Assembly (NCBI GenBank): GCA_902788555.1
Contig: CADAKQ010000022.1
Location: 1 to 40,293 of the forward strand
Origin: an uncultured Lachnospiraceae bacterium
GTDB taxonomy: Bacteria; Bacillota; Clostridia; Lachnospirales; Lachnospiraceae
Direction: 5' to 3'
DNA length: 40,293 nt
Within the stretch, counting starts at the first letter, position 1, and each line of letters begins with the position of its first letter. A program made the translations under genes and the position numbers. This document shows positions 1 through 40,293 of this stretch, one piece after another. The notes beneath the pieces were generated by a model. That model searched no databases. It was not told where the DNA came from and saw only the letters and a list, made by a program, of their open reading frames with translations.

Positions 1-179
1 ATGTTTTTTCATCCTGCCAAGATGAACACTCTAATCATACATCAGAGGTTTCTTTTTTTCTATTGACATTATTTCTGAATTACAGGAATGCTCCTTTTTT
101 AAATAATATCATAGGCATACTAATGCGTCAATACATTGTAATTACAACACAAAAATTCTATAGTGGGTAAATGCAATTA

Positions 180-207
180 TTGACAATTTAAAGAATTCAA
201 TTATAAT
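180..207 (+). promoter_or_regulatory. promoter with adjacent inverted repeat
   Basis: TTGACA (180-185) and TATAAT (202-207) are separated by 16 bp, a near-consensus housekeeping promoter. Immediately downstream, GTTAGT (208-213) and ACTAAC (218-223) form an inverted repeat around GAAA, overlapping the expected transcription start. It could be a repressor operator or a short 5' hairpin. The rest of 1-295 is A/T-rich and I see no gene in it. Confidence 0.65.
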
Positions 208-295
208 GTTAGTGAAAACTAACCATATGATACAAGATAAGGTAATTAATTATAGGTTTGGATTTATTGCCTTATAAAAATTGAAAGGACATACT

Positions 296-904
296 ATGAA
301 CATTATTTTTTTACTTGCTGCACTGGGACATATTTTTTGCGGAATAACAGATTGCCTTTTTGCATATACACCTAACGGAAGATTTGATATGAGGGATGCC
401 AAGGATAGCAAGAAAATGTCAGAGGTATTTGATGGAATGCCGTTAGAAAGACTGGAGCTAGCGAGTACACTTGGTGCGTTGGCACTTACCGTATCTTTAT
501 TTGGATTCCTTGAGCTCAGTAAATGGATGGATGATTTTTCACATACGGCTTCTGTGATAATGTATATATCCGGAATAGCATTTATCGTTCCAATCGTTGC
601 ACATCATATCTGCTGTGGCGTGGTCGAATGGTTTTTCGTTAAGCTCGGAAGAACCGAAGAAGCACTTTCACAGGTGCTTGATTTCTTCAAGAAAACCATA
701 ATTACCGCATATGTGGGTTATCTGGCGCTTGCAGTATTTTCTATCACGCTTGCAGTGGTTATACTCACAGGCAACACAGATCTTCCACGGTGGGCTGCGG
801 TTTTTACAACATTTCCTTTGTATCTGATTATTTCACCTACCAGGCTTCCGGCTAAAGGAAATATTGCAAATGCTGCGATGTTTATCTTTATGTTTCTGGC
901 ATAA
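296..904 (+). CDS. small multi-pass membrane protein, possibly DUF6796-like
   Basis: A 202-residue hydrophobic protein with about six predicted membrane segments (roughly residues 1-20, 55-75, 85-110, 135-165, 168-180, 188-202). An in-frame TTG lies at 281, but GAAAGGA (283-289) sits 6 bp before the ATG at 296, so that ATG is chosen. The opening MNIIFLLAALGHIFCGITD and an internal His-His-Ile-Cys-Cys stretch resemble an uncharacterised Firmicutes membrane family that I associate with DUF6796; this family call is weak. The protein ends abruptly after a hydrophobic stretch, so a few C-terminal residues may be missing. It has its own promoter, and no function can be assigned. Confidence 0.6.
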   Translation: MNIIFLLAALGHIFCGITDCLFAYTPNGRFDMRDAKDSKKMSEVFDGMPLERLELASTLGALALTVSLFGFLELSKWMDDFSHTASVIMYISGIAFIVPIVAHHICCGVVEWFFVKLGRTEEALSQVLDFFKKTIITAYVGYLALAVFSITLAVVILTGNTDLPRWAAVFTTFPLYLIISPTRLPAKGNIANAAMFIFMFLA

Positions 905-1076
905 TAGTTGTTTTGTATAATCAAGGAACAACTTTAAAAATACCGACACTGCTTTTAATTTATAATATTTTAATGATTTGTTCAATGTCATTATATAAAT
1001 TTGATATAACAAAGATAACAATATATGATACGTCAAAAATGTAAATTAATTATTAAAAAGTCAAGTCAAATTCTCC

Positions 1077-1105
1077 TTGCTAAAAAGTTATATATGAATT
1101 ATAAT
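1077..1105 (+). promoter_or_regulatory. promoter of the GH13-scrR-HAD unit
   Basis: TTGCTA (1077-1082) and TATAAT (1100-1105) are separated by 17 bp. The expected start falls near 1112, inside the 14-bp operator at 1112-1125, so a bound LacI-type protein should block initiation. The rest of 905-1076 is A/T-rich and shows no gene. Confidence 0.65.
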
Positions 1106-1111
1106 TATGTT

Positions 1112-1125
1112 TGAAAACGATTACA
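1112..1125 (+). promoter_or_regulatory. LacI-family (ScrR-type) operator, copy 1
   Basis: TGAAAACGATTACA is an imperfect palindrome with the central CG typical of LacI/CcpA-family sites. Its exact reverse complement occurs at 4926-4939, in front of the sucrose permease. The LacI-family gene at 3061 is the obvious binder. A catabolite-response element for CcpA is an alternative, because the two site types overlap in consensus. Confidence 0.7.
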
Positions 1126-1160
1126 TCAACGATACATTATAAAAAATGAGGAAGACAACT

Positions 1161-3008
1161 ATGATTAATAAAAAATGGGATAATACCTTTAAGGAGCGCC
1201 TTTCACAGTATTATGATGAGCTTAAATGGCTTTACTGTGAGCTTTATAACAATGACATGCAGGCGTTTGAGTACTTTGTAAACATGCTTTACGGATATTA
1301 TTCGAACAGAAGCGATGTCCTTAAGGACTGGGACGAGGCAAGAAATGTTGTAAAGGATTGGTTTGCCGGAAATGAAATGCTGGGTATGCTCATGTATACC
1401 AACTGCTTTGCAAAGGATTTAAAAGGTGTAAAAAAGCATCTTGATTATCTTTTGGAGTGTGGAGTTAATTATGTGCATCTTATGCCGCTTTTGGAAAGTC
1501 CGGAGGGAAGAAGTGACGGTGGATATGCCGTTTCTAATTTTAGAAAGGTTCAGCCGGAGCTTGGAACGATGGAGGATTTATCCAAGCTTACGGGAGAGTG
1601 TCATAGTCATGGAATGAGCGTTTGTCTTGATTTTGTTATGAATCATACAAGTGAGGACCATGAGTGGGCAGTACGTGCAAGAAAGGGTGAAAAGGAGTAT
1701 CAGGACAGATATTTCTTCTATGATAACTGGGATGTGCCAAATGAGTATGAAAAGACCGTCCCACAGGTATTTCCGCAGACCGCACCCGGCAATTTTTCAT
1801 GGTGTGAGGAAGCAAAAAAGGTGGTTATGACTACCTTCTACCCGTATCAATGGGATCTAAATTATCACAATCCGACTGTTTTCAACGATATGACTGCAAA
1901 TATGCTATACCTTTGTAATCAGGGCGTAGACATTATAAGACTGGATGCTGTTCCTTATGTATGGAAGGAGCTTGGAACCAGCTGCCGCAATCTTCCTCAG
2001 GTTCATTCACTGGTAAGAATTATGAGGATTGCAGCCGAGGTGGTATGTCCGGGAACTCTGCTTCTCGGAGAAGTAGTTATGGAGCCATCCAAGGTTGTAC
2101 CGTATTTTGGTTCTGTGGATAAGCCGGAATGTCATATGTTATATAATGTAACGACTATGGCAAGTACATGGCATACTGTCGCGACAAAGGATGTAAGACT
2201 TATGAAGCATCAGCTCGGAACCGTCTTTGCGCTTCCTAAGGAGTACGTATTTTTAAATTATTTAAGATGCCATGATGATATAGGCTGGGGACTTGATTAT
2301 GAATTCTTAAAGCAGTTTGGTATAGAGGAGGCGGCTCATAAAAAATACTTAAATGATTGCCTGTCGGGAAAAATCTATGGTTGTGACGGACGTGGAGAGC
2401 TATATAATGATGACCCTAAACTCAAGGATGCCAGACTTTGCGGGACTACAGCTTCCCTTTGTGGAATAGAAGCATCAGAATATGAGTTAAATCAGGAAAA
2501 GCTTGAAAAAGCTATAAATCTTGATATTATGCTTCATGCATTTTTACTTACCCAAAGTGGCATACCTGTTTTATACAGTGGTGATGAGGTAGGACAGCTC
2601 AATGATTACACATATCATGAGGACGAAAAAAAGGCGGATGACAGCAGATATCTTCATAGAGGAAACCTTGACTGGAAGAGCGTTGCAAAAAGGAAGAAAA
2701 AGGGAACAAGAGAAAACAGGATATTTACTAAGCTCCATGAGTTAATCGGACTTCGAACCAGGCACAGAGTATTTGAAAGTAATGCAGATACATGGATAGT
2801 TGAAACGTGGAATAATCATATACTGGGAATCGGAAGGTACTACAGGGGTGAAAAGCTTATAGCATTATTTAACTTTAATGACAGTCCGGAAACAGCATGG
2901 ATAGATGAAAAAGAGGATTATACAGATTTACTTTCAGGTGAAAAAATAAAAGCAAGAGCGGTAACACTGCCAGGAAATGGGTTTAAATGGATGCTGACAA
3001 CCTTTTAA
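1161..3008 (+). CDS. amylosucrase-family GH13 enzyme
   Basis: A 615-residue glycoside hydrolase family 13 protein, near the length of Neisseria amylosucrase. The N-terminal 80 residues form the helical domain typical of the amylosucrase subfamily. The (beta/alpha)8 barrel follows, with nucleophile Asp262 in RLDAVPYVWKELGTS, acid/base Glu304 in LLGEV and transition-state Asp372 in RCHDDIGWG. The motifs SGDEVGQLND and ADDSRYLHR also match amylosucrase. The family transfers glucose from sucrose to an alpha-1,4-glucan and releases fructose. There is no signal peptide, so it should be cytoplasmic. The ATG at 1161 is preferred over the one at 1146 because GAGGAAG (1148-1154) lies 6 bp upstream. It is first in a unit with scrR and a HAD phosphatase. 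Pairing with a PTS that phosphorylates sucrose is odd, so sucrose-6-phosphate may be the real substrate. Confidence 0.85.
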   Translation: MINKKWDNTFKERLSQYYDELKWLYCELYNNDMQAFEYFVNMLYGYYSNRSDVLKDWDEARNVVKDWFAGNEMLGMLMYTNCFAKDLKGVKKHLDYLLECGVNYVHLMPLLESPEGRSDGGYAVSNFRKVQPELGTMEDLSKLTGECHSHGMSVCLDFVMNHTSEDHEWAVRARKGEKEYQDRYFFYDNWDVPNEYEKTVPQVFPQTAPGNFSWCEEAKKVVMTTFYPYQWDLNYHNPTVFNDMTANMLYLCNQGVDIIRLDAVPYVWKELGTSCRNLPQVHSLVRIMRIAAEVVCPGTLLLGEVVMEPSKVVPYFGSVDKPECHMLYNVTTMASTWHTVATKDVRLMKHQLGTVFALPKEYVFLNYLRCHDDIGWGLDYEFLKQFGIEEAAHKKYLNDCLSGKIYGCDGRGELYNDDPKLKDARLCGTTASLCGIEASEYELNQEKLEKAINLDIMLHAFLLTQSGIPVLYSGDEVGQLNDYTYHEDEKKADDSRYLHRGNLDWKSVAKRKKKGTRENRIFTKLHELIGLRTRHRVFESNADTWIVETWNNHILGIGRYYRGEKLIALFNFNDSPETAWIDEKEDYTDLLSGEKIKARAVTLPGNGFKWMLTTF

Positions 3009-3060
3009 TTGTTTTTATTTTCAACATATAAATGTTCTAACAATAGGAGGAAAACACTAA

Positions 3061-4044
3061 ATGACTATTAAAGATGTGGCTAAGGAAGCCGGTGTTTCTT
3101 CTGCTGCAGTAAGCAGATATTTTAATGGGGGTTCTCTTAGCGAAGACAAAAAGGAAAAGATAAGTAAGGTGGTTGAGAAAAATCACTATGTTCCAAACCA
3201 GACTGCACAAAGTATGAGGACAGGAAAGAGCGGACAGATAGGAGTTATTATACCTAAAATCAACTCCGAATCATTTTCCCAGATTATGAAGGGAATCGCA
3301 AAAGCCATGGATAACTCGGATTATAATCTTATACTTGGCTGTACCTACGGAAAGCAGGAAAAGGAAGTGGAATATATTGAATCCATGCAAAGTAATAAGA
3401 TGGAGGGTATTTTGCTTATGGGTACAATTATGACACCATACCTTGCTACTGCGATTAAGAAGTGTAAAGTACCTATTGTTGTAACGGGACAGAATTTTGA
3501 AAATGTACCCTGTGTTTATTTTGATGACAAAAATGCCCTGTCGGATATGACAAGACTGATGCTTAGAAAGAGAAAGAAGCTTGCATATATTGGAGTAACC
3601 GAGGATGATTTGTCCGCAGGAAAAGCAAGAAAACAGGGTGTTGAAAGAGCACTTGAAGAAGCCGGTATAAACAAAGCATCATTAATTACAAAAATTTCGG
3701 ATTTTTCCATGGAGGGCGGATACGAAGCCATGAAAAGCTTAATTGATGAGGGTGCTTTGATTGACGGAGTTATATGTGCAACCGACCTTATCGCGCATGG
3801 TGCCATGCAGGCGATTAAGGAAGCCGGCAAAAAGATACCGAAGGATATTTCTTTAGCGGGAGTAGGCAACAGCTGGGCTGATATCATATCCGAGCCCGAG
3901 CTTACAACCGTTCGGCTGTTTTACGAGGAATGTGGAAAAACTGCCTTTGGTATGCTTAAGGAAATGATTGATTCACCGGAGAAAAAGCATGTAATAAGCA
4001 GAGTCATGCTTGGATATGAGATAATCGAAAGGGGGTCGATTTAA
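3061..4044 (+). CDS. scrR: LacI-family regulator, probable sucrose repressor ScrR
   Basis: A 327-residue LacI/GalR regulator. The N-terminal helix-turn-helix (residues 3-23, IKDVAKEAGVSSAAVSRYFN) and hinge helix (about 45-57) are followed by a periplasmic-binding-protein-like sensor domain starting at GQIGVIIPKI. It should bind the 14-bp operators at 1112-1125 and 4926-4939 and release them on sensing a sucrose-derived sugar or sugar phosphate. A GGAGG site (3046-3050) precedes the ATG. It lies 52 bp after the GH13 gene with no evident promoter, so it is probably co-transcribed and autoregulated. The family is certain; the ScrR assignment rests on the neighbours. Confidence 0.85.
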   Translation: MTIKDVAKEAGVSSAAVSRYFNGGSLSEDKKEKISKVVEKNHYVPNQTAQSMRTGKSGQIGVIIPKINSESFSQIMKGIAKAMDNSDYNLILGCTYGKQEKEVEYIESMQSNKMEGILLMGTIMTPYLATAIKKCKVPIVVTGQNFENVPCVYFDDKNALSDMTRLMLRKRKKLAYIGVTEDDLSAGKARKQGVERALEEAGINKASLITKISDFSMEGGYEAMKSLIDEGALIDGVICATDLIAHGAMQAIKEAGKKIPKDISLAGVGNSWADIISEPELTTVRLFYEECGKTAFGMLKEMIDSPEKKHVISRVMLGYEIIERGSI

Positions 4045-4046
4045 AG

Positions 4047-4862
4047 ATGAAGCTTATTTTTTTGGATATTGACGGAACATTGACAAAGGCAGGAGAAAAT
4101 ACCCCTCCTGACAGTGCGGTGTATGCGATAAAGATGGCTCAGGCAAAGGGTAATAAGGTATTTTTATGTACCGGACGTAACCTTGATATGCTGAAGCCTC
4201 TTTTAAAATACGGATTTGACGGTGTAGTAGGAAGCAGCGGTGGGTATGTAACTGTAGGTGATGAGGTACTTTTTGACTGCCCTATGACGGATGAACAAAG
4301 AGACACAGCTCTTGAGGTACTTCATAAAAACGGTGTTTTTTGTACCATAGAAGCAAAGGATGGATCCTGGGGAGATGACAACATGGATGAATTCCTAAAG
4401 GATCAGCCTGAAGGTAACAGTGAGATAGAAAGATGGAGAAAAGCATTATCGGAAAATCTTGGAATTAAAACCATGAAGGAATACAGCGGAAGTCCTATCT
4501 ACAAAATAATAATGATGTGTACGAAGGAAGAGCAGCTTGAAGAGGCAAAAAAGCTTTTGAGTGATGATTTTTCATTTGTTATCCAGGAGGTTAAGGCACA
4601 CAGCTGTATAAACGGCGAGCTTGTAAATAAAAAGTTTGATAAGGGACGCGGAGTAAAGCTTGTAAGGGATTATTACGGTCTTACCGATGAAGATACCTAT
4701 GGCTTCGGTGACAGTATGAATGATCTTGAAATGATGCAGACGGTGGGAACCTCCGTATGTATGGAAAACGGTGCAGATGCACTTAAGGAAATTGCGGATA
4801 TAGTGTGTCCTTCAGTCGAAAATGACGGTCTTGCAAAGGCATTTTCACAACTTGGTCTTTAA
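4047..4862 (+). CDS. Cof-type HAD-superfamily phosphatase
   Basis: A 271-residue HAD hydrolase of the Cof/class IIB type. Motif I is FLDIDGTLT with nucleophile Asp7 and acid Asp9. The cap domain occupies about residues 85-185, and motif IV is GFGDSMNDLEMM near residue 225. These enzymes dephosphorylate sugar phosphates or flavin nucleotides with Mg2+. The ATG is 2 nt after the scrR stop, and the ribosome site AAAGGGGG lies inside the end of scrR, so translation is probably coupled. In this locus a sugar phosphate such as sucrose-6-phosphate or fructose phosphate is a reasonable substrate guess, but nothing in the sequence proves it. Confidence 0.85.
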   Translation: MKLIFLDIDGTLTKAGENTPPDSAVYAIKMAQAKGNKVFLCTGRNLDMLKPLLKYGFDGVVGSSGGYVTVGDEVLFDCPMTDEQRDTALEVLHKNGVFCTIEAKDGSWGDDNMDEFLKDQPEGNSEIERWRKALSENLGIKTMKEYSGSPIYKIIMMCTKEEQLEEAKKLLSDDFSFVIQEVKAHSCINGELVNKKFDKGRGVKLVRDYYGLTDEDTYGFGDSMNDLEMMQTVGTSVCMENGADALKEIADIVCPSVENDGLAKAFSQLGL

Positions 4863-4886
4863 TAAAAAAAAGAATCTTTAAAACGG

Positions 4887-4915
4887 TTGACAGAGTATAA
4901 TATATGTGCTAATAT
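4887..4915 (+). promoter_or_regulatory. promoter of the sucrose permease operon
   Basis: TTGACA (4887-4892) and TAATAT (4910-4915) are separated by 17 bp. Transcription should start near 4922, just before the operator at 4926-4939. This shows that an in-frame TTG at 4887 lies in the -35 box and is not a start codon. Confidence 0.75.
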
Positions 4916-4925
4916 GAAAATACAT

Positions 4926-4939
4926 TGTAATCGTTTTCA
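4926..4939 (-). promoter_or_regulatory. LacI-family (ScrR-type) operator, copy 2
   Basis: TGTAATCGTTTTCA is the exact reverse complement of the site at 1112-1125. It sits just downstream of the predicted start of the permease transcript, a position suited to repression. Two identical 14-bp sites at two promoters of one functional locus strongly suggest a shared regulator. Confidence 0.75.
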
Positions 4940-4973
4940 AAATTATTTTTTATTCCAGAAGGGAGGAAAAAAC

Positions 4974-6914
4974 ATGGCACTTGATTACAGAAAGTGTGCA
5001 GAGGAGATAGTTTCTCACATCGGTGGCAGAGAAAATGTTGCTCAGGCTGCACATTGTGCTACGAGATTACGTCTTGTTATCAAGGATAATTCTAAAATTG
5101 ATAAGAAGGCACTCGAAAATGTTGAAGGAGTTAAAGGAATGTTCGAAAACAGCGGACAGCTCCAGCTCATCATTGGAACCGGAACGGTAAATAAGGTTTA
5201 TGATGAGTTCCTTGATGTAACAGGAATGACTGCAGCTACAAAGGACGACGTAAAAGCAGCGGCTGCAGCAAAACAGCCTGCATGGAAGAGGGCACTTAAG
5301 TCTGTCGGAGACGTATTTGTTCCTATACTTCCTGCTATCGTTGCATCCGGTCTTATGATGGGTGTTGTTGAGGCTCTTGGTAAAGCAATTCCTTCATTTG
5401 CATCTACGGATTGGTATTCATTCCTTGATATGGTTGCAAATACTGCATTTGCTTTCCTGCCTGTAATTGTCGCAGTCAGTGCGGCAAGAGTTTTCGGAGG
5501 AAATATCTTCCTTGCGGCAGTTATAGGTCTTATGATGGTTCACACAGGTCTTTTAAATGGTTGGAATGTAGGTAGTGAGGATGACATCAACAGCTTCTTT
5601 GGTATAACCACAGGTAAGATACCTACATGGAATCTGTTTGGAAACTTTAAGATAGGTGATTATGTAGTCGGTTCTATATCGAGACATGGTTACCAAGGTC
5701 ACGTTATCCCGGTTATGATAGCTATCTGGTTTATGAGTAAGATTGAAAAATGGCTTCATAAGCATGTAAATGAAATGATCGACCTTTTTGTAGTTCCTAT
5801 AGTTACAGTATTTTGTACCGCACTTTTCACATTTGTTGTAATCGGACCTATATTTGCAACACTTGAGAATTATGTTCTTAAGGGTGCCGAGTGGCTCGTT
5901 CAGTTCCCACCCGGAGCTATGCTTATGGGCGCACTTTATCCGGCAACCGTTGTTATGGGTCTTCACCATATGTACAATGTTATTGAAGCAGGTATGCTTT
6001 CATCTGTCGGTCTTAACACATGGATGCCGATCGCTTCAGCAGCTAACTTCGCACAGTTTGGTGCCTGCCTTGCTGTAGGTATCAAATGCAGACAGGCAAA
6101 GCTTAAGACAGTTGCCATCCCATCATCTATGTCAGCAGCATTGGGTATCACTGAGCCTGCAATATTTGGTGTAAACTTCAGATTTATGAAGCCGTTTGTA
6201 TTTGGTATGATAGGTGGTGCCTGTGGTGCAGTATTTGGAGCAATTACCAAGATTGGTGCAACAGCATACGGTGTAACCGGTATCCCTGGATATCTTACAA
6301 TAGATAATGCAGGTATATATACAGTTCTTCTTCTTATCTCAGGTGGTATAGCATTTTTACTTACCATGTTATTCTGGAAAGAGGATAACGGTGAAGAAAC
6401 CGGAGATATCGCTAAGAGCGCAGCAGCTAAAGCTTCTGATGAAAAGACTCCTGCAAAGGATGACAAGGCAGGAGAGGAAATCGTAGCAAAAACAGTTATC
6501 AGCTGTTCAGCAGGTGAAATCGGACAGCCTACAAAGGGTAAGATAACTCCTTACACTGAGATAAAGGATGAAACCTTTGCATCGGGTGTACTCGGACAGG
6601 GCGTAGGTATCGAACCTGACGAAGGAGTTGTATATGCCCCTATGGATGGTGAGATAAGCTCTGTTGCAGAGAGCAAGCATGCTATAGGTATCACGGGTGC
6701 AGAGGATATGGAGCTTCTTATCCATGTCGGAGTTGATACAGTTGAGATGAAGGGCGACGGATTTAATACTCTTGTTGCCGAAGGCGATAAGGTTGTCAAA
6801 GGACAGAAGATTATGGAATTTGACAAGGCTAAGATTAAGGCGGCAGGAAAGCCTGATACGGTTGTTGTTCTTCTTACTAACAGTGATGATTATGAGGATT
6901 TAAAATTATCATAA
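4974..6914 (+). CDS. scrA: sucrose-type PTS permease, EIIBCA
   Basis: A 646-residue PTS permease of the glucose/sucrose superfamily that takes up and phosphorylates sugar. Domain order is B-C-A. EIIB (about 1-90) has phospho-Cys28 in AAHCATRLRL. EIIC (about 100-480) holds around ten membrane segments and the motif ALGITEPAIFGVNFR. A charged, Ala/Lys-rich linker follows, and then a glucose-type EIIA (about 510-646) with active His584 in LLIHVGVDTVEMKG. The ATG at 4974 follows GGGAGG (4960-4965); translation from 4887 would read through the promoter. Sucrose specificity is inferred from the fructokinase and GH32 genes nearby. Trehalose or beta-glucoside permeases share this architecture. Confidence 0.88.
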   Translation: MALDYRKCAEEIVSHIGGRENVAQAAHCATRLRLVIKDNSKIDKKALENVEGVKGMFENSGQLQLIIGTGTVNKVYDEFLDVTGMTAATKDDVKAAAAAKQPAWKRALKSVGDVFVPILPAIVASGLMMGVVEALGKAIPSFASTDWYSFLDMVANTAFAFLPVIVAVSAARVFGGNIFLAAVIGLMMVHTGLLNGWNVGSEDDINSFFGITTGKIPTWNLFGNFKIGDYVVGSISRHGYQGHVIPVMIAIWFMSKIEKWLHKHVNEMIDLFVVPIVTVFCTALFTFVVIGPIFATLENYVLKGAEWLVQFPPGAMLMGALYPATVVMGLHHMYNVIEAGMLSSVGLNTWMPIASAANFAQFGACLAVGIKCRQAKLKTVAIPSSMSAALGITEPAIFGVNFRFMKPFVFGMIGGACGAVFGAITKIGATAYGVTGIPGYLTIDNAGIYTVLLLISGGIAFLLTMLFWKEDNGEETGDIAKSAAAKASDEKTPAKDDKAGEEIVAKTVISCSAGEIGQPTKGKITPYTEIKDETFASGVLGQGVGIEPDEGVVYAPMDGEISSVAESKHAIGITGAEDMELLIHVGVDTVEMKGDGFNTLVAEGDKVVKGQKIMEFDKAKIKAAGKPDTVVVLLTNSDDYEDLKLS

Positions 6915-6964
6915 AATCATCAAAAAATGATGGAATATAAACAGAGATTATATTAAAATATATT

Positions 6965-6988
6965 TAATCACCGACATAACGGTGGTTA
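6965..6988 (+). other. hairpin between permease and HPr genes
   Basis: TAATCACCG (6965-6973) pairs with CGGTGGTTA (6980-6988) over a six-base loop, with one U-G pair. No U-run follows, so it is not a classical terminator. It may be an mRNA-stability or processing element that sets a different level for HPr. Confidence 0.4.
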
Positions 6989-7023
6989 CAGGTAAAAAAT
7001 TATATCAATTATGGAGGTAGACT

Positions 7024-7281
7024 ATGAAAGAGATTAAGTATGTTATCACAGATGAGGTTGGAATCCATGCACGTCCGGCAGGACTCTTGGTTCAGGAGGC
7101 TAAGAAGTTTACCAGCACAATCACATTTATAAAGGGTGAGAAGAGTGCAAAGGCTACATCACTTATGAAGCTCATGGGTATGGGTATCGTAAAGGGTGAT
7201 GAGGTTACAATCACTGTTGAAGGTGAAGATGAAGAGGCAGCAGCTGCTGCAATTGAAAGCTTTATGAAAGCTAACTTTTAG
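7024..7281 (+). CDS. ptsH: HPr phosphocarrier protein
   Basis: An 85-residue HPr. His15 lies in VGIHARPAG and accepts phosphate from Enzyme I. Ser46 lies in KATSLMKLMGMG and aligns with the regulatory serine that HPr kinase modifies in Firmicutes. A TGGAGG ribosome site (7013-7018) precedes the ATG. Placement directly after the permease, with Enzyme I two genes downstream, makes the locus self-sufficient for phosphotransfer. Whether it is the only HPr of the cell or a dedicated copy cannot be told from this window. Confidence 0.93.
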   Translation: MKEIKYVITDEVGIHARPAGLLVQEAKKFTSTITFIKGEKSAKATSLMKLMGMGIVKGDEVTITVEGEDEEAAAAAIESFMKANF

Positions 7282-7291
7282 TGAGTAAAAA

Positions 7292-7325
7292 TATCGGGGT
7301 TTTCTTATATTGGAAAACCCCGATA
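7292..7325 (+). terminator. strong hairpin after the HPr gene
   Basis: A perfect 13-bp stem (7292-7304 with 7313-7325) closes an eight-base loop. The following sequence is only moderately U-rich (GTATTAAATTT), so termination may be partial. It could insulate or down-modulate the fructokinase and Enzyme I genes. Confidence 0.6.
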
Positions 7326-7411
7326 GTATTAAATTTGGAATATGTTACTTTAGTATATGCTTATTTTGACATTAAGCTTATTTGATTTTAATTTAAATGG
7401 AGGAAACAGGT

Positions 7412-8281
7412 TTGATATATGGAGCTTTGGAAGCCGGCGGAACCAAGATGGTTTGCGCTATAGGAGATGAAACCGGAAGGATTATCGAGCAGATATCCGT
7501 TCCTACTACAACTCCTGATGAAACTATGCCGGCAATAATAGATTATTTTAAGGATAAGAATATAAAAGCCTTGGGTATAGCCTGCTTTGGTCCTGTTGAC
7601 CTTGACAAATCTTCGGAAACATATGGCCATTTTCTTAAAACTCCTAAGCTTGCATGGAGAGATTTTGATATGGTTGGAACCATGAAAAATGCATTAAATG
7701 TTCCGATTGGTTTTGATACAGATGTAAACGGTTCACTTTTGGGTGAGGTTACATGGGGTGCTGCCAAGGGTGTTTCAGATGTAATATATATCACAATCGG
7801 TACCGGAGTTGGCGGCGGAATATGGACAAACGGCGGACTTGTACACGGAATGCTTCATCCTGAGCTCGGACATATGAAGCTGATAAAACCGGCAAATGAT
7901 ACTTATGAATGCAGATGTCCGTATCATGATTCCTGCTTTGAGGGACTTTCCTGCGGACTTGCGGTTGAGGAAAGATGGAATGCGAAGGCAAAAGATCTTG
8001 CAGACAAAGACGAGGTATGGGAGCTTGAAAGCTATTATATAGCTCAGGCACTTACCAATCTCATTTTTATCTTAAGTCCTAAGAAGATAATTTTAGGCGG
8101 AGGGATTATGCATCAGATGCAGCTATTTCCTCTTATCAGGAAAAAAGTACTTGAAAACATAAACGACTATATCGTAACAAAGGAATTGGAAGACATAGAT
8201 AACTATATAATTCCTGCCGGTTTAAATGATGACCAGGGAATTATGGGAGCTATAAAGCTTGCTATGGATGCCGATTCATAG
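7412..8281 (+). CDS. scrK: ROK-family fructokinase
   Basis: A 289-residue ROK sugar kinase of the Firmicutes fructokinase type. It would phosphorylate the fructose released from sucrose or sucrose-6-phosphate. Visible motifs are the phosphate loop YGALEAGGTK at the N-terminus, the catalytic-region glycine string IGTGVGGGIW, the ROK signature region GMLHPELGH and the Zn-binding C-R-C-P-Y-H-D-S-C cluster. An ATG at 7397 is in frame but overlaps the ribosome site GGAGG (7399-7403). The TTG at 7412 has correct 8-bp spacing and gives the usual family N-terminus, so it is chosen. Confidence 0.88.
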   Translation: MIYGALEAGGTKMVCAIGDETGRIIEQISVPTTTPDETMPAIIDYFKDKNIKALGIACFGPVDLDKSSETYGHFLKTPKLAWRDFDMVGTMKNALNVPIGFDTDVNGSLLGEVTWGAAKGVSDVIYITIGTGVGGGIWTNGGLVHGMLHPELGHMKLIKPANDTYECRCPYHDSCFEGLSCGLAVEERWNAKAKDLADKDEVWELESYYIAQALTNLIFILSPKKIILGGGIMHQMQLFPLIRKKVLENINDYIVTKELEDIDNYIIPAGLNDDQGIMGAIKLAMDADS

Positions 8282-8302
8282 GATTAATAAGGGGGTAAGC
8301 GT

Positions 8303-9952
8303 ATGGTTATATATGAAGGTAAAGCCGTATTTGAGGGCGTTGCCATAGGTAAAATCAGTGTATATGCAAAAAATGAGCAGTCTGTAAAGCGCATAAAGGT
8401 CGATGATACGGCTGCTGAAATTGAAAGATATGCAAAAGCAAGAGAAAAAGCGATTGACCAGCTTAAGGCTTTGTATGAGAAAGCTGTAAAAGAGGTCGGT
8501 GAGGCCAGCGCTGAGATATTTGAAGCACATCAGCTTATGGTTGATGATGAGGATTATATCGAATCGGTTGAAAACATTATAGAAAGCGAAGAGGTAAATG
8601 CCGAGTATGCTGTAGCTGTGACCGGTGATAACTTTGCGAAGATGTTTTCAGAGATGGAAGAGGAATATTTCCGTGGAAGAGCAGCGGATATAAAGGATAT
8701 AACCGAAAGAATTTTAAATGCACTTTCAGGCGAAGGTGCTGACGGAATTGTTTCGGATGAGCCTGTAATCGTTGTGGCAGATGACCTTGCACCATCAGAG
8801 ACCGTTCAGATGGATAAGGATATGATTTTGTCCTTTGTAACTGTACACGGTTCGGCAAATTCACATACCTCAATACTTGCAAAAACTATGAGTATACCGG
8901 CAATTATAGGATGCCCGATACCTCTTTCCGATGAGGTAAACGGCAAGCTTGCCATAGTTGACGGATACGAAGGAAAGATATATGTGGAGCCGGATGAGGA
9001 TATCCTTGCTGCTAAGAAAAAGCTTTTACTCGAAGAAGAGGAAAAGAAGAATCTTCTTGAGAGACTTAAGGGCAAGGAAAATGTAACCCTGGACGGACAG
9101 AAGATTAATTTATATGCCAATATAGGCAACACCAAGGATTTAGGTCTTGTACTTAAAAATGATGCCGGCGGAATCGGACTTTTCAGATCGGAATTTATCT
9201 ACCTTGGTTCAGACAATTATCCTACAGAGGATGAACAGTTTGCTATATATAAGCAGGTTGCCCAGACTCTTGCGGGAAAGAAGGTTATAATTCGTACACT
9301 TGATATCGGAGCAGATAAGCAGGCAGATTATTTTGAGCTTCCTAAAGAAGAAAATCCTGCTATGGGACTTCGTGCCATAAGAATCTGTCTTACAAGACCG
9401 GAGGTGTTTAAGACACAGCTTCGTGCGATACTTCGTGCCAGTGCATTTGGTAAGATTTCAATTATGTTCCCTATGATTATATCTGTTGATGAGGTTAAGA
9501 AAATCAAGTCTATCGTAGAGGAAGTTAAAAAGGAACTGGATGCTGACGGTCTTGCATACGACAAGGATATCGAGCTTGGTATAATGATTGAAACACCGGC
9601 AGCAGTTATGATAGCCGATGAGCTTGCTGAAGAGGTGGATTTCTTTAGTGTAGGAACAAATGATTTGACTCAGTATACTCTTGCTATAGACAGACAGAAT
9701 CAGTCACTGGATGAGTTTTATGATTCCCACCATCCGGCAATTATGCGTATGCTTGCGATGATAGCTGATGCTGCTCACAGACATGGAGCATGGGCAGGCA
9801 TCTGTGGCGAGCTTGGTGCGGATTTATCTCTTACAAAGGAATTTCTTGCTATGGGATATGATGAGCTTTCAGTTTCACCGGGCAGAATCCTTCCGATAAG
9901 AAAGACAGTTCTTGAAACCAACGTTTCAGAGTATAAAAAATCAAAGCAGTAA
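8303..9952 (+). CDS. ptsI: PTS Enzyme I (PEP-protein phosphotransferase)
   Basis: A 549-residue Enzyme I, slightly shorter than the usual 570 or so. The N-terminal HPr-binding and swivel domains carry phospho-His188 in GSANSHTSILA. The C-terminal PEP-binding barrel shows GGIGLFRSEF, MIETPAA, FFSVGTNDLTQY and the active Cys in GICGELGAD. It passes phosphate from PEP to HPr. AAGGGGG (8289-8295) precedes the ATG. It follows the fructokinase by 21 nt and ends at a terminator-like hairpin before the GH32 gene. Confidence 0.94.
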   Translation: MVIYEGKAVFEGVAIGKISVYAKNEQSVKRIKVDDTAAEIERYAKAREKAIDQLKALYEKAVKEVGEASAEIFEAHQLMVDDEDYIESVENIIESEEVNAEYAVAVTGDNFAKMFSEMEEEYFRGRAADIKDITERILNALSGEGADGIVSDEPVIVVADDLAPSETVQMDKDMILSFVTVHGSANSHTSILAKTMSIPAIIGCPIPLSDEVNGKLAIVDGYEGKIYVEPDEDILAAKKKLLLEEEEKKNLLERLKGKENVTLDGQKINLYANIGNTKDLGLVLKNDAGGIGLFRSEFIYLGSDNYPTEDEQFAIYKQVAQTLAGKKVIIRTLDIGADKQADYFELPKEENPAMGLRAIRICLTRPEVFKTQLRAILRASAFGKISIMFPMIISVDEVKKIKSIVEEVKKELDADGLAYDKDIELGIMIETPAAVMIADELAEEVDFFSVGTNDLTQYTLAIDRQNQSLDEFYDSHHPAIMRMLAMIADAAHRHGAWAGICGELGADLSLTKEFLAMGYDELSVSPGRILPIRKTVLETNVSEYKKSKQ

Positions 9953-9967
9953 TATATGTATATTTAG

Positions 9968-10003
9968 GGCCTGATTCCGGTTTTTACCGGGGTTGGGCCT
10001 TTT
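9968..10003 (+). terminator. intrinsic terminator between ptsI and the GH32 gene
   Basis: A 14-bp stem (9968-9981 with 9986-9999), including four G-U pairs, closes a TTTT loop and is followed by TTTT. The ribosome site of the next gene (GGAGG, 10006-10010) lies immediately downstream. The element probably attenuates transcription into the GH32 gene without isolating it. Confidence 0.65.
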
Positions 10004-10018
10004 GCGGAGGTAAGGGCT

Positions 10019-11503
10019 ATGAGAGAGTGGACGAGAGAAGAAAAATACAGATATTTAAAGGATCCTCAGGAATTAAAGGAGCTTTATGAAAAAATAATCT
10101 TGTCGGATTATCGTCAGACGTATCACATACAGGCGGTTACGGGACTTATGAATGATCCTAACGGTTTTGTCTGGTATGATAACAGATGGCACCTTTTTTA
10201 TCAGTGGTGTCCATGGGGAGCAGTTCATGGATTAAAGTACTGGTATCATATCGTTTCAAAGGATCTGGTTACATGGAATAATCTCGGAGTATGTCTTTTG
10301 CCTGACCAGGGGGATGGCTATGATAATAAGGGAGCTTATTCGGGTTCCGCCATGCCTATAGGCGATAAGATGTATCTTTACTATACAGGAAATCATCGTG
10401 ATGAAGATTATGTAAGACATGCCTATACCTGTCTTGCCAGACTCGGAAATGACGGATGGACAGAAAAATACCCTCTGCCGTTATTTGGAGCGCATCCGGA
10501 TTACACTGAACACCAGAGAGATCCAAAGATAATTGCCATGCCGGATAAGGATTGCTACTATATCACAATAGGTGCGCAGACACAGGATAAAAGAGGCTGT
10601 GTGCTTATATATAAGTCAGAGGATTTACAGCATGGATGGACCTTTGCCGGAGAATTAAAGGTTGAAGGCTTTGAGCATCTTGGTGATATGTGGGAGTGCC
10701 CTTCGATTGAGCATATCGGCGGAAAGGATGTACTTATATTCTGTCCGCAGCATATTGAGCTTCCGGGAAGGGGAGGCAGTAAGAATCATAACGGTTATCT
10801 GCTTGGACATATGGATTGGGACAATCTTACATTTACACCGGATGGACAATTTCATGTGCTTGATTTTGGCTTTGATTCTTATGCCGCAGCCTGTGCAAAT
10901 AATATAGAAGAAGAGGATAAGGCGATTTTAATAGCCTGGATGGGGCTTCCGGATGTTTCTTATCCTACCGATGAAGAGGACTGGGCAGGATGTCTGACTC
11001 TTCCGAGGGAGCTAACGGTAAGAGGCAGAAGACTTATCCAAAGACCGCTTCCTGAATTAAAGAAGCTGAGAGAAGAAAAGCTTGTGCTTGATCCAAATGC
11101 TTCGGGATGCTATGCGCTACCGTCAGCCTGTGAGGTAGAGCTTGATATAAGACCGGGAGACTGCGAGCTTGACTTATTTACAGATAAAGACGGAAACGGA
11201 GGAGTATCCATAAGCTATGATGATAGCAGCAAAAAGATTACTATAGACAGAGGCGGTATGAAGCAGCAGTTTAATGAATCCGAGGGCGTAAGCCGTATGA
11301 GGCCGCTTGAAAATCCTCTATCGCATCTTAGAATCTTTGTAGATAAAAGCTCGGTAGAAATTTTTGTAAATGACGGTGACGCAGTATTTACATCCAGAGT
11401 CTTTCCAACTAAGGATGAACACTTTATGCGGGTAAAAACCGGTGACGCATTTACACGCATATGGACGCTTAAGCGCGCCGTAAAAGAACATTTTCTTGTA
11501 TGA
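10019..11503 (+). CDS. scrB: GH32 sucrose-6-phosphate hydrolase / beta-fructofuranosidase
   Basis: A 494-residue glycoside hydrolase family 32 enzyme without a signal peptide. It would split PTS-imported sucrose-6-phosphate into glucose-6-phosphate and fructose. Nucleophile Asp46 lies in GLMNDPNGF, the transition-state stabiliser in QRDPKI and the acid/base Glu in MWECPSI. A five-bladed propeller covers about residues 35-340 and a beta-sandwich the remainder. GCGGAGG lies just before the ATG. It completes the pathway formed by the permease, fructokinase, HPr and Enzyme I. Confidence 0.92.
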   Translation: MREWTREEKYRYLKDPQELKELYEKIILSDYRQTYHIQAVTGLMNDPNGFVWYDNRWHLFYQWCPWGAVHGLKYWYHIVSKDLVTWNNLGVCLLPDQGDGYDNKGAYSGSAMPIGDKMYLYYTGNHRDEDYVRHAYTCLARLGNDGWTEKYPLPLFGAHPDYTEHQRDPKIIAMPDKDCYYITIGAQTQDKRGCVLIYKSEDLQHGWTFAGELKVEGFEHLGDMWECPSIEHIGGKDVLIFCPQHIELPGRGGSKNHNGYLLGHMDWDNLTFTPDGQFHVLDFGFDSYAAACANNIEEEDKAILIAWMGLPDVSYPTDEEDWAGCLTLPRELTVRGRRLIQRPLPELKKLREEKLVLDPNASGCYALPSACEVELDIRPGDCELDLFTDKDGNGGVSISYDDSSKKITIDRGGMKQQFNESEGVSRMRPLENPLSHLRIFVDKSSVEIFVNDGDAVFTSRVFPTKDEHFMRVKTGDAFTRIWTLKRAVKEHFLV

Positions 11504-11545
11504 GAGAAGTTTTAATTATGCTGTTGAGAATAAATAAGTAAATGC

Positions 11546-11579
11546 TTTACAAATATTATCATATGCTATACAATGTATA
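11546..11579 (+). promoter_or_regulatory. toxin-antitoxin promoter with palindromic operator
   Basis: TTTACA (11546-11551) and TACAAT (11569-11574) are 17 bp apart. TATACA-A-TGTATA (11567-11579) is a perfect palindrome covering the -10 box. This is the arrangement expected for autorepression by an antitoxin or antitoxin-toxin complex. Confidence 0.6.
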
Positions 11580-11597
11580 AAAAGGTGGTGTATAATC

Positions 11598-11885
11598 ATG
11601 GCACAGGTAAATTTTAGAGTAGATGATAATATTAAGGTACAGGCTGAAAGTATATGTGAAAATATGGGGATGAATATGTCTACAGCATTGAATATATTTT
11701 TAGCAAAGCTGGTAAATGAAAGAAGGATACCTTTTGAAGTATCAGTTGGTTCAAATTATGTATCCAATATGACTAAGGATGAAGCTATACAAATATTTAT
11801 GCAAAAGATGAAAGCTGCTGAAGATTCCGTGGCAAGAGGGGAGTATGTAGATTCAGAGCAAGCGCATAAGATATTGGGAGTATAG
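11598..11885 (+). CDS. RelB/DinJ-family antitoxin
   Basis: A 95-residue protein with an N-terminal ribbon-helix-helix domain (MAQVNFRVDDNIKVQAE, then MNMSTALNIFLAKLV) characteristic of RelB/DinJ antitoxins. The acidic C-terminus (about residues 60-95) would wrap the toxin. AAAGGTGG (11581-11588) precedes the ATG. It is followed after 1 nt by a small basic/aromatic partner, which supports a type II toxin-antitoxin pair. Confidence 0.85.
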   Translation: MAQVNFRVDDNIKVQAESICENMGMNMSTALNIFLAKLVNERRIPFEVSVGSNYVSNMTKDEAIQIFMQKMKAAEDSVARGEYVDSEQAHKILGV

Positions 11886-11886
11886 T

Positions 11887-12231
11887 ATGAAAAGAGTAAT
11901 TTATTCGAATATTGTAATAAATAAATTACAAATATTAAGTGAATATCTAACAAATGCTTTTGGAGAAAAGACAGAGAAAAGGGTTTTAGCTGATATTTTG
12001 AAACAGTTAGATAATTTGGGATTTGTATCTGTTGGAGCATCTATAAAAGAGCAATATGGTGTAGAGTGTGATTATTATTATATCTATATTGACAAAAACT
12101 ATTTTATTTTTGTGAGTGATGAAGAGAAAGTTCAGATAATAGAAATGTTTAATGAAAAAGAAGATTTTATTTATGTTATGTTTGGGCTATCAATGAGAAG
12201 TCAGGAGTCAGTAGATTATTGGGGTGAATAA
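11887..12231 (+). CDS. RelE/ParE-type toxin
   Basis: A 114-residue protein starting MKRVIYSNIVINKLQILSEYL, resembling the N-terminal beta-strand and helices of RelE/ParE toxins. A central YYYIYIDKNYFIFVSDEEKVQIIEMF stretch and the ending FGLSMRSQESVDYWGE fit the family's C-terminal strands. It should inhibit translation or gyrase when free of antitoxin; which one cannot be told. The start is 1 nt after the antitoxin stop. Its 3' end overlaps the convergent WYL gene by 16 bp. Confidence 0.75.
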   Translation: MKRVIYSNIVINKLQILSEYLTNAFGEKTEKRVLADILKQLDNLGFVSVGASIKEQYGVECDYYYIYIDKNYFIFVSDEEKVQIIEMFNEKEDFIYVMFGLSMRSQESVDYWGE

Positions 12232-13235
12232 AAATTATTCTTTTGTCTTCTAAGCCTCTCCTCAAGCAATCTTAAAAAATGTTCATTTCCTACCACACGT
12301 ATAGCCGGTCCAAATGAGAGTACCTCTATCAAAAGCTCGGTTTCGTTGCTTTTGTTATAGAATATCTCGCATTTGTAGGTGGCATCATCTATGCGTGTGG
12401 TGTTCTTTTTGTAATTGGCGAATTGGAGCATGGCTCTCTCTAAAGCATTACGCTCGTTTTTTATAATGAGTGTTACCGGCTCGCTGTGATAACCCTTTGT
12501 GATGTATGTGTCAATATCATAACAGGAAGCAGTATTATCAAATTTGTCTGATTCCTTATCAAAACCGGGAGCATCTGAAGCATATTTCCCGGTCTCTGTA
12601 ATCTCACTTATCCTTGATAAATTAATTACATAAAATCTGTCCTGACTTCTGCCTCTGCTTTCGATAGCAAGCAGGCGGAAGCAGTTATTTCTTACAGAGT
12701 ATTCTAATTTGCAGGGCAGATAGTGGAAATGTACACGCTTATTTACATGAGACTGAAAGGTTATGTCAAGGAACTGTCCTTCCTTGATAGCATTAAGTAT
12801 AGTCCGAAAATGGGTGCGGTATGTGTCATCAGCATAGTTATCTCCGTCAGCGAAGCTGTCATATATATAGAAATCCTCCTGTTTAAACAAAGGCTCTATA
12901 TCGGACAGCGCATTTCTTAATGTGTCAAGCTGCTCATTCGTGAAGAAAAGCTGTATCCTCTCATCTGCGAGGATTGCCTTTAGCCAGCGTTTTTGCAGTA
13001 ATGACAGGACAATCGGAGGCTCACTGTCTAAGGTTGATACATATAAATCCTCTGCCTTCTCAAAGAAAGACCATTCACCGCTTGCAAGCTTAGGAGCAAG
13101 ATAAAGAGAGGTTTCAAAAAAGCCGTCCTTCGTTATCGCAGCCTCAAGCTCTGCTTTGGATATGGCTTTATTACCTCTTAGCATATCTTTAATTATATTG
13201 TAGTAGCAGTTGTAAATCTCTGAAAAAAGCTGCAT
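12216..13235 (-). CDS. WYL-domain protein (second gene of pair)
   Basis: A 339-residue protein with a WYL domain in the middle (about residues 135-225: ITFQSHVNKRVHFHYLPCKLEY, FRLLAIESRGRSQDRFYVINLSRI) and a WCX-like C-terminal region (about 245-335). The N-terminal 110 residues are helical but show no clear winged helix, so DNA binding may come from its partner. WYL domains sense ligands, often nucleic-acid related, and control defence or RNA-repair loci. The start ATG is 3 nt after the upstream gene's stop, and the AAGGAG ribosome site overlaps that stop codon, so translation is probably coupled. Confidence 0.8.
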   Translation of the reverse strand: MQLFSEIYNCYYNIIKDMLRGNKAISKAELEAAITKDGFFETSLYLAPKLASGEWSFFEKAEDLYVSTLDSEPPIVLSLLQKRWLKAILADERIQLFFTNEQLDTLRNALSDIEPLFKQEDFYIYDSFADGDNYADDTYRTHFRTILNAIKEGQFLDITFQSHVNKRVHFHYLPCKLEYSVRNNCFRLLAIESRGRSQDRFYVINLSRISEITETGKYASDAPGFDKESDKFDNTASCYDIDTYITKGYHSEPVTLIIKNERNALERAMLQFANYKKNTTRIDDATYKCEIFYNKSNETELLIEVLSFGPAIRVVGNEHFLRLLEERLRRQKNNFYSPQ

Positions 13236-13238
13236 AAT

Positions 13239-14612
13239 CTACTCCTTTATCCCATACATTTCATAAAGTGAATCTATATCATTGTAAAAATGCTTACGAA
13301 GCAGGCGGTTTTCTGCTCCGACATTCTGCTCATTATCCATAGTGTAAAATCTTATATCAATTATTCTGCCTATAAAGGTTCTAAGCCAAGGGAACATTTC
13401 ATTTGCATCAAATACCACCTTCTCATAGCAAAATGTGTTGTCAGCAAGCTTGGTTATGGTACCGCCCTTGCCTTCGCGTCTTAGGCGTACGAGTATATAT
13501 TGCGCCCATCTTTCATCAATGTGTAGTGTAAGAACCACCTTCGTCTTTGAACCCCCGAAGGACACGCCCCAGACATAAGGGATATTCTGATTTAATTTCT
13601 CTTCCATATCGGGAAATGCTTCGGCAGCAGCTTCTATCTGAGCCCATTTCTTTTCATCCGTATCGTGGGAAGTAAGTCGTATGACAGATTTAATCTGGTC
13701 TAATCGGGCGCATTGAAGCTTTAATTTAGGTGGTGTGTTATCGATGTATTGTTTTGAATTGTTTTTTTCATTCTTTATAAGGTACATACAGACATATCTT
13801 CTGCCTGTTTTCGTGCTTACGAATATTTTAAGAGGAAATCCGCAGAGTGTCTTAGATTTTCCTTCCTGTCTGTTGCTTACAATCTCCAATCTTACATAAG
13901 CTCTGTCTTCCTTTGCACTAAGCAGAGCATAGACAATTTCTTCCTCCAGGGTAAATGTTGGAAAGCCATGCTTTATGCGGAAGATATGATTTTCATTATG
14001 TATACTGCTTAGGATTGTGTCGCCGACATAGCAAAAGGGACTGTCAAGCTGCATGAGCTTTATGGCATCTGACAATGATTCTGCTGTGTCTTCCGAACAT
14101 AATTCGCTCCAAGTAAGACCAAGCATGTATAATAAGGTCTTTCCCTGCTTTTTGGCAATAAGCAGACCTTCTTCTACATATTCATTACATTTTCTTCTGA
14201 CAAGCTGAGTATCGACTGCAAGCTCATAGTCAGTTGATAAAATGTCTGCAAGCTCATTTGCAGAAAGTGCTTCATCATGTAGCGCATCCAATATATAAAA
14301 ATGCAGCAGCATATCATTATCCGTGAAGCTCTTCGTCTTCCAGACTGCAAAGAGCGGATTCGTGTCAAGCAGATTACTGTCCATCTGAAGTGAGATATTC
14401 TTGACCTTGCCACGAGAGCTTTGGTCTGTCAAATCCTCAACTACATAGTCACCCAGCCAGCTTGTGATACGTCTTCTCTCGTCATCATAGGTACGGGCAC
14501 TCTTCTTATCCGAAGTAAAATCCTGTCTGCTCTTAAAACCGTATACAAAGAAATCCCGCACATAGTCGCGACATTTGCTGAAATTTTTTATAAGCTCCTG
14601 AAATTCTGCCAT
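13239..14612 (-). CDS. WYL-domain transcription factor (first gene of pair)
   Basis: A 457-residue regulator. Residues about 95-165 contain a winged-helix-like segment (FYILDALHDEALSANELADILSTDY, LVRRKCNEYVEEGLLI). A WYL domain follows (about 245-320) and then a WCX domain (about 360-430). GAGGG precedes the ATG, and a TTGACT-17-TAAAAT promoter lies upstream. It is transcribed divergently from the tRNA-like RNAs and the Ro60-like gene, with about 190 bp between this start and the first RNA structure. I infer that the WYL pair regulates those genes, possibly by sensing RNA ends or nucleotides. Confidence 0.8.
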   Translation of the reverse strand: MAEFQELIKNFSKCRDYVRDFFVYGFKSRQDFTSDKKSARTYDDERRRITSWLGDYVVEDLTDQSSRGKVKNISLQMDSNLLDTNPLFAVWKTKSFTDNDMLLHFYILDALHDEALSANELADILSTDYELAVDTQLVRRKCNEYVEEGLLIAKKQGKTLLYMLGLTWSELCSEDTAESLSDAIKLMQLDSPFCYVGDTILSSIHNENHIFRIKHGFPTFTLEEEIVYALLSAKEDRAYVRLEIVSNRQEGKSKTLCGFPLKIFVSTKTGRRYVCMYLIKNEKNNSKQYIDNTPPKLKLQCARLDQIKSVIRLTSHDTDEKKWAQIEAAAEAFPDMEEKLNQNIPYVWGVSFGGSKTKVVLTLHIDERWAQYILVRLRREGKGGTITKLADNTFCYEKVVFDANEMFPWLRTFIGRIIDIRFYTMDNEQNVGAENRLLRKHFYNDIDSLYEMYGIKE

Positions 14613-14660
14613 GATATCCCTCGAATTAACAGTAAAACTAAAACAATCAGATACATATTT

Positions 14661-14689
14661 ATTTTAAGGTTGTAATAAAGAAAAGTCAA
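14661..14689 (-). promoter_or_regulatory. promoter of the WYL gene pair
   Basis: On the minus strand TTGACT (14684-14689) and TAAAAT (14661-14666) are separated by 17 bp and point into the WYL genes. On the opposite strand I find TATTAT at 14742-14747 ahead of the RNA structures but no well-spaced -35 box. That would fit an activator-dependent promoter. Confidence 0.6.
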
Positions 14690-14777
14690 CTTGTGAAAAT
14701 GATTCGCAGATTTTTTGAAATGATAAATTTTGGTAATTGTTTTATTATGGGCACATAAGGAAGAAAAAACAAGAAAA

Positions 14778-14800
14778 GCTGTGAGCTTATGGCTCACAGC
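14778..14800 (+). ncRNA. leader hairpin of the tRNA-like RNA region
   Basis: A perfect 9-bp stem, GCTGTGAGC (14778-14786) with GCTCACAGC (14792-14800), closes a five-base loop just before the tRNA-like acceptor stem. It is followed by the GATAGC that leads into the acceptor. It may be part of the same RNA or a processing signal. Confidence 0.5.
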
Positions 14801-14805
14801 GATAG

Positions 14806-14915
14806 CGTGAGGTAGCTCAAGAGGTAGAGCACATCAAAAATGAATCATGTAAAGTGATTCTAACAGCGATAATCTTTGGATTATGGTGTTGCGGGTTCGA
14901 ATCCCGTCCTCACGA
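14806..14915 (+). ncRNA. tRNA-like / Y-RNA-like noncoding RNA 1
   Basis: The elements read in tRNA order. A 7-bp acceptor stem CGTGAGG (14806-14812) pairs with CCTCACG (14908-14914), with discriminator A14915. The D arm is GCTC-AAGAGGTA-GAGC (14815-14830). The T arm is GCGGG-TTCGAAT-CCCGT (14891-14907). The anticodon arm is replaced by an insertion: ACATC (14831-14835) can pair with GGTGT (14885-14889), enclosing two hairpins, GAATCA/TGATTC with a 7-nt loop (14842-14860) and ATAATC/GATTAT (14869-14884). No CCA is encoded. Bacterial Y RNAs carry tRNA-mimicking modules and bind Ro60-type proteins, and such a gene lies 260 bp downstream. It is not an ordinary tRNA: the D arm is separated from the anticodon-like hairpin by 11 nt and U33 is missing. 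Confidence 0.7.
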
Positions 14916-14969
14916 CTCGGTCGGTGCTAAAAGCTTGCCACCGGCAAGCAGCACCCCGTCCTCACGACT
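14903..14969 (+). repeat. 15-nt direct repeat of the tRNA-like 3' end
   Basis: CCCGTCCTCACGACT occurs at 14903-14917 and again at 14955-14969, flanking the strong hairpin. Each copy contains the 3' strands of the T stem and the acceptor stem, so the 5' acceptor strand CGTGAGG can pair with either. Confidence 0.85.
14923..14955 (+). ncRNA. strong hairpin after tRNA-like RNA 1
   Basis: GGTGCT (14923-14928) pairs with AGCACC (14950-14955) and GCTTGCC (14933-14939) with GGCAAGC (14943-14949), with AAAA bulged on one side. No U-run follows. Right after it comes a second copy of the 15-nt tRNA-like 3' end (14955-14969). Confidence 0.6.
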
Positions 14970-14971
14970 TG

Positions 14972-15149
14972 GGATGCTGACAGCAAAAAACCAAGATGAC
15001 TGTTAATCATAAGAAAAATGCATCCTGTAAAGAGGTGGCCGGCTTATAGGAATGCCGGCCGATATGTGACACTGACAGCGATAAAAATATTGGCAAATAT
15101 CGGTTCGAATCCGGTCGCATGGCTTGCCATGTCGGTAAAATGTGTCATG
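14972..15149 (+). ncRNA. tRNA-like / Y-RNA-like noncoding RNA 2
   Basis: A second structured stretch. GGATGC (14972-14977) pairs with GCATCC (15020-15025). A 7-bp GC-rich hairpin, GGCCGGC/GCCGGCC, spans 15037-15060. An outer stem (15065-15072 with 15142-15149, two G-U pairs) encloses the motif ACAGCGATA, a small hairpin, a second T arm (ATCGG-TTCGAAT-CCGGT, 15099-15115) and a CATGG/CCATG hairpin (15118-15131). No D arm is visible. The end-to-end stem enclosing a T-arm module recalls bacterial Y RNAs. It ends 28 nt before the Ro60-like start codon, so it may be cut from that gene's 5' leader. Exact ends are unknown. Confidence 0.5.
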
Positions 15150-15177
15150 AATGATAGTTATGAGAGAGGTGTAGAAA

Positions 15178-16671
15178 ATGAGATTTGTAGAATTATTAAA
15201 GAGAGAATCAAAGTGGACAAAGACTGAGAACGGTGCGGCTGCACTTGCCACAACAGGCACAGCATGTCTTGATTTATTTGGCACTATAGGTGCTTTAAGA
15301 GAGGCAGATGATACAAGAATAAACGGTCTTTTCGCCGAGGCATATCGTGAAAATCCTTTGATGGCAACAAAGATTGCATTTTATGCAAGAGATATAAGAG
15401 AAGGATTGGGTGAGCGTAGAGCGTTCAGAAGCATAATCAAGTATATGGCGGTATATCATCCGGAGGCTTTGAGAAATAACCTTGCACTTATAGGTTTATA
15501 TGGCAGATATGATGACCTTTACACATTGATAGGCACTCCTCTTGAAGAGGAAATGTGGGAGGTTATGAAGGAGCAGTTCGAAGCTGACCGTATAGCTCTT
15601 GAAAAGGGTGAACCTGTTTCACTACTTGCAAAGTGGATTAAGACTGCTGACGCAAGCTCTGAGAATACGAGAAGACTTGGTATATTGACTGCGAAGAAGC
15701 TTGGTTATTCGGTCTATGACTTCAAGCGTATAGTGCGTGCAATGCGTAAGGAGATAGGCATTGTAGAGGCTAAGATGTCAGCAAATGAATGGGAGGAAAT
15801 CACCTACAATGCTGTACCATCAAGAGCTATGATGATATATAGAAATGCATTTACAAGACATGACGAGGCGCGTTTTACAGAATACATACATAAGGCTGTT
15901 GCAGGCGAGGAAACCATACATACAGCGACACTTTATCCATATGACATCGTAGAAAAGTTCCTTGATAAGTTTTACTATGGTGCAAAGAATGAGCTTACAA
16001 AGCAGGAAAAGCAGGTACTTGAGGCACAGTGGAGACAGCTTCCTGACTATGTGGGTGAGGGAATAAATGCGATTGTTATGGCGGATGTGTCGGGCTCGAT
16101 GATGTGCTCAAATGGAAGACCTATGGCATCCTCTATAGGACTTGCGATGTACTTTGCAGAACATAACAGAGGAGATTATCATAATCTTTTCATGACATTT
16201 AGTGCTAATCCTCAGATTGTTTCACTTCGCGGTGAAACACTTGAGCAAAAGATAAAATTCATAAATAAGGCAGAGTGGGGTATGAATACAAACCTTAAGG
16301 CAGCATTTGAAAAGGTGCTTGCCATAGCGGTTGAGAATCATACACCTACAGAGGATATGCCAAAGTCCATTATTGTTATATCCGATATGGAGATAGACAG
16401 ATGTGGAGACAAGGATTGGACATTCTACGATCAGATGCGTGCTGAGTACAGATACTACGGATATGAGATTCCAAATGTAGTATTCTGGAATGTGAACAGC
16501 AGAAATGATGTTTTCCATGCAGATGCAGGAAGACAGGGCGTGCAGCTTGTATCAGGTCAGTCCGCAGCAACCTTCAAGCAATTGATGCAGACTGTGGGCA
16601 TGACTCCGACGGAGGCTATGGAGTATGTAATATGTTCTGACAGATATGAACCAATAACATTAAGTGCTTAA
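15178..16671 (+). CDS. Ro60/TROVE-like protein with vWA domain (DUF2828-like)
   Basis: A 497-residue protein. Residues about 15-280 form helical repeats like the RNA-binding ring of Ro60/Rsr, with motifs NPLMATKIAFYARDIREGLGER, GLYGRYDDL and NAVPSRAMMIYRNAFTRHD. Residues about 295-490 form a von Willebrand A domain with a complete MIDAS start, Asp303-x-Ser305-x-Ser307 in MADVSGSM, and ISDMEID further on. Ro60 proteins bind Y RNAs and misfolded RNA; DUF2828 proteins share this layout and may be the better family name. GAGAGGTG precedes the ATG. It lies directly downstream of two tRNA-like RNAs and divergent from a WYL pair, as in RNA-repair loci, but no rtcB or rtcA is in view. A terminator follows. 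Confidence 0.8.
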   Translation: MRFVELLKRESKWTKTENGAAALATTGTACLDLFGTIGALREADDTRINGLFAEAYRENPLMATKIAFYARDIREGLGERRAFRSIIKYMAVYHPEALRNNLALIGLYGRYDDLYTLIGTPLEEEMWEVMKEQFEADRIALEKGEPVSLLAKWIKTADASSENTRRLGILTAKKLGYSVYDFKRIVRAMRKEIGIVEAKMSANEWEEITYNAVPSRAMMIYRNAFTRHDEARFTEYIHKAVAGEETIHTATLYPYDIVEKFLDKFYYGAKNELTKQEKQVLEAQWRQLPDYVGEGINAIVMADVSGSMMCSNGRPMASSIGLAMYFAEHNRGDYHNLFMTFSANPQIVSLRGETLEQKIKFINKAEWGMNTNLKAAFEKVLAIAVENHTPTEDMPKSIIVISDMEIDRCGDKDWTFYDQMRAEYRYYGYEIPNVVFWNVNSRNDVFHADAGRQGVQLVSGQSAATFKQLMQTVGMTPTEAMEYVICSDRYEPITLSA

Positions 16672-16678
16672 GGTAAAG

Positions 16679-16706
16679 GGCACCGCTTTAGGGCGGTGTC
16701 TTTTTT
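16679..16706 (+). terminator. intrinsic terminator after the Ro60-like gene
   Basis: GGCACCGC (16679-16686) pairs with GCGGTGTC (16693-16700), eight base pairs with one G-U, followed by TTTTTT (16701-16706) and further T's. Confidence 0.85.
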
Positions 16707-16800
16707 ACTTTTTGATAAATGATAAAATTATATAGAAAAATACATAGAATAGTGGTAAAATAACAGATATATTACGCAGGGGATAAGGAGAGAATTTACA

Positions 16801-18405
16801 ATGAAAAACAAGAAAATTCTTATATCAGGCATAGTTCTGGTATTGTTTTATGTTGCGGCCTGGTTCTTCATAGAACAAAAGGGTGTTGAGGTCGAAGAGA
16901 CATTTTGGGCATTATTGCCTTCGCTTATTGCGATTGTGCTTGCGCTTATAACCAAAGAGGTTTATAGCTCGTTATTCTTAGGTATTCTCACAGGAGCGCT
17001 TTTCTGGGCAAGGTTTAATCCGGTAGATACGCTTAATCACGTATTTCAGGACGGTGTAATTACTGTACTTTCCGATTCATGGAATGTGGGTATCCTTGTG
17101 TTCCTTGTAATACTTGGAATGATGGTTCAGCTTATGAACAAAACCGGCGGTTCACTTGCCTTCGGACGTTGGGCAAGTACACATATAAAAACCAGAGTCG
17201 GTGCACAGCTTGCAACTATTTTACTTGGTGTTCTTATATTTATTGATGATTATTTTAACTGCCTGACGGTGGGTTCTGTTATGAGACCTGTTACCGACAA
17301 GGAGAAGATTAGTCGTGAAAAGCTTTCATATCTTATAGATGCTACAGCAGCACCTGTATGTATAATCGCGCCTATATCATCCTGGGCAGCAGCCGTTTCG
17401 GGCTTTGTTGAGGGCGAAAACGGAATGAGCTTATTCCTTAAGGCGATTCCGTATAACTTCTATGCATTGCTTACAATTCTCATGATGGTCCTTATGGTTT
17501 CCATGAAGGTTTCCTACGGACCTATGAAGAAGTTTGAGGAGCAGGCACTTGATGATGCTTACTGGGCTAAGAAGAGCTTTGTGGGAAAAGAGGATACTGA
17601 CCTTAAGGTTAATCATAACGGCAAGGTTATAGACATGCTTATACCTATTATATTTCTTATAGTATGCTGTACAATAGGCATGATATATACCGGAGGATTT
17701 TTCGATGGAGCAAGCTTTATAGATGCATTTGCCGACAGTGATGCTTCAGTAGGTCTTGTGCTTGGTTCATCTGTAGCACTTGTTATAACCATTATTTTCT
17801 ACCTCATTCGTGGAGTAATAAGCTTTGAGGACAGCATGAAATGTCTTCCGGACGGATTTAAGCAGATGGTACCTGCGATACTTATCCTTACCTTTGCATG
17901 GTCACTTAAGGCTATGACCGATAACCTCGGTGCGGCAGAGTATGTTGCAGAGCTTGTTAAGGGTTCGGCAGCAGGGCTTCAGGCATTTTTGCCTTGTATA
18001 ATATTCCTTATTGCAATCGGTCTTTCCTTTGCAACCGGAACCTCATGGGGAACCTTCGGAATACTTATTCCTATCGTTGTAAACTGTTTCCAAAATACAG
18101 ATTACACAATGATGATTATAGCTATCTCCGCATGTATGGCAGGCGCTGTTTGCGGTGACCACTGTTCACCTATATCCGATACGACGATTATGTCCTCGGC
18201 AGGTGCGGAATGTGAGCATATAAACCACGTTTCAACACAGCTTCCGTATGCACTTACCGTAGCAGCGGTATCCTTTGTAACCTACATCGTAGCCGGTCTT
18301 ACCAAGAGCGCATGGATATCCCTTCCTGTAGGTCTTGTACTTATGGCTCTTGTACTTGTTGTAATTAAGATGCTTGGTAACAAGAAAGAAAAAGCAGCTG
18401 AATAG
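16801..18405 (+). CDS. NhaC-family Na+/H+ antiporter
   Basis: A 534-residue membrane protein with about eleven to thirteen predicted segments. It belongs to the NhaC/Na_H_antiporter family, seen in the conserved stretches LGVLIFIDDYFNCLTVGSVMRPVTD and LSYLIDATAAPVCIIAPISSWAA and in the second-half repeat FATGTSWGTFGILIPIV plus CGDHCSPISDTTIMSSAGAECEH. The paired Asp in FIDDYFN and the SDTT region are the family's charged transport residues. It would exchange sodium, or possibly an organic cation or malate, against protons. AAGGAG (16785-16790) precedes the ATG. It converges on the symporter pseudogene, and a 317-bp fold-back element fills the gap. Confidence 0.87.
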   Translation: MKNKKILISGIVLVLFYVAAWFFIEQKGVEVEETFWALLPSLIAIVLALITKEVYSSLFLGILTGALFWARFNPVDTLNHVFQDGVITVLSDSWNVGILVFLVILGMMVQLMNKTGGSLAFGRWASTHIKTRVGAQLATILLGVLIFIDDYFNCLTVGSVMRPVTDKEKISREKLSYLIDATAAPVCIIAPISSWAAAVSGFVEGENGMSLFLKAIPYNFYALLTILMMVLMVSMKVSYGPMKKFEEQALDDAYWAKKSFVGKEDTDLKVNHNGKVIDMLIPIIFLIVCCTIGMIYTGGFFDGASFIDAFADSDASVGLVLGSSVALVITIIFYLIRGVISFEDSMKCLPDGFKQMVPAILILTFAWSLKAMTDNLGAAEYVAELVKGSAAGLQAFLPCIIFLIAIGLSFATGTSWGTFGILIPIVVNCFQNTDYTMMIIAISACMAGAVCGDHCSPISDTTIMSSAGAECEHINHVSTQLPYALTVAAVSFVTYIVAGLTKSAWISLPVGLVLMALVLVVIKMLGNKKEKAAE

Positions 18406-18407
18406 AT

Positions 18408-18724
18408 TGTGTCATGGGCGTGAGCCTTGTCACATATCATTTTAATATCATATGTTGAGCGACTTCAAGTTGGGATAAAAAATAAGCAGGTGTATATAAG
18501 AGCATTTAACACGATTTGCGTTAAATCAAAAACGAAAAAATCCTTAAATATGCGTTAAAAAAATCGAACTGTTTGAACAAAGTGAGTTTTCGATTTTTAG
18601 CATATATAAGGATTTTGAGTGCTTTGATTTAGCAAATCGATGGTTAGCTCTTAAACACACCTGCTTATTTTATTCCAACTGAAGTCATTAGTTTGTATGT
18701 GACAAGGCTCACGCCCATGACACA
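18408..18724 (+). repeat. 317-bp fold-back element (MITE-like) between convergent genes
   Basis: The ends are 27-bp perfect inverted repeats (18408-18434 and 18698-18724; core TGTGACAAGGCTCACGCC on the right). Inner arms also pair, for example AATAAGCAGGTGT (18481-18493) with ACACCTGCTTATT (18657-18669), and AT-rich blocks continue to the centre, so the whole element can fold into one long imperfect hairpin. No coding region is visible. It begins 2 nt after the NhaC stop and ends 2 nt before the symporter stop. It could be a non-autonomous mobile element that also works as a two-way terminator. Confidence 0.8.
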
Positions 18725-18726
18725 TG

Positions 18727-20159
18727 CTATTTCCAGTAATCAAGTTCGTCCAGATTAAGTCCGATGTCTTTGGCTTTAAACTCAGGATTTTTGCCATCTT
18801 TTTTCTGCTTTTCATAATCACGCAGGGCATCCAGTGCGGTTTTTCCTAAGAGCAAGCATACCGGGATATTGATAAGTGTCATGCCGCCCATGGTTATGTC
18901 CGCTAAATCCCAGCAGATATTCATAGGGGCAACTGCTCCGATGAGGACGATTGCAGCACAAATAAGATGAAATACCGTCATGAATTTTTTCCCCGGAAGT
19001 CGTTTGTTATTAAGGTAGGAAAGGCCTTTGTCCACATAGAAAAGGTTTCCTAAAAGAGTTGTAAAGGCAAACAGTGCCATGGCAATAGTTATAAATACAG
19101 GACCGACGCCTTTAAATACAGTTGAAAGTGCCTGCTGAACGTAAGGTGCTCCGCTTATTTCCTCACTTGGCTCGATGTCGGAGCTTAGACACATGATTGC
19201 AGTTGCGGCACAGAGTAAAAGTGTGTCTATGTAGACGGAAAGCATCTGGACGAGTCCCTGCTTTACAGGATGAGTAACATTTGCGGAGGCGGAAGCATTT
19301 GGTGCAGAGCCGACACCTGCCTCATTGGAATAAAGACCTCGCTTTAAACCGTAAACCAGACATGAGCCTGCCATACCACCGAAAATTGCTTTGAAGTTAA
19401 AGGCATCCTCAAAGACCATGGCAATTACGTGCGGTAGGGATTTAATATGTGCAAACAACACGATTAGTGCCGCTATTACATATACTATACCCATAATCGG
19501 CACGAGAACCTCGGTTACGTGGACGATGCGCTTGCCGCCGCCCATAAGACATATGGCTACAAGTATCGCAAAGATGCCGCCTATGATTAGCGGCGTGATG
19601 TCCTTATCATAGAACGAATATCCTGAAAATGTTGTCTGTAAATTATATGAGCATAAAAGATTGAAGCCGAAGCCGTAAGTGGCTATCATAAAAAATACAA
19701 ACAGCTTTGCAAATTTTTTTGAATGAAGCGCTTTTTCTATGTAGTAAGCAGGACCGCCAAAGCATTCGCCGGTGTCCTTATTTTTTTGCTTGTAAATCTG
19801 GGCAAGAGTACTTTCGATAAATGCGGATGAAGCCCCTAAAAAAGCATAATACACATCCAAAACATGGCACCCGGACCACCCAGACAAAGGGCAGTTGATA
19901 CACCGACTATGTTTCCCGTACCTACTCGTGATGCGGTTGAAACCATAAGTGCCTGAAAGGATGAAAGGGAGCTTGAATCCGCAGGCCGCTCCATAACGAG
20001 TCTTATGGACTCCCTAAAATGTCTTACTTGGATAAACCTTGTAAGACCTGTAAAATAAACTGCTGCTACGATAAGAATTACCATCAGAATCGGATAATAA
20101 AGAACGCTGTCTAATTCATCCAATATATGAAGGATGGATTTTGATAGTGTGTTTAACAT
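18727..20159 (-). pseudogene. sodium:alanine/glycine symporter (AGCS family), frameshifted
   Basis: Two overlapping frames together encode a complete AGCS symporter of about 477 residues. The N-terminal part (20159 down to about 19839) carries STASRVGTGNIVGVSTAL and GGPGAMFWMC. The remainder carries GASSAFIESTLAQIYK, GGPAYYIEKAL, GLYSNEAGVGSAPNASASA and VYIDTLLLC. The break is at a run of six A's on the plus strand (19838-19843; T's in the gene). One more T would join the frames as MLFLGASSAF, the expected family sequence. AGGAG precedes the ATG at 20159. The lesion may be a real one-base deletion, a sequencing error in a homopolymer, or a slippage-prone switch. The family uses a sodium gradient to import small amino acids. 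Confidence 0.8.
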
Positions 20160-20308
20160 GAGATTCTCCTATTTTGTTTTATTTTTAAGATAAAATTTTT
20201 ATTATAAAAATGGTATTTTTATGGTGCTGTTTTTGCGTTTTTTCATACGAAATAATAATATTAACTTTATTCATTATATAAGATGCAATAATATATATCA
20301 AGAAAATG

Positions 20309-20337
20309 TTGACTTTAAAAGTACCTTAAAGTATATT
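20309..20337 (+). promoter_or_regulatory. promoter of the SulP transporter gene
   Basis: TTGACT (20309-20314) and TATATT (20332-20337) are separated by 17 bp. The transcript would run through the fold-back element at 20351-20502 before reaching the SulP start at 20538. In the rest of 20160-20308 I see only A/T-rich sequence upstream of the symporter. Confidence 0.55.
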
Positions 20338-20350
20338 ATGGGTGTGGCAG

Positions 20351-20502
20351 GGGACAGGCACCGTGTCACATTACTTTGTTACATTAAAATCAGCAGACTG
20401 TATATAAAAATGTGCTTAGCATGGCGTTAAGTGTTAACGTGCCATGCGAGTACATTTTTATGTACAGTCGGAATTGGCAAAAGTGTGACAAGGTGCATGT
20501 CC
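20351..20502 (+). repeat. 152-bp fold-back element in the SulP leader
   Basis: The end GGGACAGGCACCGTGTCACA (20351-20370) pairs with the end TGTGACAAGGTGCATGTCC (20484-20502) with few mismatches. An inner long hairpin spans 20396-20469, with arms reading GACTGTA and TACAGTC at its base. The terminal TGTGACAAGG matches the right end of the element at 18408-18724, so the two belong to related repeat families. It would form a large structure in the SulP 5' leader. Confidence 0.7.
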
Positions 20503-20537
20503 ATATGTAACATACTTTATGAAAGAGGAAAATAAAA

Positions 20538-22256
20538 ATGGGTAGTAAAGATAAAATTAAACCAATGCTTTTTAGTACGATGAAGCATTATAGCGGCAAG
20601 CAGTTTGTAACGGATTTTGTATCGGGAATTATCGTTGCGATTATTGCGCTTCCGCTTTCGATAGCACTTGCACTTGCATCGGGTGTAGGTCCTGAGGAGG
20701 GTATATACACTGCGATAGTTGCAGGCTTTATCATATCATTTTTTGGAGGAAGCCGTGTTCAGATAGCCGGTCCAACGGCAGCATTTGCAACGATAGTTGC
20801 GGGAATTATCGCAAAAAACGGTATGGATGGAATGATACTTGCAACGATAGTTGCCGGTGTGATTCTCGTTCTTATGGGTGTGTTAAGGCTTGGTGGTCTT
20901 ATAAAGTTTATCCCATATACAATTACAACCGGTTTTACTGCGGGTATTGCGGTAACCATTCTTATCGGACAGCTTAAGGACTTTTTCGGACTTACATATC
21001 CAAAAGGAACCGCGACTATAGAAACGGTGGATAAGATAAAGGCCTTTGCCAATAATTTTAATACCTTTAACGGCGAAGCACTTCTTATAGGTGCGATAAG
21101 TCTGCTTATACTTATTGTCTGGCCTTATGTGAGTGAGAAGATACCGGGCTCCCTTGTTGCCGTAATCGTTGGAATCATAGTCGTAAAATATGCAAAATTA
21201 AATGTAAATACAATCGGAGATTTATATACCATAAGTAACCATCTTCCGACATTTCATGCACCACATTTTACTATGTCGGGACTTCGTGCCACTATGTCGG
21301 ACGGCTTTACCATAGCGGTGCTTGCGGCGATAGAATCCCTTCTTTCCTGCGTTGTTGCGGACAGTATGATTAACTCGCACCACCGTTCCAATATGGAGCT
21401 TATCGCACAGGGACTTGGAAATATAGGCTCGGTGCTTTTCGGAGGAATCCCGGCAACAGGTGCCATCGCAAGAACGGCAGCCAATATCAAAAACGGCGGA
21501 CGTACACCGATTGCGGGTATGGTGCATTCGATTGTACTTATCCTTGTACTGGTTATGCTTATGCCGTATGCGGCACTTATACCTATGCCGACCATAGCAG
21601 CCATACTTTTTATGGTGGCTTACAATATGTGTCAGTGGAGAACCTTTGTACATCTTTGCAAAACCGCACCTAAGAGTGATATAATCGTTCTGGTAGTTAC
21701 ATTTATTCTCACAATAGTATTTGACCTTGTAGTTGCAATCGAAATCGGTATGGGACTTGCAATCATACTTTTTATGAAGAGAATGAGCGAGGAGTCGGGT
21801 ATAACGGGCTGGGTTTCCTATGACCCTGAGGAGGATCCCGACGGAATGAATCTTAAGCCGCTGCCAAAGCAGGTCAGAGTATTTGAGATTTCGGGACCGA
21901 TGTTTTTCGGTGATGCAGAGCAGATAGCTGCCATAGATTTTAATGAGGACACGAAGGTTATTATACTTCGTATGAGAGGTGTGCCTGCGGTTGACGCAAC
22001 TGCCATGCACTCGCTGGAGCAGTTCCATGAGCGTTGCATGCGACATGGCATAACCCTTGTATTTTCACATGTAAATGAGCAGCCGAGACATACCATGGAA
22101 AAGGACGGCTTTATCGAGATGGTGGGCGAAGAAAACTTCCGCCCGCACATAGATGCAGCCATCGAGTGGGCAGGCAAGCTGGTTGAGGATATTGAAAAGG
22201 AAGAAAAGCAGGAAGAACATAAGGACAGCAAAAAACATAACAAAGAAGAAAATTAA
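20538..22256 (+). CDS. SulP-family anion transporter with STAS domain
   Basis: A 572-residue SulP/SLC26 protein. The membrane domain (about residues 20-430) shows FVSGIIVAIIALPLSIALALASG, the signature SRVQIAGPTAAFATIVAG and later NMELIAQGLGNIGSVLFGGIPATGAIARTAANI. A cytoplasmic STAS domain follows (about 445-550, with VIILRMRGVPAVDATAMHSLE), then a highly charged Lys/Glu tail. The family moves sulfate, bicarbonate or dicarboxylates; the substrate cannot be read from sequence. AGAGGA precedes the ATG. The GH43 gene starts 28 nt downstream and may be co-transcribed. Confidence 0.92.
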   Translation: MGSKDKIKPMLFSTMKHYSGKQFVTDFVSGIIVAIIALPLSIALALASGVGPEEGIYTAIVAGFIISFFGGSRVQIAGPTAAFATIVAGIIAKNGMDGMILATIVAGVILVLMGVLRLGGLIKFIPYTITTGFTAGIAVTILIGQLKDFFGLTYPKGTATIETVDKIKAFANNFNTFNGEALLIGAISLLILIVWPYVSEKIPGSLVAVIVGIIVVKYAKLNVNTIGDLYTISNHLPTFHAPHFTMSGLRATMSDGFTIAVLAAIESLLSCVVADSMINSHHRSNMELIAQGLGNIGSVLFGGIPATGAIARTAANIKNGGRTPIAGMVHSIVLILVLVMLMPYAALIPMPTIAAILFMVAYNMCQWRTFVHLCKTAPKSDIIVLVVTFILTIVFDLVVAIEIGMGLAIILFMKRMSEESGITGWVSYDPEEDPDGMNLKPLPKQVRVFEISGPMFFGDAEQIAAIDFNEDTKVIILRMRGVPAVDATAMHSLEQFHERCMRHGITLVFSHVNEQPRHTMEKDGFIEMVGEENFRPHIDAAIEWAGKLVEDIEKEEKQEEHKDSKKHNKEEN

Positions 22257-22284
22257 AGTTTTGTTATAAATAAGGAGAAAGAGC

Positions 22285-23955
22285 ATGCAGAAAAAACAGG
22301 TATATAATCCTTTTTTACCTTTAAATGAATATATTCCGGATGGGGAACCGCACATCTTTGGAGACAGGGTTTACCTGTATGGCTCCCACGATAAGGAGGG
22401 TGGCTATACATTTTGTATGCAGGACTATGTGGTTTACTCGGCACCTGTTACGGACTTGTCCGATTGGAGATACGAGGGAGTTTCGTACAAGGCAAGTCAG
22501 GATCCTATCTATCCGAAGCTTAAGTATATGTATGCGCCTGATGTGGTTCGCGGAAATGACGGAAGGTACTACCTTTATTACTGTATGGGCGGAGACTACG
22601 GACAGGGCGGTTATCACAATCCGATAAGTGTTGCGGTTAGTGACAGCCCGGCGGGACCGTTTTCTTATCTTGGAAATGTAAAGTATGCCGACGGTACGGT
22701 TATGAAGCGTTACATTTGCTTTGACCCGGCAGCTCTTAATGATGACGGAGTTATAAGAATTTATTACGGAACACAGTATGGCTATGAGGAGGAAGAGGAC
22801 TTCCTTACAAGTGGCAGATTAAATGATGAGATAGAGATGTTCGGAAGGACGAAGGAAGAAATCCTTTCATATCCGGATAGCATAAACGGACCGATTATGG
22901 TGGTTTTGGAGGATGATATGCTGACGGTTAAGGAGGAGCCAAAGCACATTATACCTTATAAGGTAAAGGGAACAAGCTTTGAGGAGCATCCTTTCTTTGA
23001 GGCATCGTCCATGAGAAAGGTGGGGGATAAATATTATTTCGTCTATTCCTCCTGGCAAAATCACGAGCTTTGTTATGCGGTAAGTGACTATCCGGACAAA
23101 AGATTTACCTTTGGCGGAACCATAGTTTCAAACGGTGACGTGGGGTATGACGGAAGAAGTGAGGCGGACAAGCTTAACATGACTGGAACCACCCACGGAA
23201 GTATAATCGAGATTAACGGACAGTGGTATGTGTTCTTCCATCGTCTTACGCATAAATCGGATTACAGCAGACAGGCGTGTGCGGAGAAAATATATATAGA
23301 AGAGGACGGAAGCATAAAGCAGGTGGAGATGACCAGTTGCGGACTAAACGAGGGGCCACTTGAGGGAAAGGGTGTATACCCTGCCGTCATAGCCTGCAAT
23401 CTCACCAACGGACATATGCCGCACGGCTCGAACTGTATCTATCCGATAGCATTTCCAAATGTAACCAATCTCGGTGAGGACAGATTTATCGGCGAGATAG
23501 AGGATGGAACCTTAATCGGTTATAAATATTTTGACTTTAAGGACTTAAAGAAGGTTGGTTTGCTTGCGAGATTTGAAAATGATGAAAACAGAGTTGTATA
23601 TGAGGGGCCTATCCGTATAGATGAAAGAGGCACGGGAGAGCTTGGGGATGAGCTTTATATGCTTGAAAGTAACCTTATGGGAAGCGGAGAGTATGTCTAC
23701 AAAAATGAAGAGGAAAAGAAAGCTTTTCCGGAAGTAAATCAGAGTAAAGAAACTGATAGTAGAGAATGCTATTTTGATATAAAGATAAAGCCTGACGGTG
23801 ATATACTCGGAAGGATTAATATCGAAGACTTTGGGAAAAGTGCTTCATGGAATTTATTTGAAGCAGGTGTTGATATACCTGATGGCATTTATGCATTTTA
23901 CCTTATATATCATGGGGATAAAAAGGTCCAGCTTAAGGAGATTATTTTAAAATAA
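22285..23955 (+). CDS. GH43-family glycosidase (arabinosidase/xylosidase type)
   Basis: A 556-residue five-bladed-propeller enzyme of family GH43. The catalytic base is probably Asp19 in NEYIPDGEPH. YMYAPDVVRGNDGRYYLYY and the FDPAAL region fit the second conserved acid area, and the acid Glu is probably in EHPFFEASSMRK. About 200 C-terminal residues form an accessory sandwich domain that may bind sugar. No signal peptide is seen, so it should act on short imported arabino- or xylo-oligosaccharides. AAGGAGAAAGAGC precedes the ATG. The link to the adjacent SulP gene is positional only. Confidence 0.87.
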   Translation: MQKKQVYNPFLPLNEYIPDGEPHIFGDRVYLYGSHDKEGGYTFCMQDYVVYSAPVTDLSDWRYEGVSYKASQDPIYPKLKYMYAPDVVRGNDGRYYLYYCMGGDYGQGGYHNPISVAVSDSPAGPFSYLGNVKYADGTVMKRYICFDPAALNDDGVIRIYYGTQYGYEEEEDFLTSGRLNDEIEMFGRTKEEILSYPDSINGPIMVVLEDDMLTVKEEPKHIIPYKVKGTSFEEHPFFEASSMRKVGDKYYFVYSSWQNHELCYAVSDYPDKRFTFGGTIVSNGDVGYDGRSEADKLNMTGTTHGSIIEINGQWYVFFHRLTHKSDYSRQACAEKIYIEEDGSIKQVEMTSCGLNEGPLEGKGVYPAVIACNLTNGHMPHGSNCIYPIAFPNVTNLGEDRFIGEIEDGTLIGYKYFDFKDLKKVGLLARFENDENRVVYEGPIRIDERGTGELGDELYMLESNLMGSGEYVYKNEEEKKAFPEVNQSKETDSRECYFDIKIKPDGDILGRINIEDFGKSASWNLFEAGVDIPDGIYAFYLIYHGDKKVQLKEIILK

Positions 23956-24138
23956 ATTTAATCTAATATTAATGGATTTAAGGAGCTAAGTATGATATTA
24001 TAATTTTTAGATTGTAACCTGTCTGTAACATAGAGAAGGTATAATAATTACAGCAGGCAAAATGAACAAGAAATCGCAAATTAGATTTAAACGTGACATA
24101 CATGCGGTTTCGATAATCCGGGGATTGGATGTGAATTA

Positions 24139-25650
24139 ATGTATAATGTATCAGACTACTTGAAAAACTCGGCTGAAAAATACGATGATAAAATTGCAGT
24201 TATTGAAGAGGATAAGAGTATAACTTATTCGGAGTTTAATGATAGATGTAAGAGGGTCGGATCATTTCTTGGTTTAAGGTCTTTCTTTAATGAACCCATT
24301 ATTATATTTATGGACAAGTGCATAGATACACTCACGGCTTTTTTTGGAGCAGTTTATGCGGGATGTTTTTACTCGCTTGTGAATCCGGAGCTTCCCCCAA
24401 ATCGAATTGGTTCGATTAGGGAGGTTTTAAGGTCGCGCGTGGTGATAACTGATGAGGAGCATATGACGCTTGCAAAGGAGCTTTTTGGCGGTCTTAATAT
24501 ATATGATATCAGAGAGCTTATAAAGACTGATATAAATGAGGAAGCGCTTGCTGCGGCAGAAAAAATGCATATAGACACAGATCCTCTTTACGTTAATTTT
24601 ACATCGGGTTCAACCGGAATTCCAAAGGGTGTTGCTATCTCCCATCGCTCGGTTATAGAGTTTATAGATATATTTACGAAGCAGTTTGGATTTAAGAATG
24701 AAGATATAATCGCCAATCAGGCACCCTTTGATTTTGACGTTTCTGTGAAGGATATTTTTTCCTCTATAAAAATGGGTGCAACACTTGTTATAATACCTAA
24801 GAGGTATTTTTCAAGCCCGGCGGCACTGCTCGACTATATATGCGACAATAAGGCGACCACCCTTACCTGGGCGGTATCTGCACTTTGCCTGGTTACCACC
24901 TTTCACGGACTTGATTATAAGGTTCCTGAAACGGTTGAAAAGGTACTTTTCAGCGGAGAGGTTATGCCGGTTAAGCATCTTAAGCAGTGGATGGAGCATT
25001 TGCCAAAGGCAACTTTTGTGAATCTTTACGGACCGACGGAAATCACATGTAACTGTACCTATCATGTAATCGACAGAAGCAGGGATTACGACGGCAAGCT
25101 TCCGATAGGCAAAGCATTTCCGAATGAGCGTGTCTACCTTATGGACGAGGGGGGACATATTATAAATGAGCCGGATAAGACGGGAGAAATCTGCATCGCC
25201 GGAACCTCTGTCGGACTTGGCTATTACAATAATGATGAGCAGACAGAGAAAGCATTTACAATTAATCCGAATGTAAAGGGCTACGGCGAGCTTATATATA
25301 AGACGGGCGACCTTGGATACTACAATGAGGCAGGCGAGATAATGTTTAACGGCAGGAAGGATTTTCAGATTAAGTATCAGGGCCACAGAATTGAGCTTGA
25401 AGAGGTGGATAAGGCGATTATGGAGGTGCCGGAGGTCGTTAGAAGCTGCACCATATTTGATGAGGAAAAATCAAAGCTTTATGGCTTTTACATAGGCGAT
25501 ATAGATAAAAAGGAGCTTAATGCAAGGCTTCGTGAAACCATGCCTGTATATATGATGCCGACCTTTCTTATACAGAGGGAGGAATTCCCGATGACGAAAA
25601 ACGGCAAGATAGACCGAAAGAAGCTTATGGAAGAGAGAAAGAAAAAGTAA
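24139..25650 (+). CDS. stand-alone amino-acid adenylation enzyme (DltA-like)
   Basis: A 503-residue ANL-superfamily enzyme with all adenylation motifs: A3 NFTSGSTGIPKGV (153-165), A4 APFDFDVSV (195-203, amino-group-binding Asp200), A5 NLYGPTEITCNCTY, A7 YKTGDLG, A8 GRKDFQIKYQGHRIELEEVD and A10 MTKNGKIDRK with the catalytic Lys. It would activate an amino acid and load it on the carrier protein encoded at 27416. It resembles DltA, which loads D-alanine, but the position of DltA's selectivity cysteine (FCGEVLP) is Ser272 here (FSGEVMP), so the substrate is probably different. It is first in a five-gene dlt-like operon. A TATAAT box at 24040-24045 is a candidate -10, without a good -35. The ribosome site is weak. 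Confidence 0.85.
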   Translation: MYNVSDYLKNSAEKYDDKIAVIEEDKSITYSEFNDRCKRVGSFLGLRSFFNEPIIIFMDKCIDTLTAFFGAVYAGCFYSLVNPELPPNRIGSIREVLRSRVVITDEEHMTLAKELFGGLNIYDIRELIKTDINEEALAAAEKMHIDTDPLYVNFTSGSTGIPKGVAISHRSVIEFIDIFTKQFGFKNEDIIANQAPFDFDVSVKDIFSSIKMGATLVIIPKRYFSSPAALLDYICDNKATTLTWAVSALCLVTTFHGLDYKVPETVEKVLFSGEVMPVKHLKQWMEHLPKATFVNLYGPTEITCNCTYHVIDRSRDYDGKLPIGKAFPNERVYLMDEGGHIINEPDKTGEICIAGTSVGLGYYNNDEQTEKAFTINPNVKGYGELIYKTGDLGYYNEAGEIMFNGRKDFQIKYQGHRIELEEVDKAIMEVPEVVRSCTIFDEEKSKLYGFYIGDIDKKELNARLRETMPVYMMPTFLIQREEFPMTKNGKIDRKKLMEERKKK

Positions 25651-25845
25651 AGGTTGATAAGAAGTATATAAAAGAGAAAAAAATGTAAGGGCTGACAAGA
25701 AGCTTATAAAAGAGTGGAAGAAGTGTAAGGGCTGATAAGAAGCTTGTAAAAGAGAGAAAGAAGTATAAGGGCTGATAAGAAGCTTGTAAAAGAGAGAAAG
25801 AAGTGTAAGGGCTGATAAGAAGCTTGTGGGAGAGAAAAAGTAATT
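25648..25845 (+). repeat. 40-bp tandem repeat between adenylation and decarboxylase genes
   Basis: TAAGGGCTGATAAGAAGCTT recurs at 25686, 25726, 25766 and 25806 with a 40-bp period, and a diverged copy starts at 25648. The unit resembles the last codons of the preceding gene (AAGAAGCTTATGGAAGAGAG), so it probably arose by tandem duplication of that gene end. The period is not a multiple of three and each unit contains stops, so it is noncoding. Confidence 0.88.
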
Positions 25846-25884
25846 GGTTTGACTGGTTTGTTTGAAAGATGAGCGGAGGACTAA

Positions 25885-27147
25885 ATGATAGATAATGAAA
25901 AGGTTATAAGGGAAATCGGCACACCGACCTATGTATATGATGTTGCCGCTATCCTTGACAGAATTAAATACCTTAGAGGCAAGCTGGATGCCGATATTCT
26001 CTATGCGGTCAAGGCAAACTCCTTTATCGTAAAGGAGATAGAGGAAGAGATAGACGGCTACGAGATATGTTCAAAGGGCGAGTTCGACATTTGCAACAGC
26101 CTTGACATAAATCGTGGTAAAATGGTTATATCCGGCGTGCATAAGGACAGACCGTCAATAGAAGAGATGCTGGAGTCCTATGACGATATCCGCAAATATA
26201 CCATTGAGTCCTTAAATCAGTGGGAGCTTCTTACGGATGTTGCTAAAAACTGCGGTCGTCACATACATGCTTTGATAAGGCTTACTTCAGGTAATCAGTT
26301 CGGCGTGTGTGAGGAGGATTTAAAATATATCATCGCTCATAACGATGAGGCAGTTATAGAGATTGACGGAATAGAGTATTTTTCGGGTACACAGAAGCAC
26401 TCGATTAAAAAAATAAATAAAGAAGCGGATAAGCTTATAACACTTATCGATACCCTACGCGTGGAGCTTGGCTTTACCGTAAGGGAAATTGAGTACGGTC
26501 CCGGACTTCCTATATTTTACTATCAGGGAGAGGAATTTGATGAGGAGGCCTTTTTAGATGAAGTAAAACTCGCCCTCGACAGGATTAAGGAAAAGGGCGT
26601 TAAGCTATCCTTGGAGGTTGGACGAAGTCTTGTTGCCACCTCCGGCAGATATTACACAAGCATAGGCGACATGAAGTCCAACAAAAACGGAAACTTTGTT
26701 ATATTGGACGGTGGCATCAACCATCTTGTATATTACGGCGGAACGCTCGGTATGAGAATACCACATTTTCAGGTAGTAAGAGTTACGGAGGATGAGGCTG
26801 TTAATCTGAATGATGAAAAAAAGATTGAAAAGCTGAATAAATCTGTTGATGAGATACCAAAAGAACTGCTTGTCGGAACCGAGGATGAAAATGGTTTAAT
26901 TACATATAATTTACATGGCTCACTTTGCACAGTAAATGACATCCTTGTGAAGAATATTAATTCAAGGAGACTTAAACTTGGTGATGTATTCATATTTGAA
27001 AATGTAGGTGCATATTCATCCACCGAGGGTATCTCGCTTTTCTTAAGCCGTGACCTGCCGAAAATCGCCCTATGTGATAAGGAAGGTAACCTTAGAGTTG
27101 TTCGAGAAGTAATCAAGACCAGTAACATTAATTTACCTCGGTATTGA
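25885..27147 (+). CDS. fold-type III PLP decarboxylase (LysA/BtrK-like)
   Basis: A 420-residue alanine-racemase-fold PLP enzyme of the diaminopimelate/ornithine decarboxylase group. PLP-binding Lys43 lies in LYAVKANSF, a phosphate-binding glycine stretch in EYGPGLPIFY (203-212) and the EPGR-equivalent in LEVGRSLV. Cys348 and Asp352 in HGSLCTVND and Tyr377 in NVGAYSS match the decarboxylase active site. GGAGG precedes the ATG. Free-amino-acid LysA is one possibility. However, its place between an adenylation enzyme and a carrier protein recalls BtrK of butirosin synthesis, which decarboxylates a glutamyl group while it is bound to a carrier protein. I favour a carrier-bound substrate, as an inference. 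Confidence 0.8.
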   Translation: MIDNEKVIREIGTPTYVYDVAAILDRIKYLRGKLDADILYAVKANSFIVKEIEEEIDGYEICSKGEFDICNSLDINRGKMVISGVHKDRPSIEEMLESYDDIRKYTIESLNQWELLTDVAKNCGRHIHALIRLTSGNQFGVCEEDLKYIIAHNDEAVIEIDGIEYFSGTQKHSIKKINKEADKLITLIDTLRVELGFTVREIEYGPGLPIFYYQGEEFDEEAFLDEVKLALDRIKEKGVKLSLEVGRSLVATSGRYYTSIGDMKSNKNGNFVILDGGINHLVYYGGTLGMRIPHFQVVRVTEDEAVNLNDEKKIEKLNKSVDEIPKELLVGTEDENGLITYNLHGSLCTVNDILVKNINSRRLKLGDVFIFENVGAYSSTEGISLFLSRDLPKIALCDKEGNLRVVREVIKTSNINLPRY

Positions 27148-27169
27148 TGTTTTATATATAAATGAAGGT

Positions 27170-27354
27170 GGCTAACAGAAGAAGAAAAAAGTCCCCAATT
27201 TATAGCCGGAATCGAGGAAAAGTGAAAAGAATAAGCAGAGAATGGCTAACAGAAGAGGAAAAAAGCTCTAATTTATAGCCGGAATCGAGAAAAAGTGAAA
27301 AGAATAAGCAGAGAATGGCTAACAGAAGAGGGAAAAAGCTCTAATTTATAGCCA
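27170..27354 (+). repeat. 73/74-bp tandem repeat before the carrier-protein gene
   Basis: Units beginning GGCTAACAGAAGA start at 27170, 27244 and 27317, giving two full copies and one partial. Each unit begins GGCTA and carries TAGCC about 37 nt later, so each can form a hairpin, with AGAG/CTCT inside it. It lies in the 268-bp gap within the dlt-like operon and contains no gene. Confidence 0.85.
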
Positions 27355-27415
27355 AATTTTAGAAAACATAAAAAATAATCATAAAAACTTAAAAATAAAA
27401 AAGGAGAGTAAAAAT

Positions 27416-27646
27416 ATGGAAGAGTTAATTGAAATTTTAGAGGAGCTGCAGCCGGATGTGGACTACGAAACCGTAGATGATCTTGTGGATGGAAGATATC
27501 TTGATTCACTTACGATTCTTTCACTCATTTCAGAGATTGAGGATGCATTTGACGTTGAGATACCAACCGTTGAGATAATACCTGCAAACTTCAATTCTGC
27601 AGCAAAAATCTGGGAGTTAATCGAGAGACTTCAGGAAGAAGACTAA
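27416..27646 (+). CDS. acyl/aminoacyl carrier protein (DltC-like)
   Basis: A 76-residue acidic carrier protein. Ser31 in YLDSLTILSLISEIEDAF is the phosphopantetheine attachment site. AAGGAGAG precedes the ATG. It lies between the decarboxylase and an MBOAT gene, the place DltC holds in dlt operons, so it most likely carries the activated amino acid or its decarboxylated product to the membrane acyltransferase. Confidence 0.9.
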   Translation: MEELIEILEELQPDVDYETVDDLVDGRYLDSLTILSLISEIEDAFDVEIPTVEIIPANFNSAAKIWELIERLQEED

Positions 27647-27729
27647 AAATAATAAGAATTCATCGGATTTACATATAATAAAATTACTTAAATGATGAGA
27701 GTACTTGAGATAATTAAGCGGGGTTTTAT

Positions 27730-29310
27730 ATGTCATTTTTTAATCCGGTATTTGCATTCGTGTTTGTACCGTTGGTTGTTATAATCTATAATTTGTTTCC
27801 AAAGAAGCTGAGGGCATATGTTTTACTGGCAATCAGTCTTCTTTTCTTTGCGTTCGTAAGCAAGTGGCTGATACTTTATCTGATACTTTCGATAGTGTCG
27901 GTTTATCTGTCCGGAATCGGTATGCAGAAGCTCGAGGAGAAGAAGAAAGAAGTTCTTAAGACGGCTGAAAAGGAAGAAAAGAAGGCGATAAAGGAAAGCT
28001 ACAAAAAGAAGAGAAAATTTGTACTTGTATTGTGTATAATATTTAACGTTACATTTTTATTTATGTTCAAGTACTTTAACTTCTTTGCGGTTAACCTTAA
28101 TCTTTTGATGGATTATTTTAAGGTGGGACATCAGATAACCATAGTAAAGCACATTGGACCAATCGGAATATCCTTCTATACCTTAGAGGCGCTTTCTTAC
28201 GTGCTTGATATCTATTACGGCAAGATAGAGGCAGATAAAAATATACTGAGAGTTGCACTCTATCTGGCGTTCTTTCCACAGCTTTTGGAGGGTCCGTTTG
28301 CCAGATATTCGGATACGGCTGAGGCGCTTTACGCAGGTAAAAAAGTTACATTTGAAAGCTTTACATTCGGATATCAGAGAATACTTTACGGCTTTGCCAA
28401 AAAGCTCATCATAGCGGACAGACTGAATATAATTGTCAAGTCGGTATTTGAAGACTTTAACATCTATAACGGACTTACTGTATTTATCGGAATTGCATCA
28501 TATACCATAATGCTCTATATGGAATTTTCGGGAACGATAGATATAGTTATCGGAATCGGAGAAATGTTCGGAGTAAAAATTCCGGAGAACTTCAAGCAGC
28601 CGTTCTTTGCAAAAAATGTCTCGGACTTTTGGACCAGATGGCACATAAGTCTCGGACTCTGGTTCAAGGATTACATATTCTATCCGGTGTCACTTTCAAA
28701 GAGTATGAAAAGCCTGACAAGCAAGGCAAAAAAGAAGCTCGGAAACCATTACGGACCACTTTTAAGCGGCTCGGTTGCGCTACTTTGCGTGTGGTTACTT
28801 AACGGTCTTTGGCACGGTGCGGGCTGGCATTACATTTTCTTTGGACTGTATCATTTCTTTATGATACTTATGGGCAATATTTTCGAACCGTCAGTTGCCA
28901 AAACCTGTGAGAAATTGAAGATTGATCGAAGGAAAAAGGGTTATCGAATCTTTCAGGCAGTCAAGACGACCATATTGGTATTTATCGGTGAGCTGTTCTT
29001 CAGAGCACCATCGCTTACAGTGGCGTTTGCTATGTTTGGAAGGATGTTCAATGCAGCTTCCTTCAGAACCGGTGAGCTTTTAACATTTGGTATGGACATC
29101 CGTGATTATGTCGTGCTGATGATAGGCCTAATCGGAATGTTTGTCATGAGTATTGTTAGAGAAAAGGGCGTTGACGTAAGGGAAAATATAAGCAAGAAAA
29201 ATATATGGACAAGATGGGCGATATATTACGGACTCATACTTTTGATATTGATATTTGGCGCATACGGTCAGGGCTATGTACCGGTTGATCCGATATATGC
29301 GGATTTTTAG
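27730..29310 (+). CDS. MBOAT-family membrane O-acyltransferase (DltB/AlgI-like)
   Basis: A 526-residue membrane protein with about eleven to thirteen membrane segments and a charged Lys/Glu cytoplasmic loop at residues 67-97. The MBOAT signature includes His305 in FWTRWHISLG and the catalytic His362 in LLNGLWHGAGWHYIFFGLYH. By analogy with DltB it would take the group from the carrier protein and pass it across the membrane to an extracellular acceptor. GCGGGG upstream of the ATG is a modest ribosome site. The SGNH partner follows 85 nt later. Confidence 0.9.
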   Translation: MSFFNPVFAFVFVPLVVIIYNLFPKKLRAYVLLAISLLFFAFVSKWLILYLILSIVSVYLSGIGMQKLEEKKKEVLKTAEKEEKKAIKESYKKKRKFVLVLCIIFNVTFLFMFKYFNFFAVNLNLLMDYFKVGHQITIVKHIGPIGISFYTLEALSYVLDIYYGKIEADKNILRVALYLAFFPQLLEGPFARYSDTAEALYAGKKVTFESFTFGYQRILYGFAKKLIIADRLNIIVKSVFEDFNIYNGLTVFIGIASYTIMLYMEFSGTIDIVIGIGEMFGVKIPENFKQPFFAKNVSDFWTRWHISLGLWFKDYIFYPVSLSKSMKSLTSKAKKKLGNHYGPLLSGSVALLCVWLLNGLWHGAGWHYIFFGLYHFFMILMGNIFEPSVAKTCEKLKIDRRKKGYRIFQAVKTTILVFIGELFFRAPSLTVAFAMFGRMFNAASFRTGELLTFGMDIRDYVVLMIGLIGMFVMSIVREKGVDVRENISKKNIWTRWAIYYGLILLILIFGAYGQGYVPVDPIYADF

Positions 29311-29395
29311 GATAGAGATTGTATTTTAGAATTGTGTTTTGAAAAAAGCTTAATGATTAAAAGCTGATGGTGATAAAAAAGGAAGGAGGAAGATT

Positions 29396-30340
29396 ATGAA
29401 AAAAGCATTAAAAGGAATAGCTTTTTTGCTGATATTATGTATGCTGGTCGAGGGCATATCCATACTCTTGCTCCCTCTCGATAAGGTGAAAAAATACGGA
29501 CTTTACAAGACCTCTGCTTATGAAATCGTGGCTGAAAAAGAGGATTCGGTGGATGTGGTATTTTTGGGAGACAGTCTGGTTTACTCCTCCATATCACCGA
29601 TGGAAATCTGGAACAGCTACGGATATACCTGCTACGACTGTGCACAGCCGGCTCAGATAATGCCTTACGCATACGATTATCTGGAGGTGGCTATCGAAAG
29701 CCAGCACCCGAAGGTGGTATTTATCGAGGCAAATATTATGTTCAGAGATCCCGACAAGCTTCCGCTTTATAAGAAGATAGCCTACAGGATAGAAAACTAT
29801 GTTCCGATAGTCAAGTATCACAGTAATTGGAAGAAGTATTTTACAAAGAACAAAAATAGCTGGCTTAACGTGAATAAGGGCTACATCTACATAACCGGCG
29901 TAAAGCCGTCAAAGAAGGACCCGATTCATTATATGGATATAAATGATGAGATAGAGGCTTCCATACTTCCGGATAACCGGGAGTGCTTCGACGACATGAT
30001 AAAGCTCTGCGAGGAAAATGACATCAAGCTTGTGCTGCTTGCAGTACCGAGTCAGAAGAGCTGGAGTCGCTCAAAATACAATATGGTTAAGGAGTATGCT
30101 GCCGAAAAGAATGTAGAATTCATAGACTTCAATATCGACTATGACCTCGAGATAGACTGGGCAACCGAGACCAAGGACCGTGGCAATCACTTAAACTACT
30201 GGGGCGCCAAAAAGGTCTCCGATTACCTTGGACAGTACATGTCGGAAACCGGCCTTTTAACCGACCACAGAAACGACGAGTATTATAATTCATGGAATAC
30301 AGCGTACGGTATTTACAAAAATAATTTGAAGGAACGGTAG
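29396..30340 (+). CDS. SGNH-hydrolase-like membrane-anchored protein (DltD/AlgX-like)
   Basis: A 314-residue protein with an N-terminal membrane anchor (about residues 7-27) and an extracellular SGNH domain. Nucleophile Ser60 lies in VVFLGDSLVYSS, and the C-terminal dyad is Asp261/His265 in DRGNHLNYWG. MBOAT operons usually contain such a partner, which completes transfer to the polymer, as DltD and AlgJ/AlgX do. GGAGGA precedes the ATG. It is the last gene of the dlt-like operon; no terminator is evident in the 27-nt gap to the next gene, so read-through is likely. Confidence 0.85.
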   Translation: MKKALKGIAFLLILCMLVEGISILLLPLDKVKKYGLYKTSAYEIVAEKEDSVDVVFLGDSLVYSSISPMEIWNSYGYTCYDCAQPAQIMPYAYDYLEVAIESQHPKVVFIEANIMFRDPDKLPLYKKIAYRIENYVPIVKYHSNWKKYFTKNKNSWLNVNKGYIYITGVKPSKKDPIHYMDINDEIEASILPDNRECFDDMIKLCEENDIKLVLLAVPSQKSWSRSKYNMVKEYAAEKNVEFIDFNIDYDLEIDWATETKDRGNHLNYWGAKKVSDYLGQYMSETGLLTDHRNDEYYNSWNTAYGIYKNNLKER

Positions 30341-30367
30341 GGAAAATAAGAATAAAATGGGAGGCAA

Positions 30368-30661
30368 ATGTTGGAAAATAAAGAATCAATGGAAGAAAGA
30401 AAATTTAACCCGGGCGATATAGTTCAGCACTTTAAAAGAGAAACCTTAAACGATGAGGAGCGTAACGCCAACAAATATTTATACAGAATAATCGGAGTCG
30501 CAGAGCATACCGAAACCAAGGAGCCAATGATGATATATCAGGCACTGTATGATGATTTCGGAATATATGCAAGACCTTACGAGATGTTTATGAGTGAGGT
30601 AGACAGAGCTAAATACCCTGAAATTAAGCAGAAGTGGAGATTTGAAGCGAGGAAGGGGTAG
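30368..30661 (+). CDS. DUF1653-family protein
   Basis: A 97-residue soluble protein with the DUF1653 pattern: [58 protein letters not shown]. Family members are small predicted beta-barrel proteins of unknown role, sometimes fused to tRNA or NUDIX-type enzymes. GGGAGG lies 3 nt before the ATG, and an internal ATG at 30389 (MEERKF) is an alternative start. It is tightly followed by a DUF4317-like gene. Confidence 0.85.
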
Positions 30662-30674
30662 AGGACGAAAACTA

Positions 30675-31292
30675 ATGATAAACCGCGATGATATGTTAGA
30701 ACTCACACGCCGTATGACGCCATCAAGAAACTGCTTTTCAAGGGTTGCAGGTGCATACATAGATGAAGATGGATTTGATAACGGAACTTTCAACATCCAT
30801 TTCGGCAAGCTTGGGGTGGCAGATACAAAACAAAAGCTTGATATGGCAAAGGCTGTGATTTTCTCGAATACGAATGAGAATTTAAAAGATTATAAATTCG
30901 GTAAGGATCGTAAGAAAAGCCTGTGGCCGCTTCTTATGACATTAAAGGATAACGGACTTAAAGACGATGCCATGCTTGCTACTTTATATGAAATCATAGG
31001 CGAAAACTACAGAGCATCAGGCGAGTATTGCATATTCTTATTTTATGGTTCGTATGATGTGCCGGTAAAGGCAAAGGATAAATCATGGCTTGAGGGCTCA
31101 GAAGAGGTGTATGATTTCATCATATGCGCCATAGCACCGCTTGAGGGTGAGTATGAGCCGGGTGAACCGGAATTCGGATTTTTATTTCCGGCATTTACTG
31201 ATAGAAGCAGCGAAGTAAACCATATATACATATATCATTCAGATGATAATCGGGCACAGACGGAGCTTATGAATGTGATAATAGGGAGGTAG
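30675..31292 (+). CDS. DUF4317-like protein, short form
   Basis: A 205-residue protein. MLELTRRMTPSRNCFSRVAGAYID at the N-terminus and GEYCIFLFYGSYDVPVK, SEEVYDFIICAIAP and EFGFLFPAFTDRSSEVNHIYIYH later match the DUF4317 family of Firmicutes. Full-length members are about twice as long, so this is a short form. An in-frame TTG at 30642 lies within the DUF1653 gene; the ATG at 30675 has AGAGGA nine bases upstream and gives the family N-terminus. Function is unknown. Confidence 0.75.
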   Translation: MINRDDMLELTRRMTPSRNCFSRVAGAYIDEDGFDNGTFNIHFGKLGVADTKQKLDMAKAVIFSNTNENLKDYKFGKDRKKSLWPLLMTLKDNGLKDDAMLATLYEIIGENYRASGEYCIFLFYGSYDVPVKAKDKSWLEGSEEVYDFIICAIAPLEGEYEPGEPEFGFLFPAFTDRSSEVNHIYIYHSDDNRAQTELMNVIIGR

Positions 31293-31295
31293 TAT

Positions 31296-32096
31296 ATGTA
31301 CGGAGCGATAATTGGAGATATAGTAGGAAGCAGATTTGAGTTCGACAGAGGAGATAAAAAGAAGAGCTTTGAAATGTTCACGAAGGACAATATGTTTACA
31401 GACGATACAGTTATGACGATAGCTGTCGCCGAGGCGCTTATGTCAGTGGGAAAGGATGCATCTGAACAGGAGACAAAAAATGCGCTTATAAAGAGCATAA
31501 AGACATGGGGCAGGGCATACCCTGATGCAGGATACGGCGGAAGATTTATAGGTTGGCTTTTTTCTGATGATTCCAAGCCGTACGGAAGCTACGGAAATGG
31601 CTCGGCGATGCGTGTATCAGCCGCAGGCTGGCTCTATGACACCATCGAAAAAACCAGAGAGGTAGCACGTTGGACCGCAGAGGTTACGCACAATCATCCT
31701 GAGGGCGTAAAGGGTGCAGAGTCAACTGCCGCTATAATCTTCCTTGCAAGAAATGGTTTTGACAAACCGTATATCAAGCAATATGTTACGGACAACTTCG
31801 GCTATGATCTGTCACGAAGCTGTGACGAGATACGTCCATTTTACAGGCATGTGGAAAGTTGTCAGCAAACAGTACCCGAGGCGATAACGGCATTTCTTGA
31901 GGGTGAGGACTTCGAGGATGTGGTTAGAACCGCCGTTTCATTGGGTGGAGACTGCGATACGCTCACGGATATAGCGGCAGCCATGGGAGAGGCGTATTAT
32001 AAAGTTCCGGAAGAGTTTAAGAGAAAATGTGACGAATATTTAGATGATAAGATAAAGAATGTGTTGGATAGATTTTATCAAGCTCTAAATATATAA
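31296..32096 (+). CDS. ADP-ribosylglycohydrolase (DraG-type)
   Basis: A 266-residue ADP-ribosylglycohydrolase. Metal-binding acids are in FTDDTVM (Asp36, Asp37, Thr38) and GGDCDTLTDIAAAMGEAYY (about residues 210-228), with N-terminal GAIIGDIVGSRFEF. It removes ADP-ribose from modified proteins or hydrolyses related molecules, using Mg2+ or Mn2+. It starts 3 nt after the DUF4317-like gene, so the three small genes form one unit. A WYL regulator and a defence-like pair follow, but there is no sign that they share a transcript. Confidence 0.9.
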   Translation: MYGAIIGDIVGSRFEFDRGDKKKSFEMFTKDNMFTDDTVMTIAVAEALMSVGKDASEQETKNALIKSIKTWGRAYPDAGYGGRFIGWLFSDDSKPYGSYGNGSAMRVSAAGWLYDTIEKTREVARWTAEVTHNHPEGVKGAESTAAIIFLARNGFDKPYIKQYVTDNFGYDLSRSCDEIRPFYRHVESCQQTVPEAITAFLEGEDFEDVVRTAVSLGGDCDTLTDIAAAMGEAYYKVPEEFKRKCDEYLDDKIKNVLDRFYQALNI

Positions 32097-32123
32097 AAGT
32101 CCCTTTTATTTCCCACCCTTCTG

Positions 32124-32132
32124 TGTTATAAT
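32124..32132 (+). promoter_or_regulatory. extended -10 promoter upstream of WYL regulator
   Basis: TGTTATAAT is an extended -10 box (TG-N-TATAAT, hexamer 32127-32132). No good -35 hexamer is visible. The transcript would pass through the palindromic repeat at 32157-32271. Confidence 0.45.
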
Positions 32133-32156
32133 AACGAGTATAAGCGAAAACTAAGC

Positions 32157-32271
32157 ACCAACGAAGTTGGTATTTGCGCGTTCCTTTGAGGCAAGTGCTA
32201 TGTTTACATTAGCATTTGCCGAAAAGCGCAATATCGAAGATGCGTGCTTGCGAGATATACCCGTTGGGTAT
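32157..32271 (+). repeat. palindromic repeat element with three hairpins
   Basis: ACCAAC/GTTGGT (32157-32171), GGCAAGTGCTA/TAGCATTTGCC (32190-32220) and ATACCC/GGGTAT (32257-32271) are three inverted repeats in a row in the leader of the WYL gene. The ends roughly mirror each other, as in small palindromic repeats of Clostridia. An open frame continues from the WYL gene back through it, but I treat that as accidental. Confidence 0.6.
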
Positions 32272-32313
32272 AAATTTATTAGCATAGTATGGGAAATGTA
32301 CAGGGGATTACAA

Positions 32314-33306
32314 ATGAAGATAAAAAACCAAAAGCAAAAACTGCTTTACCTCGCAAAGATAATGCAGGAAAAAACTGATGACGAGCATGGATTGACTATG
32401 CCACAGATACAGGAAGAACTCGCGAGATACGACATAGAGGCGAATCGAAAGACGCTCTATGATGATATCGCTGTGCTTAATGATTTCGGAATAGAGATAA
32501 TCAAGCAACAGGAAGGCTACAAAACCTTATATCACTGTGGCAAGAGAGAATTTGAGCCGGCAGAACTGCGTTTAATCATAGATGCGATAGCATCATCCAA
32601 ATTCATAACAATTAGAAAATCCAAACAATTAATTAAAAAATTAGAGAAAATGGTGAGCAATCACGAAGCAAAGCTTCTTGACAGAGAAGTAATTGTCTCC
32701 GACCGTGTTAAGAACATGAACGAAAGTATATTTTATACCGTTGATGCAATTCAGAATGCTATCGCCAATAACCACCGTATCAAATTCCGCTACTTTAGCT
32801 GGAATACAGAAGGCGGCATGGAATTCCATCACGACGGTGAATACTACGACGTAAGCCCTTGGGCACTCTGTTGGGATTCGGAGAACTATTATCTGGTAGG
32901 CTTTGATTCAAATATCGGTGAAATCCGCCACTACCGTGTAGACAAAATGATGAACACCGACGAGCTTTCCGAAAAACGTCTGGGTTCCAAGCGATTCAAG
33001 GAAAAGGGTATCGACTCATACACGAAAAAACATTTCCGTATGGTAGGAGGCACTGAGGAACGGGTATCTCTCCTTTGCAAGAATAAAATGGCAAATATAA
33101 TCATTGACCAATTCGGCAGAGAAACCAAGTTCCAAAAGGCAGACGAGGAACATTTTCGGACAAAGGTGGATGTTGTGGTAAGTGACCAGTTCTTAGGCTG
33201 GGTGATCGCGCTTGGCGGGGATGTAGTTATAGAAGGACCGGAGAGCGTGAGGGCGAGGGCACTGGAGCTTATGAGGGAGAATTTGGAGAGGTATGAAAGT
33301 CTATAA
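32314..33306 (+). CDS. WYL-domain HTH transcriptional regulator
   Basis: A 330-residue regulator. The N-terminal winged helix (residues about 5-70: LTMPQIQEELARYDIEANRKTLYDDIAVLNDFGIEI) is followed by a WYL domain (about 145-225: IKFRYFSWN, DVSPWALCWDSENYYLVGFDS, IRHYRVDKM) and a WCX domain (about 245-325). The frame stays open upstream to about 32167, but AGGGG (32302-32306) sets the start at the ATG at 32314, and the upstream part is repeat DNA. This is the usual WYL regulator layout, including the BrxR/CapW type that represses defence operons. The AAA/subtilase pair begins 99 bp downstream behind its own operator-bearing promoter. Confidence 0.88.
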   Translation: MKIKNQKQKLLYLAKIMQEKTDDEHGLTMPQIQEELARYDIEANRKTLYDDIAVLNDFGIEIIKQQEGYKTLYHCGKREFEPAELRLIIDAIASSKFITIRKSKQLIKKLEKMVSNHEAKLLDREVIVSDRVKNMNESIFYTVDAIQNAIANNHRIKFRYFSWNTEGGMEFHHDGEYYDVSPWALCWDSENYYLVGFDSNIGEIRHYRVDKMMNTDELSEKRLGSKRFKEKGIDSYTKKHFRMVGGTEERVSLLCKNKMANIIIDQFGRETKFQKADEEHFRTKVDVVVSDQFLGWVIALGGDVVIEGPESVRARALELMRENLERYESL

Positions 33307-33346
33307 CTAATTATATCATAATAATATAAATAATTTTGTCCCAATA

Positions 33347-33396
33347 TTGACAAATAGTGTCCCAAGTGTTATTATAAAATTACAATAACACTTGGG
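33347..33396 (+). promoter_or_regulatory. promoter and inverted-repeat operator of the AAA/subtilase operon
   Basis: TTGACA (33347-33352) and TATTAT (33370-33375) are 17 bp apart. CCCAAGTGTTATT (33361-33373) and AATAACACTTGGG (33384-33396) form a perfect 13-bp inverted repeat around the -10 box, reaching the ribosome site GGGGTGA (33394-33400). TGTCCCAA also occurs twice, 21 bp apart (33337-33344, 33358-33365). Repressor binding here would block RNA polymerase, and in RNA the hairpin could hide the ribosome site. Confidence 0.7.
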
Positions 33397-33405
33397 GTGA
33401 TTTTT

Positions 33406-34452
33406 ATGAAAAAGAAAAACGTAATTAATTTAATCAAATACCACATGGATAATAACGAAGCAGGTTTCAGAACAGAAGCATATGAGATTGCTCGCGACTT
33501 TGATAAAGCGGGAGATTTTCAACTCGCTGAATATATAATTTCTATGCTTTCGAGTACGGAAGTATTTGTACCGCAGATGAACTATAAAGATACAGATTTA
33601 TTTCAGAAGATACAGGATAATAAAGAACCATTATGGCTTCCGGATACTATTAGTCAGGATTTGATGGGAATAGTAAATGCGGTTTCTCACAAAGCAGGAG
33701 TTAATAAGTTTATGTTTCAGGGAGCCCCAGGAACCGGTAAGACTGAGGCAGTAAAACAGCTTGCTCGAGTATTGGATAGAGATGTATATATGGTTGATTT
33801 TAACTATATAATTGACAGTAAATTAGGACAGACACAAAAAAATATTGCGGATTTGTTTAGAGAGATTAATAGTTTTGCATATCCGGATAAGGTAATAATG
33901 CTTTTTGATGAATTAGATGCAGTTGCATTAGATAGAACTAATTCAAATGATATAAGAGAGATGGGCAGAGCAACAACATCCATACTAAAAGGAATAGATG
34001 CTATGGACGATAGGATATTGCTTGTTGCAACAACAAATCTATTTAAGTACTTTGATAAAGCCATTATAAGAAGGTTTGATGCCATTATTGACTTTGATAG
34101 ATATGAGAGAAAGGATCTGGAAGAAATTGCAGAAGAAATATTAATTAGATATTTGAATGTTTTCAATATCAAATCTAAGAATATGAGATTGTTTAAAAAA
34201 ATAATCAACTTGTATGAAGAGATCCCTTATCCTGGGGATTTAAAAAATATTATAAAAAGTTCAATAGCATTTAGCGATACTGAAGACGAGAAAGATTATT
34301 TTAGAAGATTGTATGTTGCAGTAAAAGGAAATAAGCCGGATAATATTCAAATTTTAAAGGAAGAAGGCTTTACAGTTCGTGAGATTGAGATTTTATCACA
34401 GGTATCTAAAAGTAGTGTGTCACGTGAATTGAGGGGAAATATAGATGAATAA
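33406..34452 (+). CDS. AAA+ ATPase, IetA-like defence component
   Basis: A 348-residue AAA+ ATPase. Walker A GAPGTGKT lies at residues 106-113, Walker B MLFDELD at 165-171, sensor 1 ATTN follows, and IIRRFD carries the arginine finger. A short helical N-terminal region precedes the core, and the C-terminus ends in a possible helix-turn-helix-like stretch (FTVREIEILSQVSKSSVSREL). A GTG at 33397 is in frame, but the GGGGTGA ribosome site (33394-33400) overlaps it and points to the ATG at 33406. The subtilase gene overlaps its end by 8 nt. AAA ATPase plus S8 protease is the composition of the IetAS anti-phage system; the match is by architecture only. Confidence 0.82.
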   Translation: MKKKNVINLIKYHMDNNEAGFRTEAYEIARDFDKAGDFQLAEYIISMLSSTEVFVPQMNYKDTDLFQKIQDNKEPLWLPDTISQDLMGIVNAVSHKAGVNKFMFQGAPGTGKTEAVKQLARVLDRDVYMVDFNYIIDSKLGQTQKNIADLFREINSFAYPDKVIMLFDELDAVALDRTNSNDIREMGRATTSILKGIDAMDDRILLVATTNLFKYFDKAIIRRFDAIIDFDRYERKDLEEIAEEILIRYLNVFNIKSKNMRLFKKIINLYEEIPYPGDLKNIIKSSIAFSDTEDEKDYFRRLYVAVKGNKPDNIQILKEEGFTVREIEILSQVSKSSVSRELRGNIDE

Positions 34453-36673
34453 GATTTTACAATTAAAAGGGCATTTTGACAGTAACCCAAACGGAACAAG
34501 ACCGGGACCCGCCAAATTGCCGCCAAACACTGAAGTAAGCTCAGAACATATAGATATGCTTGCAGGTAGATTGGAGAGTATATTAGCTACATGGGAGAAA
34601 GATACGAGGCTCGATGGAGCTTTGGTAAGTGTCCATTATAGGGATATTATAGCAAAAAGTAATAGATTGAAAATCATATTAGGCGAAGTAAGTAAATCAC
34701 CAAATGAATCTATCAGAGGCGCTAAATTTGTAGGTGAGGGAAAAGAAAGGCACCATGTTTTCACACATTATGTGCCTTTAATTGTACTTGAAAATTCTAT
34801 AGTTATACTTAGAAAATGCGCCGGGTTAGTCAGAGAATTATATAATGGAAAAATTACAGCAAGAGATATAGATATAATAAACAGTAAAAAAAGTGATGTC
34901 GGGGATATGAAAAAGTCAAATTTCTCAAAGGCCATAGTTGATGCTTACTACGTGAGGACATTTGATATAGATAAGCCGGATAGAATAGACAGTGAAAAGG
35001 AAGCAGTTATAACTTTATATAGAACAAAAGTCAGAACGAGAGAGATTTTAGAGTATGTGGATATCGATATAAACGATGTCAGAGTTATCGATGATTATAC
35101 ACTTTTACTTGATAAAAGACAGATAGAACTTCTATATAACAGTATGCCATATCTGATAGCTATGGGTGTAACTGACTGGTCAAATATAGATTATACAAGG
35201 TATACAGGACAAGTAATTGAAAATAAAATTGAGATACCCAAGCCGTCAAATGAACCTATAGTAGGTGTCATAGATACACATTTTGACGAAAGTGTGTATT
35301 TTTCAGAATGGGTTGAATACAAAAATTGTTTAGATGACATCATCGAGATAAAACCGGAAGATAGGGAGCATGGAACAGCAGTTGCATCAATCATAGTTGA
35401 CGGCCCGACATTTAATCCCGGATTACAGGATAATTGTGGAAGATTTAGAGTAAAACTTTTTGGAGTATCAAAAGCAGAGGGATTTAGTGCATTTGGAATT
35501 TTAAGAAATATAAGAGAGATAGTTGCTAAAAACAGAGATATCAAAGTGTGGAATCTTTCACTTGGCTCGAATATGGAGATAGAAGAAAATTTTATATCAC
35601 CTGCTGCGGCTGAGCTTGACAGGATACAGTATGAATATGATGTTATATTTGTAGTTGCCGGAACAAATAATGAGCAGAGCAGGGAAAAAATAAAAATCGG
35701 TTCGCCGGCAGATTCTCTTAATTCAATAGTTGTAAATGCAGTTTCTTTTAGTGGTAAACCGGCCTCATATACAAGAGTTGGACCGGTTTTGGATTTCTTC
35801 TATAAACCTGATATTTGCTATTATGGCGGTGACAGTGATGAGGCTATAAGAGTCTGTACACCATTGGGCGAAAAGCTGGTTACCGGAACTTCCTTTGCTG
35901 CACCTTGGATTACAAGGAAAGTGGCATACCTTATCTATGTTATGGGATTGAGCAGGGAAATTGCAAAAGCTCTTATAATAGATGCGGCAGCAGGGTGGAA
36001 CAGGCAGGATATATCATCATACGAAATGGGATATGGCATTGTTCCAATTAAGATAGAGGATATACTTAGTTCTAAGGATAATGAGATAAAATTCCTGTTG
36101 TCCGGAACTATCGATGATTTTGAAACCTATACATATAATATCCCTGTCCCGCAGGACGAAAAGGGCTTTCCATTTTTTGCAAAAGCTACACTGGCTTACT
36201 TCCCTATGTGTGATAGAAATCAGGGTGTTGATTATACGAGTACAGAAATGGATATACATTTTGGAAGATTAAAGGAAAAAGATGGTAAAACGTCGATTTA
36301 TCCTATAAATAATAATTATCAATCGGAAAATATGCTGATTAAGCTTTATGAATCAAATGCGAGAAAGTTATATAGAAAGTGGGATAATGTAAAGCATATC
36401 AGTGAGGAACTGAAAGAACGGTCAAAGTCAAGAACTGCTTTTGACTCGGCGATGTGGGGACTTAGTATAAAGACAAAAGAAAGAACATCCGTCAAGGAGG
36501 GAATAGGACTTCAATTTGGAGTTGTAGTTACGCTCTATGAGATGCATGGCGTTAACCGTATCAATGAATTTAAAAAGCTTTGTATGATGAGGAATTGGTT
36601 GGTTAATACGGTGGATATAGATAACCGGATTGATGTTTATAATATGGCGGAAGAGGAAATAGAGTTGGAGTAG
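34445..36673 (+). CDS. subtilisin-like S8 serine protease, IetS-like defence component
   Basis: A 742-residue cytoplasmic protein with no signal peptide. An N-terminal domain of about 265 residues precedes the S8 protease core. The catalytic triad is Asp277 in PIVGVIDTH, His309 in REHGTAVAS and Ser483 in TGTSFAAPW, with oxyanion Asn near 408 in AGTNNE. A C-terminal domain of about 200 residues follows. The gene overlaps the AAA gene by 8 nt (ATGAATAA), showing translational coupling. An intracellular protease driven or gated by an AAA partner fits a toxic effector that acts after phage sensing. The substrate is unknown. Confidence 0.85.
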   Translation: MNKILQLKGHFDSNPNGTRPGPAKLPPNTEVSSEHIDMLAGRLESILATWEKDTRLDGALVSVHYRDIIAKSNRLKIILGEVSKSPNESIRGAKFVGEGKERHHVFTHYVPLIVLENSIVILRKCAGLVRELYNGKITARDIDIINSKKSDVGDMKKSNFSKAIVDAYYVRTFDIDKPDRIDSEKEAVITLYRTKVRTREILEYVDIDINDVRVIDDYTLLLDKRQIELLYNSMPYLIAMGVTDWSNIDYTRYTGQVIENKIEIPKPSNEPIVGVIDTHFDESVYFSEWVEYKNCLDDIIEIKPEDREHGTAVASIIVDGPTFNPGLQDNCGRFRVKLFGVSKAEGFSAFGILRNIREIVAKNRDIKVWNLSLGSNMEIEENFISPAAAELDRIQYEYDVIFVVAGTNNEQSREKIKIGSPADSLNSIVVNAVSFSGKPASYTRVGPVLDFFYKPDICYYGGDSDEAIRVCTPLGEKLVTGTSFAAPWITRKVAYLIYVMGLSREIAKALIIDAAAGWNRQDISSYEMGYGIVPIKIEDILSSKDNEIKFLLSGTIDDFETYTYNIPVPQDEKGFPFFAKATLAYFPMCDRNQGVDYTSTEMDIHFGRLKEKDGKTSIYPINNNYQSENMLIKLYESNARKLYRKWDNVKHISEELKERSKSRTAFDSAMWGLSIKTKERTSVKEGIGLQFGVVVTLYEMHGVNRINEFKKLCMMRNWLVNTVDIDNRIDVYNMAEEEIELE

Positions 36674-36698
36674 GGAAGTGTATAAAGGAAAAATAAAA

Positions 36699-36772
36699 AA
36701 GAACAGTTCTGATCCCTGATAAATGCGGTAACCTTCAGGATACGTCCGAAACGTAATTAGATAGCTGTTCTT
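36699..36772. other. three-stem inverted-repeat structure in a noncoding gap
   Basis: AAGAACAG (36699-36706) pairs with CTGTTCTT (36765-36772). Inside, ATCCCTGA/TCAGGAT (36712-36741, one bulge) and TACGT-CCGAA-ACGTA (36741-36755) make two further stems, giving a three-way-junction shape. On the minus strand the outer stem is followed by TTTTATTTTT, so it could terminate leftward transcription. A structured RNA is also possible. The rest of the 343-bp gap 36674-37016 shows A/T-rich sequence and no gene. Confidence 0.5.
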
Positions 36773-37016
36773 GGAATTATGATAGCATATTAGGGTGAAA
36801 TTGCAAGGGAAATTAGAGAAAGAGAAAAAAGTAAATTTCAAGTTGCCATATAGATCATAAAACTTAAGCCTCGAATCGGTAAACCATTCCATAAAGTTTG
36901 AGTTCTCTTATATTATAGTTGACGATTAGGGTGTATGTCAATTATAATCAAACTATGATGCGTTTAGGGTATCTTTTAACCGTTTGTAGGTGTGTAATTT
37001 GCAGGAGGGCTACAGT

Positions 37017-37196
37017 ATGGCTGTTAGCTACAAACACTTATGGAAAGTTTTGATTGACAAGGATATGAAGAAGAAAGATTTGGAAGCGGTAGCGGGTGTC
37101 AGCCATTATACCCTGAACAAGATGACTAAGGACGAAAACGTTATGACGGAGATCATAGAGCGGATATGCCTGTCACTTGACGTGATACCGGATTAG
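37017..37196 (+). CDS. XRE/Cro-type HTH regulator, C-terminally shortened
   Basis: A 59-residue Cro/C1-type DNA-binding protein (MAVSYKHLWKVLIDKDMKK, then LEAVAGVSHYTLNKMTKDE as the helix-turn-helix). GGAGGGC before the ATG at 37017 fixes the start; an ATG at 36990 lacks such a site. After the TAG at 37194 the same frame continues as Ile-Met, a second TAG, and then ILPDEQKSEEKKE up to a TAA. This looks like the normal acidic tail of the family, so two stops appear to have removed the last 16 or so residues. The HTH core is intact. Such genes often precede restriction or helicase modules, as here. Confidence 0.75.
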   Translation: MAVSYKHLWKVLIDKDMKKKDLEAVAGVSHYTLNKMTKDENVMTEIIERICLSLDVIPD

Positions 37197-37347
37197 ATTA
37201 TGTAGATACTGCCGGATGAACAAAAAAGTGAAGAAAAGAAGGAATAAGTCCGTTCTATGGGACAGTTAATGCTGTACTATAGGATTATAAGATATTATAG
37301 TAAATTAGCACGATGCAGGGAAACGCATAGATTGGCGGTGGACAAAG

Positions 37348-40293
37348 TTGAAAATCATTGACAATATCACGGAAACTGTCCGTGATGACATGGAAAAAAC
37401 CATAGAAAAGGGAAGCAGGGTGTCTATCGCGGCGGCATGCTTTTCCATGTATGCGTATAAAGAGTTAAAGAAACAGTTGGAGTCCGTGGAGAAATTGCGT
37501 TTTATCTTCACATCTCCAACTTTTGTTACAGAGAGGGCGGAGAAGGCAAAGCGTGAATTTTATATTCCGCGCTTTAACCGTGAGCACAGCCTGTATGGTA
37601 CAGAGTTTGAGATCAAGCTGCGCAACGAACTGAGCCAGAAGGCTATCGCAAGAGAATGTGCTGACTGGATACGCCGCAAAGCCAGATTCAAATCCAATTC
37701 TACAGGGGAAAACATGGGTGGATTTGCCACTGTGGATTCTTCCTCTGAGCAGGTTGCCTATATGCCGATGAACGGATTTACTACCGTGGATATTGGTTGT
37801 GAGCGTGGAAACAACAGCTATAACATAGTAAACCGCATGGAGGCTCCGTTCTCCACACAGTATATGCAGCTTTTTGACACCCTCTGGAATGACCGGCAGA
37901 AGCTTCAGGATGTGACAGAGGTTGTCATTGAGAATATCACCACCGCCTATAATGAGAATTCGCCTGAGTTTATTTATTTCATCACGCTTTTCAATGTTTT
38001 CAGTGAGTTTTTGGAGGATATTTCCGAGGATGTTCTTCCGAATGAGGCTACGGGCTTTAAGTCCAGCAAGATATGGAGTATGCTGTATGACTTCCAGCGG
38101 GATGCCGTTCTGGCCATCATCAATAAGCTGGAAAAGTACAATGGATGCATTCTTGCAGACAGCGTAGGACTGGGTAAGACTTTCACTGCACTTGCTGTTA
38201 TAAAGTATTACGAGAATCGGAACAAATCCGTGCTGGTGCTCTGCCCGAAAAAGCTGTGTGAGAACTGGAATACGTATAAAGATAATTATGTGAACAATCC
38301 CATTGCCAGTGACCGTCTGAATTATGATGTTTTGTTTCATACAGACCTGTCAAGGAACGGCGGCACATCGAACGGGTTGGATCTTGACCGTCTGAACTGG
38401 GGCAACTACGACCTTGTGGTGATCGATGAATCGCACAACTTCCGTAATGGAGCGGGTACCCATGCGAATACTCAGGAAAACCGTTATGTGAAGTTGATGG
38501 ACAAGGTGCTCCGTGCCGGAGTAAAGACGAAAGTGCTGATGCTTTCCGCAACACCGGTCAATAACCGTTTCAATGATCTGAAGAACCAGCTTGCCCTTGC
38601 CTATGAGGGCGATGCGGAACTGATGGATAAGCAGCTGAATACCAGCAAGACGCTGAATGAGATATTCCGGCAGGCTCAGACGGCATTCAACGCATGGAGT
38701 AAGCTGGACATGGAGCAGCGCACAACGGATGCCTTGCTTCGGATGCTGGATTTTGATTTCTTTGAAGTGTTGGATTCAGTGACCATCGCTCGTTCAAGGA
38801 AACATATTGAGAAGTATTACAGTACTGAGAAGATCGGTAAATTCCCGGAACGCAGGAAGCCTATCTCCAAGAGACCGAACCTGACCGATCTGGAAGGAGC
38901 CATCAATTACAACGAGATTTATGAACAGCTGATGCTGCTGACATTGGAGATATACACTCCATCAAAATATATCTTCCCCAGCAAGCTGTCAAAATATATG
39001 GATTTGACTCACAATAAGGGCAATAACCTTACCCAGTCCGGACGTGAGGAAGGTATCCGCAGGCTCATGAGTGTGAACCTGCTGAAGCGACTGGAAAGTT
39101 CAGTGTACTCTTTCAACCTTACGCTGAAGAGAATTAAGGATCTGATCACTGGAACGATAGATGCTATCAACAACTTTGAGAAGAACGGTACGGCTGATCT
39201 GGATATGTACGAGGCAGATGACCAGTCCGATTTCGATATGGACGATTCCAATACCGACTTCTTTACCGTGGGCAAGAAGGTGAAGATCGACCTTGCCGAT
39301 ATGGACTATGTGACATGGAGAGATGTGCTGAAGAAGGATGATGAGGTGCTGGAACTTGTTACATCCATGGTGGCAGATATTACGCCGGAACATGATACGA
39401 AACTCCAAACTCTTCTGGAACTGGTTTCCCAGAAGATTGAGAATCCTATCAATCCGGACAATAAGAAGGTGCTGATCTTTTCGGCATTCTCAGATACCGC
39501 AGAATATCTGTATGACAATGTGGCTCCATACATCAAAAAGAAATATGGGCTGGATACCGCCATTATCACGGGAACCGTGGAAGGAAGGACTACGATAAAG
39601 GGGCTGAAGGGTACGCTGAACAATATCCTGACCTGTTTTTCATCTATATCAAAGAGCAGAGATGTTCTGATGCCGGGTAGCACCAAAGATATTGATATTC
39701 TGATCACAACAGACTGTATTTCTGAAGGACAGAACCTTCAGGATTGTGATTACATGGTGAACTATGATATCCACTGGAATCCGGTACGTATTATCCAGCG
39801 TTTCGGGCGTGTTGACCGTATCGGCAGCAGGAATGCCCAGATACAGCTTGTGAACTTCTGGCCGAACCTAACGCTGGATGAATACATCAATCTGAAAGCG
39901 CGTGTTGAAACAAGGATGAAGATATCCGTTATGACTTCCACCGGCGATGATGACCTGATCAATCCGGAGGAAAAGGGTGATTTGGAATACAGGAAGGCGC
40001 AGCTGAAGAAACTGCAGGATGAAGTGGTGGATATCGAGGAAATGTCAGATGGCATATCCATTATGGATCTGGGCTTGAATGAGTTCAGGCTTGACCTTCT
40101 GGAATATGTTAAGACTCACGATGATCTGGATAAGAAACCGTTCGGGCTTCATGCGGTTGTTCCTAAGACGGATGAGCTGCCCGAAGGCGTGATCTTTGTG
40201 CTTAAGAATCGCAATAACGGCGTGAACATTGACAGCCTGAACCGCATCCATCCGTTTTATATGGTTTATATCGGCGTGGATGGGGAGATCATC
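37348..40293 (+). CDS. SNF2-type DEAD/DEAH helicase with PLD-like N-terminus (partial, runs off right edge)
   Basis: 982 codons are visible and the frame is still open at the window end. The N-terminus (MKIIDNITETVRDDMEK, SIAAACFSMYAYKELK) resembles the phospholipase-D-like domain of defence helicases. Motif I is DSVGLGKTFTALA, motif II VIDESHNF, motif III LSATPVNNR. The C-terminal helicase half has ITTDCISEGQNLQDCDYMVNYD and HWNPVRIIQRFGRVDRIGS. Start: TTG at 37348 with GGTGG (37337-37341) six bases upstream; no ATG gives the conserved N-terminus. Such proteins occur with DNA methyltransferases in restriction-type systems on mobile elements. Codons end in G or C (CTG, GTG, ACC) far more than in the neighbours, a sign of transfer. 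Confidence 0.88.
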   Translation, partial: MKIIDNITETVRDDMEKTIEKGSRVSIAAACFSMYAYKELKKQLESVEKLRFIFTSPTFVTERAEKAKREFYIPRFNREHSLYGTEFEIKLRNELSQKAIARECADWIRRKARFKSNSTGENMGGFATVDSSSEQVAYMPMNGFTTVDIGCERGNNSYNIVNRMEAPFSTQYMQLFDTLWNDRQKLQDVTEVVIENITTAYNENSPEFIYFITLFNVFSEFLEDISEDVLPNEATGFKSSKIWSMLYDFQRDAVLAIINKLEKYNGCILADSVGLGKTFTALAVIKYYENRNKSVLVLCPKKLCENWNTYKDNYVNNPIASDRLNYDVLFHTDLSRNGGTSNGLDLDRLNWGNYDLVVIDESHNFRNGAGTHANTQENRYVKLMDKVLRAGVKTKVLMLSATPVNNRFNDLKNQLALAYEGDAELMDKQLNTSKTLNEIFRQAQTAFNAWSKLDMEQRTTDALLRMLDFDFFEVLDSVTIARSRKHIEKYYSTEKIGKFPERRKPISKRPNLTDLEGAINYNEIYEQLMLLTLEIYTPSKYIFPSKLSKYMDLTHNKGNNLTQSGREEGIRRLMSVNLLKRLESSVYSFNLTLKRIKDLITGTIDAINNFEKNGTADLDMYEADDQSDFDMDDSNTDFFTVGKKVKIDLADMDYVTWRDVLKKDDEVLELVTSMVADITPEHDTKLQTLLELVSQKIENPINPDNKKVLIFSAFSDTAEYLYDNVAPYIKKKYGLDTAIITGTVEGRTTIKGLKGTLNNILTCFSSISKSRDVLMPGSTKDIDILITTDCISEGQNLQDCDYMVNYDIHWNPVRIIQRFGRVDRIGSRNAQIQLVNFWPNLTLDEYINLKARVETRMKISVMTSTGDDDLINPEEKGDLEYRKAQLKKLQDEVVDIEEMSDGISIMDLGLNEFRLDLLEYVKTHDDLDKKPFGLHAVVPKTDELPEGVIFVLKNRNNGVNIDSLNRIHPFYMVYIGVDGEII

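What the first reader, a model, noticed from the sequence alone, without database searches (positions are those of the whole stretch)
14613..16671. Candidate Y-RNA/Ro-type RNA-surveillance locus: WYL pair, tRNA-mimicking RNAs and a Ro60-like vWA protein
The sequence shows a 565-bp noncoding stretch with a D arm, two TTCGAAT T arms and a 7-bp acceptor stem, none of which makes a normal tRNA. It lies between two divergent WYL regulators and a TROVE/DUF2828-like protein with an intact MIDAS. Established knowledge: bacterial Y RNAs mimic tRNAs and bind Ro60/Rsr, often within regulated RNA-repair operons. Here the RNA shapes differ from the known YrlA form, the regulator is a WYL pair, and no rtcB/rtcA is in view. 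This could be a distinct family of Ro-like RNPs with self-encoded tRNA decoys.
Basis: partly seen in the sequence, partly recalled or inferred. Interest (0 to 1): 0.88.

Follow-up and report, generated by a model that had tools for sequence, protein, structure and literature searches.

The report
Ro60-like protein with tRNA-mimic Y RNAs
A gut-type bacterium carries a relative of the human Ro60 protein next to several small RNAs built around one shared docking stem that carry pieces of tRNA, a design found again across bacteria and phages that may let the cell sense, decoy or repair damaged tRNA.

The parts
12216..13235 (-). WYL/WCX-type regulator (339 aa)
   Evidence: No Pfam hit itself; PADLOC WYL E 1.5e-8; relatives: WCX 10 of 14, WYL 6 of 14; cluster present in 24 of 178 loci, window included
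13239..14612 (-). second WYL regulator (457 aa)
   Evidence: No Pfam WYL hit itself; relatives WYL 5 of 14; low-confidence model (pLDDT 68.7) whose best Foldseek matches are the WYL proteins DriD, PafBC, CapW, BrxR; cluster in 26 of 178 loci, window included
14703..14726 (+). promoter/operator-like site TTCGCANNTTTTTTN(2-7)GATAA, ahead of the RNAs
   Evidence: Same pattern upstream in 7 of 27 loci with genes of the WYL pair (window included) and 2 of 151 without; function inferred
14743..14748 (+). -10-like hexamer TATTAT
   Evidence: Consensus match only; the scan found no more promoter-like sites than shuffles
14778..14800 (+). 5' hairpin GCTGTGAGC-TTATG-GCTCACAGC, kept in L044 with one change
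   Evidence: Fold z -5.04; L044 sequence; role unknown
14806..14914 (+). Element 1: tRNA-form (unpermuted) RNA: acceptor 14806-14812/14908-14914, D arm 14815-14830, docking hairpin 14842-14860 with TAACAGCGA after it, variable-arm-like hairpin 14869-14884, T arm 14891-14907
   Evidence: Vienna centroid shows acceptor, D, docking and T stems, z -2.66; R1 gives only 14.6 bits, E 0.18 here, as the model has the other strand order
14970..15029 (+). Element 2: docking stem GGATGC/GCATCC + ACAGCAA, with anticodon-arm-like ATGA-CTGTTAA-TCAT (14996-15010, anticodon GUU)
   Evidence: R1 51.3 bits, E 2.4e-10; anticodon-like loop; the predicted minimum-energy fold pairs this region otherwise
15065..15151 (+). 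Element 3: docking stem TGACAC/GTGTCA + ACAGCGA, with D-loop-like TTGGCAA and T arm 15099-15115
   Evidence: R1 33.4 bits, E 5e-6; the T arm is not in the minimum-energy fold, z -0.75
15163..15171 (+). Shine-Dalgarno-like AGAGAGGTG before the vWA gene
   Evidence: Read from sequence
15178..16671 (+). Ro60-like protein (497 aa), DUF2828 + DUF7788 (vWA with MIDAS)

Best explanation
This is a Ro60/Y-RNA-type ribonucleoprotein locus. SHOWN by computation: the vWA protein is predicted to have the Ro60 fold with an intact metal site; the three RNAs share a covarying docking stem that travels with this protein through Firmicutes and phages; the cargoes on that stem include tRNA pieces (acceptor-D-T body, elbow, or anticodon stem-loop); the flanking genes are WYL regulators. 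INFERRED: the RNAs are transcribed from the site at 14703-14748, bind the protein through the docking stem (as Y RNAs bind Ro60), and the tRNA-like cargo engages enzymes that act on tRNA (exonuclease PNPase, ligase RtcB, tRNA nucleases or modifying enzymes), so that the particle handles damaged tRNA. The WYL pair would switch the locus on when nucleic-acid damage products appear, the part that RtcR plays in Salmonella.
For: Ro60 fold over the full length though by sequence only the vWA part matches a solved structure; intact MIDAS. Docking element: 41 hits (40 positions) in 32 kb upstream in 22 loci of the family versus 22 in 355 kb elsewhere, 1 on the reverse strand, 0.35 in shuffles; 321 hits (305 positions) upstream in 156 loci versus 151 in 1.43 Mb elsewhere and 2 reverse. 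Covariation 0.611 versus 0.235 shuffled and at most 0.12 slid. Co-occurrence 10 of 22 versus 1 of 178 genomes, p 3e-10; the one exception has the element directly upstream of an RtcB gene. Same element beside DUF2828 genes of phages LP-124, LeBron, Felix-like AYO145A, EFDG1, FADO, CP81, CF9 (R1 at E 0.1 or better in six of the seven, not AYO145A). tRNA-form: 58 of 58 with acceptor stem, control mean 10.8. Anticodon loops 53 of 199, shuffles 1.0. RtcB in the flanks (up to 6 kb upstream, 8 kb downstream) of 25 of 178 loci, in 16 of them right behind the gene.
Against: No RNA-seq or binding data for this locus. No TROVE and no RtcB in this genome (88.7% complete), so the repair link rests on relatives. 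40 of 178 loci gave no hit of either order within 1.5 kb upstream (48 no XY), nor did phage Aeh1 (one hit inside a coding region). 12 of the 22 protein-positive family genomes had no R1 hit under the strict filters. At least one R1-positive genome (G173, same contig as L057) also supplied training sequences. In Listeria phage cka15 the one transcription hot spot with printed coordinates (26,236-26,727) does not overlap the elements (25,287-25,553). Element 3 folds no better than shuffles. The descriptor demands pairing, so part of the covariation is by construction.
Confidence: 0.85

Rival explanations
1. The RNAs are cis-acting leader elements (a T-box- or attenuator-like 5' UTR) of the vWA mRNA that bind the vWA protein or tRNA and autoregulate it, not free Y RNAs.
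For: Elements lie in sense just upstream of the gene in 138 of 178 loci.
Against: In LeBron, the Felix-like phage and CF9 they lie downstream of the gene; in L116 they are interspersed in a tRNA array; one locus can carry several tRNA-like cargoes; cargo varies while the docking stem stays.
Confidence: 0.1
2. Decoy/sponge reading: the particle presents many tRNA pieces to trap anticodon nucleases of toxin-antitoxin, colicin or anti-phage systems, protecting real tRNAs; phages use it as counter-defence. (A special case of the best explanation, not exclusive with it.)
For: Anticodon-arm-like loops with 22 different triplets, UUU (11) and GUU (7) most often; present in phages with tRNA arrays; authors of PMC7790460 suggest YrlA could competitively inhibit an anticodon nuclease (passage).
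Against: 120 of 199 interiors show neither the anticodon loop nor a T arm by these patterns (53 + 37 - 11 do); the PMC7790460 passage says YrlA itself was not cut by that nuclease; no nuclease gene stood out among the flanking clusters looked at.
Confidence: 0.3
3. The T arms and anticodon loops are decayed remnants of tRNA genes in a tRNA-rich spot, without function.
For: Some loci sit among real tRNA genes.
Against: Compensated docking stem, 58 of 58 intact acceptor stems in tRNA-form RNAs, no ARAGORN tRNA in the window or in 19 of 21 family loci scanned.
Confidence: 0.03

Closest known systems
Bacterial Rsr-YrlA (Ro60/Y RNA; Deinococcus, Salmonella)
   Same: Ro60 fold, RNAs next to the gene, terminal stem plus tRNA-like module with D, T and acceptor arms, link to RtcB operons (PMC8394870 and PMC7790460, passages)
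   Different: Protein is DUF2828, no TROVE match; docking consensus ACAGCAA, not seen by R1 within about 1.5 kb of 6 TROVE matches; tRNA-form RNAs are unpermuted, while YrlA (6CU1) aligns to tRNA by circular permutation (PMC11472068, passages); anticodon stem-loop cargo; WYL pair instead of RtcR
Phage Ro-like RNA-binding proteins (mycobacteriophages such as LeBron; PHROG 850; Listeria CKA15_055)
   Same: Same protein family (37% identity over 99% of the query for LeBron) and same docking element; LeBron element at L215 5526 has the closed-acceptor permuted tRNA form
   Different: Here chromosomal and beside a WYL pair; element 1 of the window is the unpermuted form
rsr-yrlBA-rtcBA RNA repair operon with RtcR
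   Same: Divergent regulator, Ro-like protein, Y RNAs, RtcB in relatives
   Different: No RtcB found in this genome (RtcA not searched); WYL (DriD/PafBC-like) regulators

Membership tests
Ro60/Rsr (TROVE family) | Pfam TROVE sequence match | tested here: not met
   DUF2828, DUF7788, VWA_2 only; 0 in genome
Ro60/Rsr (TROVE family) | Helical-repeat ring plus vWA, full-length Ro60 fold | tested here: met
Ro60/Rsr (TROVE family) | Binds Y RNA and misfolded RNA ends | not testable with these tools
   needs binding assay
Bacterial Y RNA (YrlA type) | Stem between 5' and 3' ends (that docks Ro60) | tested here: met
   stem in elements 2 and 3; covariation; docking to the protein itself not tested
Bacterial Y RNA (YrlA type) | tRNA-like module with D, T and acceptor arms | tested here: met
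   element 1; element 3 has T arm and D-loop-like GG only
Bacterial Y RNA (YrlA type) | Circularly permuted order, acceptor closed by a loop | tested here: not met
   element 1 is unpermuted; permuted relatives exist: 8 of 47 XY with T arm, one doubtful (L045), control mean 1.3, maximum 4
Bacterial Y RNA (YrlA type) | Match to a described RNA family | tested here: not met
   no Rfam hit at gathering score
DUF2828 / PHROG 850 Ro-like proteins | Profile match | tested here: met
   (PHROG 850 over residues 3-491)
WYL regulators | WYL domain | tested here: met
   12216-13235; both by relatives; 13239-14612 by fold of a low-confidence model:
Rtc RNA repair operon | RtcB in the operon | tested here: not met
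   none in genome; in flanks of 25 of 178 loci
Functional tRNA | ARAGORN tRNA call | tested here: not met

The most novel reading that the evidence does not exclude
DUF2828-type Ro particles are programmable tRNA-fragment displays: one docking stem, in either circular permutation, loads the ring with a menu of tRNA bodies, elbows and anticodon stem-loops of many identities, serving as decoys or sensors for tRNA-cutting nucleases in bacteria and as counter-defence in phages, with RtcB repairing the damage and WYL proteins sensing it.
Probability: 0.3. Interest if true: 0.9.

Novelty: new variant of a known kind. Interest (0 to 1): 0.74.

Why it matters
What bacterial Ro60 particles do is an old open question. 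A sequence consensus for the docking stem lets anyone look for such RNAs (679 of 50,697 phage records hold the protein) and predict cargo. Natural examples of both circular permutations and dozens of anticodon stem-loops point to tRNA, perhaps tRNA damage, as the business of the particle, and give direct tests: which tRNA enzymes bind which cargo. The full-length Ro60 fold in gut-type Lachnospiraceae, invisible to the TROVE profile, also widens the set of microbial Ro60 relatives.

Tried and rejected
Rfam with lax thresholds gave only sX4 at E 0.67 and a tmRNA scrap: not used. A first descriptor with loose stems and motif was swamped by chance hits and replaced. The idea that the insert in tRNA-form RNAs is a removable intron was considered by eye only; I saw no rule that restored a constant anticodon loop, and it is left open. 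Tried to link the elements to the Listeria cka15 transcription peaks: the only peak with printed coordinates lies 0.7 kb away from the elements, so expression is not claimed. Ordinary tRNA, tmRNA and coding explanations were rejected. The TTCGCA site is not universal among WYL loci (7 of 27), so the operator reading is weak. Model R1 does not recover element 1 (E 0.18). The R1 search of 200 genomes ran with strict filters, so the 12 of 22 protein-positive genomes without a hit are not proof of absence. XY elements with T arm and a closed acceptor are few, so the YrlA-like form is not the rule here. PADLOC gives nothing for the Ro-like protein or the 457-aa regulator. Paper searches; none of the listings (titles and abstract starts) or passages read showed an unpermuted Y RNA or Y RNAs with anticodon stem-loops, and the term DUF2828 occurs in four plant papers only; these searches cover open-licence papers only. 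The main Y RNA papers are not in hand: three look-ups (a 2020 review, Chen 2014, and a doi I gave wrongly for Wang 2018) found nothing, and what I say of them is second-hand or recalled.

Counts: a motif that fits both orders counts as two hits; one search gives positions. Dropped before counts: L088, L090, L091 and L162 (matches cut at a contig start), leaving 156 of 160 fetched loci. L115 was left out of alignment A2 because of one stop codon, and A2 holds 64 chosen relatives of 160. A5 holds 66 of the 95 compact elements listed. L057 and L023 are the same contig, and several phage loci are near-identical; deduplication was exact for hairpins and at 70% for interiors. My notes say 158 and 180 loci where the counts are 156 and 178.
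Full report
What is there. The window lies in an incomplete genome (2.70 Mb, 54 contigs, 88.7% complete); the closest named relatives of the protein are Lachnospiraceae, so it is of that type. Between a minus-strand regulator gene (its start codon end at 14612) and a plus-strand 497-codon gene starting at 15178 there are 565 noncoding bases. They hold a tRNA-like RNA (element 1, 14806-14914) and two further RNA elements (element 2, 14970-15029; element 3, 15065-15151). ARAGORN calls no tRNA and Rfam nothing at gathering score.

The RNA element. Relatives of the protein occur in 22 of 200 genomes of the family, own genome included. Their upstream regions show a repeated element: a 6-7 bp stem whose 5' strand (consensus NGRYNC) is followed by two bases and ACAGCAA, and whose 3' strand is followed by TG. 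A descriptor finds 41 hits in 32 kb upstream, 22 in 355 kb elsewhere, 1 on the reverse strand upstream, 0.35 in shuffles. In 156 further loci (77 bacterial, 79 viral contigs) it finds 321 hits (305 positions) in 181 kb upstream, 151 in 1.43 Mb elsewhere, 2 on the reverse strand. Within 1.5 kb upstream, 138 of all 178 loci have a hit: 130 in XY order, 51 in YX order; 80 of 99 bacterial and 58 of 79 viral loci. On 66 aligned elements the stem is 99.8% paired, covariation score 0.611 (shuffles 0.235; slid partners at most 0.12); the elements were picked with pairing required, so the comparison of counts with shuffles and with the reverse strand carries the weight. A covariance model made from these 66, none from the window, finds elements 2 and 3 of the window and no other significant place in the genome. 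It gives 0 hits around 6 TROVE matches of the phylum (about 1.5 kb flanks) and hits at E 0.1 or better in 8 of 10 other DUF2828 loci given to it (two genomes of the phylum, six of eight named phages; none in AYO145A and Aeh1). Across the 200 family genomes, model hits at E 0.01 lie in 11; 10 of these are among the 22 with the protein, each on the same contig just upstream of it (Fisher p 3e-10); one of them, G173, is also a source of training sequences. The eleventh, G135, has a genuine-looking element with D-arm-like, anticodon-arm-like and T-arm parts directly upstream of an RtcB gene.

Two circular permutations. In XY order the docking stem closes the ends of the RNA. In YX order the strands are swapped: 3' strand, a loop such as ATGTTTGT, 5' strand, then ACAGCAA, and this hairpin sits in the anticodon branch of a tRNA-like RNA. 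Of 61 YX hairpins in 43 loci (exact duplicates removed), 58 have a T arm within 110 nt, and 58 of 58 have a 6-7 bp acceptor stem at the right place (56 with 7 of 7; control with acceptor strands dealt among elements: mean 10.8, maximum 18; one, L080 at -116, looks misassigned). Several keep an anticodon stem around the insert (L125, L080, L129; read by eye). Element 1 of the window is of this kind. Conversely, XY elements of LeBron, a Felix-like phage, EFDG1, FADO and L116 hold a tRNA body whose acceptor is closed by a loop (8 of 47 with a T arm, L045 doubtful; control mean 1.3, maximum 4): the architecture of YrlA, whose crystal structure aligns to tRNA by circular permutation (PMC11472068, passages).

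Anticodon arms as cargo. In 199 non-redundant XY interiors, 53 contain a stem of at least 4 bp around a loop CTNNNAA, the canonical anticodon loop (reverse strand 2; shuffles mean 1.0, maximum 5; four control loops 0 to 3); these 53 lie in 45 loci, 29 elements in bacterial and 24 in viral ones; the most common triplets are TTT 11, GTT 7, GTA 5. T arms occur in 37 of 199 (shuffles 0.29, reverse strand 2), both in 11, neither in 120. A laxer loop pattern gives 63 of 199 against 7.3 in shuffles and 17 on the reverse strand. Element 2 carries ATGA-CTGTTAA-TCAT, the Asn (GUU) type. Against this, its predicted minimum-energy fold pairs that stretch otherwise, and in the close relative L044 the loop reads CAGTCAA (by eye).

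Neighbours. Clustering of flanking genes gives the two window regulators in 26 and 24 of 178 loci, 23 shared, and an RtcB cluster in 25 of 178 (its representative L117 is RtcB by Pfam), in 16 of the 25 right behind the Ro-like gene. The regulators are WYL proteins. A promoter/operator-like site TTCGCANNTTTTTT...GATAA precedes the RNAs in 7 of 27 loci with WYL-pair genes and 2 of 151 others. Listeria phage LP-124 has an RtcB-like ligase 1.3 kb behind its DUF2828 gene.

Mechanism. In known systems the terminal stem of the Y RNA tethers Rsr, and the tRNA-like part binds PNPase (PMC8394870, passage); the Salmonella operon is switched on by tRNA fragments (PMC7790460, passages). By analogy I infer that here the docking stem holds the ring protein and that the tRNA-like cargo recruits or traps tRNA enzymes, with WYL proteins as damage sensors; DriD and PafBC, among the best fold matches, are WYL activators (DriD structures contain ssDNA; their DNA-damage role is recalled). 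Nothing here shows binding or transcription.

Prior knowledge and novelty. Mycobacteriophage members are annotated Ro-like; a jumbo-phage survey notes a TROVE protein with tRNA-like partner in some phages (PMC7824862, passage); the Listeria CKA15 authors propose Rsr plus Y RNAs and detect CKA15_055 in purified virions (PMC12282133, passages). The elements lie at 25,287-25,553 of that genome, not in the hot region 26,236-26,727; the positions of the other two hot regions are not in the passages I read. I found no paper, in the ten searches listed under Tried and rejected, on unpermuted Y RNAs, on anticodon stem-loop cargo, or on DUF2828 with RNAs. Hence: new variant of a known kind.

Changes made on checking: the number of loci without an XY hit was corrected from 59 to 48 of 178 (the first figure had been lowered by deduplication), hits and positions are now told apart, and the shared training genome is named.

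Noticed in passing
window 11598-12231: RelB-type antitoxin (Pfam RelB) followed by a 114-aa ORF without a Pfam hit, a likely toxin-antitoxin pair beside the regulators.
   Followed up: no
window 14903-14917 and 14955-14969: The 3' end of element 1 (CCCGTCCTCACGACT) is repeated 52 bases on, after a hairpin (14924-14954); a second acceptor strand that could compete for the same partner.
   Followed up: no
window 14778-14800: 9-bp hairpin ahead of element 1, kept in L044 with one change, ending in CACAGCGATAG, which resembles the docking motif.
   Followed up: partly
L227 2893-2990 (-): Docking element with an anticodon arm CTTCAGG (UCA, selenocysteine-like, label recalled) directly upstream of RtcB without any Ro-like gene on the fetched stretch.
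   Followed up: partly
L116 4700-5950: Docking elements, two of them holding circularly permuted tRNAs (one with CCA in the closing loop), interspersed in an array of ordinary-looking tRNA genes (by eye).
   Followed up: partly
window 16675-16710: GC-rich hairpin followed by a T run just after the Ro-like gene, a likely terminator (read from sequence, not scanned).
   Followed up: no
L039, L041, L042, L043 upstream of the gene: A different similar stretch (ACCACCGGTTGCTCGACA-like, by eye) precedes the RNAs where the TTCGCA site is missing; possibly another operator.
   Followed up: no
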